Notes under the pieces: model-generated | What the model was told of the DNA's origin: nothing | What the model saw: only the letters and a program-made list of their open reading frames with translations | The model's database searches: none | Shown here: one piece after another, positions 1-55,356 of the stretch | Numbering within the stretch: the stretch's first letter is position 1 | How the letters are laid out: each line of letters starts with the position of its first letter | NCBI GenBank assembly: GCA_001873625.1 | Contig: MNZN01000010.1 | Span: 1-55,356 of the forward strand | Reading direction: 5' to 3' | Length of the DNA stretch: 55,356 bases | Origin: Candidatus Saccharibacteria bacterium CG2_30_41_52 | GTDB lineage: Bacteria > Patescibacteriota > Saccharimonadia > Saccharimonadales > Saccharimonadaceae | Translations under genes and position numbers: made by a program

Positions 1-622
1 GTGTACTTAACATTTCACGTAGTTCATTTACATCACCACGAAGCGCGGTTTCAAACAAGTTAAACACGTTTTCGGTTGGGTTGGGTTCGACGATGTTTTT
101 GATAACATCAACAGATACAGAATCGACTGATGCTAGTTTTTCCAATGCGTGATACAGCGCCCATTGATCAACGCCAACATAGCGCACCAAAAACTGAACA
201 CTAACTTTATCCATATCAATTCCCATAGTTTTTGACTCGGCAGTCACCCACTTTTCAGCCAATGTACTGTCTCGATCAGACCAGGGATGAAATTCCATAA
301 CCTTGGCGGTTTTTATCAGCGTTTTATACGTCGTCATGCGCTTGTCGGGCTTGGGTTCCACCAAGACCAAATGAATATCATCAGATATTCGTGGCAACCA
401 ATCGCCGAAAACCGTCCAAATTGGTTTGTTAGTGTTAAGCCCACGAATTACTACCGTTCGGGCAATTGCAAATAAACTAACCCCCATCAAAATATCCGGC
501 AATTGCGTCAATTGTAAATCACTACCATCAATCCGTTCGACGTTACCGTCGAAGCTATCGGCGATGCTCGCTAGAGCTCGTTCGACTTCAAATGAATTCT
601 CACCTGTTATTAGGGTTATCAT
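1..622 (-). CDS. holA: DNA polymerase III subunit delta (C-terminus outside window)
   Basis: The reading frame runs off the left edge; about 207 codons are visible. The protein begins MITLITGENSFEVERAL, the typical P-loop-like N-terminus of clamp-loader delta, and reaches FNLFETALRGDVNELREML, which matches the delta family where the helical lid domain begins. Delta opens the beta sliding clamp during its loading on primed DNA. The ATG at 620-622 is chosen because a TATACT -10 hexamer ends seven bases before it, giving a leaderless mRNA. The gene follows mutM on the same strand but has its own promoter. Family assignment is from recognised sequence pattern; the missing end prevents a length check. 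Confidence 0.85.
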   Translation of the reverse strand, partial: MITLITGENSFEVERALASIADSFDGNVERIDGSDLQLTQLPDILMGVSLFAIARTVVIRGLNTNKPIWTVFGDWLPRISDDIHLVLVEPKPDKRMTTYKTLIKTAKVMEFHPWSDRDSTLAEKWVTAESKTMGIDMDKVSVQFLVRYVGVDQWALYHALEKLASVDSVSVDVIKNIVEPNPTENVFNLFETALRGDVNELREMLST

Positions 623-629
623 TGCTTAC

Positions 630-635
630 AGTATA
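630..635 (-). promoter_or_regulatory. -10 element of holA
   Basis: TATACT preceded by TGc (extended -10), seven bases before the holA ATG, so transcription should begin at or next to the start codon. Confidence 0.7.
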
Positions 636-691
636 GCATTTGAGGTCATTGAACGTGATTAGCAAATGATATATTTCAACATATTTTCATA

Positions 692-716
692 CTTTGCGAG
701 GATAAACCTCGCAAAG
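692..716. repeat. 10-bp perfect palindrome between mutM and holA
   Basis: CTTTGCGAGG and CCTCGCAAAG are separated by five bases. No T-run follows on either strand, so it is a poor intrinsic terminator. Its layout (TTTGC, stem, short AT loop, stem, GCAA) is like the REP palindromes around 39.45 and 40.16 kb, although the stem sequence differs. It may end mutM transcription or be a REP relative. Confidence 0.55.
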
Positions 717-758
717 AGTTCGTAGCTCTACCATATACTACCTACGACCTACTCACTA

Positions 759-1634
759 CTACTTGCCGATTAATTGGCAAGCCGGACAGATATGCGTACC
801 GCGACCGGCGGCGCGAATTTTGATGATTTCAGTGCCGCAACGTGGGCATGGCAAGCCTTCGCGACGAAAAACGCGGGCAAAGTCCATATAGCTTCCCTTT
901 TTGCCTTCGGCGTTCACATAATTTCGGTTGGTACTGCCGCCTTTTTCGATTGATAAATTCATAACTTTGCGAACTTCGGTATATAACAATTTGAATTCGG
1001 CATCAGTAATCGAACCAACTAAACGGCTGGGATGAATTTTAGCGCCCCACAACGATTCGTCGGCATAAATATTACCAACACCAGCAATAACCGATTGATC
1101 CAGTATGGCAGCTTTGATAGTCGTCCTTGAGCGTCGAGTAAAACGTTCAGTAAACTGCTCAGCCGTAAAGTCGGCTTCTAGCGGTTCGGGCCCGACACGT
1201 TTCATAAAATCAATATTAGGCACTTCGGCAGTTGGAATTAATCGAACCCAACCAAATTTACGTTGATCGTTAAAATACAAATGTGATTTATTACCCAAAT
1301 CAAACGTCACGCGAGTCGATTTATCTGGCAAATTATTAACTAGACTGTCGTTTGGGTGCCCCGCCCCAAAACGCGCCCCATGATCGACAAAAACTAATTG
1401 GCCAGTCATTTTCAAATGAATCACCAGCGTATATTTTGTAGATAAGTCTATCATCAAAACTTTGGCCCGGCGACGAACATCAGTGACAGTAGCGTTGATT
1501 AAAAACTGACTGACATCGCGCGCGGCATTAGGAAAAGATTTTGGGTTATCCGATACAGCCGCAATAATTTTACGATCAATAATTAATCTTCTAAGGCCTC
1601 GTTTGACTGTTTCAACTTCAGGAAGTTCGGGCAT
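759..1634 (-). CDS. mutM: Formamidopyrimidine-DNA glycosylase (Fpg/MutM)
   Basis: Bifunctional base-excision repair enzyme that removes oxidised purines such as 8-oxoguanine and nicks the abasic site. The protein starts MPELPEVETV: Pro2 is the catalytic Schiff-base nucleophile and Glu3 the general acid. LKMTGQL near residue 95 supplies the conserved lysine. The C-terminus holds the zinc finger, CPRCG and CPAC about 20 residues apart, with the AAGRGTH segment between them supplying the conserved arginine. At 291 residues it is a little longer than usual (about 270). The start is only three bases from the end of the upstream membrane-protein gene, so the two are probably cotranscribed. Confidence 0.97.
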   Translation of the reverse strand: MPELPEVETVKRGLRRLIIDRKIIAAVSDNPKSFPNAARDVSQFLINATVTDVRRRAKVLMIDLSTKYTLVIHLKMTGQLVFVDHGARFGAGHPNDSLVNNLPDKSTRVTFDLGNKSHLYFNDQRKFGWVRLIPTAEVPNIDFMKRVGPEPLEADFTAEQFTERFTRRSRTTIKAAILDQSVIAGVGNIYADESLWGAKIHPSRLVGSITDAEFKLLYTEVRKVMNLSIEKGGSTNRNYVNAEGKKGSYMDFARVFRREGLPCPRCGTEIIKIRAAGRGTHICPACQLIGK

Positions 1635-1637
1635 TTA

Positions 1638-2234
1638 CTACCACAAATCGGCAGTTAACTTTGTAAAGTCTGGAATCTGAGCGTCAAATAATCGAGTCAA
1701 TGAATCCAAGCTAGCATTCAACGATCCGCGCGCAGTTGAACAAGATGTTGTCCATAATTGTTTTTCAGATTTGTTGGCATTTAAAATCTGGAATTCATAA
1801 ACACGACCAGCTGCACAAACACCGCGTAGGTCGTTATTGTCGCCAGTTAGTTCGGTACCGCGCATCATATTGGCTTTATCTAGCGCATATACAAATTGTT
1901 CATAAGCAGGAATGTTATTACCTAGTTTTGTATCGCTGACGACTTGGCCAATGTAGCCTTTATTAATCGTTAGACTACGGATGCCTGGTGCAACTGTGAT
2001 TTGGTATGAACGAAAAGTTTCATTAGAAACGATTGGACCGCGAACTGTCATACGAACAGATCTGTCAGCAGTTGTATCAATCAAAGCTTGTTGGCTGGCG
2101 TTAATCTGGGCAATATTAGTGCCATTATTAAAGAAAAGAACACGTGCAGCATAAATTAATGCAGCGATTGCAACGGCTATAACAATCAAGGATATAGCAG
2201 CTGTTATAATTTGTCGTGACTTATACTTTTCCAT
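1638..2234 (-). CDS. Single-pass membrane protein of unknown function
   Basis: 198 residues. A hydrophobic segment at about residues 10-32 (AAISLIVIAVAIAALIYAA) is followed by an extracytoplasmic region with two cysteines (near GVCAAGR and TTSCSTARG) that could form a disulfide. I recognise no family. It has its own leaderless promoter and runs directly into mutM, but nothing suggests a repair role. The small domain with a single N-terminal anchor is typical of the many lineage-specific surface proteins in Saccharibacteria. Confidence 0.75.
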   Translation of the reverse strand: MEKYKSRQIITAAISLIVIAVAIAALIYAARVLFFNNGTNIAQINASQQALIDTTADRSVRMTVRGPIVSNETFRSYQITVAPGIRSLTINKGYIGQVVSDTKLGNNIPAYEQFVYALDKANMMRGTELTGDNNDLRGVCAAGRVYEFQILNANKSEKQLWTTSCSTARGSLNASLDSLTRLFDAQIPDFTKLTADLW

Positions 2235-2241
2235 AAGTCTT

Positions 2242-2247
2242 ATTATA
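2242..2247 (-). promoter_or_regulatory. -10 element of the 1638-2234 gene
   Basis: Consensus TATAAT, seven bases before the ATG; predicted leaderless transcript. Confidence 0.7.
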
Positions 2248-2270
2248 ATATCCTTTAAGTGCTATGTCAA

Positions 2271-2717
2271 TCAGTTAGTGGTGCCCGTACTACCAAATCC
2301 ACCATCACCGCGCACAGATTCACTCAATGTCTCGACTAGTTGCCATTTAATCTGTTCGTAGCGTGCAACAACCAACTGAGCAATACGCATACCTGGTTCA
2401 ATAACAAATGGTTCAGTACCAAGGTTTATGACTAACATTCCAATTTCGCCACGATAATCGGCATCAATCGTACCTATACCATTAACCATTGTTATTCCGT
2501 GTTTAATAGACAGTCCGCTGCGCGCCCGAATTTGAGCTTCAAAACCAGGATCCATTTCGATAGCCAATCCCGTTGGGATTACTGCGCGCTCCATTGGTTG
2601 CAATGTTCGTGGTTCGTCCAAACATGCATGCAAATCCATACCAGCGGCATGAACGGTTTGATATGACGGCATAATTGCGTCAGGTTTTACTTTGGTAATG
2701 TTAATTATTTCGGACAT
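2271..2717 (-). CDS. dut: Deoxyuridine 5'-triphosphate nucleotidohydrolase (dUTPase)
   Basis: Hydrolyses dUTP to dUMP and pyrophosphate, keeping uracil out of DNA. The 148-residue protein has all five motifs of the trimeric family: AAGMDLHA (I), IPTGLAIEM (II), RSGLSIKHGI with VNGIGTIDADYRGEI (III, with the catalytic Asp), RIAQLVV (IV) and the C-terminal GGFGSTG lid (V). Its ATG lies immediately after the polA stop codon, so it is translated from the polA transcript. The pairing of a polymerase with dUTP clearance makes functional sense. Confidence 0.97.
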   Translation of the reverse strand: MSEIINITKVKPDAIMPSYQTVHAAGMDLHACLDEPRTLQPMERAVIPTGLAIEMDPGFEAQIRARSGLSIKHGITMVNGIGTIDADYRGEIGMLVINLGTEPFVIEPGMRIAQLVVARYEQIKWQLVETLSESVRGDGGFGSTGTTN

Positions 2718-5258
2718 TTATAATTCTCCCCAATTCTTGCCGATGCTGACATCGACTTTTAATTTAACACCTAATTGCGGTGCGATATTTTCCATTACAT
2801 TCTGCAGTATTTCGGCAATTTTCTCGGCATTTTCAACAGGCGCTTCAATCAATATACTGTCATGAATTTGTAATATTTGTTCACCTAACCCGACAATTTT
2901 TTTATCAACTTTTATCATGGCCAGTTTCATCAAATCGGCTTCGGTACCCTGAATTGGCATGTTAGCGGCGGCGCGTTCAGCCGCCTGACGAACCATGAAA
3001 TTACTGCTATATACGTCTGGCGTTGGACGGCGGCGTCCAAAATACGTTTCAACATAGCCATCGGCGCGCGCTGAATCCAAAGTTTTATTGATATATTTTC
3101 TGATAGGTTCGCGTAGTTCAAAATATTCATCAATGAATTTTTTTGCTTCAATAAAACTCATTCCAGTCGCTGCACTAAGGCCATGCGGGCTCATGCCGTA
3201 CAAAATTCCAAAGTTAATTACCTTGGCATTACGACGCTGAGTTTTTGTAACGTCATCTATTGGAATCCCGTAAACTTCACTGGCTGTTTTGGTGTGAATA
3301 TCAACGTCGCTGTTAAAATCGTTAATCATTTGTTTATCGTCAGCCAAAACGGCAGCCAAACGAAGTTCAAACTGCGAATAATCGGCGCTAATAAAAATTT
3401 TGTCGCCGTCTGGTATAAATGCATGTCGAATTTCGCGTCCTAATTCTGTCCTGATTGGGATGTTTTGCAAATTTGGATTTGTACTGCTAAGTCGTCCGGT
3501 GCTGGCAACGTCTTGATTGAATGTCGTATGAATTCGTTGGTGTTTATCAGCCAGTCCTGGCAACACATCAACATAAGTATTTTGTAGTTTGGCGAGTTCC
3601 CTAGTTTTTTCGATTAATTCAATAATTGGGTGTTGGCCACGTAATTTATCAAGTTCTTTTTGACCGGTACTGTAACCAGTTTTACCTTTTTTGATGCCTG
3701 CCGTTGGCAACTGTAATTTAGTAAATAACACTTCAGAAAGTTGTGCTGGACTGCCGATATTAAACTCGTAACCAACCATCGTATACATTTCTTGCTTCAA
3801 TTTGGCGTGTTCATCAGACAGTCGTTTACTCATTAACTTTAGCAATCCGGCATCGATTTTAATGCCGCGATATTCCATCAAGAACAAAATGTACGTTAGC
3901 GGAAAATCAAATTCGCGTGCAATTTTGGCAAACTTTGGCTCGTCATCAAATTCGCGCATTTGATGTTCGTATAAATTCCAAATTGCAGCAATAATTGTCT
4001 GTGGCGTGTCGACGACTTGAGTTTGAGATAAACCAGATAATGACCTATCACGTTGCAGCGGATTTATCAAAAAAGCAGCTTGATGAATGTCGTGTAATTC
4101 AGCAAATCGAACAAAAATATCATATTTTGCCAGTTGATGATACAAGATTTTGCTGTCATAACTGACGACGGTTGCCATTTCAAAGACGCGCCAAACGCTA
4201 CGGTCTAAATCGGTGATTTTGATATGCGAAACGGTTTTATTATCGGTCGAAAGCCATACTGAATCATCAGCAACGTGCAAAACAACCGGGTTTTCTATGA
4301 TTAAAGTTTCAGGCCAAGGTATTTCGGTCAGCTTACCAATTTCGGTTTGCAATTCGACTGCTTCGGCATCGGCACTGTGGTGTAATTGCATGTGTTTTGG
4401 CAAACGTTTAATCAATGATGAAAATTCTAAGCGTTTTAATATAGCGGCAACTTTGTCTAAATCAATATCGTTAATATCAGCGACGTCCCAATCCAGTTTT
4501 ACGGGTGCATCAGTCCAAATTCGGCCTACTTCCTTGGACATATAGGCTAGTTCTTTGCCTTCTAACAATTTTTTAGCGATAGTTGGCTTTATTTTATCCA
4601 AATGTTCGTAAATACTATCCAAAGTTTTATATTGTTGCAACAACTGAATACCTGTTTTTTGGCCAATACCTGGCACGCCCGGCAAATTGTCCGACGAATC
4701 CCCCATTAATGATTTCAGGTCTAAGAATTGATCAACGTGGATGCCATATTTTTTTTCAAACGAATCAATATTAAATTCTTCGATATTAGACAGTCCGTTT
4801 TTCAGCGCATAAACTTTTACCATTGGGCCGACTAATTGAAGCGCGTCCAAATCGCTGGTCAACAGACACGTTTCGATGCCTTTTGCGGTCGCTTCGACGG
4901 CGAAAGCACCCAAAATATCATCAGCTTCGTAATCGTCTAGTTCATACAGCGGCCAACCAAAAGCGTCCAACAGTTCGAACAAGATTGGAATTTGAGCATA
5001 AAAGTCATCAGGTGCTTTTTTGCGACCAGCTTTATATTCGGGGAAAATTTTGCGACGCTTGCGGATGTTGGTTCCACGTTTATCCCAAGCAATGGCGACA
5101 TAATCGGGTTCCAACTTTTTAATAAGCTCAATCGCCAGGCTGGCAAAACCAAAAACTCCGCCAGTTGGCGTGCCGTCAGGCAACGAAAGGCCAGGCATCG
5201 CGTAGTATCCGCGATAAAATACAGACTTACCATCAATTACAGCCAAGCGTTTTGCCAT
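2718..5258 (-). CDS. polA: DNA polymerase I
   Basis: 846 residues. The N-terminal 5'-3' exonuclease (flap nuclease) domain spans about residues 1-290, including GDSSDNLPGVPGIG. A central domain at 300-470 lacks the DxE and YAxxD motifs of a working 3'-5' proofreading site. The family A polymerase follows, with TGRLSSTNPNLQNIP, the motif A core DYSQFELRLAA, the motif B helix RRNAKVINFGILYG and motif C QIHDSILIEAP. It should fill gaps and remove primers without proofreading, like the Taq and Bacillus enzymes. It is first in an operon with dut, and the ATG is set by a TATACT six bases upstream. Confidence 0.97.
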   Translation of the reverse strand: MAKRLAVIDGKSVFYRGYYAMPGLSLPDGTPTGGVFGFASLAIELIKKLEPDYVAIAWDKRGTNIRKRRKIFPEYKAGRKKAPDDFYAQIPILFELLDAFGWPLYELDDYEADDILGAFAVEATAKGIETCLLTSDLDALQLVGPMVKVYALKNGLSNIEEFNIDSFEKKYGIHVDQFLDLKSLMGDSSDNLPGVPGIGQKTGIQLLQQYKTLDSIYEHLDKIKPTIAKKLLEGKELAYMSKEVGRIWTDAPVKLDWDVADINDIDLDKVAAILKRLEFSSLIKRLPKHMQLHHSADAEAVELQTEIGKLTEIPWPETLIIENPVVLHVADDSVWLSTDNKTVSHIKITDLDRSVWRVFEMATVVSYDSKILYHQLAKYDIFVRFAELHDIHQAAFLINPLQRDRSLSGLSQTQVVDTPQTIIAAIWNLYEHQMREFDDEPKFAKIAREFDFPLTYILFLMEYRGIKIDAGLLKLMSKRLSDEHAKLKQEMYTMVGYEFNIGSPAQLSEVLFTKLQLPTAGIKKGKTGYSTGQKELDKLRGQHPIIELIEKTRELAKLQNTYVDVLPGLADKHQRIHTTFNQDVASTGRLSSTNPNLQNIPIRTELGREIRHAFIPDGDKIFISADYSQFELRLAAVLADDKQMINDFNSDVDIHTKTASEVYGIPIDDVTKTQRRNAKVINFGILYGMSPHGLSAATGMSFIEAKKFIDEYFELREPIRKYINKTLDSARADGYVETYFGRRRPTPDVYSSNFMVRQAAERAAANMPIQGTEADLMKLAMIKVDKKIVGLGEQILQIHDSILIEAPVENAEKIAEILQNVMENIAPQLGVKLKVDVSIGKNWGEL

Positions 5259-5264
5259 ATTACT

Positions 5265-5270
5265 AGTATA
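5265..5270 (-). promoter_or_regulatory. -10 element of polA
   Basis: TATACT, six bases before the polA ATG; leaderless start predicted. Confidence 0.65.
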
Positions 5271-5313
5271 ACGCAGGTTGGTAGATAGTAGTTAGCAGAT
5301 GGTGGTGGCTAAG

Positions 5314-5889
5314 TTAAATAATAAAATCAATATCAGTCAAAACTTTATCGACTTGTTCATGTAATTGTTCCATGCTGCCATCATTAATGATGAAATGGTC
5401 CGCAATTGCGATTGGGCCACCTTTTTCAATTCCTTCAATTTCAGCCCAATCACGTTGGTCTGATTCGGTCTGAGTTAGTGGTCTAACAGGACGGGTCAAT
5501 AATCGATAGTGACGCAATCTTTTTGGCGCAACTATAGCAACTAATTCCAATTCGCCTGGAAATTCGTGTTTTAAAACTTTGTATTCAGTCCAACTATATA
5601 AACCATCCGCTACAATGCGATGTTGTCCAGCGTCAATTAAGCTATGAATTTGTTTGATAATGCGTTGGGCAACAAAATCCTTGCCTTCACGCGCACGAAT
5701 TTCTTCGCGAAATTTTTTTTCATTTTCTTGGGTATGTTCTAGGCCAGTTTCGGTTAAAGCATCTAAAATAACTCCACCAAAATAAACTTTTGGATAACCT
5801 TTGGCTGTAACATAATCGACTGCGACACTTTTTCCGGCGCCCGCTAAGCCGACGAAAGCAATAATTTTTATCTTGTTAGTAGTAATCAT
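5314..5889 (-). CDS. P-loop kinase, dephospho-CoA kinase/UPF0200-like
   Basis: 191 residues starting with a beta strand and a Walker A loop (FVGLAGAGKS, about residues 12-21). A lid-like basic region follows (RLRHYRLLTRPVRPL), then a C-terminal IADHFIINDGSMEQL segment resembling the end of dephospho-CoA kinase and nucleoside-monophosphate-kinase relatives such as UPF0200. The fold is clear but the substrate is not. A classical CoaE would show a conserved DxPLL motif, which is absent, so I do not give a gene name. It is a monocistronic gene between polA and rpoD with its own leaderless promoter. Confidence 0.75.
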   Translation of the reverse strand: MITTNKIKIIAFVGLAGAGKSVAVDYVTAKGYPKVYFGGVILDALTETGLEHTQENEKKFREEIRAREGKDFVAQRIIKQIHSLIDAGQHRIVADGLYSWTEYKVLKHEFPGELELVAIVAPKRLRHYRLLTRPVRPLTQTESDQRDWAEIEGIEKGGPIAIADHFIINDGSMEQLHEQVDKVLTDIDFII

Positions 5890-5896
5890 ATAAATT

Positions 5897-5902
5897 ATTG
5901 TA
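5897..5902 (-). promoter_or_regulatory. -10 element of the P-loop kinase gene
   Basis: TACAAT with an upstream TGt (extended -10), seven bases before the ATG. Confidence 0.65.
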
Positions 5903-5924
5903 ACAGACTACGATTTACTAACTG

Positions 5925-6941
5925 CTAGCCTAGGTATTCGTGAAGTTTTTTCGCGTCTTTGTGTTTGCGAAGTTTAGCTAGTGCTTTGGCTTCGATTTGA
6001 CGAATACGTTCGCGCGTAACAGCGAATTCGCGTCCGACTTCTTCGAGGGTGTGTGATTTGCCATTTTCCAAACCGAAACGCATTTTGACAATTTTTTGTT
6101 CACGATCTGAAAGTGTTGAAAGAACTGATTGAACTTGTTCTTTTAACAGTTGCGAGGTTGCAGATTCTTCAGGAGTAGCACTGTCGCCATCTTCGATAAA
6201 GTCACCCAAAACCGAATCTTCATCTTCGCCATCACGTCCGACACCAGCGTCAAGTGATGAGATATCTTGTTTGATTTTGATAACATATTCAACTTTAGAT
6301 GGTTCCATCTCTAGTTCGATTCCCAACTCTTTGATGGTTGGTTCACGGTTTAATTCTTGAGTCATACGGCGTTGTGTACGAAGTAGTTTGTTGATTGTTT
6401 CAACCATGTGTACTGGGATACGAATTGTACGAGCCTGGTCAGCAATAGCACGTGTAATCGCTTGACGAATCCACCAAGTTGCATAGGTACTGAATTTAAA
6501 TCCTTTGTCTGGGTCAAATTTTTCAACAGCACGCAGTAAACCAGTGTTACCTTCTTGAATCAAATCCAAAAAGTCTAGTCCGCGACCGCTATAACGTTTA
6601 GCGATCGAAACAACCAAACGCATGTTGGCTTCGGCCATTTTGTCTTTTGCTTTTTTATCACCAGCAACAACGCGTAGCGCCAATGCCAATTCATCTTCGG
6701 AATTGAGCAGTGGAATTTTACCAATTTCGCGCAAATACAAACGAACGCTGTCGTCGCTGGCATCGTCAAAATACTGACCTTTGTTCAAGGTATCTTCGTC
6801 GTCTTCTTCTTCGTCTATTAGTTCGTCGGGTGCTGGACCGTCGATACTGTTAAGTGGAATATCTAAATCAACTGATTCTAAAGCCTCAGCTATTTCTGGG
6901 GTTAGTACAATCTCTTCGATTTCATCATTATCTTTGACCAC
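5925..6941 (-). CDS. rpoD: Primary RNA polymerase sigma factor (sigma-70/RpoD/SigA)
   Basis: 338 residues, the size of a compact SigA without the large non-conserved region. An acidic N-terminus (about 1-65) precedes region 1.2 ([11 protein letters not shown]), regions 2.1-2.4 ([19 protein letters not shown] through [17 protein letters not shown]), region 3 and region 4.2 with the -35-reading helix ([19 protein letters not shown]). The start codon is a GTG (6939-6941) preceded by AGGAG at a good distance. It overlaps the end of dnaG by 14 bases, the classic dnaG-rpoD arrangement. As the housekeeping sigma factor it should read the TATAAT hexamers seen through this window. Confidence 0.97.
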
Positions 6942-8682
6942 TTTGTATCTCCTTTATTAGTTTGTTAAGTTGAGATCGAATTTCGTTTGCCTTGGTATCA
7001 TCACCTAAGGTTTCTGCATCACGCAGTTGTTCAGTCAGATTGTCTTTTTGTTTTTTCCTGTGCTCATTGGCAACTTGGCGGAGTAATCGTGCCGTTTCAA
7101 AGTAACGATCTTGGTCGTTCCAATCGGCATATCGATATTCGGCCTTTAATAATAACATTTTAACATAGTAATCGTATTTTTGCAACTGTTCAGGCGTCTC
7201 ACGAACCAGTTTACCACCATGCGTGGACAGATATTCAGCAATTGCCTGTCTTGCATCGCCAACGAAAGTCGTAATATCGACAGACCTGAACAAATCATGT
7301 GTCGCACTATCGATTAACGCAGCGGCCAACAAATTGTCCTGATACGAATCTGCATCTTGGGGTACAGACCCTTTAGACTTGTCTATGACACCACGCAACC
7401 GCTTTTCGACTGCTTCATCACCATGTTTTAGGCGATCAACCAAAGCTTCAACTGATGAGTCGCTATATTTAGTAACTTCGTATAAATAATGGTCTTGTTC
7501 GACTGAATTAGATAACATGCGCACAACGTCCAATGCAGCGGTCGTAAAACGACGTTTGCCGGCAGCAGTGTTCAAATCTTCGCGCAGCGCATATTGTTTG
7601 ATTATCCAATCAACAGACGGTTCGGCCGCATCAATTGCTTGTTGCCACAATTTTGGATCACGTTGAATCAATTCGTCAGGGTCTTTGACGCCATCAGGCA
7701 ATGAAATAATCATTAATTCTACGCCAACGTTCTGAGCAATCGGAATAGCGCGTTCGGTTGCGGCAAGTCCGGCTTTATCACTATCAAATGCCAAACGAAT
7801 ATGACTACTTAGTCGCACCAAAGCCTTTAGATGGTATTCGGTCATGGCCGTACCGGCAGTCGCAACAACTTGAGGAATGTAAACCTGATGACTGCTGATG
7901 ACATCCATGTTCCCTTCGACGATCACAGCATAATCACCCGACCTGATAGATTCTTTGGCCTGTGATAAACCAAAAACGTGACGGCCTTTATCGTACAACA
8001 AGGTTTGTGGCGTGTTCAAATATTTTGGAGATTTATCATCATCAACTAAAATGCGTCCGGTAAAGCCAATCACCTGTCCGGTGCCGTCCATCAACGAAAT
8101 CATCATTCGGCCGCGGAACAAATCGCCACCATATTGGTTCAACAATCCAGCCTGCGATAATTCAGCATTGGTAAAACCCTTTTTATTCAAAAACTGAACC
8201 AAAGCATCACCACTAGTTGGCGCATAGCCAACTCGAAAATCTTGAACAATTTGTTTGCTGAGTCCACGTTTACCAAAAACATATTCAACGGCATGTTGAT
8301 TATTGATCAAACTGTGTTGATAATAACTGGCCGCCAAATCATTAGCTTCCAATAGCCGTTTTTTCTTTTTGGCGATTTCTTGACTGCCTTTAGTATCATA
8401 AACCGTTAAATCAACGCCAGCTTTGCGAGCTAGATGTTCCAAAGCAGCCCTAAAATCGATTCCTTCGACTTCCATAATAAACGTAAAGACGTCGCCGCCT
8501 TTATTGGATGAAAAGTCGTGCCAAATGTGTTTATCAGGGCTAACGACAAAGCTAGGAGTTTTTTCGCCACTGAATGGACTGAGACCCTTGAAGTTACGCC
8601 CCGCACGCTTAAGATGAACGTATTCACCAATAACGTCCTCTATATTCAGCCGGGCTCGCACTTCCTCTTTGGCGTCTTGCAT
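6928..8682 (-). CDS. dnaG: DNA primase lacking the zinc-binding ligands
   Basis: 584 residues. The N-terminal CHC2-type domain is recognisable ([19 protein letters not shown], about residues 39-57), but all four metal ligands are replaced: the CPFH position reads SPFS and the two later cysteines read Asp and Ser. The Toprim catalytic core has EGNMDVI (about 257) and FDSDKAG. A C-terminal region of about 150 residues should bind the replicative helicase. Primers for lagging-strand synthesis should still be made by the Toprim core, but template recognition must occur without zinc. It is first in the operon with rpoD, with its own leaderless promoter. Confidence 0.95.
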
Positions 8683-8691
8683 ATCAGTTTA

Positions 8692-8697
8692 ATTATA
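8692..8697 (-). promoter_or_regulatory. -10 element of the dnaG-rpoD operon
   Basis: Consensus TATAAT, nine bases before the dnaG ATG. Confidence 0.65.
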
Positions 8698-8732
8698 CCT
8701 CTGTTAAGTCATAACTCAAAACCTAAGCGATA

Positions 8733-9832
8733 TTGCGAATAAATACAGTACAGCTTGCTATTGTCACCCATCACTCTTATAATTATTTTATAAATAAGGG
8801 TACGGGACAAAGCTCGTTTTTAAATAAACAAGGTTTTACTATAGTCGAGCTTTTAGTTGTAATTGTCGTCATCGGCGTCCTAGCATCTGTGACTATAATT
8901 TCATATACCGGCATCAGTCAAAAGGCAACCATAGCATCATTAACTTCAGACTTAGACAATGCCGCAAAACAGTTAAAGCTTGATCAAGTGATAAACAGTG
9001 AGTATCCAGCCACTCTAGCCATAGCAAATGACAGCAAAGAAATACCAGCCAGCCCTGAGACAGATTATCAATACTCTGTTGACAACACCACAATTCCTCA
9101 GCCATTTTGTATAACAGCAACTAAGGGATCAACTAGTTATAATATCACGAACGACTCCTCACCCATTCCTGGATTCTGTCTAGCATACAATATGGTAATA
9201 AATTTAGACGCACATAATTCCGCATCCTATCCCGGAACAGGGGCTAGCTGGAATGACTTGTGAGTGGCAACAATAATAATGCATCACTTTTTGGTGGCAT
9301 GAATTTTAGTAATGATGGCGGCGGCTCTTTGGTATTTGATGGCATAAATGATTATGGACAAATAACAAACAATTCGAGCCTTGATTTTTCGTAAAGACAA
9401 TCCTTGATTATAGCAATGAAGCACTCTTACACCACGGGAAGAAAAAATCCATGGAACCAAGCGTACGGAGGATATGGCACATGGACACACGAAAACGGCA
9501 ATAATATAAACCAGTATTTTGGTAATTCTGGTATAAATAATTCACCATATATTGGAGTTACTAGTGTCGCAACACCAAGAAGTGTTTGGAATATATTATG
9601 CGCAACTAGAGATACTAATAATCTTAGTTGGTATATCGATGGCTCGCTCAGCTCGACCCGATCCAACCCATATGGAGTACTTGCAAATACTTCAGCAAAT
9701 ATATGGATTGGCAATGGCTATGCCGGTCTCTGGGAAGGACAGATTGCCGTTGTAATAGCATATAAACGGGCTCTGACTGCATCAGAAGTTCAACAAATTT
9801 TTAATAATTTACGTAGTCGTTACGGACTATAA
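8733..9832 (+). pseudogene. Type IV pseudopilin with LamG-like domain, disrupted
   Basis: The first segment (8733-9260) encodes a prepilin signal GFTIVELLVVIVVIGVLAS with Glu5 after the processing glycine, a helical stalk and the beginning of a concanavalin/LamG domain (GASWNDL). A TGA follows at 9261. The expected continuation SGNNNNASLFGG resumes in another frame from 9263, reaches NNSSLDFS and then meets an in-frame TAA at 9392. The rest of the LamG domain continues in that same frame to 9832 (KRALTASEVQQIFNNLRSRYGL). One frameshift plus one stop argue for a decayed gene rather than recoding. If intact it would be a surface adhesin-like pilin of about 366 residues. Confidence 0.8.
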
Positions 9833-9874
9833 CAATTTTGAGATTGACGCTGATTATGCTTAAATGGCAGTAGT

Positions 9875-10489
9875 ATGTATCCAAATGATGACCAACCAAT
9901 AAACCATGCTGATTATTTAAATCAAATATCTTCGCATGTTCCGCAAAATAAAAATATCCTGACTGGCAAACCGTCAATTTTGATTGCTGGCATTGCTGCC
10001 GTTATTTTATTGATTATCATTATGGGTATTAGCAGTTTGTTTTCGGGCGGAATCAAACCGACTGAACAATTAGCCGCTCGCCTACTATCAACCGAGTCGA
10101 CCGCAAACAGCGCGACAGCAAATTTAAAAAGTTCACAAATGCGAGAGCTAAACACAGACTTGCGATCGTTTTTGACTAATACTATCCGCGATATTACGCC
10201 AATTTTGACCAGCGAAAAAATTAATATCAAAAGTTTGGACAAAAAAGTATTGACTGCCGAATCTGACGCTGATTTATTAGAAGTTCTAAACGATGCTCGA
10301 TTGAATGCAGTTTATGAAAATACTTATGCTCGCGAAATGGCGTACCGATTGGACACTATCTTGAACCTTATGTTGCAAATAAATAATAATTCCAGCAACA
10401 GAAATCTAAAGACATTTTTGACGAATGCCCGTACTGAATTGGAGCCACTACAAAAACGATTCCAAGACTTTGACATCGCGACTAATTAG
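9875..10489 (+). CDS. Single-pass membrane protein of unknown function
   Basis: 204 residues: a short polar N-terminus, one membrane helix at about 34-56 (ILIAGIAAVILLIIIMGIS), then an almost entirely alpha-helical, charged outer part of about 145 residues. I recognise no family. It is a neighbour of the broken pseudopilin gene, although the two need not be functionally linked. The 3' end overlaps that of the convergent 10486 gene by four bases. The start is the first ATG, with TTAAAT nine bases upstream as a possible weak -10. Confidence 0.7.
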   Translation: MYPNDDQPINHADYLNQISSHVPQNKNILTGKPSILIAGIAAVILLIIIMGISSLFSGGIKPTEQLAARLLSTESTANSATANLKSSQMRELNTDLRSFLTNTIRDITPILTSEKINIKSLDKKVLTAESDADLLEVLNDARLNAVYENTYAREMAYRLDTILNLMLQINNNSSNRNLKTFLTNARTELEPLQKRFQDFDIATN

Positions 10490-10836
10490 TCAGTTAGTTT
10501 TTCGCCGTTTACTAAATTGTAGCTAATTGAAACCAAGCTTTTCAACTCGTCGTCAGGCACCTGGCCTGTACAAATAATTGTGTTCCAGTGTTTTTTATTC
10601 AAATGATAACCAGGTAGAATTGTCTCGTAAACTTCGCGCAATTTTTCGGCCAATAATGGGTCGCATTTTAGACTAACCCGAAGCGGATTACTATTTTCGG
10701 AAATTAACGCAAACATTTTGCCGCCACCAGTTTCGGCGTGACCAATTTTATAGACCGAAGTCTCTTCGCCAAATGGAAAATCCAGTCGAGCGTTTGGAAA
10801 ACTTAGTATGTAATCTTCAATCTCTTTGTGTGTCAT
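10486..10836 (-). CDS. MmcQ/YjbR family protein
   Basis: 116 residues, the usual size of this small CyaY-like-fold family. Typical signatures are present: FPFGEETSVYKIG near the N-terminus, KMFALI, LRVSLKCDP, and the GYHLNKKHWNTI segment before the C-terminal helix. The family is widespread and described as possibly DNA-binding, but no reaction is established, so I give no function beyond the family. A TAGAAT hexamer seven bases before the ATG serves as promoter. Confidence 0.9.
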   Translation of the reverse strand: MTHKEIEDYILSFPNARLDFPFGEETSVYKIGHAETGGGKMFALISENSNPLRVSLKCDPLLAEKLREVYETILPGYHLNKKHWNTIICTGQVPDDELKSLVSISYNLVNGEKLTD

Positions 10837-10843
10837 TATTACT

Positions 10844-10849
10844 ATTCTA
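10844..10849 (-). promoter_or_regulatory. -10 element of the MmcQ/YjbR gene
   Basis: TAGAAT, seven bases before the ATG. Confidence 0.55.
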
Positions 10850-12061
10850 CAGACTACTGTACGGTGAACGCAAATTATCCATTGTTGTTTGCCAATTTAA
10901 TCGTTCCAAAATACTTGTTTGTTGCGCTGGGGTCGAGGGTTTTACAATCTTGTCACCGTCATTTGTACCGACGACGCCAAATTTATAAGTCATGTCTAAT
11001 TTTGTCAGCCCCTGTTTCTTGGCCTGCGACAAACAGTCATCTTTAAACACGGCACATGTGTCACCTAGTGCTAACCATTTGGATAACATATCGGTTTTAT
11101 CAGCACCGGTTTTCATCACTACATTAATACCAGCCGAGCGTGCTACATCAGGTTGGTCTTGTTGATCGAACAAAAAGTTTCCCATTGAATAGACAATTAA
11201 ATGGCCTTTATAGCTTTCCGTACCTTGAATCCAGTGCGGATGATCCCCTAGCACCATGTCTGCACCACCATCGATCAAGCTTCGATAAAAATCAACTTTT
11301 AATCGGTCAGGGATAGTTTTGTATTCAACCCCCATGTGTGGCGCTGCAATAACTGGCATGTACTTACCATATTTTGCCATTTCGGCCACGGCTTCGGGCG
11401 TTGGAATACGAAATACGGCATGAAAGCCACACAATGCAACTGGTAATTTACCTTTAGCGGTTGAATTGTCGTCTTTTGATATCGTGACTGGCATTGCAAT
11501 AACTTCACAAATGTCATCAATTACGCGTGGGTCATAATGGCCATAATACTGAATGCCAAACTTGTCCAATTGCTGACGAGTTTCATTAAAACCATCGATT
11601 CCCTGATTATCAGTGTGATTATTAGCTAGTGTAAAGGCCGTAAACCATTTGGCAGCTTCGGGCAAATAATCAGGTGAACAATTAAATGTTAGGGTTGAAT
11701 CTTCTTCGGCTGAAGTCATACTAACGCCTGTTTTTAGCGGACATTCCAAACCCGATATCCAAGCATCATATTGATCGCGATTAAATTCGTTAAGTCGCGA
11801 AAACGGATATTTATATTTTAACAAACTAGCCATCGACCAGTCATTTATATAACGTCCCCAATATGTATTACCTAAAAACAGCATGTTTGAAGTGACGGTT
11901 TTTGGTTGAGGTTCGGGTTTGACGACCACTTTATTTTCGGCTTGCGGAGCACCAGTTTTATTCGCCAAAAAAATGGCGACAGCACCAGAAATTATTATCA
12001 AGACAATTATTGCGACCATCCAGATTCGCCAATAACTACGACGATTCCTTATACCTTGCAT
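10847..12061 (-). CDS. CapA/PgsA-like metallophosphatase-fold protein, membrane anchored
   Basis: 404 residues with an N-terminal membrane helix (about 12-33) and a poly-gamma-glutamate-synthesis (PGA_cap) domain outside the cell. Recognisable elements are LFLGNTYWGR (normally GD, here GN), ANNHTDNQG around 165, ADMVLGDHPHWIQG and YSMGNFLFDQ. CapA proteins help make or tether anionic capsule polymers, but no capB/capC neighbours exist here, so the role is probably another wall-associated hydrolase or transferase. The Asp-to-Asn change at the first metal-ligand motif may alter metal binding. It has its own leaderless promoter. Confidence 0.85.
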   Translation of the reverse strand: MQGIRNRRSYWRIWMVAIIVLIIISGAVAIFLANKTGAPQAENKVVVKPEPQPKTVTSNMLFLGNTYWGRYINDWSMASLLKYKYPFSRLNEFNRDQYDAWISGLECPLKTGVSMTSAEEDSTLTFNCSPDYLPEAAKWFTAFTLANNHTDNQGIDGFNETRQQLDKFGIQYYGHYDPRVIDDICEVIAMPVTISKDDNSTAKGKLPVALCGFHAVFRIPTPEAVAEMAKYGKYMPVIAAPHMGVEYKTIPDRLKVDFYRSLIDGGADMVLGDHPHWIQGTESYKGHLIVYSMGNFLFDQQDQPDVARSAGINVVMKTGADKTDMLSKWLALGDTCAVFKDDCLSQAKKQGLTKLDMTYKFGVVGTNDGDKIVKPSTPAQQTSILERLNWQTTMDNLRSPYSSL

Positions 12062-12070
12062 AGTGACCTT

Positions 12071-12076
12071 ATTGTA
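12071..12076 (-). promoter_or_regulatory. -10 element of the CapA-like gene
   Basis: TACAAT with upstream TGt (extended -10), nine bases before the ATG. Confidence 0.65.
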
Positions 12077-12079
12077 ACA

Positions 12080-12628
12080 TTATTTGATTTTGGTCAGATA
12101 GTATTGCAGTTCAGCAATACTTCCACGAATGTCATCTAGCGCTCGGTGATTGCCTGGTTTTACAAATTTTTTGCGATATTTTCCGGCAAAAACGACTTTC
12201 CATGCACTTACGTCCAACATTCGATAATGGAGCCTGGAATCAAATAGCGGCCATTTTGCCATGATAAATCTGCGATCAACGTGGATTGAGTTGCCTGCGG
12301 ATAGAACCGGCATGTCAGCTTTGAAATTTGCATCGATAAACGTCAATAATTCTTGTTCAATTTCAGCTAGCGGCTTGCCAGTTGAGTTCTGTTTCAATAA
12401 CGCATCACGCGTAACTGGGTTAGCTTCCCAAAAAGCAGAACTGGCAGCAAATCGTTGCGCTAGTTGTGCTTTTTTATTTTTAACTACACCTTGATATGTC
12501 GATATTTCGTTAAAGTCCCAATCTGTTACAATCACCGCAATTTCCAAAATTAAATCGTCGGTTGCCGACAAACCCGACATCTCTAAATCAAGCCAAAGAA
12601 TCCTGTTTTTGGTTATTTTTTTAACCAT
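12080..12628 (-). CDS. orn: Oligoribonuclease
   Basis: 182 residues, the standard length. This DEDDh 3'-5' exonuclease digests 2-5-nt RNA fragments (including pGpG) to mononucleotides. The first Asp and Glu are in WLDLEMSGL (about 14-22), a further acidic motif is near SIHVDRRFI, and the final catalytic His and Asp are in NHRALDDIRGSI. It starts three bases after the mscL stop and is probably cotranscribed with it. The orn/mscL pairing looks like simple gene packing. Confidence 0.95.
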   Translation of the reverse strand: MVKKITKNRILWLDLEMSGLSATDDLILEIAVIVTDWDFNEISTYQGVVKNKKAQLAQRFAASSAFWEANPVTRDALLKQNSTGKPLAEIEQELLTFIDANFKADMPVLSAGNSIHVDRRFIMAKWPLFDSRLHYRMLDVSAWKVVFAGKYRKKFVKPGNHRALDDIRGSIAELQYYLTKIK

Positions 12629-12631
12629 TTT

Positions 12632-13057
12632 TTAGTCGTTCTTTTTATCTATTCGATCGAATCTGAGCAAACGAACTAATAAATATATTACAAATGCTAT
12701 AACTACGAAATTAATGAAATCGTTTAGGAAAAATCCGTAATTTAGAACTGCCGGCACACCATTTGAGGTATTGCCCATTGTCCAACTAAGTCCTTTTAGT
12801 CCTTGGGCTGAACCAAATACCATTCCAAGTGGCGGCATAACAACGTTATCAACTAGTGATTTTACCAGTACGCTAACAGCACCTCCTAAAACTAAACCAA
12901 CAGCCAGTCCAACAACACCCTGGGTTCTGATAAAATCCAAAAATGCTTTTAGTTGAGACTCACCTGCCTTAGCGATAGATTTTGGATATACACTGACTTT
13001 ATCAGTGACTATAGTAATCTTGGATTTTTCTGTAATCATTTTTTTTGACTTGACCAT
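12632..13057 (-). CDS. mscL: Large-conductance mechanosensitive channel
   Basis: 141 residues. MscL is a homopentameric inner-membrane emergency valve opened by membrane tension during hypo-osmotic shock. After a polar N-terminal extension of about 30 residues, the pore helix is seen in FIRTQGVVGLAVGLVLGGAVS with the conserved glycines, followed by SLVDNVVMPPLG, the periplasmic loop and the second helix FINFVVIAFVIYLLVRLL. The extension is longer than in E. coli, so an internal start such as the Met at residue 7 is possible. The ORF start lies right after TATAAG, leaving the exact start uncertain. Confidence 0.93.
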   Translation of the reverse strand: MVKSKKMITEKSKITIVTDKVSVYPKSIAKAGESQLKAFLDFIRTQGVVGLAVGLVLGGAVSVLVKSLVDNVVMPPLGMVFGSAQGLKGLSWTMGNTSNGVPAVLNYGFFLNDFINFVVIAFVIYLLVRLLRFDRIDKKND

Positions 13058-13097
13058 CTTATACCCCTATTCGTTAAAACAATTCAAATGTTTAACA

Positions 13098-14792
13098 TTA
13101 CATACTACCAGGCACTTCAATGCCAAGCAAATTCAGACCGTGTTCAAACACGTGTTTTACGCGCGAAATCATACCTAACCTTGCCTGTTTTTGAACGTCC
13201 GTCACATCACCTGTCGCGATTGGTGTTGATTCGTAATATCGATTCATTTCACGAGCCAGTTCGTATAGATAAGTTGCGATTTTGTGAGGTTCTAAATCAC
13301 GCGCCGACAAACGTATAACTTCTGGATATTCCGACAATTTTAAAAGCACTGATTTTTCGGATTCAAAATCATATTCAAAAATATCAACTTGTGGCGATTT
13401 ATTGTCGCGCAAAATCTTGTTTACACGAACTGCGGCGTATTGAATATATGGTCCACTAAAACCAGATAACGCAAATATACTATCCCAATTGAATAATATA
13501 TTGGTGCGGCGATCAGCCATAAAATCACTAAATTTAACAGCTCCCAGGGCAATCTTTTTAACGTCTTCATCAGACACATCACGGCCATTTACTACTTCAC
13601 GGGCTTTTTCCTCAGCCTGATTTAGCAATTCTTCCATCAAAACAACACCTTTACGGCTACTCATTTTTTCTCGAGTTCCATTCTCGTTGATTTGATCAAT
13701 CAATCCAAACCACAAGTGAACAAGTTCGGTCTGAATACCAATTTTCTTCGCCATTGCAAATAATTGTGTGAAATAAAACTGTTGTTCACTGCCGACTGCA
13801 TAGATTACGCGGTCTGGGTGCCAAGTTGACTCACGATATAACATAGTTGCCAAATCAGTAGTTGCATAAAGGGCGGCCCCATTCGATTTTTGAACTAACA
13901 AAGGCACATCAAATCCGTATTCTTCCAACTTAACAATTACAGAACCGTCTGGGTTTTGGGTTGCAATACCACGTGACAATAAATTTTTAACAATTGCTTT
14001 ACCCTTGGGAGCATAGAATGCCTCGCCTAATTCGTAGTCAGTCGTGATTTTCAAACGATCCATAATTTCATGAATATGTCCCAAGCTGATCTCGTTAAAT
14101 CGTTTGCTGTACTTTACAGCCTCTTCATCACCAGCTTCGAACTTTAATAACCAATCCTGAACTTCACCAGCCATCTGCGATTCGCCGCGTTCTTGTTCAT
14201 CTCTGAGGGCTTTTTTAGTTTCGATATATACTCGCCCTAATTCGTACACTCCACCGTTATCCAGTTGTTCGCTGCTGCTATATTTCAAAAAACCAACAAC
14301 CCAAACACCAAATGGCGCACCATAATCGCCCAAATGATTATCGGTAATTACATTCCAGCCAGTCGCTTCCATCAAGCGTTTTACTGCCCAGCCCTGATTG
14401 CCTGGTCTTAGGTGACCGATGCTGTATGGTTTAGCTATATTTTGGCTTGGATATTCGACAATCACTGTTTTTTCGGCACCATCATGGTTTTCGCCGTACT
14501 TATCAGTCCATAATTGGTCAAGATTTTTAGCAATACTTCGAGCCGACAAACGTAGATTTATGAATCCAGGACCTGCAATGGTTACTTCTGAAAAATTGTC
14601 AGTTTCACGTAATTTTTCGGCCAGTTGTTCGGCAATTTCCCTAGGATTTTTGCCTAGTGGTTTTGCCAATTGCATTACCACATTTGTCGCAAAGTCACCA
14701 AACTGTGGATCGGGGCGATTTAATTGAACAGCCTGATCTATATTAAATAATTGCTGAATGACGGATTGTATTGCTAATGTTATTGCTTCCAT
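13098..14792 (-). CDS. argS: Arginyl-tRNA synthetase
   Basis: 564 residues, class I synthetase charging tRNA-Arg. The N-terminal Add-1 domain (about 1-110) contains NRPDPQFGDFATNVVMQL. The HIGH motif appears as SIGHLRPGNQG (about 123) and the KMSKS counterpart as EKMSSRKGVV (about 378). The C-terminal anticodon-binding DALR domain includes SGFSGPYIQYA and ends LNLLGIEVPGSM. A partner substrate, tRNA-Arg(GCG), is encoded at 48.1 kb. No T-box is present. The TATACT eight bases before the ATG indicates a leaderless mRNA divergent from pgl. Confidence 0.97.
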   Translation of the reverse strand: MEAITLAIQSVIQQLFNIDQAVQLNRPDPQFGDFATNVVMQLAKPLGKNPREIAEQLAEKLRETDNFSEVTIAGPGFINLRLSARSIAKNLDQLWTDKYGENHDGAEKTVIVEYPSQNIAKPYSIGHLRPGNQGWAVKRLMEATGWNVITDNHLGDYGAPFGVWVVGFLKYSSSEQLDNGGVYELGRVYIETKKALRDEQERGESQMAGEVQDWLLKFEAGDEEAVKYSKRFNEISLGHIHEIMDRLKITTDYELGEAFYAPKGKAIVKNLLSRGIATQNPDGSVIVKLEEYGFDVPLLVQKSNGAALYATTDLATMLYRESTWHPDRVIYAVGSEQQFYFTQLFAMAKKIGIQTELVHLWFGLIDQINENGTREKMSSRKGVVLMEELLNQAEEKAREVVNGRDVSDEDVKKIALGAVKFSDFMADRRTNILFNWDSIFALSGFSGPYIQYAAVRVNKILRDNKSPQVDIFEYDFESEKSVLLKLSEYPEVIRLSARDLEPHKIATYLYELAREMNRYYESTPIATGDVTDVQKQARLGMISRVKHVFEHGLNLLGIEVPGSM

Positions 14793-14800
14793 TACTCTTC

Positions 14801-14806
14801 AGTATA
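14801..14806 (-). promoter_or_regulatory. -10 element of argS
   Basis: TATACT with TGc upstream (extended -10), eight bases before the argS ATG. Confidence 0.7.
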
Positions 14807-14829
14807 GCAAAAACTCAGGCAATCCCGAG

Positions 14830-14835
14830 TATAAT
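14830..14835 (+). promoter_or_regulatory. -10 element of pgl-gnd
   Basis: Consensus TATAAT, nine bases before the pgl ATG at 14845; it fixes that start over the longer upstream frame. Confidence 0.65.
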
Positions 14836-14844
14836 ATATTAAGG

Positions 14845-15516
14845 ATGAAATATATCTATACAGACATGCCTATTGAAAAAGCGGCAACGCAAACCGCAAA
14901 CAGATTAATTAATCATTTAAACAAAGGCGAACGTGTTCTTTTGTTGTTATCAGGTGGATCTGGAACTGCAATTGCTATAGCTATGGCAAAAAAGCTATAC
15001 GACATTAAATTGACTAATTTATTTGTTACCATGACCGACGAACGTTATGGCAAAGTAGGTCACGCGGACGAAAATTGGCAACAATTATTAGACGCTGGTT
15101 TTAATTTACCTGGCGCAACGATGTATCGCCCACTGGTTGGCAAGGACATTCAAAAAACAACCGAATTATTTAATGAATGGCTGTATGAACAATTCAAAAT
15201 GGCCGATTATAAATTCGGAATTTTTGGCATGGGCAGCGATGGACATACTGCTGGCATAAAACCTGACAGCGATGCAGTTGCATCAACAAATTTGGCTGCA
15301 TATTTAACAAGCGCGGATTTTGAACGCATTACTATAACCTTTCCTGCTATTCGCAAAATCGACGAAGCCGTAGTCCAAGCATCAGGCACAGATAAACGCA
15401 CAGTCATTAGTGATTTAATTTATAAAAATTTACCGCTAGATAAACAACCCGTACAAATTTTGAAAACTATTCCGCAAATTATACTTTATACTAATAATAA
15501 AAGGGAGGAAATTTAA
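14845..15516 (+). CDS. pgl: 6-phosphogluconolactonase
   Basis: 223 residues, second enzyme of the oxidative pentose phosphate pathway, hydrolysing 6-phosphoglucono-lactone. It has the NagB/RpiA/SugarP-isomerase fold with LLLSGGSGTAIAIAMAKKL, TMTDERYG and the catalytic loop FGMGSDGHTAGIKPD. An upstream ATG at 14758 lies inside the argS coding region; I prefer 14845 because the promoter hexamer precedes it and the family begins here. The stop directly abuts the gnd start, and zwf is encoded nearby at 18.2 kb, so all three pathway steps are in this window. Confidence 0.93.
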   Translation: MKYIYTDMPIEKAATQTANRLINHLNKGERVLLLLSGGSGTAIAIAMAKKLYDIKLTNLFVTMTDERYGKVGHADENWQQLLDAGFNLPGATMYRPLVGKDIQKTTELFNEWLYEQFKMADYKFGIFGMGSDGHTAGIKPDSDAVASTNLAAYLTSADFERITITFPAIRKIDEAVVQASGTDKRTVISDLIYKNLPLDKQPVQILKTIPQIILYTNNKREEI

Positions 15517-16425
15517 ATGAGAATTGCTATATCGGGACTAGGAAAAATGGGCGGACAAATCGCCAAAAAACTTTCCGAGAACGGGCACGAAGTTGTTGCC
15601 CATAATCGCAGTCGAGGACCTGTTGACGAAGCTGTGTCATACGGTGCAATACCAGCTTACGACCAAAAATCAGTTGTTGATGCATTTGGCAGTCAGCCAG
15701 TCGTGTTATGGATTATGATTCCAGCCGAAGTAATTGATAGCGCACTAGATGAATGGCTAACAATTTTGCCTGCAGGTAGCGTAATTATCGATGGAGGCAA
15801 CAGCGATTATCGTGGAGATAAAGCACGTGCCGACAAAGTAGCGGTCCGTGGCAGCACATTACTAGACATCGGCACAAGCGGCGGCGTTTGGGGAATTACA
15901 AATGGTTTTTCAATGATGGTTGGCGGTGAATATAATGCGTATAAAACAGTTGTTCCGGCACTTGAGACATTAGCAGCGCCACGTGGCGGTCATCAATATT
16001 TTGGCCCTAGTGGTAGCGGTCACTATGTCAAAATGGTTCACAATGCGATTGAATATGGCATGATGGAATCCCTAGCCGAAGGTTATCGAATGTTAGCCGA
16101 AGGGCCATATAAGAATATCGATTTGGCATTAGCTGGCGATATTTGGCAACAAAGTAGCGTTGTGACGTCTTGGTTGAACGATTTAACTCGACAAGCTTTG
16201 CATGAAAATCCAAATCTTGATGGAATTAGCGGCGTAGTCGCCGAATCTGGTGAGGCGCGTTGGACGTTGGAAACTGCCAAAGAATTAGGTATTCCCCTAC
16301 CATCAATCCAAGCATCATTTGATGTACGATTGGCGTCACAAAAGGGCAAAATTAATTTTGCAACTAAACTACTTGCCGCTATGCGCAATAAATTTGGTGG
16401 CCACAATATAAACGGTCAACAATAA
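15517..16425 (+). CDS. gnd: 6-phosphogluconate dehydrogenase (decarboxylating), short type
   Basis: 302 residues, the short Gnd/YqeC type rather than the 470-residue E. coli form. The Rossmann N-terminus reads GLGKMGGQIAKKL, with NRS after beta-2 near the cofactor ribose. VIIDGGNSDYRGD and the catalytic Lys/His/Asn set in GHYVKMVHNAIEYGMME (around 170) follow, then the all-helical C-domain. It converts 6-phosphogluconate to ribulose 5-phosphate, CO2 and NAD(P)H. GGGAGG eight bases upstream is the best Shine-Dalgarno site in the window, as expected for a second operon gene. Confidence 0.94.
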   Translation: MRIAISGLGKMGGQIAKKLSENGHEVVAHNRSRGPVDEAVSYGAIPAYDQKSVVDAFGSQPVVLWIMIPAEVIDSALDEWLTILPAGSVIIDGGNSDYRGDKARADKVAVRGSTLLDIGTSGGVWGITNGFSMMVGGEYNAYKTVVPALETLAAPRGGHQYFGPSGSGHYVKMVHNAIEYGMMESLAEGYRMLAEGPYKNIDLALAGDIWQQSSVVTSWLNDLTRQALHENPNLDGISGVVAESGEARWTLETAKELGIPLPSIQASFDVRLASQKGKINFATKLLAAMRNKFGGHNINGQQ

Positions 16426-16432
16426 GTTATAG

Positions 16433-16544
16433 CAAAACTCCCTCGGGTCCTGCCGCCCGGTTTCCCCTTATATTTTTTGTCTGCTTACAGAACAAAACAA
16501 TATCAGGGGGACCCCACCGAACGTCACCCGCGGAATGAGTTTTG
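16433..16544. other. 112-base extended imperfect hairpin between gnd and pyrG
   Basis: Between the convergent genes the sequence folds on itself through nested complementary blocks: CAAAACTC/GAGTTTTG at the ends, then GGGT/ACCC, GGT/ACC, CCCC/GGGG, ATATT/AATAT and TTTTGT/ACAAAA around an 11-base loop. The blocks are separated by purine- and C-rich internal loops. No long T-run follows, so this is more than an ordinary terminator. It could be a bidirectional terminator, a structured small RNA or a miniature inverted-repeat element. Its lower strand also contains GGTGACGTTCG, shared with the repeats at 47.3 and 47.9 kb. Confidence 0.6.
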
Positions 16545-16549
16545 AATTA

Positions 16550-18160
16550 TTATTTTTTGACTAAACTAGCTTTGATAAGTCCAACAAATAATGGGTGTGG
16601 TTTGGTTGGGCGGGATTTAAATTCGGGGTGAGCTTGGGTGGCTACAAAATATGTATTTTTTGGCGCTTCAACAAATTCAACTAATTTTCCGTCTGGTGAA
16701 TAACCGCTGACGATTAATCCGCCTTTTTCAATTTCAGCTAGATATTTTTGATTGACTTCGTATCGATGGCGATGACGTTCGACAATATCAGTTTTTCCAT
16801 ACGTTTTTGCCAGTAATGAACCGGCGGTGAGTTTAGCTGGATAGTCACCTAGTCGTAATGTGCCGCCAGTTGATTCCTTACCAGCTTGACCGTTCATAAT
16901 ATAGACAACATCATGTTTGGTTTTCGGTTCAAATTCAGTGCTGTTGGCGTCCACCAAACCAGCTTTGCGTGCAGCTGCAATCACTGCAACTTGTAAACCT
17001 AAACAAAGACCTAAATACGGCACATTGTTATCAAGCGCATATCGAGCTGCATCAATTTTTCCTTCAATACCGCGTTTGCCAAAACCGCCAGGGACCAAAA
17101 GCGCATCAACTGCTTTGAAATCTTTTTTGGTTGCCGTTTCGGCATTTATCCAGCGAATTTCTAAACCAGTTTTTTCATGCCAAGCTGCTGCTTTTAAAGC
17201 TTCGACGACTGACATATATGTATCTTCGTTATCAATATATTTCGCAACTAAACCAACTACAACTTTGGTTTTTGGCTTACTGGATTGTTGGCGCATAATT
17301 TTTTCCCAAGCTGACAAATTTGCTTTATTTTGAAAGCCAGTAAAATCTGATACAAGTTTATTTAGTCCACTTTTTTCGATAATCATCGGCACGCGATAAA
17401 TTGTATCGGCATTTGGCATCAACAAAACGTTTTCTTCGGGAATACCACCAAATAAACTAATCTTCCGCGCAACACTAATTGGCGCAGGATCGTCAGATCT
17501 AACAACAACCGCATCTGGCACAATACCAAAACCACGCAAATCATTTAGTGCGTTTTGAGCTGGTTTTGTTTTGAATTCTTTGCTAGTACCAATAAACGGC
17601 ACATAGACAACATGAACAAACAAACAATGGTCGCGACCATTGCGCTGTGAAAATTCGCGAATCGCTTCAATAAAACTCAAGCCTTCGTAATCACCAACTG
17701 TTCCACCAATTTCAACAATGTGAACGTCACTATTACTATCCTGAGATGATTTTAAAATAGCTTCTTGGATTGATTGAGTCAGGTGCGGCACTAATTGTAC
17801 CGTCTGACCACCAAATTTGCCGGCGCGTTCGTCCGCAATTAAATTAAATAATAACCTGCCTGCCAAAGTAGCGCTCTTTTGTGTTAATTCAATATCTAAA
17901 AATCGTTCGTAATGACCCAGGTCTAAGTCAGTTTCGGCACCATCGCGCGTCACAAAGCATTCGCCATGTTCGCGTGGATTTAAAAGACCCGCATCTACAT
18001 TAAGATACGGATCACATTTTTGAACCGAAACAGTTGCACCTTTGGCTTGTAGTAGAGCGCCAATGCTAGCAGCAGTGACACCTTTTCCTACCCCCGAAAG
18101 CACGCCCCCAGTTACAAATATATATTTCTGTTTTTTACCCATGTTTATTTTCATCTCCAT
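16550..18160 (-). CDS. pyrG: CTP synthase
   Basis: 536 residues. It aminates UTP to CTP with glutamine and ATP. The N-terminal synthetase domain starts KYIFVTGGVLSGVGKGVTA. The C-terminal class I glutamine amidotransferase has the nucleophile Cys in GLCLGLQVAV and the His/Glu pair in HPEFKSRP. The length equals the family norm. The first ATG is supported by a TACAAT eight bases upstream; another in-frame ATG seven codons in (MGKKQKY) is an alternative. As the only nucleotide biosynthesis enzyme apart from dut here, it suggests the cell salvages uridine nucleotides. Confidence 0.97.
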   Translation of the reverse strand: MEMKINMGKKQKYIFVTGGVLSGVGKGVTAASIGALLQAKGATVSVQKCDPYLNVDAGLLNPREHGECFVTRDGAETDLDLGHYERFLDIELTQKSATLAGRLLFNLIADERAGKFGGQTVQLVPHLTQSIQEAILKSSQDSNSDVHIVEIGGTVGDYEGLSFIEAIREFSQRNGRDHCLFVHVVYVPFIGTSKEFKTKPAQNALNDLRGFGIVPDAVVVRSDDPAPISVARKISLFGGIPEENVLLMPNADTIYRVPMIIEKSGLNKLVSDFTGFQNKANLSAWEKIMRQQSSKPKTKVVVGLVAKYIDNEDTYMSVVEALKAAAWHEKTGLEIRWINAETATKKDFKAVDALLVPGGFGKRGIEGKIDAARYALDNNVPYLGLCLGLQVAVIAAARKAGLVDANSTEFEPKTKHDVVYIMNGQAGKESTGGTLRLGDYPAKLTAGSLLAKTYGKTDIVERHRHRYEVNQKYLAEIEKGGLIVSGYSPDGKLVEFVEAPKNTYFVATQAHPEFKSRPTKPHPLFVGLIKASLVKK

Positions 18161-18168
18161 GGGATTTC

Positions 18169-18174
18169 ATTGTA
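18169..18174 (-). promoter_or_regulatory. -10 element of pyrG
   Basis: TACAAT with TGc upstream (extended -10), eight bases before the first pyrG ATG. Confidence 0.65.
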
Positions 18175-18222
18175 GCACGCTAATGTATAAAAACGCTAGA
18201 TGTAGCGTGTATGTTGTTTATT

Positions 18223-19506
18223 CTACCCTAAAACAACGCTAATATCGGCACCGACTGGATAGGTCTTTGGATTATTATTTGAACTGTTCCAGCTGTCCTG
18301 AACAGGCTGTAGAATCTGCCAAGTTCTAAGTACTTCACCGCTGCTTGTAAACAAGCTTTTTTGGCTAGAAATAGCATCTACAATCACCTGTTCATACGCG
18401 TCAGGTAATTTAGTGTCAGCAGGATAGTTAAAGCTGAGGTGACGAGTCTCTAATTCGCGACTATAGCCAGGTTTTTTAACAAATAATTCGATGTCGATTC
18501 CTTCGTTTGGTTGAATTCTAAATACTAAACAGTTGCCACTAACGCCGTCATTCTTTTTCAAATTAATTTGTATTTCGGTCTTGGTCTCAGCAAGTGATTT
18601 ACCAGCCGTCAATGTAATTGGAACACCTAACCAGCGCGGTTGACCAGATTCGATACTCAGCGACACAAATGTTTCGACTTTACTGTCCAGATTACCCACT
18701 TCATCTTTATAACCTTCATATTGTGCGCGGATAGCTTTATTAGGATCGACAGGCTGTAACTGATTGAATGCTTGTTGGCGAAGTTCTGGCATATTGTCCC
18801 ATTCAAAATCATGTGGAATATCCATCAACGTTAGCGCCAACAATTGCATCATATGCCCCTGCACTACATCGCGCAGTGCACCGGTTTGTTCATAAAAATG
18901 CGTTCGACCTTCAATGCCCATTTTTTGTGACGCTATAACTTGAATTGATTCAATAAAATTATTATTCCAAACATCACTAAACAGTGCGTTTTTATCACGG
19001 AATGCAACGATATTTTGAGCCATTTCTTTGGCTAGATAATGGTCAATTCGATAAATTTGCTCTTCGCGGTAATGTCTAGCGGTTTGTTCAATCAACTTTT
19101 TGGCAGATACTAAATCAACTCCAAATGGTTTTTCGAACAAAATTTTTACATTATGAGCGTTCAAGCCCGCTTCACCCAAATAATCTACAATTTGAGCCGT
19201 AGCTAGCGGCGGAACTGCCATATATATTAACAATTGTTCATCATCACCAAGTGCTACGAAATCTTTGAGACCATAATAATCACCTGACGCATCCAAATTC
19301 ATAATATATGTTGATAATTTACCATCCAAAAACGACTCGTTACTACAATTTACAAATAATTCTGACTGATTAACTTCGTGGCGCGATACACCAATAACTG
19401 ACAACTCATTAAAATTACCCGTGCTAATAATTTGCTCAAGCGCTGGCAACAATTTACGAGTTGATAAATCACCAGTAATACCAAAAATCAGTAATTTTGT
19501 TTTCAC
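18223..19506 (-). CDS. zwf: Glucose-6-phosphate 1-dehydrogenase
   Basis: 427 residues, about 50-70 shorter than typical Zwf. The cofactor site FGITGDLSTRKLLPALE and the substrate/catalytic motif RIDHYLAKEMAQNI (about 156) are intact. Later parts such as VQGHMMQLLALTLMDIP and ITLTAGKSLAETKTEI match the family. It oxidises glucose 6-phosphate to the lactone hydrolysed by Pgl. The start is a GTG overlapping the TAG of the upstream malic enzyme gene (TAGTG), with AGAGG as ribosome-binding site, so the two are translationally linked. Both enzymes yield reduced nicotinamide cofactor. Confidence 0.93.
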   Translation of the reverse strand: MKTKLLIFGITGDLSTRKLLPALEQIISTGNFNELSVIGVSRHEVNQSELFVNCSNESFLDGKLSTYIMNLDASGDYYGLKDFVALGDDEQLLIYMAVPPLATAQIVDYLGEAGLNAHNVKILFEKPFGVDLVSAKKLIEQTARHYREEQIYRIDHYLAKEMAQNIVAFRDKNALFSDVWNNNFIESIQVIASQKMGIEGRTHFYEQTGALRDVVQGHMMQLLALTLMDIPHDFEWDNMPELRQQAFNQLQPVDPNKAIRAQYEGYKDEVGNLDSKVETFVSLSIESGQPRWLGVPITLTAGKSLAETKTEIQINLKKNDGVSGNCLVFRIQPNEGIDIELFVKKPGYSRELETRHLSFNYPADTKLPDAYEQVIVDAISSQKSLFTSSGEVLRTWQILQPVQDSWNSSNNNPKTYPVGADISVVLG

Positions 19507-20654
19507 TATACATACCTCTTTATCGTTTCAGAAACAGTATTCACTACTCGCGGTTCAAACATAGTTGGCAAAATTTTTGTTGGTGATAAATCAACTACCA
19601 AATCAGCCAGAGCCTTAGCAACACTTTCGAACATCTCAATCTTGAACTGATGAATGTTGGCTTCTAACATACCCTTAAAGATTCCGGGGAAAGCTAGCAA
19701 ATTATTCAATTGGTTTGGAAAGTCGCTTCGTCCGGTTGCAATAATATACGCACCGGCAGCTATTGCTTCGTCTGGCATAATTTCGGGCACAGGATTGGAA
19801 AGCGCCAAAATAATTGGTTTTTCAGCCATAGTTTTAACCATGTCACCAGTTAATAAACCCGGTTTCGATAGGCCAATAAATATATTTGAGCCTTTTACGG
19901 CATCAGTTAGCGTTCCACTAAACGATTCAGCAACGCTACCGCTTATTAATTCCATCTTTTCGGCCGTTAAATCTTTCCTGCCTTTATGAATAATTCCTTG
20001 GCTATCACAAAACAGAATGTTTTTTAGTCCGTAATGCAACAATAACCTGGCAGTTGCGACGCCGGCCGATCCGACACCATTAATTACAACTCGAACACTT
20101 TCTTTGGTTTGGTTAGTCAATTTTAATGCGTTGATTATTCCGGCTAAATTGACGGTTGCTGTGCCCCATTGGTCGTCGTGCATGACAGGAATTGGTAGTT
20201 CAGCCCGTAAACGTGCTTCAATTTCAAAACATCGTGGCGCAGAAATATCTTCTAAATTAATACCGCCAAAAACAGGTGCGATTTGCTTGACGGCTTTGAT
20301 AATTTCTTCGGTATCCTGCGTGTCTAGACATATTGGAAAAGCGTCAACGCCTGCAAATTCTTTAAAAATAGCTGCTTTGCCTTCCATGACTGGAATCGCG
20401 GCTAATGCGCCCAGATTGCCTAGGCCTAATATGGCTGAACCGTCAGAAACGATAGCGATAGTGTTGCGCTTGATCGTGTATTCACGCGCCAGTGATGGGT
20501 CACGCGCGATTTCGCGACATACTTCTGCTACTCCTGGCGTATAGGCCATAGATAAGACTTCAGATGAGTTAAGTTTTACCTTACTAACAACCTCTAATTT
20601 TCCGTGGTGTCGTTTGTGTAATTCGAGTGATCGTTGATAAACATCGTTTTGCAT
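19506..20654 (-). CDS. Malic enzyme (NAD(P)-dependent, oxaloacetate-decarboxylating type)
   Basis: 382 residues, the compact bacterial form without the phosphotransacetylase extension. The catalytic Tyr is in MAYTPGVAEVC, the active Lys in MEGKAAIFKEFAGVDAFP, a metal-binding acidic pair in INLEDISAPRCF, and the conserved HDDQWGTA motif follows. The nucleotide-binding fold begins GVGSAGVATARLLL. It converts malate to pyruvate and CO2 with reduction of NAD(P). It shares an operon with zwf, so cofactor supply may be their common purpose. A TACACT seven bases before the ATG is the promoter. Confidence 0.93.
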   Translation of the reverse strand: MQNDVYQRSLELHKRHHGKLEVVSKVKLNSSEVLSMAYTPGVAEVCREIARDPSLAREYTIKRNTIAIVSDGSAILGLGNLGALAAIPVMEGKAAIFKEFAGVDAFPICLDTQDTEEIIKAVKQIAPVFGGINLEDISAPRCFEIEARLRAELPIPVMHDDQWGTATVNLAGIINALKLTNQTKESVRVVINGVGSAGVATARLLLHYGLKNILFCDSQGIIHKGRKDLTAEKMELISGSVAESFSGTLTDAVKGSNIFIGLSKPGLLTGDMVKTMAEKPIILALSNPVPEIMPDEAIAAGAYIIATGRSDFPNQLNNLLAFPGIFKGMLEANIHQFKIEMFESVAKALADLVVDLSPTKILPTMFEPRVVNTVSETIKRYV

Positions 20655-20661
20655 AATATCT

Positions 20662-20667
20662 AGTGTA
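20662..20667 (-). promoter_or_regulatory. -10 element of malic enzyme-zwf operon
   Basis: TACACT, seven bases before the malic enzyme ATG. Confidence 0.55.
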
Positions 20668-20700
20668 GTCGCTTTAGCTTAAAATTAGTATTGATTCGCA

Positions 20701-21063
20701 CTAAAACTCTTCGTCTTGGAACCGATTTGGGACAAAATCTAATTGTTCGGCTGGCGTTCCTACCTCTTTGCCGTATTCCAATATTGCAAACCAATTTATT
20801 GGGTTGTTGTCCGTAATGAAAAATTTATTTTTAAATACGACTACTAATTTGCTACCGTCTGAATTATAAAAATGCAAATACCAATTAGCATCATACATCC
20901 CTGATTGGATTGTTTTAATCGTCGAGATTAAATCATTTTCGTTTACTAAAATTTTGTATATAACCAAACTACCTGCAGTCGTCTGGCTTAAAACAGTTAA
21001 ATTATCGAGTATATCGAGACTGACTAAACTTTTATCAATAACTAGTGCATGAAATTCCGACAT
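20701..21063 (-). CDS. Small protein of unknown function
   Basis: 120 residues from the ATG at 21063 (MSEFHALVIDKSLVSLD), which lies one base beyond the stop of the upstream DUF1801 gene. The longer frame reaching 21117 would overlap that gene by 53 bases and is less likely. The mixed alpha/beta composition includes MYDANWYLHFYNSDGSKLVVVF and KNKFFITDNNPINWFAI. No transmembrane helix, signal or recognised motif is seen. Placement suggests cotranscription with the DUF1801 protein. Confidence 0.7.
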   Translation of the reverse strand: MSEFHALVIDKSLVSLDILDNLTVLSQTTAGSLVIYKILVNENDLISTIKTIQSGMYDANWYLHFYNSDGSKLVVVFKNKFFITDNNPINWFAILEYGKEVGTPAEQLDFVPNRFQDEEF

Positions 21064-21064
21064 G

Positions 21065-21433
21065 CTATTTAGACTTACTTTTGTTCTCTTTGATTCGGAA
21101 TGTAACAATTTGTTCAATTAAATCATAGGGAATCGGGTGATCCAAAGGAAATTGTATCGAGCCTTTGGCGCTTTGATATGGCGCCAATTCTTTCCTGAAT
21201 GCTGCAACACCTGTTGGCGTAGGATAAAGTCCGATATGGTTTTTAAAAGCTGCAAAATGTATCAAATTGCCGTTTAGCTTGAACGTTGGCATCTGATAAC
21301 TGATTGCCTCGGTGGCCTCAGGAGCTAAACCCTGTACAATTCGCCTGATTTTTCCCAAAATATATTGAATATCATCAGGAAAATCATGAATATATTCATC
21401 GATAGTTTCAGGCTGTTTTTTATCAGTTTCCAT
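21065..21433 (-). CDS. DUF1801/YdhG-like protein
   Basis: 122 residues. The pattern TIDEYIHDFPDDIQYILGKI, then EATEAISYQMPTFKLNGNLI, HFAAFKNHIGLYPTP and GSIQFPLDHPIPYDLI is the hallmark of the DUF1801 (YdhG/YjbR-related) family, which has a frataxin-like fold and no settled biochemical role. TATAAT lies six bases before the ATG. Confidence 0.9.
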   Translation of the reverse strand: METDKKQPETIDEYIHDFPDDIQYILGKIRRIVQGLAPEATEAISYQMPTFKLNGNLIHFAAFKNHIGLYPTPTGVAAFRKELAPYQSAKGSIQFPLDHPIPYDLIEQIVTFRIKENKSKSK

Positions 21434-21439
21434 ATACTA

Positions 21440-21445
21440 ATTATA
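21440..21445 (-). promoter_or_regulatory. -10 element of the DUF1801 gene
   Basis: Consensus TATAAT, six bases before the ATG. Confidence 0.6.
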
Positions 21446-21448
21446 CTA

Positions 21449-23788
21449 TTAATTCATACCAAGTCGGGCGAAGCCAAAAAATAGCGAACCAAAAACAATT
21501 ATCATAATAAACGGCGCGGCTATTGACACCCAATTGCGCTTGCCAGGTTTGAAATAACGCAATGTCAATGAATTTAACACGACAGATACAGAACTGAGGG
21601 CCATTGCAAGGCCGGCAAGTTCTGGCTTTAATACAAGTCCAAAGCTAGCAAACAATCTGGCGGCAATTGGTATGCCCACAACGTTATATATTAAGGCAAA
21701 AAATAGATTTTGTTTTATCTTGTCGACAGTCTCTCGCGATAATTGAATGGCTGTAATTACGTCCACTAGATCATTCTTTATCAAAACAATTCCACTAGTT
21801 TCCATAGCAATATCAGTACCATTACCCATAGCAATACCTAAATTAGATTGTGCCAAAGCAGGCGCATCATTAATACCATCGCCAACCATCGCGACATTCA
21901 GCCCAGCTAATTGTAGTTCTTTTATTTTTGCAGCTTTATCTTGTGGCAAAACTTCTGCAAGAACATTTTTAATGACCAGTTCGTTTGCGATTGCCGTCGC
22001 AGTTCGCTTGTTGTCGCCTGTAATCATGTAAACAGCCAGCCCCATTTTAGTCAGCACCGAGACAACTGATTTAGAATTAGCTTTCAAAGTATCAGCAACC
22101 GCAATTATTCCCAGCGCCGATTTGCCATCCGACAAAATCATTGCTGTTTTGCCCTGATCTTCTAAAACGCCGAGTTGATCGCTAATTTGTTTTAATGATT
22201 TTTCGCCAGCTTTTTCTATGGTTAGCAGTTTATTGCCAAAATAAAATTGTTTGCCTTTGATATGGCCCGTGATTCCTTTGCCTGAAATAGACTGAAAACC
22301 ATCAACTGTTAGCCTAGGCAATTTACGTTCATCTGCAGCCAGTACGATTGATTTGGCAAGTGGATGTTCACTATCACGTTCTAGCGAAGCAATAATTTGT
22401 AAAATATCATTTTCTTTTTGATGATTTAAGCTAATAACGTCTGTCACGACTGGTTTGCCGTACGTCAATGTACCTGTTTTATCAAACACAATCGTGTTAA
22501 CTCGACGGGCAGCTTCCAGTGGTTCGCCGCCCTTCACTAACACCCCAGCGCCAGCCCCTTTGCCGGTACCAACCATAATCGCCGTTGGTGTCGCCAATCC
22601 AAGCGCACACGGGCACGCAATAACCAAAACGGCCGTGAATGCCATCAACGCGAATGAAAAACTGCTGCCCAATACAAAAAACCAAATAGCGAATGTAATT
22701 AGAGCAATAATAATGACCGCAGGTACAAACCAATTTGAAATTTTATCTGCCAATGCCTGAATCGGCGCCTTTGAATTTTGAGCTTCATCAACCATCCTGA
22801 TAATTTGCGACAACATCGTCTCGGAACCAACGTGAGTAACAGAGAATTCAAAACTACCAGTTTGATTAATAGTCGCACCAATAACGGAATCGCCCTTTTG
22901 CTTTTCTACTGGCATACTTTCGCCGGTAACCATTGACTCATCGATGTTTGAACTGCCTTTTGTTATTTGGCCGTCCAAAGGAACAGTCTCGCCAGGACGA
23001 ACCAGCAATATATCACCGTGTTTGATTTGATCAATCGGCTTATCAACTATTTCACCTTTTACGACCAAGTGAGCAGATTTTACCTGCAGATTCATTAATT
23101 TGTGTATAGCATCACTGGACGCGCTTTTTGCCCTAGCCTCTAACCATTTGCCTAGTAATACAAAAGTTATCAAAAAAGCTGATGTTTCAAAATATAGTTC
23201 AGGTATTTTTGCGCCACCAACGCCAATCAAACTATTGTTTTGAATCACGTACGCAATGTAAAATACGACACTGTAAAAATACGCAGCCGATGTGCCGATT
23301 GCGACTAAACTATCCATACCAAAACTCTTCATGCGCAAACTTGACCACATACCTTTATAAAAACCAGCACCTAAATAAAACTGGACAACCGTTGATAATA
23401 ACAACGATATTATTCCAACATATGGCATCAAAAGTTCAGCACCAGGAAGCCATTTCAAAAAGTCAGACGCCATAAAATAGACTAGCGGCAAGCTTAAAAC
23501 TGACCCAATCTTGAATTTTAGACTATATTCTTGTTCGGATTCACCATGATGCATGTGATCATGCGGATTACTGTCATCAATTTCACTCGCCGAATATCCA
23601 GTTTTTTTTACAGCCCCCATCAAATGGTCCATATGCGCCATGTCGTGGTCATACGTAATTGTAGCTTTTTCGCTGGCAAAATTTACGGTCGCGTCGGTTA
23701 CACCAGGTACCTTTTTAAGCTCTCTTTGAATGATATTCGCACAAGAACTACAGTGCATGCCATGTATCGCAAGTTTAGTTGTTGCCAT
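21449..23788 (-). CDS. copA: Copper-exporting P1B-type ATPase
   Basis: 779 residues from [10 protein letters not shown]. An N-terminal heavy-metal-associated domain carries GMHCSSC (about 8-14). Eight membrane helices follow, with the transport motif CPC in [13 protein letters not shown], the phosphorylated Asp in DKTGTLTYG, the P1B-specific SEHPLAK and the hinge [12 protein letters not shown]. It pumps Cu(I) out of the cytoplasm. The start at 23788 is one base after the TGA of the upstream gene, with AAGGA as ribosome-binding site; the longer frame to 23815 would overlap that gene. It is the third gene of the CsoR-controlled copper operon. Confidence 0.96.
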
Positions 23789-23789
23789 G

Positions 23790-25154
23790 TCATTTTCCTT
23801 CTGCGCCTGTCGCAATTACTGTTCCCCTGACAATTCCCATTGCACACGTTATCTGATAAGTACCAGGTTTTTTAACCACAAAAGGCAGTCTGACAATTCC
23901 CTTTTTAATTAATATCGGACTATTATATAAGCCCGGAATCATAATTGTGCTCATACAACCTTCGCCATCACCCTTGGCATCAACTTCCAAGACATAGGAT
24001 TTTCCTATTTGAACATTAAATGTATTCGGAGTTATATCCTGGCTGCTGACAGATGGTGTAAATACAGTTCGCAGTATAATTGCGTCTTTGTCTATCACAT
24101 TAGTATTTGAATTGTTTGGCAGGCTAAAATCAAATTTATATCCAGTTAAATTGACGCCGTTACTAATGTTAAATATGGCAAGTAATACAACCAACACGCC
24201 AACAAACCTAAAAAAGGTTTTAGAGAATTTGCCTTTTATAACCGACATTAATCCACCAACACCCAACAAACCTGGCGCAGTACCAATTGCAAATAATCCC
24301 ATTACAATTGACCCAGTCGCAAAGCTTCCGCTACCAATTGTGACCAGCTGCATTGCTTGAGTAAACCCGCATGGCAAAAAGAATGTTAATCCGCCCAAAA
24401 TCAAGGCGTTTTTATGACTATATTCCCTATTCTTATGCTGATTTATACCAAATAATTTAGCTAATCCAACGGGTAGAGTTATCCCTTTATTTGATAGCTT
24501 CGGAAATAGTTCAGTTAACTGCAATCCTAAAATTAGCATTACAAAACCAATAATAATCGTCAGCAAACCAGTTATTGTGCCGTCAAGTTTAGATAGTGAT
24601 CCAAAAGATCCTATTACTCCACCTAATACAAAGAAGGTTACAATTCGACCAAGATTAAAAAATAAATGAGGCTTGAATCTTTGAACTACAGTCGCCGATT
24701 GATGATTTTCAGCATACCTAGCCGACAATCCTATGACTAGTCCACCGACTAACGCCATACAAGTCGAAAAGCCGGCAGTTATACCAACCAACAAAGCGAC
24801 CATACCTTTGTCGTTGCCTAGATTACCCAAATTTATACCTGAAAAACCTAGAAATTTGAAAATAAAGAAAAGAATAATCAGGATTGCCAAACTAAATATG
24901 ATTTGAATATATGTCGACTTATCTCGGCTAAATAACGTTTTTTTATCGTATCCAACAATATAACCAGCCTTATCAATTGCCTTTTCAATTTGAGAGTCTG
25001 TTGGCTCATCGGTAAACTGAATTGTTGCTTTATTAGTTTTCAGGCTGACCGTAGCATTCATGACGCCTGGAATTTTGTTCAATTCTTCGGCGACAACAAT
25101 CGTACACGATTTACAGTGCATACCTTTTATTTGGATATCTTTTTGTTTGTGCAT
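23790..25154 (-). CDS. HMA / TauE-SafE-like membrane / cupredoxin fusion protein
   Basis: 454 residues in three parts. An HMA copper-binding domain (GMHCKSC, about 11-17) is followed by a membrane core of six or seven helices (about 85-335) resembling the DsbD/UreH/TauE-SafE two-repeat family, including [13 protein letters not shown]. The C-terminal cupredoxin-like domain has [12 protein letters not shown] and [10 protein letters not shown]. The architecture suggests that copper taken by the cytoplasmic domain is passed through or to the outside cupredoxin. It lies between csoR and copA and almost touches copA. Calling it a sulfite exporter, as automatic annotation may, would be misleading. 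Confidence 0.85.
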
Positions 25155-25172
25155 GATTAAACTAACCCCACC

Positions 25173-25454
25173 CTATCTATTTAATAAATTCATCACAGTT
25201 AATATCTCGTCCGTCATTTTCGATTTAACTTTATTATCATCCGATTGCATTGCCGATTGAAAACAAGAATGTAAATGATCTTCCATCAACATTTTATGTG
25301 CTGATTTAAGCAACCCAATAACTGCCAGATTTTGTTGCATTATATCTACACAATACGCATCTTCGCTGAGCATTTTCTGAATTCGTGCCAGATGAGTTTG
25401 GGCTTTTTTGAAATTAATAACTGCTTTGTCTCGATTTGCATGATTTTGGGCCAT
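25173..25454 (-). CDS. csoR: Copper-sensing transcriptional repressor CsoR (DUF156)
   Basis: 93 residues from the ATG at 25454, which has AAGGAG seven bases upstream; a longer frame to 25478 would run into the promoter. The all-helical CsoR/RcnR fold has the Cys-His-Cys copper ligand set: Cys in DAYCVDIMQQ, then His and Cys in EDHLHSCFQSAM. Apo-CsoR binds operator DNA, and Cu(I) releases it. A perfect palindrome inside its own promoter (25483-25503) is the likely operator, giving autoregulation of the whole copper operon. Confidence 0.94.
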   Translation of the reverse strand: MAQNHANRDKAVINFKKAQTHLARIQKMLSEDAYCVDIMQQNLAVIGLLKSAHKMLMEDHLHSCFQSAMQSDDNKVKSKMTDEILTVMNLLNR

Positions 25455-25477
25455 AATGTTACTCCTTATTGCAATCA

Positions 25478-25506
25478 ATTATACCTATACCCCAGGTATA
25501 GGTCAA
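25478..25506 (-). promoter_or_regulatory. Copper-operon promoter with CsoR operator in the spacer
   Basis: On the minus strand a -35 TTGACC (25501-25506) and -10 TATAAT (25478-25483) are separated by exactly 17 bases. That spacer is almost entirely a perfect inverted repeat, CCTATACC-CCA-GGTATAGG (25484-25502, extended one base pair on each side). CsoR operators are palindromes with a G/C-rich centre flanked by TA steps, so this fits a repressor site that blocks RNA polymerase directly. Confidence 0.88.
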
Positions 25507-25552
25507 GATTCGTGTTATAAAATACGCCAGTCGTTCAACTAGCGTATTTATT

Positions 25553-25644
25553 TGGCGGAGAGAACAGGATTTGAACCTGCGGTACGGTTTGACCCATACA
25601 CACGCTTTCCAAGCGTGCGCCTTCAACCACTCGGCCACCTCTCC
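25553..25644 (-). tRNA. tRNA-Ser(GGA)
   Basis: A full cloverleaf with a long variable arm can be drawn on the minus strand. The acceptor GGAGAGG pairs with the 3' strand, discriminator G73 is present and CCA is encoded at 25553-25555. The anticodon loop TTGGAAA gives GGA, reading UCC/UCU. An inverted repeat AAATACGC/GCGTATTT just downstream (25530-25551) probably terminates it. Unlike the four tRNAs at 47-51 kb, no T-arm copy faces it. Confidence 0.96.
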
Positions 25645-25713
25645 ATACATCAACAATTATAACAGTTGTTTTTTTCACCTTAGAATATGGTTGCAGTTAA
25701 TCAGTCCGACTCT

Positions 25714-25719
25714 CATAAT
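25714..25719 (+). promoter_or_regulatory. -10 element of the ABC exporter operon
   Basis: CATAAT, seven bases before the ATG at 25727; it supports that start over the long frame that would cross the tRNA. Confidence 0.55.
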
Positions 25720-25726
25720 AGACGTA

Positions 25727-26491
25727 ATGGCAGTTGACACCCTTCCACCAGTTATACGACTGAGAGGCCTGCAAAAACGGTTTGGAATTGGTGACGCTGA
25801 AAATCTAGCCATAAACGGAATTAATCTGACAATCAACAGAGGTGAGTTTGTCGCAGTTATGGGTCCAAGCGGCTGCGGCAAAACAACTCTACTAAACATT
25901 CTAGGACTACTAGATCGTTCAGTTGATGGCGAATATGAATTAGACGGACAACCTGTTTCAGAAATATCAAAACGTAAACAAGCGCGAATTCGCAGCCAAC
26001 AAATTGGTTTTGTATTTCAAAGCTTTAATCTAGTCTCTCGCCTGAACGTCATCGAAAACGTAGCATTGCCACTAATCTACAAAGGTATTACTAGAACAAA
26101 ACGCTTACAAATCGCCAGCGATATTTTGCGCAACTTTCACTTAAACGAACGCGAATATTACATGCCATGTCAATTATCAGGTGGCCAAACTCAACGAGTT
26201 GCAATCGCGCGCGCATTAGTTAATGAACCTTCGATTATTTTGGCCGATGAGCCAACTGGCAACCTGGATTCACGTTCTAGCCACATTATTATGGAAGAAT
26301 TATCCGATCTGCATAAACGCGGCAACACAATTATTATGGTGACTCATAATCCCCGACTGACGACATACGCCAGCCGTGTTATTACAATGTTAGATGGCCA
26401 AATCGATACTGATACCCGCAATATCACAAAACAGCCAGTAACTCGTCATCGTAAAAAATCTGCTCGTAAATTGAAAAGGGGCAAAAAATAA
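25727..26491 (+). CDS. ABC transporter ATP-binding protein, MacB/LolD type
   Basis: 254 residues. Walker A GPSGCGKTT (about 47-55), Q-loop FVFQSFNLVSRL, signature LSGGQTQRVAIARAL, Walker B IILADEPTGNLD and switch His in MVTHNPRL are all intact, so it is an active ATPase. The closest type is the MacB/FtsE/LolD group, which drives permeases working by mechanotransmission. A basic tail (RHRKKSARKLKRGKK) is unusual and could touch membrane lipids. The stop overlaps the next start (TAATG), so it pairs with the 26491 permease. The substrate may be a peptide, lipoprotein or toxin. Confidence 0.93.
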   Translation: MAVDTLPPVIRLRGLQKRFGIGDAENLAINGINLTINRGEFVAVMGPSGCGKTTLLNILGLLDRSVDGEYELDGQPVSEISKRKQARIRSQQIGFVFQSFNLVSRLNVIENVALPLIYKGITRTKRLQIASDILRNFHLNEREYYMPCQLSGGQTQRVAIARALVNEPSIILADEPTGNLDSRSSHIIMEELSDLHKRGNTIIMVTHNPRLTTYASRVITMLDGQIDTDTRNITKQPVTRHRKKSARKLKRGKK

Positions 26492-27723
26492 TGCGTTTTC
26501 TATTTTTAAATCACGTTCAAAATGCATTTCAATCATTACGCAGTAGTCGTGTTCGTAGCGCATTAACAATGTTAGGTGTAACAATTGGCGTTGCTAGCGT
26601 TACCGCGATTTTAGCCCTTAGTGGTGGTGCCAGCAAAATAATTAGTGACCAGATTAGTTCGCTTAGCGGCAACATAGCTGTGATTCGACCCGGAATCGCG
26701 ACCGATCCGATTATCAGCATCACTCAACCAAAACTAAATCATTACTATGCGACCAGCACACTGACTGAAGCTGATATTTTATATATCAAAAATACGCCTC
26801 ACATTTCAGAAGTTGCGCCATTAATGGTGCTGAGCGGCTCAATCAAAGCTAGTTCAGTCGCACCAAGCGAATCTACAGTCGTCGCAACTACACCAGGACT
26901 AGCTAATATTTCCAACCTTAAACTTCGCGAAGGTCAATTTTTAGATAAAGATCTAAAACAGGACGCAGTTGTTATAGGTACACAATTATCGATAAATATA
27001 TTTGGCACCGAATCATCAATCGGTAGAATACTTACAATCCGCGGACAAACCTTCACAGTTGTCGGCATATTAAAACGATCGAATAATCCAATTAATTACA
27101 ACTCTATCGATTTCGACAACGTTGCAATAATTAACTTTACTGAGGGTAAAAAGCTAAACCAGAACGTCGCACAAATTCAACAAATAGATATTAAGGCGGA
27201 TTCAATTGCCAACCTTAATCCTGCAATCGCTAATATCAGCAAGACAATTCTAAAAAGCCACAATGGCGAAAAAGACTTCTCAGTCCTAACTGGCGACCAA
27301 ATTTCACAATCAACCAGCCAGCTATTCTATATGATTGCCGGCGTAACAACTGCTATCGCTGCAATATCCCTGCTAGTCGGCGGGATCGGAATAATGAACA
27401 TCATGTTAGTCACCGTAGCCGAACGAACGCGCGAAATAGGTATTCGCAAAGCCCTAGGCGCCAGTAATTCTGACATTTCTTGGCAATTCTTGATCGAGTC
27501 ACTTGCCATCAGCATTAGTGGCGGCATAGCCGGATATATATGCGGATATTTGATCGCCTTTATTATCAGCCGCAGCTTTTTGACATTTGACCCAATAATA
27601 AATTGGCAAATATCTATTGTTGCATTAATTATTTCAATTTTTATGGGCACACTATTTGGACTATACCCAGCTTTCCGCGCATCACGAAAAGACCCTATCG
27701 AATCACTGTATCAATACAGTTAA
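26491..27723 (+). CDS. MacB-like ABC transporter permease
   Basis: 410 residues: N-terminal membrane helix (about 20-45), a large extracytoplasmic MacB_PCD domain (about 45-280), then three helices at the C-terminus. The cytoplasmic coupling segment is the family signature MNIMLVTVAERTREIGIRKALGAS. The start overlaps the ATPase stop by one base. There is no adjacent periplasmic adaptor, in line with a cell that lacks an outer membrane. Confidence 0.93.
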   Translation: MRFLFLNHVQNAFQSLRSSRVRSALTMLGVTIGVASVTAILALSGGASKIISDQISSLSGNIAVIRPGIATDPIISITQPKLNHYYATSTLTEADILYIKNTPHISEVAPLMVLSGSIKASSVAPSESTVVATTPGLANISNLKLREGQFLDKDLKQDAVVIGTQLSINIFGTESSIGRILTIRGQTFTVVGILKRSNNPINYNSIDFDNVAIINFTEGKKLNQNVAQIQQIDIKADSIANLNPAIANISKTILKSHNGEKDFSVLTGDQISQSTSQLFYMIAGVTTAIAAISLLVGGIGIMNIMLVTVAERTREIGIRKALGASNSDISWQFLIESLAISISGGIAGYICGYLIAFIISRSFLTFDPIINWQISIVALIISIFMGTLFGLYPAFRASRKDPIESLYQYS

Positions 27724-27724
27724 T

Positions 27725-28765
27725 TCAGGCTAGTTCTTGTTTAAGTTTTTCAATTAAAACTACTGGAGTTGGATCAATTCCATTTAAAATTGCTAGGTAG
27801 ATACTGACATAATCAGCTAGTATACTTCCCCATAGCATTTGTTCAATAGCGGTTTCGCCAGCAAGGTTGATGACAGTTGATTTTGGGCGAAGCCCACTTA
27901 GCAATCGGTCTGAAACTTCAAATCTTTTTAGAATCTGAGGGTGTTCAAGGTTACTTACAATATCAAAAACAGCAAATGGTTTTTCAACTGGGTGGCTAGT
28001 CCATCCAATAAACTCATTGTGATTAAATTCTGGCAATTCGTTCCAAAAAGCTACGTTTTTAGCATTCTCGTTCCAGCTAATCTTCCATTTATATGCAACT
28101 GGCGCTGTTAAAGTACCGCCATAAAATATAGCCGTCTTGCCAACTGCCTGCAGTGCTAATTGTTTTGCATAATTATTAGCTGTCGGTGCATCGGCTGCCC
28201 ATTTAGCGGTTTCGGATTGCAGCCATTCAGCCCTACCTAAAATTTCTTCTAATTTTTCTGATGTTGCAAAGCCGAAATTAGCTAATATTTCGATTAACGC
28301 GCACAAATTATAGATAACTGCCATGCGTGGCTGCAAACCAGGCTTTAGTGATGCATATGCAATTTTATATTCGTTTGCAAGATCGATCAATTTTCCACTA
28401 GCTGCAATAACTGCAACTTGCGCACCCTTTTTATGGGCTTGTTCAAAACAACTAATTGTTTCTTCAGTGTTACCAGAATAGCTGCTGGTAACCACAAGCG
28501 TATTGTGATCAACATATTCAGGTAAATCATACGTACGTGTAACTTCAAACGGAACTTTCAATTCGGTTTTAAGCCAAGATTTTACCAATAATGCAGCCAA
28601 GGCTGATCCGCCCATACCAGCTACGACCACATTGCTAATATGGCGTTGGTCATTATCGGAATTACAAATTTCTACCTTAAACTTTGCCTGTTCAAATTGC
28701 ATACTGGCAACTTTTAGCGCTCCGCTGGGATCACGTTGTAATAGTAGGTTAACATCATCTAACAT
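27725..28765 (-). CDS. Bifunctional phosphoglucose/phosphomannose isomerase
   Basis: 346 residues, typical of the archaeal-type PGI/PMI family found in many CPR bacteria. The first SIS domain has VVAGMGGSALAALLV and the phosphate-binding SSYSGNTEE (about 94-102). PGLQPRMA is a conserved active-site stretch, and EFNHNEFIGW in the second domain carries the catalytic Glu and His. It interconverts fructose 6-phosphate with glucose 6-phosphate and mannose 6-phosphate, feeding Zwf and glycan precursors. The stop lies one base from the end of the convergent permease gene. No clear leaderless promoter was found. Confidence 0.9.
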   Translation of the reverse strand: MLDDVNLLLQRDPSGALKVASMQFEQAKFKVEICNSDNDQRHISNVVVAGMGGSALAALLVKSWLKTELKVPFEVTRTYDLPEYVDHNTLVVTSSYSGNTEETISCFEQAHKKGAQVAVIAASGKLIDLANEYKIAYASLKPGLQPRMAVIYNLCALIEILANFGFATSEKLEEILGRAEWLQSETAKWAADAPTANNYAKQLALQAVGKTAIFYGGTLTAPVAYKWKISWNENAKNVAFWNELPEFNHNEFIGWTSHPVEKPFAVFDIVSNLEHPQILKRFEVSDRLLSGLRPKSTVINLAGETAIEQMLWGSILADYVSIYLAILNGIDPTPVVLIEKLKQELA

Positions 28766-28848
28766 AGGTTTCTCGCTTTCTTGCTCAATTATGTATATCT
28801 ATGATACAGTATAAATTAAATAAGTATAAGCATAATCAGGGGTGGGCT

Positions 28849-29289
28849 ATGGATATTCAACCGCAAACGACAAAACCAATCAGCGACGACCAAGAACTGG
28901 CAAAAGTTTTAGCCGGTGTATCTCAGGATAGTAACGATTTAAGCTTCGAGGAATCTCCAATTCCAATGCCAACACCTATGCCAACTCCAACTCATATCGA
29001 AACCCCAGCACCAGAAGTGCACCATACTGAAACAACTGGCGGTGATGATTTAAGCCACATCAAACAAGATGCATTAACCGAATTACGACCACTCGTCGAT
29101 AAACTTGATTTAGCACCAGAGGAAAAGTTTGACACTTACCTATTACTACTTCGCAGTTCAGACGACAAAGCCCTAATTGCACCGGCATACGCAGCTGCCC
29201 GAAACATCGCTGACGAAGCCCGCCGCGCCCAAGCACTTTTGGACATAATCAAAGAAATTGATTACCTATCTGCACCAGCCACAAACTAG
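28849..29289 (+). CDS. Small acidic protein with proline-rich linker, unknown function
   Basis: 146 residues from MDIQPQTTKPISDD. An acidic unstructured N-terminus contains the repetitive PIPMPTPMPTPTHIETP (about 43-60). A helical domain with LRPLVDKLDLAPEEKFDTYL and RRAQALLDIIKEIDYL follows. There is no signal or membrane helix. A CATAAT hexamer is 12 bases before this ATG; the longer frame from 28801 would begin upstream of it. I do not recognise the family. Confidence 0.65.
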   Translation: MDIQPQTTKPISDDQELAKVLAGVSQDSNDLSFEESPIPMPTPMPTPTHIETPAPEVHHTETTGGDDLSHIKQDALTELRPLVDKLDLAPEEKFDTYLLLLRSSDDKALIAPAYAAARNIADEARRAQALLDIIKEIDYLSAPATN

Positions 29290-29294
29290 TCTAT

Positions 29295-29323
29295 TTGACA
29301 AAAATCGATAATTAATCTATATT
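29295..29323 (+). promoter_or_regulatory. Promoter of the proS T-box leader
   Basis: Consensus -35 TTGACA (29295-29300), 17-base spacer, -10 TATATT (29318-29323). Transcription should start near 29330, giving a leader of about 230 bases. Confidence 0.85.
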
Positions 29324-29329
29324 TGGCAC

Positions 29330-29543
29330 AAAGCCATGAAAGGGTACCCAGCCCTGGAGCTGTCTGCGAAAAGCAGTACCGGATGCCTAACCGTATAAAT
29401 AAGGACACTGATGTCGGCATATAGTTGGAGTCAGTTAGTAAGGTTTAAAACAGCGATGTTTTAAACAAAGACAAGATGGTAACGCGATTAACCTCGTTCT
29501 TGTCAAACACTAGATTAGTGTTTGGCGGAACGAGTTTTTTATT
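29330..29543 (+). promoter_or_regulatory. T-box riboswitch controlling proS
   Basis: The 3' part folds exactly like a T-box antiterminator: helix A1 GACAAGA/TCTTGTC (29470-29476 with 29498-29504), the seven-base bulge TGGTAAC, then helix A2 GCGA/TCGT. The TGGT in the bulge would pair with the ACCA end of an uncharged tRNA with discriminator A, as in tRNA-Pro. The competing terminator pairs CTCGTTC (29493-29499) with GAACGAG (29528-29534) before six T, and encloses CAAACACTA/TAGTGTTTG. A perfect 9-bp stem III hairpin lies at 29443-29466. Stem I must lie in about 29335-29430; I could not fix the specifier codon. Confidence 0.92.
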
Positions 29544-29558
29544 ATTTAAGGGGAAAAT

Positions 29559-30980
29559 ATGGCCTACGACAAACAATTACCAAAAAAATCAGACGATATT
29601 TCGGGTTGGTACAACGCCCTGATGTTACAAGCAGAATTAGCCGAATACGGTCCTGCTAAAGGCACAATGATATTGCGTCCTTATGGCTATGCAATTTGGG
29701 AGTTAGTTCAACAAAAACTAGATGCAGCTTTCAAAGCCAATGGCGTCGAAAACGCTTACTTCCCTATTTTTATACCTGAATCGTTACTACAAAAAGAAGC
29801 ATCACACTTGGAAGGTTTTTCGCCTGAACTAGCCATAGTTACAATTGGCGGCGGCGAAGTTTTGCAAGAAAAATTAATTATTCGCCCAACCAGCGAAACA
29901 ATTATGTATGCATCGTACAGTAAATGGGTCAAATCATGGCGCGATTTACCAATTATGATTAACCAATGGAATAACGCTGTACGTTGGGAAAAACGGACTT
30001 ATCTATTTTTGCGCACGACTGAATTTTTATGGCAAGAAGGTCACACCGCACATGCAACCCACGACGAAGCAATCGTAACTCAAAAATGGGCTATGGGCGC
30101 ATATGCACAGTTATTCCGCGATCAGTATGCCTTACCAGGTTACATAGGTACCAAATCAGCAACCGAAACGTTTGCCGGTGCCAGTAGCACGATGACATAC
30201 GAAACATTAATGCCAGGCGGCAAAGCCCTGCAAAGCGCCACATCACACGATTTAGGACAAAATTTTGCACATGCTTTTGACATAAAATTCCAAGATAAGA
30301 ACAGCAAAACCGAATTCGTCTGGCAAACCAGTTGGGGCCTATCAACTCGATCACTGGGCGGACTATTTATGGTCCATGGCGACGACAAAGGTTTGCGCCT
30401 ACCACCAGAACTAGCCCCAATTCAAGCGATTATACTGCCAATTCGTGCTGATGATAAATTTATGTCATATGCCGACCAAGTCAAATCACGACTAATCGAT
30501 AGTAAAGTTCGCGCAAAACTAGACACCCGCGATGGCGAATCATTAGGATTCAAGATTAACAAATGGGAGTTAAAAGGCGTGCCATTACGCATTGAAATTG
30601 GTGCCAAGGAACAAGCCGACAACAAAGTTAAAATTGTTCGTCGCGATAACGGTAAAATTGCAATAGTTGACGTCGACAAACTATCTGAAACTGTCGAAAA
30701 TCTGCTAAAACAAATCCAAGACAACTTATATAAACAAGCTATCGACGCGCTTGAATCAAACACCTATTCAACTGCTGATTATGCCGACTTTAAACAACAA
30801 ATGTCTGACAGCAAGGGTTTCATTAAGGCCAACTGGTGCGGAAACAATGCCTGCGAATCTATGATTAAACAAGAAACAACCGCAACAACACGCTGCAAAA
30901 CAGACAGCACTGTTGAAGGCAACTGTATATACTGCGGCAAACCACACGCTTCGGAGTGGTATTTCGCTCAATCATATTAA
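29559..30980 (+). CDS. proS: Prolyl-tRNA synthetase, archaeal/eukaryotic-like type
   Basis: 473 residues, class II. Motif 2/3 regions include IIRPTSETIMYASYSKWV and KRTYLFLRTTEFLWQEGHTAHAT. There is no editing insertion between motifs 2 and 3, unlike E. coli ProRS. The C-terminus carries the extra zinc-binding-like domain of the short ProS type 3, with Cys pairs in WCGNNACE and CIYCGKP, ending in Tyr as usual. AAGGGG lies eight bases before the ATG. Expression is controlled by the T-box just upstream, so it should rise when tRNA-Pro is uncharged. Confidence 0.95.
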   Translation: MAYDKQLPKKSDDISGWYNALMLQAELAEYGPAKGTMILRPYGYAIWELVQQKLDAAFKANGVENAYFPIFIPESLLQKEASHLEGFSPELAIVTIGGGEVLQEKLIIRPTSETIMYASYSKWVKSWRDLPIMINQWNNAVRWEKRTYLFLRTTEFLWQEGHTAHATHDEAIVTQKWAMGAYAQLFRDQYALPGYIGTKSATETFAGASSTMTYETLMPGGKALQSATSHDLGQNFAHAFDIKFQDKNSKTEFVWQTSWGLSTRSLGGLFMVHGDDKGLRLPPELAPIQAIILPIRADDKFMSYADQVKSRLIDSKVRAKLDTRDGESLGFKINKWELKGVPLRIEIGAKEQADNKVKIVRRDNGKIAIVDVDKLSETVENLLKQIQDNLYKQAIDALESNTYSTADYADFKQQMSDSKGFIKANWCGNNACESMIKQETTATTRCKTDSTVEGNCIYCGKPHASEWYFAQSY

Positions 30981-31016
30981 TACGTCATATTATTTCAATT
31001 TTTGTTGATTAAAGAC

Positions 31017-31022
31017 TACAAT
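31017..31022 (+). promoter_or_regulatory. -10 element of the FemX gene
   Basis: TACAAT, seven bases before the ATG at 31030. Confidence 0.65.
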
Positions 31023-31029
31023 AGAGTTA

Positions 31030-32064
31030 ATGACAACGCGTTTTGCCACACAACCAGAGATTGATGATTGGAATAATTTAGTTATTGCCAATCCTGATGG
31101 TGGCAACGTGTTTGCTAGTTATGAATTTGCTATGCAAAAAGAAACTGGTGGATACCGTGCTCACTTTATTATGGTTGATGATTTAGCAGTTACGGTACTT
31201 GAAAAAAACGTACCGACCTTCGGAAAATTATGGTATTTGCCAAAAGGTCCGGGTGTAAAATCAACTAAGGATTTGTGGATTGTTCTAGATAAATTGGGAC
31301 TGTTTGCCAAACAACACGGTGTTTTTGCGATTCGTATCGAACCCGAGCTATCGCGGTCACAACAACCAACTTTGGCTCGACATGGTTTGATTAAGGCTAG
31401 ACCAATTATTCCAAATCCATCAACTATCACACTTGATATTAGCAACGATCTTAATAAAGTATTGTTAAATATGCCACAAAAAAGCCGTCATGCCATACGC
31501 CGGGCCGAACGTGACGGTGTTACGGTCGAATTAGTTGAAGCAAGCCACGAAAACTGTCAAATTATGTTCGATTTGTTGGCCGAAACCGCTGAAGGCCAAT
31601 TTGGCATTCGCAACTATGAATACTACCGAACTTTTTGGCAAAGGTTTGAAACAGCCGGTCTGGGACAATTATTTTTTGCCTATCATGACAAACAGATTGT
31701 AGCTGGTGCATATGCAATGACTTATGGCACCAAAAGCACCTACAAAGACGGCGCCAGCATTCGCAAACGCACAGCATACGGCGCCAGTCACCTGTTGCAA
31801 TGGCGCATTATCGAGTGGGCAAAATCTCGTGACGTTAAAATTCATGATTTTTGCGGATCACCACCCAGTGATGAAATTAATAATCCCGATCACAAACATT
31901 ATGGCATTGGTCTGTTTAAAAGTTCTTTCAATAAAACCGTCACCGATTACATCGGCTGTTATGATTTAGTTATCAATCCAACTAAACACAAAATTTGGAT
32001 TAAATTTGGTGAAAAAGTTGCTCACCGTCTGCATTATTACAAAAAACACGATTCATATTATTAA
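31030..32064 (+). CDS. FemAB/FemX-family aminoacyltransferase
   Basis: 344 residues with the duplicated GNAT fold of Fem proteins: KLWYLPKGPGVKST in the first half, MPQKSRHAIRRAERDGV (about 149), then KQIVAGAYAMTYGTKSTYKDGAS and LLQWRIIEWAKSRDVKIHDFCG in the second. Fem enzymes move amino acids from aminoacyl-tRNA to lipid II or peptidoglycan stem peptides, building the interpeptide bridge. A second FemAB protein is encoded at 41.5 kb and murE at 32.9 kb. The seryl/prolyl-tRNA context is suggestive only. The amino acid used cannot be read from sequence. Confidence 0.9.
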   Translation: MTTRFATQPEIDDWNNLVIANPDGGNVFASYEFAMQKETGGYRAHFIMVDDLAVTVLEKNVPTFGKLWYLPKGPGVKSTKDLWIVLDKLGLFAKQHGVFAIRIEPELSRSQQPTLARHGLIKARPIIPNPSTITLDISNDLNKVLLNMPQKSRHAIRRAERDGVTVELVEASHENCQIMFDLLAETAEGQFGIRNYEYYRTFWQRFETAGLGQLFFAYHDKQIVAGAYAMTYGTKSTYKDGASIRKRTAYGASHLLQWRIIEWAKSRDVKIHDFCGSPPSDEINNPDHKHYGIGLFKSSFNKTVTDYIGCYDLVINPTKHKIWIKFGEKVAHRLHYYKKHDSYY

Positions 32065-32078
32065 ATCCAGGGGAATTC

Positions 32079-32954
32079 ATGCCTATTATCAACACATACG
32101 TCCTGATGTCAGACGCCAAAAATTTTAGTAATGACCAGCCAATCAATCCGTATTACAACAAAGAATCGATTAACTGCGACGTAGCAATTATAGAACATTT
32201 AACGTTGCGCGGTTTATTAGAACAATCTGGTATTGATGTAATTTCAGCCCCCTCTCCGACTGGCTGTCAGGATGGCGTTTACACCGCTAACTGGGCATTG
32301 GTTCGCGGCGACAAGGCAGTTTTGTCTAGTCTACCAAACGCACGTCAGTCTGAATCAGCCTATGCCGAAAAAGTTCTGACACATCTAGGCAAAGAAGTGA
32401 TTCACGTTCCCGATGGATTAAAATTTAGTGGCCAAGGCGACGCACTAGCATGTGGCGATTACCTTTTTTGCGGCAGCGGCTATCGCAGCGACGCCGCAGC
32501 CCAAAAATTTGCCGCTGAGGCATTGAGATATAAACTTATTCAACTGCAAACCGTGCCCCAAATTGATAACAACGGCAAAATTATCATTAATTCTGCCTCG
32601 GGCTGGCCCGACAGCTTTTTTTATGACATCGATTTAGCACTGGCGATTATAAAAGCGCCGATTGACGGACAAAAAGGCCTGATTGCCTATTGTCCCGATG
32701 CGTTTACAACAGCCAGCCGCGAACTACTAGAAAGTTTTGATGCCGTCGATAAAATCATCGTATCAATTGACGAAGCCCAAAAAGGTTTTGCAACCAATCT
32801 GATTTCAAGTGGCGAAACAGTAATTATGAGTGCTCATGCGCCAGAACTTACAAATGAACTGCGCAATCATGGCTTGACCGTAATTACACCTGAAATTGCC
32901 GAACTAGCCAAAGGTGGCGGTTATATTCGTTGTATGACGCTTACTCTTAATTAG
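32079..32954 (+). CDS. Amidinotransferase-fold protein (DDAH/arginine deiminase-like)
   Basis: 291 residues of the guanidino-modifying beta/alpha-propeller family. SAPSPTGCQDGVYTANWALV matches the substrate-binding strand of DDAH-like enzymes, GQGDALACGDYLFCGSGYRSD is a second conserved strand, and the C-terminal GGGYIRCMTLTL places the nucleophilic Cys. At the usual catalytic YHLD-type motif the sequence reads FYDIDLAL, so the His appears replaced by Asp. The substrate could be arginine, methylarginine or something else. It sits 14 bases after femX and is likely cotranscribed (AGGGGA before the ATG). The 3' end overlaps murE by eight bases. Confidence 0.8.
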   Translation: MPIINTYVLMSDAKNFSNDQPINPYYNKESINCDVAIIEHLTLRGLLEQSGIDVISAPSPTGCQDGVYTANWALVRGDKAVLSSLPNARQSESAYAEKVLTHLGKEVIHVPDGLKFSGQGDALACGDYLFCGSGYRSDAAAQKFAAEALRYKLIQLQTVPQIDNNGKIIINSASGWPDSFFYDIDLALAIIKAPIDGQKGLIAYCPDAFTTASRELLESFDAVDKIIVSIDEAQKGFATNLISSGETVIMSAHAPELTNELRNHGLTVITPEIAELAKGGGYIRCMTLTLN

Positions 32955-34254
32955 TTTTCTTGTTTAGCGATTGCAACATCATGCGCGTAATTTCGATTTC
33001 ATTCCAAGGATGAACACCGTCGGCGCGTTCAATTGTTTTTTCGTGACCTTTGCCCAGCAACACAACCGTGTCGCCAGGTTGGGCGCTTTCCAGCGCAAAT
33101 TTTATGGCTTTTTCGCGGTTCAAAATCAAAAACAAATCTTTGTCGACAATTTTACCGGCACTTTTTGAACCTTCAGCAATTTGAGCCAGAATTTGGTTGC
33201 CATCGACATCGCGATCATCTTCTTCGGTCAAAACAACCATGTCCGCAAAACGTCCGGCAATTTCGCCTTGTACACCACGTTTTACCTCGTCACGTCGTCC
33301 AGCTGATCCAAATACGGCAATTAGTTTACCTTTAGCAACCGATCGTACGCTTCGGAAAAATCTATCAAATGCATCTGATGTCGATGCAAAGTCAACAATT
33401 ACGGTAAACTTTTGGCCTTCGTTTACAACCGTCATGCGGCCTTCGACACCATCCAATGCCGCAATACCACGTTCAATTTGACCCTTAGTTAGTCCTAATT
33501 CTCGCCCAACTGCAACTGCAGCCAATGAATTGCTGACGTTAAATTCGCCTGGGATATTGATGCGGATATTATAAATCTCTTCCCCACCGTCGACTTGGTA
33601 GGTCGAATGGTCAACGGCTAATTCTATATTTTTTGCCTGTAATTCACCGCCATTAATGCCATACGAAACAAATCGGGGTGTGCTGTTAGCAAATTTATCA
33701 GCATTTGGGTCATCGGCATTTACTATGCCCAATTTGCGGCCATTTTTACTGGCAAGCGTAAATAATCGACGTTTTGCCTCTAAATAATTATCAAAAGTTC
33801 CATGATAGTCTAAATGATCATTTGTGACATTTGTAACCACTGCGATTTCGTATGGCACGCCCCATGTGCGATATTGTGCTAACGAATGACTAGATGATTC
33901 CAAAACAACCCACTGCACACCGGCACGCTTAAAATCACGCAAACGTTTTTGCAATTTGCCAGCTTGGGCGGTTGTGATGTGTTCAATTTGGGGATTAATG
34001 TCGTTGCCAACACCGTACGCGACCGTACTAAGCATGCCGACTTTAAACATCGCGTTGTGCAACATTTTGTGAATCAAAAATGTCGTCGTAGTTTTGCCGT
34101 TTGTACCGGTTACACCGATAACGTGCATACCACGCGATGGAAAACCGTACCAAATGTTGGCAATTACAGCTTCGATTAAATGTCCGAATGGTTCAATGCG
34201 TCTAAATAATTTTATAGGAATCAGTTTTTTTACAATGTTTCGGATATCAGTCAT
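32947..34254 (-). CDS. murE: MurE-type UDP-MurNAc-tripeptide ligase, N-terminally shortened
   Basis: 435 residues. The ATP site GVTGTNGKTTTTFLIHKML begins at about residue 43, so the usual N-terminal UDP-binding Rossmann domain is missing. ESSSHSLAQYRT, NVTNDHLDYHGTFDNYL and the C-terminal domain with VFGSAGRRDEVKRG and VLLGKGHE are all family features. The YAHTP motif is replaced by FASTS, and the amino-acid selecting DNPR motif by EDDR (TEEDDRDVDG). It should add the third residue to the peptidoglycan stem, but the identity of that residue is uncertain. A TATAAT lies six bases before the ATG. Confidence 0.88.
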   Translation of the reverse strand: MTDIRNIVKKLIPIKLFRRIEPFGHLIEAVIANIWYGFPSRGMHVIGVTGTNGKTTTTFLIHKMLHNAMFKVGMLSTVAYGVGNDINPQIEHITTAQAGKLQKRLRDFKRAGVQWVVLESSSHSLAQYRTWGVPYEIAVVTNVTNDHLDYHGTFDNYLEAKRRLFTLASKNGRKLGIVNADDPNADKFANSTPRFVSYGINGGELQAKNIELAVDHSTYQVDGGEEIYNIRINIPGEFNVSNSLAAVAVGRELGLTKGQIERGIAALDGVEGRMTVVNEGQKFTVIVDFASTSDAFDRFFRSVRSVAKGKLIAVFGSAGRRDEVKRGVQGEIAGRFADMVVLTEEDDRDVDGNQILAQIAEGSKSAGKIVDKDLFLILNREKAIKFALESAQPGDTVVLLGKGHEKTIERADGVHPWNEIEITRMMLQSLNKKTN

Positions 34255-34260
34255 AGAATT

Positions 34261-34266
34261 ATTATA
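34261..34266 (-). promoter_or_regulatory. -10 element of murE
   Basis: Consensus TATAAT, six bases before the murE ATG. Confidence 0.65.
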
Positions 34267-34353
34267 GCCTATACAACCGAATCGTGATTATTATCAAAAA
34301 TTAATTTACATATTCAAAAATGCACCGTGTATAAGATATAATGTTGATAACAC

Positions 34354-35088
34354 ATGTTCAAAAAATACCAAGGAAAAATGTTTTGCTTTTCACCACCAGT
34401 AATGTTGGCGACTTTTTTAATCGAAATTACCTTAGCCGTCTATACATTATGGCGATATAAAATGAGCACCATACGACGATTAGCCGTTGCGATGCTATTA
34501 GCACTGGCGACGTTCCAATTGGCTGAATATATGGTTTGTGGTGGACTTGGTTTTACAGGTATCGAATGGGCGCGCGTTGGATATGGGTCAATTACGCTGT
34601 TGCCTGCCATTGGAATCCACATGGTAGTTACATTGGCTGGCAAAAACGCCCGCACATTGGTTGGCACCGCATACGCAACCTGTATCGCATTCGTAGCAAT
34701 ATATCTTATTGGTGAAAATGCAGTCAGCGCCAACACTTGCACCGCCAACTACGCCATATTTGATACAATTCGCGCCAGCGTTTGGCCATTTGCAGCCTAT
34801 TATTACGGCTGGTTATTGATTGGTACTGGTTTGGCATGGCAGTGGAGCAAACAATTACCCGAAAAACGTGGTGCCTTGCGTGCTATGGCCGCAGGATACG
34901 CAGCATTTATTTTGCCAACGACAGCATTTAATATCATCGATCCAACAACAACCCGCGGCATCCCATCAATTATGTGCGGATTCGCCGTTATATTTGCAGT
35001 CGCATTGGTAGCAAAAGTCCTACCGCAAAGCGCAACAGTCAAAAATTCAATTCAGAACGTTTACGAAAAATTACAATTAAAGTTTTAA
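34354..35088 (+). CDS. Seven-helix membrane protein of unknown function
   Basis: 244 residues with about seven hydrophobic segments evenly spaced over the full length (for example PPVMLATFLIEITLAVYTLW, TLLPAIGIHMVVTLAG, IMCGFAVIFAVALVAKVL) and short loops. It resembles the membrane-sensor part of some histidine kinases but has no kinase or other catalytic domain. TATAAT sits 11 bases before the first ATG; a second in-frame ATG at 34378 with AAGGA just upstream is an alternative start. The 3' end overlaps that of the convergent transposase gene by four bases. Confidence 0.75.
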   Translation: MFKKYQGKMFCFSPPVMLATFLIEITLAVYTLWRYKMSTIRRLAVAMLLALATFQLAEYMVCGGLGFTGIEWARVGYGSITLLPAIGIHMVVTLAGKNARTLVGTAYATCIAFVAIYLIGENAVSANTCTANYAIFDTIRASVWPFAAYYYGWLLIGTGLAWQWSKQLPEKRGALRAMAAGYAAFILPTTAFNIIDPTTTRGIPSIMCGFAVIFAVALVAKVLPQSATVKNSIQNVYEKLQLKF

Positions 35089-35603
35089 GCAGCTTGCAAA
35101 AATTTTAGGTATTTAACCGCTGTGCCGTACTGGCCGGCAATTTGTTGTTTACTTAACCAAACTGGTACGTCGTCGTAAAAATAGGCACGAATTGATGAAT
35201 ACTCACAATCCATCCAATCAGCATTCTTAGTATGGATATCCCGACTGACTTTCAGCAACTCGTCTGGTGATATTTTTGTAACTTTATAGTTATTTTCGGA
35301 TAACAAATCCTCTTCGCCATATCTATTATCAATATATTTGTTATACGCGGTCACGATATTATGCATTAATCGTTCGATGCCACGTTCGTTAGTTTGATTT
35401 AGTAATAAACAAAAATGATCCGGTGCTAGGCAATACGCCAAAGCCTGTACCGAATCATTTACTAATATGTATTGTTCCAAAAGTGTTAAAAAATGCCGAT
35501 AATCGGCATCATTATTGTAAATAATCTTACCGCCAACACCCTCAGCGCGTAATTGATAATAATTTTCCTGAACATTAACGTTAACTACACTACGACTCGG
35601 CAT
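35085..35603 (-). CDS. REP-associated tyrosine transposase-like protein with degenerate HUH motif
   Basis: 172 residues from MPSRSVVNVN, the same opening (MPSR) as the intact relative at 39.5 kb. The Y1-transposase fold is visible: an RAEGVGG strand, DADYRHFLTLLEQY, ALAYCLAPDHFCLLL and RLMHNIVTAYNKYID with the likely nucleophilic Tyr region. The metal-binding HUH motif reads HFC instead of HFH, so single-strand DNA cleavage is probably impaired. No REP-like palindrome flanks it. It is probably a domesticated or dying copy. A frame extension to 35615 adds only MGWV and lacks support. Confidence 0.8.
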   Translation of the reverse strand: MPSRSVVNVNVQENYYQLRAEGVGGKIIYNNDADYRHFLTLLEQYILVNDSVQALAYCLAPDHFCLLLNQTNERGIERLMHNIVTAYNKYIDNRYGEEDLLSENNYKVTKISPDELLKVSRDIHTKNADWMDCEYSSIRAYFYDDVPVWLSKQQIAGQYGTAVKYLKFLQAA

Positions 35604-35802
35604 AACCCACCCCAATCTTTTTATTACAGATAATAATTATCGTGACGTTAGTTTTAACTCAGTTCTAATTCAGTTTAAGACACGTTAATAAATTTGTAAA
35701 GTAATTTTGACAAAAATATAAGATTAATTAAAATTTACAGATACAAAATTATTTTAGACTATGATTTTGTTTATATAATTTATAAAAAGCCAATGCTCAT
35801 GT

Positions 35803-35808
35803 TATATT
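35803..35808 (+). promoter_or_regulatory. -10 element of the 35815 gene
   Basis: TATATT with TGt upstream (extended -10), six bases before the ATG. Confidence 0.6.
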
Positions 35809-35814
35809 AAGTAT

Positions 35815-36495
35815 ATGTCTAAAACCATAAACACAAACAAATCTGTACCACGACAAATATTTAAAGCTTTATTGGTTATTCTATTAACACCGGTTGCTTT
35901 GATATTATTGGTGATTCTGTATGTTTTTATATCAGATCCTATCTACAATATGATTGATAAAAATAAATTCACTACCCTAGACTCTCAATCGCGTAGTTTG
36001 TATGAACAGATAAAAACAGCATCGAATGGAGTTGATGATTGGAAATATATGGCGGTATGCAGCAACGACTCACAGAACTGGATGATGCCTGAATACAATT
36101 GTATAACTTCAATTTCTACAGAAAAAAATATCTCGTCTATTGCAGAATTGAACGCTTTGCATGCGAAGTATTATCCGGTCGTTGAAAAAAGTGATATATG
36201 GGCAAAGCATGAACTAGCAAACGCGCAATCATTAGGTGATTTTGGCGAAAAGTTTAATGTCAGTTTGGCATACAATGATTACAAAGAACTAAAGACTAAC
36301 ACAGAGTGCACGTACCAAATACAGCTTAGCCAAATTGAAAAAAATATTAACTACCAAACAGACAATCATAGCTTTGGATCTGCAATCACTGCCGGAGAGG
36401 GTGATTTCTTTATTAGTATTAGATGTGATGCTACGGCGCTTGACAAATGGTACGATCTTGTTGACGCTACCAGTACTGTCATCCCTGAAATTTAA
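35815..36495 (+). CDS. Single-pass membrane protein of unknown function
   Basis: 226 residues: polar N-terminus, one membrane helix at about 19-42 (LLVILLTPVALILLVILYVF), then a soluble outer domain with four cysteines (AVCSNDS, YNCIT, NTECTYQ, IRCDAT), possibly two disulfides. No family recognised. The 200 bases upstream are very AT-rich and hold nothing else I can identify. The gene overlaps the 3' end of the convergent SGNH gene by 17 bases, an unusual degree of convergent overlap here. Confidence 0.7.
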   Translation: MSKTINTNKSVPRQIFKALLVILLTPVALILLVILYVFISDPIYNMIDKNKFTTLDSQSRSLYEQIKTASNGVDDWKYMAVCSNDSQNWMMPEYNCITSISTEKNISSIAELNALHAKYYPVVEKSDIWAKHELANAQSLGDFGEKFNVSLAYNDYKELKTNTECTYQIQLSQIEKNINYQTDNHSFGSAITAGEGDFFISIRCDATALDKWYDLVDATSTVIPEI

Positions 36496-39340
36496 TAATA
36501 CGTTTTATTAATAACGTTATAATTAGAACAGCAACAAAGCCGATAAGACCTACTTTGGTGTAGTCAAATAAGTTTTCAGAATTCTGAAGACTGGAGTTCT
36601 CGGATAACTCTAGTGTTTTTGGCGACGCGATAGTCGAAACACCCTTCACTTCCTGCCCATCTATAACCACAGCTATATCTTGCGGCTGCTTATTAACGAT
36701 ATCGTTAATTATGGCGTCTATGGACTTAGGCTCTTTGCGTATAATTTGACTCATATCTTTATTAATAATTAGTCTCGGAATTTCATTTTCAATATCTGGG
36801 ATGTCTGATATATCACTACTGCTATCAGCTGGCTTAGTCTCTACATCAACAACATCTACATCCGTGTTTGCGCCTGTACCCGTGTTGGTATTATCACTAA
36901 CATCTACTACGCCACCAGTATTATCTTCGACTGGTTGTGGTATTTCCGGCACAACGATAGGTTTCACATATTCGATTACTTGGTATAGATCGATTAATTC
37001 GCCCGAATGCGAAGTACCATACAAATGCACCGTATGATAACCTTCTTCTAATTCAACTGGCAAATCAACACTAACATCCAACAAACCATCACTAGACGCC
37101 TCAAAATAGCCCAGGGATATAGGATTAGACTTCATCACAACCTCAACAAACGAATTAGGCGCTAATGAGCCAGCCTCTAATATCAACTGTTTTTGACGAC
37201 CATCAACAGAATCAAGCCTGTCTGATACAAAATCAGTAACTTGCTGCGTAGGATAATCATGATATCCGTCTGGTAGCCAGTACGATGACAGTTCAGGCGC
37301 GACAATTGTTAAATCTGGACAAATAACCTCTCCACTTGAGCAACCTCGGCCATTACTAATACCTTCGGTTTCGCGAAAAATTGTATTAGCTGTAAAAATG
37401 TGTCCAAACGAATTAGGATGAAAACCTTCTTGCCCAAGAATTTTCATCCAATCAATATTATTCAGCGAATTAATAAGTGCATCATCATCTCCCAACTGTA
37501 TAGCATTTACCGCACTAGGCGATGAACTACCACACAGTACATTATCGCCATACGCATCCTGTATATTGACGTACTCTATCCCAGCTGCCCTTGCAGCACT
37601 AGATATAACCTCGTTTAGATAAACAATTCCTTCATTCATAAATTGTTTTTCGGCATGATTTAGCAAAAAACCTAGATTATACCAACTACAGTCTTTATTT
37701 TCGTCAATGATTTTTGGGTAGCCAATAGCATATATTTTAGTATTTGGAGATGCTATATGAATACTTTTGTACGTTTCTACTAATTTACTAAACGTATTTT
37801 TTATTTCAATCGCCATCTTTTCTCGACCTTCATCTGTATCCGCAGCGTCACAAGTATCAAGCCCGATGCATGTTCTCAATACCTCCATAAAACCAGCGTC
37901 ATTACCACCGATGCCGACAGTTATAATAGCCGGTTTATATTCCATTGCGAATGAGTTCTGATGAATACGACCTGGCAAAAAATTATTTTTTGCTTGATTT
38001 TGAGCTAGAATTATGTCACTCATAGGTAAGTTCATCTTTCCCGTGCTTAAACGATTACTCTGTCCAAAATAACCTTCATCCTTCCCGATAACATCACTCG
38101 TAGTAGCCGCCGAACACGCCACACTCCTCATATATTCAGGACTAATTCCAGACATATTCGCAATCAAATACGGATAAGACCGCGTGCTCAAATGACATTT
38201 TTCAAACACATCATTCGTGCCATTCACATAATAATTATCGTCCGTTTCGCCTTCACCACTAGTAAACGAATCACCCATCGCCAAATAATCAATCCTCTGC
38301 CGAGTATAGCCTGACGCGCGCAACACAACCTGACGCGATTTACCAACATACGGATAGGCATAAAAGCTCAATTCCCCACCGCTACTATTGAATCTAGGTT
38401 GTACGGCATAATAAAAACTTGTGATAAAACTTTCTCGATTGATACTAGCCAACTTGCACGAATTCGTCATATAACCCATTCTGGACACCTCTTCGTCCGT
38501 TGCAGAGTTTCCGCAGCCATCGACTACGTCCAAGACATTTAAACCAGCATTCAACCCCATCACAGCCACATGCTTGCCGTCATTGCTGGCCGCCAATTCG
38601 CTAGTCGGATCCATTCCATAGTTATAGTAAAAAGATAGCGGCGAAATACGTTTCATTTCTAGCGTATTAATATTCAGCAGCCCTATGCCACGCTCTCTAA
38701 TCTCTACCGCCAACCATTCGCCATTTTCTGATGCGCCTATACCACCCACAGCCCAAGCGACATCACTAACTCCCTTAAAAATATAATCAGGGTTCGACGC
38801 GTCAAAATTATATTGTAATGTCGAAACAACATTAGTAGTAATCACCGGTATTAAACGATGTGAAAAATTCTTATATACAACCAACGATCTAACCCAGCCA
38901 TTAATCAAGTATTGTTTTGTGACCAAAGTGTCGGTACCTGGCAAATACAAACAATTATCGTACTGCCCGCAAACTCCATTCACGCGATACATTTTTGTAT
39001 CGAACTTAAACCCAACAGCTGCCGGGTATGAAGTACCATTCCCCTCATAAAAAACTCCAAATCTTAACCCTTCACTAGAAGTCATACAAACTTTTTTATC
39101 ATCTGAATAGCCATCAATTTTTTTGACCGAATAATAATTTGGACAAATCCCAGACGGCATTTCTGAAATATCAGTCGCTGAAAATATAGTTGGTGGAACG
39201 TTAGTCCAAGAAATATCCACATCGCCAGTTTCAGCACTAACGACCCCTGATATCGAATTAAACAAAGAAAAAGATAAAACCCCAATCAAAATAATCGCAA
39301 TAAACACGCGTATTTTAGATATTTTAGCAATCACTATCAC
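36479..39340 (-). CDS. Large surface-anchored SGNH (GDSL-type) hydrolase
   Basis: 953 residues. An N-terminal signal/anchor helix (about 11-36) is followed by a beta-rich, propeller-like region (about 60-340). The SGNH hydrolase domain has block I GDSFTSGEGE (about 357), block III GGNDAGF (about 480) and the catalytic His block FHPNSFGH (about 642). Then come a beta domain, an acidic Thr/Asp/Pro-rich linker (about 790-850) and a C-terminal membrane helix (about 925-947) with a basic tail. Many cysteines suggest disulfides outside the cell. It may deacylate host or self glycans or lipids; the substrate is unknown. Confidence 0.85.
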   Translation of the reverse strand: MIVIAKISKIRVFIAIILIGVLSFSLFNSISGVVSAETGDVDISWTNVPPTIFSATDISEMPSGICPNYYSVKKIDGYSDDKKVCMTSSEGLRFGVFYEGNGTSYPAAVGFKFDTKMYRVNGVCGQYDNCLYLPGTDTLVTKQYLINGWVRSLVVYKNFSHRLIPVITTNVVSTLQYNFDASNPDYIFKGVSDVAWAVGGIGASENGEWLAVEIRERGIGLLNINTLEMKRISPLSFYYNYGMDPTSELAASNDGKHVAVMGLNAGLNVLDVVDGCGNSATDEEVSRMGYMTNSCKLASINRESFITSFYYAVQPRFNSSGGELSFYAYPYVGKSRQVVLRASGYTRQRIDYLAMGDSFTSGEGETDDNYYVNGTNDVFEKCHLSTRSYPYLIANMSGISPEYMRSVACSAATTSDVIGKDEGYFGQSNRLSTGKMNLPMSDIILAQNQAKNNFLPGRIHQNSFAMEYKPAIITVGIGGNDAGFMEVLRTCIGLDTCDAADTDEGREKMAIEIKNTFSKLVETYKSIHIASPNTKIYAIGYPKIIDENKDCSWYNLGFLLNHAEKQFMNEGIVYLNEVISSAARAAGIEYVNIQDAYGDNVLCGSSSPSAVNAIQLGDDDALINSLNNIDWMKILGQEGFHPNSFGHIFTANTIFRETEGISNGRGCSSGEVICPDLTIVAPELSSYWLPDGYHDYPTQQVTDFVSDRLDSVDGRQKQLILEAGSLAPNSFVEVVMKSNPISLGYFEASSDGLLDVSVDLPVELEEGYHTVHLYGTSHSGELIDLYQVIEYVKPIVVPEIPQPVEDNTGGVVDVSDNTNTGTGANTDVDVVDVETKPADSSSDISDIPDIENEIPRLIINKDMSQIIRKEPKSIDAIINDIVNKQPQDIAVVIDGQEVKGVSTIASPKTLELSENSSLQNSENLFDYTKVGLIGFVAVLIITLLIKRIIKFQG

Positions 39341-39450
39341 CTCAATCCTCGCCTTCCTAATACTCTACATACTACACTCTAAGTTTAATTTCAGCAAGCA
39401 CAATACTAAATCGAAAAAATGTGATTAACACCATGTAATAGTTACTATTA

Positions 39451-39477
39451 TTTGCAGGATTTAATCCTGCAACAGAT
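39451..39477 (+). repeat. REP-like palindrome, copy 1
   Basis: A 27-base unit containing the palindrome GCAGGATTTAATCCTGC (39454-39470) followed by AACAGAT, 25 bases beyond the stop end of the transposase gene. An identical unit lies on the other side at 40157-40183. Confidence 0.85.
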
Positions 39478-39501
39478 ATAGAATAATATCAAAAGTCATT
39501 T

Positions 39502-40116
39502 TTAGCTATTTGCTAAATAAAATTTTATCTCTCTAAGAGAGCATCTATAGCCCTCGTAATCGGATAAGAAAACCATATATTCATTAACGGATAAAAACAT
39601 ATCTAGTATCCTATGTGGCGCTATCCAATCCGAAGATAAAACGTTCACAAAATAAGGTAGGCTTGAATAATCATACGTGCGCCATTTTTTTGGATTCAGA
39701 TGAACGTATCTAGATATATGAAGCACGTAGCCTTCCGTAGTTATAATCGAAGCTTTGTATGTAGACTCAAATATTGTTCCAGTCAATTTATATTTATCAT
39801 TAAAATATCTACCATAACTTATCGTGACGTTATGCATAAGTTTAGACATTGTTCCTAAATCTACTTGATAGAATATCAAATGGAAATGATTAGGCATGAT
39901 ACAGTAACAATTTAATTCAATCGATCCTCTTAAGCTAACATATGCCCTGCCACTATAATCTTTTTGTTCACTATCACAAAGATATCGTTTAAAAAGGTTT
40001 AGAAATACTCGATAATCCTCATCGTCACGAAATATATCCATTTTTCCATGACCACGCGCATAAACGTGATAAAAAGAATTCACAGCGTCATTCCTAACTA
40101 TATTTCTGCTTGGCAT
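39502..40116 (-). CDS. REP-associated tyrosine transposase (RAYT, Y1/IS200-like)
   Basis: 204 residues. MPSRNIVRNDAVNSFYHVYARG is the standard RAYT opening. The HUH metal motif is intact in CYCIMPNHFHLIFYQ (His-Phe-His), and the tyrosine helix is in MHNVTISYGRYFNDKY, followed by GTIFESTYKASII and YVHLNPKK. These single-copy enzymes nick and move REP palindromes rather than themselves. Identical 27-base REP units flank the gene in the same orientation, making a complete REP-RAYT locus. A TATAAT lies six bases before the ATG. Confidence 0.93.
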   Translation of the reverse strand: MPSRNIVRNDAVNSFYHVYARGHGKMDIFRDDEDYRVFLNLFKRYLCDSEQKDYSGRAYVSLRGSIELNCYCIMPNHFHLIFYQVDLGTMSKLMHNVTISYGRYFNDKYKLTGTIFESTYKASIITTEGYVLHISRYVHLNPKKWRTYDYSSLPYFVNVLSSDWIAPHRILDMFLSVNEYMVFLSDYEGYRCSLREIKFYLANS

Positions 40117-40122
40117 AAGCTT

Positions 40123-40128
40123 ATTATA
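40123..40128 (-). promoter_or_regulatory. -10 element of the RAYT gene
   Basis: Consensus TATAAT, six bases before the ATG. Confidence 0.6.
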
Positions 40129-40145
40129 TTATAATTTTAAGTTTT

Positions 40146-40183
40146 GCAGGATTTGTTTTGCAGGATTTAATCCTGCAACAGAT
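40146..40183 (+). repeat. REP-like palindrome, copy 2, with a preceding half copy
   Basis: A full unit at 40157-40183 is identical over 27 bases to the copy at 39451-39477. It is preceded by a half unit GCAGGATTT (40146-40154), a possible trace of tandem duplication or partial excision. Confidence 0.85.
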
Positions 40184-40245
40184 TAAAAACAAGTAAAATC
40201 TAGTTAAAATAAATCTGAGTAAAAAACCAAGATATAGTTTAATTA

Positions 40246-40279
40246 ATAATAATACCCGACCGAAGCCGGGTATTATTAT
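40246..40279 (-). terminator. Hairpin with TTCG-type loop in the RAYT-tsaD gap
   Basis: A 13-bp stem (ATAATAATACCCG with its complement) plus an inner C-G pair closes a TTCG-like loop on the minus strand, followed by a T/A-rich tract. The 337-base gap 40117-40453 holds this, the REP copy and two further small inverted repeats, GCCTG/CAGGC (40281-40314) and AATATATAG/CTATATATT (40319-40341), but no ORF. The layout fits a minus-strand small RNA of about 120 bases ending here, but no promoter is certain. Confidence 0.55.
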
Positions 40280-40440
40280 CGCCTGAAGCATCTTATGAGA
40301 GTACGCAGGCAGGCTAAAAATATATAGTTTTGCTATATATTTCTGACATCAGTATGACAATTTGTTGAAATATTGCAAATCGATTATGTTTTTACTATCA
40401 GATTTTTATGACTCATAAAACTCAGTCCTCGAATTTGTGC

Positions 40441-40446
40441 TAAAAT
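40441..40446 (+). promoter_or_regulatory. -10 element of tsaD
   Basis: TAAAAT with TGc upstream (extended -10), seven bases before the tsaD ATG. Confidence 0.6.
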
Positions 40447-40453
40447 ATAACAG

Positions 40454-41494
40454 ATGAAAATACTGGGAATTGAATCTAGTTGTGATGAGACGGCGGCAGC
40501 CATTGTTGAAGATGGCCGACGTTTATTAAGTAACGTCGTCAATTCGCAAATCGATATTCATGCCGTTTACGGCGGAGTTGTGCCCGAGGTTGCAGCACGC
40601 AGTCACATCGAGGTTATCAACCCAGTTATAAACCAAGCCTTAACAGATGCAAATTGCACCTGGGATGATATTGACGGCATTGCCGTAACTTATGCACCCG
40701 GACTAATCGGTTCTTTGTTGATTGGTACCCTAGCCGCTCGAACATTGGCAATCTTAAAAAACAAACCACTGTACCCTATCCACCACGTCGAAGCCCATGT
40801 TTATGCCAATTTTTTGAATGAGAAAACACCCGAATTTCCAATGTTGGCATTAATTGTCAGTGGTGGCCATAGTCAGTTGGTACTATTCCGCGATCATGGC
40901 GATTACGAGTTACTAGGCCAAACTTGTGATGATGCCGTCGGCGAAGCATTCGACAAAGTCGCCAAAATCATCGGCCTTGCCTACCCTGGTGGCCCATCAA
41001 TCGCCGCTGCCGCCAAAAACGGCAATCCCCTAGCCTATAAACTGCCTAAATCAAAACTATCTGGCGCATATGACTTTAGCTTTTCAGGGCTAAAAACGGC
41101 TGTATTACGGGCCGTTCAAAATGAAGTAGGCGTCGACATTACTTTCCCTTCAACACAGCTTGCAGGGCTTCTAACCGACGCACGGCGCAATGACTTTGCC
41201 GCCAGCTTCCAACGAATAGCGGTTGAGACACTAGTCGACAAGACCGAACGTGCATATTTTGACTTCGATGTTAAATCGGTTATCATCGCCGGCGGCGTAG
41301 CCGCAAATTCAGAATTACGACGAATTTTATCCGACCGCATCCCTGTTAATATCGACTATGCGCCAATGAATCTATGCACCGACAACGCCGCCATGGTCGC
41401 GACAATGGGATATTATTATGCCCTCAAAAACCAGCCAACAAGCCCCTATGATCTAGAGGTTGCCCCTAGTTTATCAATGGCTAAATCCGCCTAG
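40454..41494 (+). CDS. tsaD: tRNA N6-adenosine threonylcarbamoyltransferase
   Basis: 346 residues, the universal Kae1/YgjD enzyme that installs t6A at position 37 of ANN-reading tRNAs, with TsaB/TsaE partners. GIESSCDETAAAIV opens the ASKHA ATPase fold; the metal site is HHVEAH (about 111); LIVSGGHSQLVLF and GEAFDKVAKIIGLAYPGGP are highly conserved; the C-terminal ADP site includes IAGGVAANSELR and CTDNAAMVA. The partners are not in this window. Confidence 0.97.
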   Translation: MKILGIESSCDETAAAIVEDGRRLLSNVVNSQIDIHAVYGGVVPEVAARSHIEVINPVINQALTDANCTWDDIDGIAVTYAPGLIGSLLIGTLAARTLAILKNKPLYPIHHVEAHVYANFLNEKTPEFPMLALIVSGGHSQLVLFRDHGDYELLGQTCDDAVGEAFDKVAKIIGLAYPGGPSIAAAAKNGNPLAYKLPKSKLSGAYDFSFSGLKTAVLRAVQNEVGVDITFPSTQLAGLLTDARRNDFAASFQRIAVETLVDKTERAYFDFDVKSVIIAGGVAANSELRRILSDRIPVNIDYAPMNLCTDNAAMVATMGYYYALKNQPTSPYDLEVAPSLSMAKSA

Positions 41495-41500
41495 TCTTAG

Positions 41501-42493
41501 TTATCGCTTAATAATAGATTTAAGCTTGCGAGTTACATTTTTACCCATTGGTAAAATGCGACTATAAATACCGTAAAGTATAGATAATGGACGGTCAAAA
41601 GTGCCAGCTAGTAACGTTTCGTCAGTCGACCATCCCTTCTTGAATGTCGTTATGCCACCGTCCAGTAAACCGCCAAAATCATAACGTGACAACTCCCACT
41701 CTTTGCATTTGCGGATTGCGTACCATTTTAAAGCGTAATTAGCCCGTAATTGTTGCCCCAATTCGTTCATTCCGCCATAAAGTTCATATGCCGTATCAGC
41801 ACTAATTGCCAACCATAAAAATGCGATTGGTTGATCGTCAACATAAGCCGCGAACACTGGTGAATGGTCGCCTAATTTGGAATATACGTCATAATAATAT
41901 TGATCACTATGTAGCGGAAATCCAGCCCGAGTGGCCGTTTCGTGATACACATCCAAACATTTGTCCAATTCTGCCCTACCGCGCACCATTTTGATTTTCA
42001 TCGACGATTCGGCGGCAGATTTACGAATATATTGGCGAGTCTTTTTCGCCATATCATTCAATAGTTCGGCTTCGTTGCGATTCAAATCCAAGATTATAGT
42101 TTGCGCCGGTAAAACATGGTGTTCAGATTGAATCCAGCCTTCGGGAACCGTATATTCAACACTGTCTGGTTCTATCGAAACAACCACAGAATGATAAGTA
42201 TATTTTACATATTCAGCCAGCTCAGTTAGCAATTCTTCTCTGTTAATCTCGCCAACAACTGGTCCTCGTGGCACATAAGATAGCGATTTGAGAGGCCATG
42301 GCAAATGACGAACTAGTACCTGAGCAGCACCAATAGTTTTTTCTTCCTCATCGCGCAAGAATAGACGGTGCGCTTCCCAACCGTGTGCCGATTTTATATC
42401 TCCCCAACCCCATAGCTGTATTGGGTGTCCCCCATTTTCTAGCATGTAATCGTCCCACTCGCGTTTATCCAGACACTGTTTGAACATAATCAT
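41501..42493 (-). CDS. FemAB-family peptidoglycan bridge aminoacyltransferase
   Basis: 330 residues from the ATG at 42493. Family features are SYVPRGPVVGE, MAKKTRQYIRKSAAES (about 150), DQPIAFLWLAISADTAYELYGGMNELGQQLRANYALKW, and the C-terminal SRYDFGGL with GGITTFKKGW. It is a paralogue of the 31.0 kb protein, so the stem-peptide bridge may have at least two residues. The first in-frame ATG (42499) begins only two bases after the -10 hexamer and cannot start a transcript, so I place the start at the second ATG; the third (42487) is also possible. Confidence 0.88.
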   Translation of the reverse strand: MIMFKQCLDKREWDDYMLENGGHPIQLWGWGDIKSAHGWEAHRLFLRDEEEKTIGAAQVLVRHLPWPLKSLSYVPRGPVVGEINREELLTELAEYVKYTYHSVVVSIEPDSVEYTVPEGWIQSEHHVLPAQTIILDLNRNEAELLNDMAKKTRQYIRKSAAESSMKIKMVRGRAELDKCLDVYHETATRAGFPLHSDQYYYDVYSKLGDHSPVFAAYVDDQPIAFLWLAISADTAYELYGGMNELGQQLRANYALKWYAIRKCKEWELSRYDFGGLLDGGITTFKKGWSTDETLLAGTFDRPLSILYGIYSRILPMGKNVTRKLKSIIKR

Positions 42494-42501
42494 ATACATC
42501 T

Positions 42502-42507
42502 ATTATA
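42502..42507 (-). promoter_or_regulatory. -10 element of the second FemAB gene
   Basis: TATAAT, eight bases before the chosen ATG at 42493. Confidence 0.6.
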
Positions 42508-42594
42508 CAACTTATTGAACCATCTTTGTTATTACCAGATTAACCTTTTCCATCTACCACCTACTATCTGCTACCTACCATTTACCGCCTATGA

Positions 42595-42600
42595 TATAAT
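42595..42600 (+). promoter_or_regulatory. -10 element of valS
   Basis: Consensus TATAAT but 122 bases before the valS ATG, giving a true leader of about 115 bases, unlike most genes here. Confidence 0.65.
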
Positions 42601-42606
42601 AACAAG

Positions 42607-42722
42607 TGAAAACAAACACGTGAATTTGGAAAGGTGCTCAAAGGGTTTTCGTAAGAAAATCCTAGGTGATATTTATACTTTTCACGTGGAAATATTAAGA
42701 TTGAAAGTTCAATTTATTTAAT
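42607..42722 (+). promoter_or_regulatory. Structured 5' leader of valS
   Basis: Two nested helices: outer CACGTGAA (42617-42624) with TTCACGTG (42681-42688), perfect 8 bp; inner AGGGTTTTC (42642-42650) with GAAAATCCT (42655-42663), 9 bp, closing a GTAA (GNRA-type) loop. The two 16-17-base internal-loop strands each contain AGGTG. There is no terminator and no T-box motif, and the region before the ATG has no obvious Shine-Dalgarno site. A translational or protein-binding regulatory element is likely; I recognise no known class. Confidence 0.6.
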
Positions 42723-45272
42723 ATGAAATTAGCTAAATCCTACGACCCCAACCACTACGAACCAAACATCTATGCTATCTGGGAAAAAAGCGGTGCTTTT
42801 GAACCAACAGGGGAAGGTGAGCCTTTTTGTGTGGTCATGCCACCCCCTAATGCCAACGGAAATCTACATATTGGTCATGCGCTAGGTAGCGCGGTCCAAG
42901 ATATTATGACTCGTTACTACCGCATGCGCGGCCGCGACTCTATTTATATTCCTGGTGCGGACCACGCTGGGTTCGAAACTTGGGTTGTTTACGATCGCAT
43001 TCTAACAGAGAAGGGGATCAACCGATTTGATTTTTCCCGCGAACAGTTATATAGCCAAGTTTGGGACTTCGTAGACAAGCAGCGTGGCAACATGGAGCTA
43101 CAGTTACGAGCCCTTGGTGTCAGTGCCAGTTGGAACGATTTAGTTTTTGCACTTGATAAAAAAGTTATCAACACTGTTTACCAAACTTTCAAGAAATTAT
43201 TAAACGATGGTTTGATTTACAGAGGTGAGCGCATAGTAAATTACAGCACAAAATACCAAACCAGTTATGCCGACATCGAAGTTAACCACAAAAAAGAAAA
43301 AGGTACATTGTGGAAAATTGCATACCCAACGTATGACAAAATCGGTGAAATCATTATTGCAACAACGCGTCCCGAAACATTATTTGGCGATATGGCCGTC
43401 GCTGTCCACCCTAATGATCCACGCTACAAAAGCCTAATCGGAACAAACGTTCTACTACCATTAACAGATAGAGTAATCCCAATAATTGCTGATGACACCG
43501 TCGATCCAGACTTTGGAACCGGCGCAGTTAAAATCACACCCGCCCACGATCTAAACGACTTTGAAATGGGCCAACGCCACAACTTAGAGCGCATTCAAGT
43601 TATCAATTTCGACGGCACAATGATGAACGTTCCTCAACAATTTATGGGATTAGATGTCGAAAAAGCCCGAAAACGCACCTTAGCAGCCCTTCAGGCGGAT
43701 GAATTACTAAGAGGTGAGACAGTAATTGAACATACCGTTGGCTATGACTACAAAAGCGGACTACCAATCCAACCATTAATTAAAGACCAGTGGTTTATCA
43801 AAATTCAACCTCTTGCACAACGTGCAAAACAAGCAATATTAGATGGTGAAATCACCTTTACGCCTGAATCAAGCAAACGCGATCTTATCAGATACTATGA
43901 CCAATTACGCGACTGGAACATTTCACGCCAAATTCCATGGGGAATACCAATTCCGGCGTTCCAAAACGTCAATAACCCCGACGACTGGATTTTTGACGAA
44001 CGCGTCGATCAAGAAGTCATCACAGTTAACGGCGTCGTTTATAAACGCGAGGAAGACACATTTGACACCTGGTTCAGTAGCGCTCAGTGGCCATTCGTAA
44101 CTACCGATTACCTAGATTCTGGCAAATTATCCAGATTCTACCCAAATACCGTCATGGAAACTGCTGGAGATATTTTATACGCCTGGATTGCCCGAATGGT
44201 TATGCTGGGGCTATACGCAACAGATAAGGTCCCGTTCAAACAAGTTTATTTGCACGGTCTCGTTTTAGACGAAAAAGGCCAAAAGATGAGCAAAAGCAAA
44301 GGCAACGTTATCAACCCAATGGAAGCAATTGGCAAATACGGATCCGATGCTCTTCGCCTTGGTTTGATTGCTAATCGCAGTGCCGGCCAAAACCAAGCTT
44401 TCAGTTTAGATAGGGTAGTCGCAGGACGCAATTTCTGCAACAAGCTATGGAATATTGCACGATATACCGAAGACAAAGTAGGTGAGGGCTTCAGATACGA
44501 CCAGCCTGAACCAAAAACATTAGCTGACCACTGGATCATAGGCCAATTAACAGCCGCTATTACTGACGTCGAGCAAAAGATTGAATCCAACCGATTTGCC
44601 GAAGCTAGCGACACCGTTTACCATACAATCTGGGATGACGTTGCCGACTGGTACATCGAAGCTAGCAAATTGCAGGACAGTCCTGTTATGCTAGCTTGGG
44701 TATTAGACACCAGCCTCAAAATTACACATCCGTTCGCACCATTCGTTACCGAAACCATTTGGCAAACTTTACCATGGCACAATGATATGTTAATGACCAC
44801 TAAATGGCCCGGCAAAACCAAGTTTGATGACATTGCAGCCGGCGAATTTAACAGATTAAAAAAACTTATTAGCGAAATTCGTTTTGTCACTTCTGAATTA
44901 CCTGGTAACACCCGCTACGGATTACTGTATCAAAACGACAACCTTGTTGCTGATAATGTCGATCTAATTAAAAAACTTGGCAAATTAAAAGACGTCCAAG
45001 CCGTCGAACAAGCCAGGGGACTACGCCTAGCAAACAGTGGACGAGAAGCTTGGTTAGATATTTCAGCAGAAACACTCTACGAACACCAATCAAACCTCGA
45101 AACGCGCATTGCTGAAACTAACGCCAACATTATCGCACTAGAGGCCAGACTATCTAATAAAGCCTACGTAGACAAAGCTCCGGCTGCATTAGTTGAAGAA
45201 TCTAAAACGCAATTAGAACAAAAAAAGACGCTTAAAGAGCGCCTTATCCACGAACTAGAAATCCTTAAATAG
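42723..45272 (+). CDS. valS: Valyl-tRNA synthetase
   Basis: 849 residues, class I. HIGH motif in GNLHIGHALGSAVQ (about 43), CP1 editing domain with TTRPETLFGDMAVAVHP, and GTGAVKITPAHDLNDFEMG. KMSKS motif is in KGQKMSKSKGNVINP (about 520). The anticodon-binding helical domain includes WDDVADWYIEASKL. A C-terminal coiled-coil tRNA arm (about 785-849, NLETRIAETNANIIALEARL) is rich in charged heptads. Control is probably through the folded leader upstream. The last eight bases overlap the convergent 45265 gene. Confidence 0.97.
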   Translation: MKLAKSYDPNHYEPNIYAIWEKSGAFEPTGEGEPFCVVMPPPNANGNLHIGHALGSAVQDIMTRYYRMRGRDSIYIPGADHAGFETWVVYDRILTEKGINRFDFSREQLYSQVWDFVDKQRGNMELQLRALGVSASWNDLVFALDKKVINTVYQTFKKLLNDGLIYRGERIVNYSTKYQTSYADIEVNHKKEKGTLWKIAYPTYDKIGEIIIATTRPETLFGDMAVAVHPNDPRYKSLIGTNVLLPLTDRVIPIIADDTVDPDFGTGAVKITPAHDLNDFEMGQRHNLERIQVINFDGTMMNVPQQFMGLDVEKARKRTLAALQADELLRGETVIEHTVGYDYKSGLPIQPLIKDQWFIKIQPLAQRAKQAILDGEITFTPESSKRDLIRYYDQLRDWNISRQIPWGIPIPAFQNVNNPDDWIFDERVDQEVITVNGVVYKREEDTFDTWFSSAQWPFVTTDYLDSGKLSRFYPNTVMETAGDILYAWIARMVMLGLYATDKVPFKQVYLHGLVLDEKGQKMSKSKGNVINPMEAIGKYGSDALRLGLIANRSAGQNQAFSLDRVVAGRNFCNKLWNIARYTEDKVGEGFRYDQPEPKTLADHWIIGQLTAAITDVEQKIESNRFAEASDTVYHTIWDDVADWYIEASKLQDSPVMLAWVLDTSLKITHPFAPFVTETIWQTLPWHNDMLMTTKWPGKTKFDDIAAGEFNRLKKLISEIRFVTSELPGNTRYGLLYQNDNLVADNVDLIKKLGKLKDVQAVEQARGLRLANSGREAWLDISAETLYEHQSNLETRIAETNANIIALEARLSNKAYVDKAPAALVEESKTQLEQKKTLKERLIHELEILK

Positions 45273-45594
45273 AAGGCCAAGAATATTCGCTACCAGAGCT
45301 ACTAGCCATTAAACGGCGGCCTGCAACGTACTTTTTATCGTCCTGATTACGTGGTTGTGTCGCAGGAACCTGTAAATTCAAATTCAAAGTCGAATTAAAT
45401 GAAGTATTTTCAGCATGAATATACTGTTCAATTGAAGGTAATTTTAGTGGTTCAGCATTAATCCTCTCTGAAGATGTAGGAGATTTAACTGCGATAACTA
45501 ACGATTTGTCAATCTGGGTATCATGCATAAATACACCAAATACAGCTGTTAGCGAGATAAGGACAGTTATAGGACTAATTAATTCTGCAAACAT
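45265..45594 (-). CDS. Small secreted or anchored protein of unknown function
   Basis: 109 residues from MFAELISPITVLISL. The N-terminal hydrophobic stretch (about 2-22) is either an anchor or a signal peptide, followed by a low-complexity polar tail rich in Ser, Asn and Gln. The upstream in-frame ATG (45648) lies before a TATAAA hexamer that is seven bases ahead of this start, so 45594 is preferred. No family recognised. Confidence 0.6.
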   Translation of the reverse strand: MFAELISPITVLISLTAVFGVFMHDTQIDKSLVIAVKSPTSSERINAEPLKLPSIEQYIHAENTSFNSTLNLNLQVPATQPRNQDDKKYVAGRRLMASSSGSEYSWPSI

Positions 45595-45601
45595 GATATT
45601 T

Positions 45602-45607
45602 TTTATA
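45602..45607 (-). promoter_or_regulatory. -10 element of the 45265 gene
   Basis: TATAAA, seven bases before the ATG at 45594. Confidence 0.5.
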
Positions 45608-45685
45608 CTTTTTTTGTTTTTATTGATATAACAGTAGTATATTATCATAAGCTTTTTGTATTGTCAAGTATAGGTTAATCGTAAA

Positions 45686-46144
45686 CTATTCGTGATGGTA
45701 TGGACGACCGCCGGCAATTTCTTGGGCGCGATATATCTGTTCTGCCAGAATCAGGCGAACTAATTGGTGCGGAAAAACTAATTGAGACAACGACCAGACA
45801 AAATCTGACATCTGGTGAACTGTATCATCAACACCGTATGCTCCACCGATAATTATCGCAACATCACGTGAAGTTTCGAGCGGTGTCAGCAAAAGGCTAG
45901 ATAAACCGGGTGAATCAATGATTTTACCGCGTTCGTCGAGCAAGATTACATAATCATTAGCATTAAGCCTGGATAGTATGCGTTTAGACTCTTCCTGGCG
46001 CGCGCTAGCATTCGGAAGCTCTGAATGTGGTAAAAGTACCCATTCAACGACAAAAGGTCGCTTTAAACGCTTTAAATAGCGTTCGATGCCTTCGGCGACC
46101 CAAGATTCGTGTTTTTTGCCGACAGCTATGATTCGAATCGACAT
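45686..46144 (-). CDS. rlmH: 23S rRNA (pseudouridine-1915-N3)-methyltransferase
   Basis: 152 residues, the normal length of this small SPOUT enzyme, which methylates the helix 69 pseudouridine in assembled ribosomes. The knot and SAM site are in VIIIGGAYGVDDTVHQ, and the C-terminus LVFPHQLVRLILAEQIYRA then GRPYHHE is strictly conserved. It starts within the stop of the HIT gene (TAATG), so translation is coupled. Confidence 0.97.
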   Translation of the reverse strand: MSIRIIAVGKKHESWVAEGIERYLKRLKRPFVVEWVLLPHSELPNASARQEESKRILSRLNANDYVILLDERGKIIDSPGLSSLLLTPLETSRDVAIIIGGAYGVDDTVHQMSDFVWSLSQLVFPHQLVRLILAEQIYRAQEIAGGRPYHHE

Positions 46145-46539
46145 TACATCCTTAACATTGAAGCGACTCTGGCAAGGGCTTCATGATCTGGTTCGATGTT
46201 ATGATCTTGGAGCTTTTTCAGATCGTTACTGTGATAAATAGGAATTAGGTGAATGTGAGCATGAGGCACGCCAAAACCTTCAACGATAACACCAACTCGG
46301 GTTGAACCGATAATTTCACGAATATGAAAGCCTAGTTTTTTAGAAACTTCCCATATATATGTATAATCGTCAGCCTCTAAATCCCAGATATGATCAACTT
46401 GTTTTTTAGGGATAACTAACGTGTGGCCTTCGGACATTGGGTGGACGTCCAAGATAGCGATAACGCGATCATCTTCATAAATTTTATGAGCTGGGATTTC
46501 GCCGTTTATGATTCGAGTAAAGATAGATTGTTCTTGCAT
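46144..46539 (-). CDS. HIT-family nucleotide hydrolase/transferase
   Basis: 131 residues. N-terminal SIFTRIINGEIPAHKIYEDD and the histidine triad in HAHIHLIPI (about 93) are classical for the HinT/Fhit-like group, which hydrolyses adenosine phosphoramidates or dinucleoside polyphosphates. GHTLVIPKKQVDHIWDL is also conserved. It is first in a two-gene operon with rlmH. The precise substrate is not predictable. Confidence 0.93.
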   Translation of the reverse strand: MQEQSIFTRIINGEIPAHKIYEDDRVIAILDVHPMSEGHTLVIPKKQVDHIWDLEADDYTYIWEVSKKLGFHIREIIGSTRVGVIVEGFGVPHAHIHLIPIYHSNDLKKLQDHNIEPDHEALARVASMLRM

Positions 46540-46546
46540 ATCTATG

Positions 46547-46552
46547 ATTATA
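46547..46552 (-). promoter_or_regulatory. -10 element of the HIT-rlmH operon
   Basis: TATAAT, seven bases before the HIT gene ATG. Confidence 0.65.
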
Positions 46553-46586
46553 TCAATAATACCCTTAAAAAATACCGATTTTGATA

Positions 46587-46592
46587 TACAAT
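46587..46592 (+). promoter_or_regulatory. -10 element of the CDP-alcohol phosphatidyltransferase gene
   Basis: TACAAT, nine bases before the ATG at 46602. Confidence 0.55.
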
Positions 46593-46601
46593 TGAAATAC
46601 G

Positions 46602-47210
46602 ATGATGACAGGGAACAATCTTAAAGCCCAAAAGGCAATTGACGGTTTTATCGACAAAATTTTTTTACGCTTTATACCTCATAGCGTAAAACCTAACCAG
46701 ATAACGGTTGTGCGTTTCATTCTGGTTCCGATTGTTTATTTCTTCCTAGTAATCGACAGATTTGATATTGCTTTGGTGATTTTTATAATTGCAGCTTCAA
46801 CTGATTTTATAGATGGCGCTATGGCCAGAACGCGGGATCAAATTACTGATTTGGGCAAAATTATCGACCCAGTTGCTGATAAATTCTTGATTTTGACGGT
46901 GTTATTGTACGTTGGACTGGATTATCTAATCGTTCAAATTTTCGTCGTTTTTATTATTTTGGAATTAATAGCGATATTATTTGGCGCATTTTTCCATTCA
47001 AAAGCAGGCCGACCGATTGGCGCAAATGTTTTTGGCAAAATAAAGATGATTTTGCAAAGTTTTAGCGTCGGCATCTTTATATTAGGAATAATGATTCATA
47101 ACAATTTGTTGATAAATATCTCCAAAGAAATCCTATTTTTGGCACTTATTTTTGCAATAATGTCAGGGCTAGAACATATCAGAGCACGGATTAAAAAACC
47201 AGTCGCCTAA
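46602..47210 (+). CDS. CDP-alcohol phosphatidyltransferase (PgsA-like)
   Basis: 202 residues with about six membrane helices. The catalytic motif D-G-x2-A-R-x8-G-x3-D-x3-D is present (DFIDGAMARTRDQITDLGKIIDPVADK, with the repeated Asp residues binding metal and CDP-DAG). The short length and N-terminal PNQITVVRFILVP fit phosphatidylglycerophosphate synthase, but cardiolipin or inositol-type acceptors are possible. Interest lies in the lipid supply of a cell thought to take most lipids from its host. Confidence 0.88.
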   Translation: MMTGNNLKAQKAIDGFIDKIFLRFIPHSVKPNQITVVRFILVPIVYFFLVIDRFDIALVIFIIAASTDFIDGAMARTRDQITDLGKIIDPVADKFLILTVLLYVGLDYLIVQIFVVFIILELIAILFGAFFHSKAGRPIGANVFGKIKMILQSFSVGIFILGIMIHNNLLINISKEILFLALIFAIMSGLEHIRARIKKPVA

Positions 47211-47287
47211 AATATTATTGTTTTGTGAATAAAATTGAGTCCATATCGGAGATGCCGTCACCAGTTGAATAATTGGTATAGAAGAAA

Positions 47288-47442
47288 GGATAGAAAGGGA
47301 TTTGGTCACTGATATTTTCTTTCAGAAAATTCATCGACCCCGCCTCAGTCGGTGACGTTCGTCATCCGACTTCCGGCCTTGCGAACCGCCGACGTGGCGG
47401 TTCTCACCACCGAACAAGGGTTCAAATCCCTTTCGTCTCATC
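47288..47442 (+). other. tRNA-associated unit 1, facing tRNA-Ser(CGA)
   Basis: The left end is a 17-base near copy (16 of 17) of the antisense tRNA-Ser(CGA) 3' region: 47288-47304 compared with 47483-47499. The right end is a sense copy: CAAGGGTTCAAATCCCTTTC (47415-47434) is identical to the tRNA T-arm but inverted, and ends TCTCATCA where the tRNA has TCTCCGCCA. Between them sits the 105-base core repeat. GAGATG upstream (47249-47254) could pair with CGTCTC near the 3' end. No ORF is present. Confidence 0.65.
47304..47408 (+). repeat. 105-base structured repeat, copy A1
   Basis: Nearly the same as 47858-47963. The last 73-74 bases from GACCCCGCC onward differ at only three positions; the first 30 are looser. 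It forms three hairpins: ATTTTCT/AGAAAAT, AGTCGG-TGAC/GTCA-t-CCGACT with a GTTC loop, and GAACCGCC/GGCGGTTC. Confidence 0.85.
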
Positions 47443-47479
47443 AAATTAAAAATTGACCATAGAGGTCAATTTTTAATTT
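47443..47479. terminator. Shared bidirectional terminator, unit 1 and tRNA-Ser(CGA)
   Basis: A perfect 16-bp stem (AAATTAAAAATTGACC with its complement) with a five-base loop, A-rich on one side and T-rich on the other. It should stop the tRNA on the minus strand and unit 1 on the plus strand. Confidence 0.85.
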
Positions 47480-47568
47480 GGCGGAGAGAAAGGGATTTGA
47501 ACCCTTGAAGACATTGCTGCCTTACCGCTTTTCGAGAGCGGCCAGTTCAACCACTCCTGCATCTCTCC
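47479..47568 (-). tRNA. tRNA-Ser(CGA)
   Basis: Long-variable-arm tRNA on the minus strand. Anticodon stem CCGCT/AGCGG closes loop CTCGAAA (CGA, reads UCG); T-arm AAGGG-TTCAAAT-CCCTT; discriminator G and encoded CCA (47479-47481). Confidence 0.95.
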
Positions 47569-47658
47569 ACTTGTGTTCTATTTTAACAGATATACAAACA
47601 CAAAGTAATTCGATGGTGTATAAGTTTAAGTATAATCATCTAACTATGGAGTAAGGTT

Positions 47659-47779
47659 ATGGAAGACAAGCAACAAAAAAACTGAAGTTACCGGACAACA
47701 AAATGGACTGACTATCGCTGCAATGGTCGTCGGTATAGTGTCACTAACCCTTGGATGGGTGCCTTTCGGTGGGCTGTAA
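47659..47779 (+). pseudogene. Remnant of a DUF4190-like membrane protein gene
   Basis: ATG with GGAG and AAGG upstream starts MEDKQQKN and stops. One frame over, from a run of seven A, the sequence reads TEVTGQQNGLTIAAMVVGIV and then SLTLGWVPFGGL before TAA. That is the first helix of a DUF4190-type small membrane protein whose second half is absent. So there is both a homopolymer frameshift and a 3' truncation, the latter within a few bases of tRNA-associated unit 2. Confidence 0.7.
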
Positions 47780-47786
47780 GTAAGGC

Positions 47787-48023
47787 ACTCGGCAAGATAT
47801 CGGCTTTTGGCCTCCTCCGCTCATTCACGAAAAAATGTAAACACTTATGCAAGGTTCGGTCACAGATAATTTTCTTTCAGAAAATTTCGTGACCCCGCCT
47901 CAGTCGGTGACGTTCGTCATCAGGCTTCCGGCCTTGCGAACCGCCGACGTGGCGGTTCTCACCTGCGACTTAACGCCAGTAAACTGGCGAGTCGCAGATT
48001 CGAATCTTATGCGAAGCATACCA
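47787..48023 (+). other. tRNA-associated unit 2, facing tRNA-Arg(GCG)
   Basis: The left end ACTCGGCAAGAT (47787-47798) is an exact direct copy of the antisense tRNA-Arg 3' end (48066-48077). Near the right end GTCGCAGATTCGAATCTT (47992-48009) matches the sense tRNA T-arm at 17 of 18 positions and runs to ATACCA just before the terminator. The core repeat A2 lies inside, then a hairpin GCGACTtaaCGCCAGT with its complement. TATGC (47847-47851) could pair with GCATA before the terminal CCA. Confidence 0.65.
47858..47963 (+). repeat. 105-base structured repeat, copy A2
   Basis: Second copy of the repeat at 47304-47408, same orientation. In this copy the middle hairpin has CAGGCT in place of CCGACT, which weakens but does not remove the stem. 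Confidence 0.85.
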
Positions 48024-48062
48024 AAATAAAAACCCCACTAAAAAGTGGGGTTTTTATTTTGG
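48021..48062. terminator. Shared bidirectional terminator, unit 2 and tRNA-Arg(GCG)
   Basis: A perfect 18-bp stem that begins with CCA and ends with TGG: the CCA tail of unit 2 and the CCA end of tRNA-Arg are the two feet of the same inverted repeat, with loop TAAAAA. Confidence 0.88.
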
Positions 48063-48136
48063 TGAACTCGGCAAGATTCGAACCTGCGACCTTTAGCTCC
48101 GCAAGCTAACGCTCTATCCAGCTGAGCTACGAGTCC
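48060..48136 (-). tRNA. tRNA-Arg(GCG)
   Basis: 77-base tRNA on the minus strand. Acceptor GGACTCG pairs with CGAGTTC, discriminator A, CCA encoded; D-arm with A20; anticodon stem TTAGC/GCTAA and loop TTGCGGA, so the anticodon is GCG. Bacteria usually read CGN with an ACG tRNA modified to inosine. Confidence 0.94.
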
Positions 48137-48141
48137 AAAAT

Positions 48142-48212
48142 GTAGGGTCACGCATATATTCAAGATACCGCGTCATTCGACACGGCCATATCGGATGATA
48201 TGGTGACACTAC
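48142..48212. other. 71-base extended hairpin directly upstream of tRNA-Arg(GCG)
   Basis: Outer arms GTAGgGTCACgCATAT and ATATGGTGACaCTAC pair with one mismatch and one bulge. Inside, an arm of CCGCGTC/GACACGG (one G-T pair) with GATA/TATC flanks closes an ATTC loop. It occupies -6 to -76 relative to the tRNA, where the promoter should be. It may be a palindromic element or an RNA gene of its own. Confidence 0.6.
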
Positions 48213-48310
48213 TTTTCATGTAACTAGAAGGTGCTTTCATTCGCAAAATTTTTGCGGTGAATATTGGCTATTGTAACACGATGTGACATCTGGCGGTAGA
48301 GGTAATCGTC

Positions 48311-48907
48311 TTAAAGACGTAGTTTGCGTATAATAATGTCAATTAAATCGAGTTTCAACATTTCCATCGGTAATCTGGCACCTAAAATATCGACAATTTC
48401 TTCACCGACTTCTTCGGGAAAATAAACCGACACACCCGGCGCAAATCGCTTTATTGGAATTAACATAATTGAATTATGCTGATCGTCTTTGATTAAACTA
48501 AATGATTTGAATTCACTAAAATGGTACAAATTTTCACCAACATACAACCCCTGATCGCCACTTAACGTATATTTGATTACTCGAGGTGGGCGACGTGAAT
48601 AAATTACTACCGCGACTGCCATTACAATAACCAAAACAGAAAAGGTGTACGATTTTAGGAATAAGATATCGACAGCAATAAACGCCAGGGCGACAATCGC
48701 GAACAAAATAAACCACAAACCATTTTTTTCTTCATGAATATATTCGCTGGCAGTCCAATGAACTGGTGCGTTTTCGATCTCTGGTTTAGTGCTGGTTGAA
48801 TCGTCAACATCCACCGAATCATCAACAGGTTCAGGTGTATACATTTCAGATATCTCATCTGTATCTGCTTCATTTTTCCAATAGTTATTTTGTTGTTCAG
48901 GTTGCAT
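48311..48907 (-). CDS. Two-helix membrane protein of unknown function
   Basis: 198 residues: an acidic disordered N-terminus (about 1-55), a double-hairpin of membrane helices (about 65-105, LWFILFAIVALAFIAVDILFL and FSVLVIVMAVAVVIYS), RRPPRVIKYTLS and a C-terminal beta/alpha cytoplasmic domain with SLIKDDQHNSIMLIPIKRF. The layout resembles PH-like (bPH_2) membrane proteins. It has its own leaderless promoter. I do not assign a function. Confidence 0.75.
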   Translation of the reverse strand: MQPEQQNNYWKNEADTDEISEMYTPEPVDDSVDVDDSTSTKPEIENAPVHWTASEYIHEEKNGLWFILFAIVALAFIAVDILFLKSYTFSVLVIVMAVAVVIYSRRPPRVIKYTLSGDQGLYVGENLYHFSEFKSFSLIKDDQHNSIMLIPIKRFAPGVSVYFPEEVGEEIVDILGARLPMEMLKLDLIDIIIRKLRL

Positions 48908-48913
48908 AGAATT

Positions 48914-48919
48914 AGTATA
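48914..48919 (-). promoter_or_regulatory. -10 element of the 48311 gene
   Basis: TATACT with TGt upstream (extended -10), six bases before the ATG. Confidence 0.65.
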
Positions 48920-48950
48920 ACATGAGCAGATTGGTGACAGAAAGTTATGG

Positions 48951-49157
48951 GGAGGATGGGAGATATCGTTCCACTCCGCGATATAGCAGATCTAACTTCC
49001 CGAGCCAAAGATTCGGCGAAGCGAAGCACAGAAAAGAAAGCGCCGAAGGCATTTTCTTTTCAAGCGAACGGAGAAGCGGAACGAAGTGAAGCGATACTCC
49101 CGCATTTTCCATCTTGATGGAAAATCAGCGCGGAGTTTGAATTTCCCCACCACCGGT
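48951..49157 (+). other. tRNA-associated unit 3, facing tRNA-Ser(GCT)
   Basis: The left end GGAGGATGGGAGAT (48951-48964) repeats the antisense tRNA-Ser(GCT) 3' end (49200-49213) at 13 of 14 positions. The right part has GGAGTTTGAATTTCCCC (49132-49148), an inverted copy of the T-arm with two changes. Inside are a palindrome around ATATCG...CGATAT and a second-class motif (49075-49099) shared with unit 4, followed by an ATTTTCCATC/GATGGAAAAT hairpin. There is no ORF; repeated GCGAAGC/GCGGAAC strings give an odd, G+C-rich composition. Confidence 0.6.
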
Positions 49158-49196
49158 AAATAAAATACCCGACCTTTCGGTCGGGTAATTTATTTT
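49158..49196. terminator. Shared bidirectional terminator, unit 3 and tRNA-Ser(GCT)
   Basis: Stem with core ACCCGACC/GGTCGGGT and TTTC loop, extended by A-rich and T-rich arms; it would stop transcription from both sides. Confidence 0.85.
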
Positions 49197-49288
49197 GGCG
49201 GAGGAGGGGAGATTCGAACTCCCGCTCCAGGTTTCCCCAGACTAATGATTTAGCAAACCATCCCCTTGAGCCACTTGGGTACCCCTCC
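49196..49288 (-). tRNA. tRNA-Ser(GCT)
   Basis: Minus strand. Anticodon stem ATGGT/ATCAT with loop TTGCTAA (GCT, reads AGC/AGU); long variable arm; T-arm GGGAG-TTCGAAT-CTCCC; discriminator G; CCA encoded. Confidence 0.95.
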
Positions 49289-49388
49289 GTATAGGCTATT
49301 GGCGATTAGAAGTTAGCTATCGGCAACTGCCATATTCTAAATTCCATATTCCAATAGCTACTATCTTAGCATAATCCCAGATGAGAGG

Positions 49389-50639
49389 CTAGATTATTTC
49401 TGCCGATTGGTTACTAATTATTATATGTTTTGGTCCAAATATCAGTAACGTTACCGCCAGTGCTGCTCCAACTAGACCCAAAACCCCAAAAGCCGATTGT
49501 ATTCCAAACAAATCTGCTAAAACTCCAGCTAGTATCGGCCCGAAAATATAACCTAAATTTGCTGAAAAGTCCTCCAATCCTTCAATTTCAATCTCTGCCA
49601 GCGGAGCATCGTTGATGTAATCAGCAAATGACGAGAACACTACTGGTCGAGTTAGCTTTATAAAAAATGATGCCAAAAATATGCTTAAAACTAACACAAT
49701 TTCGTTTTGAATAAAAAAGAAAAGCGCTAGAATTAACGAACCAGCTAAAAGGCTAGCATAAGCCGTCCTTTTCTTACCATATGATCTCGTCAGAGAGCCC
49801 ACAAACCAACCAGCAATTAGCACAGGAACGGTGTAAGCTGCCAACAGTAAACCTCCAAATTGTTGATAATTAGTAGATATCGCATAAAGTGGTATCAACG
49901 TCCAAAAGAATGCATCTATAATTCGATAGTAAAATGACAAAGCTAATACAGGACGCAATAATCCTCCAAGTTTGCGCCATACACGATACTGAGCCAATAT
50001 ATCCCGGTGTATCAGTGGTTGTTTAAATAAACCGTTTATAACACCATGTCCTCGTATAATGAAAAACAGATAAATAAAAAATATAAATCCCATAAATAAT
50101 ACTATCCAGCTAACTGCAAAAGATCGCCAATCCACTCTTTCAACGATTAAGTAGCCAATAACCAGCGGGCCAATTATGTTTCCCAAGGACTTAAAAATCT
50201 GTATTATCCCGAAACTTGATGAATTGTTTTTTGATTTAATGTATTTTGCGACAAAATTAAATACTCCAAACCCATACAAATCATAATAAACACCCCAAAC
50301 ACTCATAGCTAATAGAAACAGCCATAAAGATTTAGTTTGCCATAATAGCAATGGATAAGCAAAACAGATAACAAACATCGCCAAAATTAGACGACGAAAA
50401 TTTGTTTTTTTAAATATCTTATATATGAAAAAATCAAATGCTGCGCCTGCAACAGATGAAAATCCAATAATAAAACCGATTTCGCTATTAGAAAAACCTT
50501 GTTGTTGAATCAAAAGTGGCGTTATGTAACTAATAGCACCATCAAAAAATGCCCAAAACAATACAACCACAGCAAAAACTAACACCAGAGGTAGCTGATC
50601 GTTATTTTTTGTAAATATTTTTTTTATTTTTTCGACCAT
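49389..50639 (-). CDS. Major facilitator superfamily transporter
   Basis: 416 residues with 12 predicted helices and a central cytoplasmic loop. GFIIGFSSVAGAAFDFFIYK in the first half and GSLTRSYGKKRTAYASLLAGS in the second are the two loop 2-3/8-9 positions of the family. NLGYIFGPILAGVLADLFG near the end is typical of drug- and sugar-type MFS proteins. The substrate is not predictable. A poly-A stretch but no clear -10 precedes the ATG at the 6-9-base distance seen elsewhere. Confidence 0.88.
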   Translation of the reverse strand: MVEKIKKIFTKNNDQLPLVLVFAVVVLFWAFFDGAISYITPLLIQQQGFSNSEIGFIIGFSSVAGAAFDFFIYKIFKKTNFRRLILAMFVICFAYPLLLWQTKSLWLFLLAMSVWGVYYDLYGFGVFNFVAKYIKSKNNSSSFGIIQIFKSLGNIIGPLVIGYLIVERVDWRSFAVSWIVLFMGFIFFIYLFFIIRGHGVINGLFKQPLIHRDILAQYRVWRKLGGLLRPVLALSFYYRIIDAFFWTLIPLYAISTNYQQFGGLLLAAYTVPVLIAGWFVGSLTRSYGKKRTAYASLLAGSLILALFFFIQNEIVLVLSIFLASFFIKLTRPVVFSSFADYINDAPLAEIEIEGLEDFSANLGYIFGPILAGVLADLFGIQSAFGVLGLVGAALAVTLLIFGPKHIIISNQSAEII

Positions 50640-50722
50640 ATGTCTTTTTTCGTATCTTGAACTATTTTATCATAATCATCTTGTTGGGAGGAGGTAAAAA
50701 ACGCCCACCCAACAAACCCTAT

Positions 50723-50932
50723 CTACTTCAAATATGTTTCATAAACATTTTTGACGTCTTTATCACTCCTTCCTGATAGGTTAATGACGACAATATTGTC
50801 TTTCTTATACTTTTTCGCTTTGCGTTTGATGTAGGCAATCGCATGTGCAGACTCTAAAGCGGGAATCATACCCTCGGTTCGCGACAAATAAACAAATGCG
50901 TCCACTGCTTCGATGTCAATCGCTTCGCTTAA
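50723..50932 (-). pseudogene. trpB: C-terminal remnant of tryptophan synthase beta subunit
   Basis: The last 60-66 residues of TrpB are clear: [38 protein letters not shown] and [19 protein letters not shown]. The catalytic lysine domain and most of the PLP site are missing. Homology ends near 50917, a TAG closes the frame at 50933-50935, and unit 4 begins within about 15 bases. The gene is therefore truncated at the unit boundary. Confidence 0.88.
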
Positions 50933-50946
50933 CTAATAAGCAGAGG

Positions 50947-51026
50947 AGCGGAACGGAGTGGATCGATACTCGCGGGCATCAGCTTGTTGATGCGTCCGCC
51001 GAGTTCAAATCTAGGCACATCCGATC
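50947..51026 (+). other. tRNA-associated unit 4, facing tRNA-Ser(TGA)
   Basis: Starts with AGCGGAACGGAGTGGATCG and continues to ATACTC (50947-50971), a 22-of-25 match to unit 3 (49075-49099). Then come the hairpin GCATCA/TGATGC inside CGG/CCG and the sense T-arm CGAGTTCAAATCT (51000-51012), identical over 13 bases to tRNA-Ser(TGA) but inverted. It ends ACATCCGATCA at the terminator. No left-end direct repeat was found. Confidence 0.6.
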
Positions 51027-51063
51027 AAAATAAAATATGACCCGTGTGGTCATATCTTATTTT
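51027..51063. terminator. Shared bidirectional terminator, unit 4 and tRNA-Ser(TGA)
   Basis: 16-bp stem with one mismatch, AAAATAAAATATGACC with its partner around a five-base CGTGT loop. Confidence 0.85.
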
Positions 51064-51153
51064 TGGCGGAGAGGGCGAGATTTGAACTCGCGGTACCATT
51101 ACTGGCACGGCAGTTTTCAAGACTGCTACCATCAACCACTCGGTCACCTCTCC
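51064..51153 (-). tRNA. tRNA-Ser(TGA)
   Basis: Minus strand. Anticodon stem GCAGT/ACTGC, loop CTTGAAA (TGA, reads UCA and wobbling codons); long variable arm; T-loop TTCAAAT; discriminator G; CCA encoded. Together with GGA, CGA and GCT this completes the serine set in one window. Confidence 0.95.
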
Positions 51154-51201
51154 GTACACGATTTTGTGGTTACGAAAACTATCATAACAGATACAATCGT
51201 C

Positions 51202-51867
51202 TCAGTCGAGAGTTTGACGCGCAATTACCGCCACCCATACATGTTTAGCGCCAGCATCGCGCAATGCCTTGACTGCATATCGAATAGTTGCCCCAGTCGT
51301 AATGACATCATCAATCAATAAATAGGGGATGGTTGGATCTAGTTTTTCATTAACCACAAATGCCATCTTTGCCTGAGCTATACGTGTTTTAGCCGACGCC
51401 TGGCGCTGTTTCGTGTTCGTCTGACGCTGTACCAACTGTTGGCATTTCAACCCTCTGGCACGTGCGACATACTTTGCAATCAATAACATATGATCGTACC
51501 CACGCTCCCGGATACGACTAGATGTCGTAGGGACGGGAACAATTATAGTTTCAGGTGGGAGTTCAGGTAAAACACCAACCAATAAATTCCCAAGCGATCT
51601 ATATGCCGCCTTAGCCCTCTCAAATTTGTAAAGTCCTACCAATCGTTGCAAAATACCGCTTCGCTCACCAACGACCCAAGCTCGTTCATAAGGCATACGA
51701 CAAGAGCTACACAGCCACATGGCGCCAGTTGGTCGGTCACACGCCACGCAAACCATTTTTGGCTCACTAGTGATGTTATATTTACAATCGCCGCACAGCA
51801 AACAGCCAATTTTGTCGCAACCGCAACAGTGGTGTGGAGCTATTAAAGATAATGCTTTGTCGATCAT
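51202..51867 (-). CDS. comF: ComF-family phosphoribosyltransferase-like competence protein
   Basis: 221 residues. The N-terminal double zinc-ribbon has Cys pairs in CCGCDKIGCLLCGDC and CVACDRP...CSSCR. The C-terminal PRTase domain has VPVPTTSSRIRERGYDHMLLIA and the PRPP loop YLLIDDVITTGATI. ComF is needed for DNA uptake and late processing of transforming DNA in naturally competent bacteria. It is consistent with the type IV pilin-like genes of this window. No transformation partner is adjacent. Confidence 0.92.
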   Translation of the reverse strand: MIDKALSLIAPHHCCGCDKIGCLLCGDCKYNITSEPKMVCVACDRPTGAMWLCSSCRMPYERAWVVGERSGILQRLVGLYKFERAKAAYRSLGNLLVGVLPELPPETIIVPVPTTSSRIRERGYDHMLLIAKYVARARGLKCQQLVQRQTNTKQRQASAKTRIAQAKMAFVVNEKLDPTIPYLLIDDVITTGATIRYAVKALRDAGAKHVWVAVIARQTLD

Positions 51868-51973
51868 TGTGATTTTTACGTTTAGACACCCTCGGCAGTT
51901 GATTATACCGTATATGTTAGTTATAATGTGATAGACTATTTGTCAATAGAGCCTAGAGAAAGTGGAGGATATC

Positions 51974-52435
51974 ATGGCCCACAAACAAAACGACGATTTA
52001 TTAATCGAAGACGAGCTGGCAGCAGCTTTTCTAAACGAAGACACACCATCAGAATCAAGTGTAGCTTCAGTTACGGGTGGCGAGAGTTGGGATGATTCAG
52101 AAGAAGAATTCCCTGGCCAACTAGCAGTTGATGTATACGAAACCGAAGATAAACTAGTTGTTAAAGCCCGCACAGCAGGCGTTAACAAAGAAGAGTTAGA
52201 TGTCAGCATTAGCGACGGCATTCTAACTATCAGCGGCACACTAAATAGTGGCGACGACAGCAATGCAATCAACTGGCACATCCAAGAATGTTATTGGGGT
52301 GAATTTAACCGAACATTAGCACTACCCGTCAGCGTCAAAGAAGACGAAGTCGAAGCAGTCCTAAAAGACGGCGTACTTACAATCAGCTTTAGCAAGATTC
52401 GCCAAGAAGCAGCTAAAAAGATTACTATTCAATAA
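51974..52435 (+). CDS. Hsp20/alpha-crystallin small heat-shock protein
   Basis: 153 residues: an acidic, disordered N-terminus (about 1-40), then the alpha-crystallin domain with VDVYETEDKLVVKARTAGV, LDVSISDGILTISG and the conserved AVLKDGVLTI (A-x-x-x-n-G-v-L), and a short tail (KKITIQ) lacking the IxI motif. It acts as an ATP-independent holdase for unfolding proteins. The ATG at 51974 follows GGAGG by five bases; the GTG at 51962 would be too early. The promoter is probably TATAAT at 51921-51926, giving a real leader. Confidence 0.93.
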   Translation: MAHKQNDDLLIEDELAAAFLNEDTPSESSVASVTGGESWDDSEEEFPGQLAVDVYETEDKLVVKARTAGVNKEELDVSISDGILTISGTLNSGDDSNAINWHIQECYWGEFNRTLALPVSVKEDEVEAVLKDGVLTISFSKIRQEAAKKITIQ

Positions 52436-52449
52436 TAGAATCACAAATA

Positions 52450-52480
52450 AAAAATACGGCCCATGTTGGGCCGTATTTTT
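52450..52480. terminator. Terminator of hsp20
   Basis: Perfect stem AAAAATACGGCCC with its complement and a five-base loop, followed by T residues. Confidence 0.88.
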
Positions 52481-52502
52481 TATACAGCCAATTTTGAGTA
52501 AT

Positions 52503-52528
52503 AAAAAACCGCCCATATTTCAGGGCGG
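52503..52528 (-). terminator. Terminator of the pilin gene cluster
   Basis: On the minus strand CCGCCC/GGGCGG with an eight-base loop, then TTTTTTAT. Confidence 0.88.
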
Positions 52529-52546
52529 ATATTTTATTTCAATTTA

Positions 52547-52939
52547 CTATTGAGTAATCAATGATGTAAGTACGAAGTTGACGATTGCGTATGCCAATAG
52601 GGCAACGATAATACCGATAATCGCGTATAGAATCGTATTCTTTGCATCAGTTACAGCTTTGCTGTCACCAGCAGAGATTGTATAACGAATACCTCCGTAA
52701 ATAAGCATCAATACGCTGACTGCACCGATAATAAATAGGGCAGCGTTAGTAATAACCTTAAAAATACCGTTATCACCAAATAGGTTCTCTGATTGTCCAG
52801 TTCCTTTTGCAGAATCAGCACCATCTTGAATAGTTAATGCACCAGCACTTTGTACTGCAGGCATTGATACGTTGATACCTAGTGCAAGCACAGGCACAGC
52901 TAGCAATCCAGCAAGCATGATTTTTATTGATTTTTTCAT
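52547..52939 (-). CDS. VirB2/TrbC-like pilin protein
   Basis: 130 residues from MKKSIKIMLAG, preceded by AAGGA. A signal peptide ends near AVQSAGA (about 35). Two membrane helices follow: FKVITNAALFIIGAVSVLML with a short cytoplasmic loop (YGGIRYTISAGDSKAVTDAK), then YAIIGIIVALLAYAIVNFVL. This is the pattern of conjugative-type pilins of type IV secretion systems. It is the last of four such genes transcribed in the same direction and ends at a strong terminator. Confidence 0.88.
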   Translation of the reverse strand: MKKSIKIMLAGLLAVPVLALGINVSMPAVQSAGALTIQDGADSAKGTGQSENLFGDNGIFKVITNAALFIIGAVSVLMLIYGGIRYTISAGDSKAVTDAKNTILYAIIGIIVALLAYAIVNFVLTSLITQ

Positions 52940-53032
52940 TATTTTAAATCCTTTCATTAGTTCTTACTTTATTTATAACAGATTCCACGATACTTGTTAA
53001 GGTCTAATTTGTTTCAAGCCCCTTTTTTTGTA

Positions 53033-53410
53033 TTACTTAACGAACTGCGCAACCACGAAATTAACGACGGCATATGACATTATCGCCACAATTAGACCAA
53101 TCACCGCATACATCAAGGTATCTTTTGCAGCCTGTACGGCCTTTGCTTCACCATGAGATGTCGTATACCTAATACCAGACACGATAATCGTTATTACTGA
53201 CACCGTTCCCAAGACAAACAGCAACACATTAACGATAGTCTTGATATACGTTGATAGATTGTCGGTTTTTGTACTAGTACAAACAGCGCTTGTTGATCCG
53301 TCCTCACATGTTTGAAATACATTTATCGCACCGACTGTTGTTGGCAAGGCAACTAACCCAAAACTCATAACAAGCCCTAATGTTAGTATAATGTTCTTAA
53401 TTTTACTCAT
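53033..53410 (-). CDS. VirB2/TrbC-like pilin protein
   Basis: 125 residues. A signal peptide (to about 28) is followed by a short Cys pair (QTCEDGSTSAVC), then the two-helix core VNVLLFVLGTVSVITIIVSG, the loop IRYTTSHGEAKAVQAAKDT and MYAVIGLIVAIMSYAVVNFV. The loop is very like that of the 52.5 kb protein, so the pair are recent paralogues. Its ATG overlaps the upstream stop (TAATG), coupling translation. Confidence 0.88.
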   Translation of the reverse strand: MSKIKNIILTLGLVMSFGLVALPTTVGAINVFQTCEDGSTSAVCTSTKTDNLSTYIKTIVNVLLFVLGTVSVITIIVSGIRYTTSHGEAKAVQAAKDTLMYAVIGLIVAIMSYAVVNFVVAQFVK

Positions 53411-54099
53411 TAGAATCTCCCCAATACAAATTGTGTTATTACGAATGCGCCGATAATCACTATAAGCCCGATAACTGCATACAATATCGTGTTTTTAGAT
53501 TTTTCAACTTCACCTGGGCTACCACCGGATATTGTATACATGTAACCACCAATGATTATGGTTATGACAGCGATAATACCAGCCGCTGTATATACCATGC
53601 CAAGTACGCTGGCTGTAATCTCAGTAGCAGTGCCTGATGGCAACCCAAACGCGCCAGAATTATTAGTGATACCACCGGCGATAAAGTTAACGACCGCAAC
53701 AGATCCAAATGATATTGCCAGTCCAACCACTGCATTTCGAATCGTTATCTGGCCCTCTGCGATTTCAGCAGGTTTACCACGTCCAGTCATCAATAAGAAA
53801 CCACCGTATATAATGTAGCCGACTGACAAGTAGCCAACAATCATCAATGCAATATCAAGAACGTTCAAAATTATAGTCCAGATAAACACACTTAAGCCTT
53901 TGTCCATTGTTATCTCACATTTTGGCGCGCCAGATGTTAGCCCTCTATACCAAGTAGGAAAGCCCAAAAAAACAGAATCTTGATTACAATCAGATTTTTC
54001 AGCTGCAAACACAGTTTGAGGTGCCGCAATTGCGAATAAGGCACCGCCAGCAGTGGCGACAATAGCGAGTGATACAATCCAATTCTTTATATTTTTCAT
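53410..54099 (-). CDS. Duplicated VirB2-like pilin protein (two pilin domains)
   Basis: 229 residues from MKNIKNW; an ATG 15 bases earlier is possible. Two pilin units lie in one chain: IWTIILNVLDIALMIVGYLS with GGFLLMTGRGKPAEIAEGQ, then GMVYTAAGIIAVITIIIGG with YMYTISGGSPGEVEKSKNT and YAVIGLIVIIGAFVITQFV. The second unit is closer to the single-domain paralogues. Such a tandem fusion might assemble as a dimer or act as a base or adaptor of the pilus. Internal cysteines (CNQDS, PKCEI) lie outside. Confidence 0.85.
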   Translation of the reverse strand: MKNIKNWIVSLAIVATAGGALFAIAAPQTVFAAEKSDCNQDSVFLGFPTWYRGLTSGAPKCEITMDKGLSVFIWTIILNVLDIALMIVGYLSVGYIIYGGFLLMTGRGKPAEIAEGQITIRNAVVGLAISFGSVAVVNFIAGGITNNSGAFGLPSGTATEITASVLGMVYTAAGIIAVITIIIGGYMYTISGGSPGEVEKSKNTILYAVIGLIVIIGAFVITQFVLGRF

Positions 54100-54118
54100 A
54101 TTCAATAACCCCATTGTT

Positions 54119-54508
54119 TTAAAGCAATCCGCCCGGTATCAAGAAATTCAAGAAGGAATACATCAATGCATACGCCACTAATCCGATAATAACGTTAAAA
54201 ATAATCGTTTTCGCTTGTTTTGTTTGATCCATACTTCCACCAGCGGTAGTATAAAGTATCGAACCGTATACAACCCCTCCGACAGCCGCTACACCGATAC
54301 CAGCAGTTAAAATATTAATCACTAACAACAATATACCCCATACACCAGACTGTGTAGGATCTGCGTTGTCTCCGCCCTGTTGGTCGCAGCCGATAATCGA
54401 CGTCGGAACTCCTCCGCAAGAAGTTTCAGCAGAAACTAGTTGACCCAACATTATGCCACCAACCCCAATCAGTAGGGCAAAGATTAATAGTGTTTGTTTT
54501 ATTTTCAT
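54119..54508 (-). CDS. VirB2/TrbC-like pilin protein, first in cluster
   Basis: 129 residues: signal peptide to about 27, an outer segment with Cys pair (TSCGG, IGCDQ), then the two-helix core GILLLVINILTAGIGVAAVG, the loop YGSILYTTAGGSMDQTKQAK and FNVIIGLVAYALMYSFLNFL. It is the most divergent of the four. It starts the operon; the 140 bases upstream (54509-54651) are AT-rich and divergent from the 54.65 kb gene and should hold both promoters, but no clean -35/-10 pair stands out. Confidence 0.85.
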   Translation of the reverse strand: MKIKQTLLIFALLIGVGGIMLGQLVSAETSCGGVPTSIIGCDQQGGDNADPTQSGVWGILLLVINILTAGIGVAAVGGVVYGSILYTTAGGSMDQTKQAKTIIFNVIIGLVAYALMYSFLNFLIPGGLL

Positions 54509-54651
54509 ACCTATCTATAAAATACGATATTTATCGGTTCTTAGCAAGTATTATCGATAAAAATCTCCATAACGCTATTGCTTTTTATTGGTTTTTAGTG
54601 TATAAATAGGAATAACGTAACAATAAAAAACAAAAAGGAAGTTAAATTATT

Positions 54652-55059
54652 ATGTCACCCAACAAAAATGTAAATTCTTTGAATTACAGTAATGAAAAAA
54701 CAGATGCCAAATCCGAAAAAGGTTTTACAAAAACACAAAAGCTCATTGCCTCTGTTGCATTGGGTGCGGCTATGTTTATTGGCGGACTCTCTCTTGTCAA
54801 AGAGGAACAACAATTCCCTGATGGGTACCAAAATATTCCAAAACCCGAAATGTATTTGCAAGCAACTAACTCTGTCATACCCGGCGAGGCGTCTGTCGAA
54901 CAAGAGCCCGTAGCAGAACTAAAGGGGCCTTATGTCGAAGCATCTCATTCTGTACTGGTTCCTGCCGACACGACAGAACAAGCCCCTACGGTGGCCCGAG
55001 TTACCGAACCTAACTACACAGAATCCGAACAAGCAGCCATAGCAGCACCAGCCAAATAA
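54652..55059 (+). CDS. Small membrane-anchored protein of unknown function
   Basis: 135 residues: a polar N-terminus of about 28 residues, one hydrophobic helix (about 30-48, LIASVALGAAMFIGGLSLV), then an outer, probably disordered Glu/Pro/Ala-rich tail. There is no recognised domain. AAGGAAG precedes the ATG by about 10 bases. Divergent from the pilin operon and next to an IS end. Confidence 0.65.
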   Translation: MSPNKNVNSLNYSNEKTDAKSEKGFTKTQKLIASVALGAAMFIGGLSLVKEEQQFPDGYQNIPKPEMYLQATNSVIPGEASVEQEPVAELKGPYVEASHSVLVPADTTEQAPTVARVTEPNYTESEQAAIAAPAK

Positions 55060-55089
55060 CCTTAAGTAATATAACATCACGTATAAAAC

Positions 55090-55356
55090 TCAAGACCTTT
55101 GCAACATGCTGATCGGCACTCGCATCTGTATGCCTAAGTGTACTCGTTTTTGGTTGTAATAGTCTAGATAAGCGGTTAGCTTATCTTGCTGGCGGGAGAG
55201 CGGAACGCTCACCTGCCAGCAGTAACCAATGCATTCTGTTTGAACTGTACGGTTGAAGCGCTCAATGTGAGCGTTGTCGTTTGGTCGCCCCAGTCTAGTA
55301 TGACGAGTAGCTATGTTGTTTTGTCTTAAGACTTGTTCAAAGTAACGACTGTATTC
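55090..55356 (-). CDS. DDE (rve-type) IS transposase, C-terminal part; rest outside window
   Basis: An open frame without its start reads in from the right edge: 88 residues ending in TGA. RLGRPNDNAHIERFNRTVQT carries the last catalytic residue (Glu of the DDE triad), and YLDYYNQKRVHLGIQMRVP is the typical end of IS3/IS481-type integrase cores. The family within this group cannot be fixed from the fragment. The terminal inverted repeat should lie in 55060-55090, but none can be confirmed without the other end. Confidence 0.9.
   Translation of the reverse strand, partial: EYSRYFEQVLRQNNIATRHTRLGRPNDNAHIERFNRTVQTECIGYCWQVSVPLSRQQDKLTAYLDYYNQKRVHLGIQMRVPISMLQRS

What the first reader, a model, noticed from the sequence alone, without database searches (positions are those of the whole stretch)
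47288..49213. att-like direct repeats of tRNA 3' ends bracket three of the units
The antisense 3' end of the tRNA appears a second time at the far side of the unit: 47288-47304 with 47483-47499 (16/17), 47787-47798 with 48066-48077 (12/12), and 48951-48964 with 49200-49213 (13/14). Direct duplication of a tRNA 3' end is the classic mark of tyrosine-recombinase integration, but the bounded segments are only about 195-280 bases and contain no genes. They would be non-autonomous cassettes moved by an enzyme elsewhere.
Basis: partly seen in the sequence, partly recalled or inferred. Interest (0 to 1): 0.72.

Follow-up and report, generated by a model that had tools for sequence, protein, structure and literature searches.

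The report
Structured mobile elements nested in tRNA genes
The short repeats beside these tRNA genes are the scars of tiny gene-less mobile elements that insert into tRNA genes while an intact tRNA is left beside them; the same strongly folded element, not listed in the RNA family library searched, sits next to tRNA genes across many groups of the bacterial phylum Patescibacteria.

Summary
The three direct repeats are real (16/17, 12/12, 13/14), but they are the outer edge of a larger structure. In tRNA sense each unit reads: intact tRNA, palindromic terminator, inverted copy of the tRNA T-arm, loop, direct T-arm copy split at the T-loop by a module, displaced tRNA 3' end. Module A (about 102 nt, three hairpins) replaces T54-T55. 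Its fold is supported by covariation (33 of 34 pairs). It has no Rfam, phage, plasmid or IMG/VR match. All 19 copies found in this genome, and all 10 in a complete genome of another family, lie within 250 nt of a tRNA. It occurs in 67/295 genomes of the order and 40/380 of the phylum sample. Syntenic empty and occupied sites exist (G023/G010). Module sequences cluster by genome, not by tRNA, while flanks match the local tRNA, so the tRNA parts appear copied locally. A dedicated tyrosine integrase is not supported: module-rich and module-free genomes alike carry mostly one Xer-type enzyme. Best reading: a new family of non-autonomous, hairpin-based, tRNA-targeting insertion elements, mobilising enzyme unknown.

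The parts
47479..47568 (-). tRNA-Ser(CGA), intact host gene of unit 1
   Evidence: ARAGORN
47443..47478 (-). palindromic terminator directly after CCA, unit 1
   Evidence: sequence
47416..47442 (-). inverted copy of the tRNA T-arm/acceptor (unit 1); antisense core 16/18 identical to expectation
47305..47406 (-). module A copy 1 (102 nt, TGAG...GTGAC, three hairpins)
48060..48136 (-). tRNA-Arg(GCG), intact host gene of unit 2
48023..48059 (-). palindromic terminator, unit 2
47989..48008 (-). inverted copy of tRNA-Arg T-arm (17/18)
47859..47961 (-). module A copy 2 (103 nt)
47848..47858 (-). tRNA-Arg T-loop/T-stem 3' copy abutting module A (9/12 to the tRNA)
47798..47845 (-). remnant of module 2 inside the displaced tRNA-Arg end
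   Evidence: read by eye
49196..49288 (-). tRNA-Ser(GCT), intact host gene of unit 3
49159..49195 (-). palindromic terminator, unit 3
49130..49156 (-). inverted copy of tRNA-Ser(GCT) T-arm
48965..49095 (+). module 2 (about 130 nt), opposite orientation to most relatives
   Evidence: read
51064..51153 (-). tRNA-Ser(TGA), host gene of a fourth unit in the window
51000..51018 (-). inverted copy of tRNA-Ser(TGA) T-arm, unit 4
50933..50974 (+). truncated module 2 of unit 4
   Evidence: read by eye

Best explanation
These are copies of a gene-less, non-autonomous insertion element whose conserved part is a roughly 65-105-nt multi-hairpin core (module A; module 2 is a second family using the same place). 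The core inserts in tRNA genes, most often at T55|C56 of the T-loop. SHOWN: an intact tRNA remains next to the core in nearly every case read; the flanks are copies of that same tRNA (3' half plus terminator on the downstream side, or promoter plus 5' half on the upstream side); an inverted copy of the tRNA around the insertion point lies beside the core; sites are occupied in one species and empty in another; the fold of the core is conserved by compensatory change across a phylum. INFERRED: each new insertion copies local tRNA sequence, by strand switching at the terminator palindrome or an equivalent fold-back at a single-stranded target, so the host keeps a working tRNA; established cassettes can also pass between species by recombination at the tRNA repeats; the core's hairpins are what a mobilising enzyme recognises. 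That enzyme acts in trans and is unidentified; a single-strand (HUH/Y1-type) enzyme or replication template switching fits better than a dedicated tyrosine integrase.
For: Layout. Precise junctions: core starts TGAG after G53 in the units; 35 of 47 rows end exactly in TGAC before C56 and several of the rest differ by one base (counted by hand). Covariation: 17/34 pairs with double changes in the genus, 33/34 in the order, 27/34 in the phylum, 0/500 shuffles each. tRNA linkage: 19/19 and 10/10 copies within 250 nt of a tRNA although only about 3-4% of the genome is within 350 nt of one. Own-tRNA specificity of the flanks. Module sequences cluster by genome (0.37 against 0.18 shuffled, 0/500) and not clearly by host tRNA (0.087 against 0.041, p 0.12). 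Empty/occupied pair G023/G010: 1.5 kb of upstream synteny and displaced old terminator at 94% over 67 bp; G311/G019 displaced terminator at 98% over 60 bp. Long direct duplications of promoter plus 5' half: 69 and 70 nt perfect (L104, L108); 125-nt perfect tandem unit (L201). tRNA-derived flanks mostly decay independently while the core is constrained.
Against: No mobilising enzyme identified and no excised or circular form seen. In G010 and G019 the new terminator differs from the displaced one, which fits import of a ready-made cassette rather than local copying at that event. An empty site can also arise by precise deletion between the two tRNA repeats. Gene conversion between copies could produce clustering by genome. 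A core this conserved might serve the host.
Confidence: 0.6

Rival explanations
1. Site-specific cassettes integrated at the tRNA T-loop by a tyrosine recombinase (helper element or the housekeeping Xer), each cassette carrying a replacement tRNA 3' end and terminator, as genomic islands do.
For: T-loop junctions, restored tRNA plus displaced fragment as described for islands (PMC4383910), serial accretion with distinct terminators (L050, L055), empty site.
Against: One Xer only here; no relation between recombinase number and copy number; modules cluster by genome rather than by tRNA; inverted tRNA copies, promoter-side duplications, anticodon- and D-arm sites and both module orientations are not predicted.
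Confidence: 0.15
2. A host-selected regulatory or processing RNA attached to tRNA genes, folding with the antisense T-arm to control the tRNA.
For: Very strong structural covariation of the core, a strand-polar G-U pair in 24/24 distant members, near-exclusive tRNA association, tRNA-matched antisense segments.
Against: Orthologous tRNA loci have A, module 2, remnants or nothing in sister species; near-complete genomes without detected copies; antisense acceptor part decayed to 2.4/7; antisense and sense copies mostly diverge independently; either orientation and either side of the gene.
Confidence: 0.15
3. Ordinary tandem duplication of tRNA genes followed by insertion of unrelated repeats into the spare copy and decay.
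For: Upstream-type units keep a promoter and most of a second tRNA up to the module (L105, L109, L112).
Against: Downstream units keep only the T-arm region with an inverted copy; junctions are constant; the same core is found phylum-wide at the same place.
Confidence: 0.1

Closest known systems
tRNA/tmRNA-integrated genomic islands with tyrosine integrases (Islander, PMC4383910)
   Same: Split tRNA, restored tRNA plus displaced fragment, also at tmRNA (L207).
   Different: About 200-280 bp, no genes or integrase, inverted tRNA copy, 5'-side duplications with promoter, about 20 tRNA types per genome with a shared core.
REP/REPIN elements moved by RAYT (TnpA-REP) transposases (PMC3116915, PMC8266576)
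   Same: Small non-autonomous hairpin DNA; three RAYT-like genes occur in this genome.
   Different: Those RAYT genes are flanked by their own unrelated palindromes; module A is tRNA-bound, three-hairpin, and conserved phylum-wide.
Repetitive hairpin-forming and double-hairpin elements of mitochondrial genomes (PMC2800124)
   Same: Gene-less hairpin elements with evidence of invasion and mobility.
   Different: No such tRNA-loop specificity with a copied host-gene flank is known to me.
Folded single-strand recombination sites (integron attC, CTX-phi attP)
   Same: Single-strand fold creates a double-stranded site; a possible model for the fold-back copy (own knowledge).
   Different: No integron integrase; not tested here.

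Membership tests
tRNA-integrated genomic island (tyrosine integrase) | intact tRNA plus displaced 3' fragment as direct repeat | tested here: met
tRNA-integrated genomic island (tyrosine integrase) | integrase gene in the element or a dedicated one in the genome | tested here: not met
   no ORF in the units; only a Xer in the genome, no relation of recombinase number to copy number
tRNA-integrated genomic island (tyrosine integrase) | empty attB in relatives | tested here: met
   L157 against L155
REPIN/RAYT elements | cognate RAYT gene flanked by the same palindrome | tested here: not met
   RAYT flanks are GCAGGATT-, CCAGGGTC- and GCGAGGAT-type palindromes, not module A
REPIN/RAYT elements | conserved tetranucleotide at the foot of a hairpin | tested here: inconclusive
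   GTGA precedes hairpin 1 in module A but hairpin 1 is variable or absent in distant members
Known Rfam RNA family | match at gathering score | tested here: not met
   window at gathering score and selected loci at permissive E-values: only tRNA above gathering score
Known phage/plasmid element | sequence match in phage, plasmid or virus collections | tested here: not met
   (only 28-nt chance-level hits in Sinorhizobium plasmids)
Reverse-transcriptase-driven retroelement | reverse transcriptase in the genome | tested here: not met
   no RVT_1, 96% complete genome
Integron attC / CTX-phi-type single-strand site | recombination of a folded single strand by an integrase | not testable with these tools
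   needs biochemistry

The most novel reading that the evidence does not exclude
A phylum-wide class of RNA- or ssDNA-structured mobile elements that insert into the loops of tRNA and tmRNA genes and, at every insertion, copy the local tRNA sequence (fold-back plus direct copy with terminator or promoter), so a lethal target is used without harm; the enzyme would be a new type.
Probability: 0.35. Interest if true: 0.9.

Novelty: new variant of a known kind. Interest (0 to 1): 0.75.

Why it matters
tRNA genes are the classic docking sites of mobile DNA, but known elements bring an integrase and one matching att site. Here a gene-less, highly structured element occupies about half to two thirds of the tRNA genes of a minimal genome, moves between tRNA types, and still leaves each tRNA intact. 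If confirmed it is a new element class and structured-RNA family in Patescibacteria, a marker of genome plasticity in bacteria thought to have few mobile elements, and a lead to an unknown recombination or copying enzyme.

Tried and rejected
Larger element with the same ends: none in IMG/VR (two module-A patterns and one module-2 pattern), INPHARED phages or PLSDB. Known RNA family: none in Rfam even at permissive thresholds. I considered group I/II introns, twister-sister, bridge RNA (IS110), H/ACA-type guides and TnpB omega-RNA from memory while looking at the core; topology or size did not fit for the first two and the others were not tested, so none is claimed. Reverse transcription: no RVT_1. 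RAYT as mobiliser: its flanking palindromes differ; not excluded in trans. Antisense regulation of the tRNA: decaying acceptor antisense argues against. The module-2 regex found only 4 copies, so its fold and counts are not quantified. Literature searches found no description; the library is open-access only.

Full report
WHAT IS THERE. The window (G000:C3) belongs to a Saccharibacteria-type genome of 825 kb (96% complete); close relatives carrying the same module are named Candidatus Saccharibacteria/Saccharimonas. ARAGORN finds five tRNAs in the window, four of them clustered at 47.5-51.2 kb on the minus strand.

Read in tRNA sense, each unit has a fixed order: tRNA X-T54T55-C56-Y-CCA; a palindromic terminator that starts directly after CCA; an inverted copy of the T-arm (Y'X'); a short loop or small hairpin; a direct copy of the T-stem 5' strand (X); a module; a direct copy of the T-loop/T-stem 3' side and acceptor (Y), sometimes with CCA and the terminator.

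THE MODULE. Module A was found at 19 places in this genome by DNA similarity. The 30-sequence genus alignment supports three hairpins with 17/34 pairs showing changes on both sides and 96.9% of cells paired; slid controls reach at most 4. A covariance model found it in 67 of 295 genomes of the order; the 31 order-level sequences give 33/34 pairs with double changes. A second model found it in 40 of 380 genomes sampled over the phylum, about 30 of them outside the order, with 27/34 pairs changing on both sides. The last two alignments were fitted to the model's structure, which favours pairing, but the double changes greatly exceed all slid and shuffled controls. No Rfam family matches.

TRNA LINKAGE. 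All 19 copies in G000 lie 33-240 nt from a tRNA and all 10 in G059 (a single 909,550-base contig of another family) lie 18-249 nt from one, although roughly 3-4% of either genome is within 350 nt of a tRNA. By my reading about 25 of the 39 tRNA genes of G000 carry a unit or clear remnant of module A or module 2. One phylum-level copy abuts a tmRNA gene (L207).

GEOMETRY. In downstream units, module A starts TGAG after G53 and usually ends GTGAC before C56. In distant Patescibacteria the geometry is simplest: X-TT|C-Y-CCA-hairpin-Y'-AA-core|C-Y-CCA (L193, L194, L199, L203), so [C56...Y, hairpin, Y', AA, core] is an insertion at T55|C56. Upstream units are mirror versions: promoter plus tRNA 5' part, module, short hairpin containing the antisense of the uninterrupted target, then promoter plus intact tRNA; the promoter plus 5' part is a perfect 69-70 nt direct repeat in L104 and L108. 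Modules also lie in anticodon or variable regions (L106, L107). Module 2 and, rarely, module A are found in the opposite orientation.

TURNOVER. Over 28 genomes of the genus, orthologous Ser-CGA, Arg-GCG and Ser-GCT genes carry module A, module 2, remnants, or nothing. G023 Arg-GCG has no unit; G010 has a module-2 unit between the tRNA and a displaced 3' end followed by the same old terminator (94% over 67 bp), with 1.5 kb of upstream synteny. G019 against G311 shows the same for Ser-CGA. In both cases the new terminator differs from the displaced one, so these events look like arrival of a ready-made cassette. L201 holds two units in tandem, identical over 125 nt.

LOCAL COPYING VERSUS CASSETTE. 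Flanks match their own tRNA (Y 10.5/12 against 6.6/12; antisense 12.9/18 against 10.2/18; X 7.8/12 against 5.2/12). Yet module sequences are nearest to copies in the same genome on other tRNAs (0.37 against 0.18 by shuffling, 0/500), not clearly to copies on the same tRNA in other genomes. Together this suggests that the module moves between tRNA types and acquires local tRNA sequence on arrival. Gene conversion between modules is an alternative for the clustering. The flanks mostly decay independently of each other, as footprints would, while the core is constrained.

ENZYME. The genome holds one tyrosine recombinase, a Xer, no reverse transcriptase and three RAYT-like Y1 transposases with their own flanking palindromes, one in this window. 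Of 22 genomes compared, 18 have exactly one tyrosine recombinase, including ones with 13 detected modules (G000, G096) and ones with none. As a contrast, G003 has a real island of about 8.1 kb in tRNA-Pro, with a tyrosine integrase, a large serine recombinase and a restriction-modification pair; its repeat is the 10-bp acceptor end CCCCGACCAT, and it has displaced a module-A unit.

CONCLUSION. The units are best described as a new family of non-autonomous, structure-dependent insertion elements that target tRNA genes and keep them functional. The mobilising enzyme, and whether the fold acts as RNA or single-stranded DNA, remain open.

Noticed in passing
39502-40116: RAYT-like (REP-associated Y1) transposase gene, minus strand, flanked on both sides by the palindrome TGCAGGATTTAATCCTGCA (39453-39471 and 40159-40177); two more RAYT-like genes elsewhere in the genome each have their own palindrome.
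   Followed up: partly
L236:842-9033 (G003): About 8.1-kb integrative island in tRNA-Pro with ThaI-type restriction endonuclease, C5-methylase, tyrosine integrase and large serine recombinase; it separates tRNA-Pro from its module-A unit by a 10-bp acceptor-end repeat.
   Followed up: yes
L207:1501-2014: Module A-like element directly downstream of a tmRNA gene in another Patescibacteria lineage.
   Followed up: partly
48965-49095 and L140, L141, L173, L187: Second structured module (TTCGGCG..hairpin..GARCGGAGGAG..hairpin..GCGATAT) at the same T-loop position, in both orientations; its fold was not tested by covariation.
   Followed up: partly
L106:1501-1838: A broken tRNA-Gln copy that carries two modules, one in the anticodon loop and one in the T-loop, upstream of the intact tRNA-Gln.
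   Followed up: no
L133 (G007), downstream of tRNA-Ser(CGA): Unit reduced to a short scar, apparently by deletion at a GCGGAACG microhomology, compared with G020 (L131).
   Followed up: no
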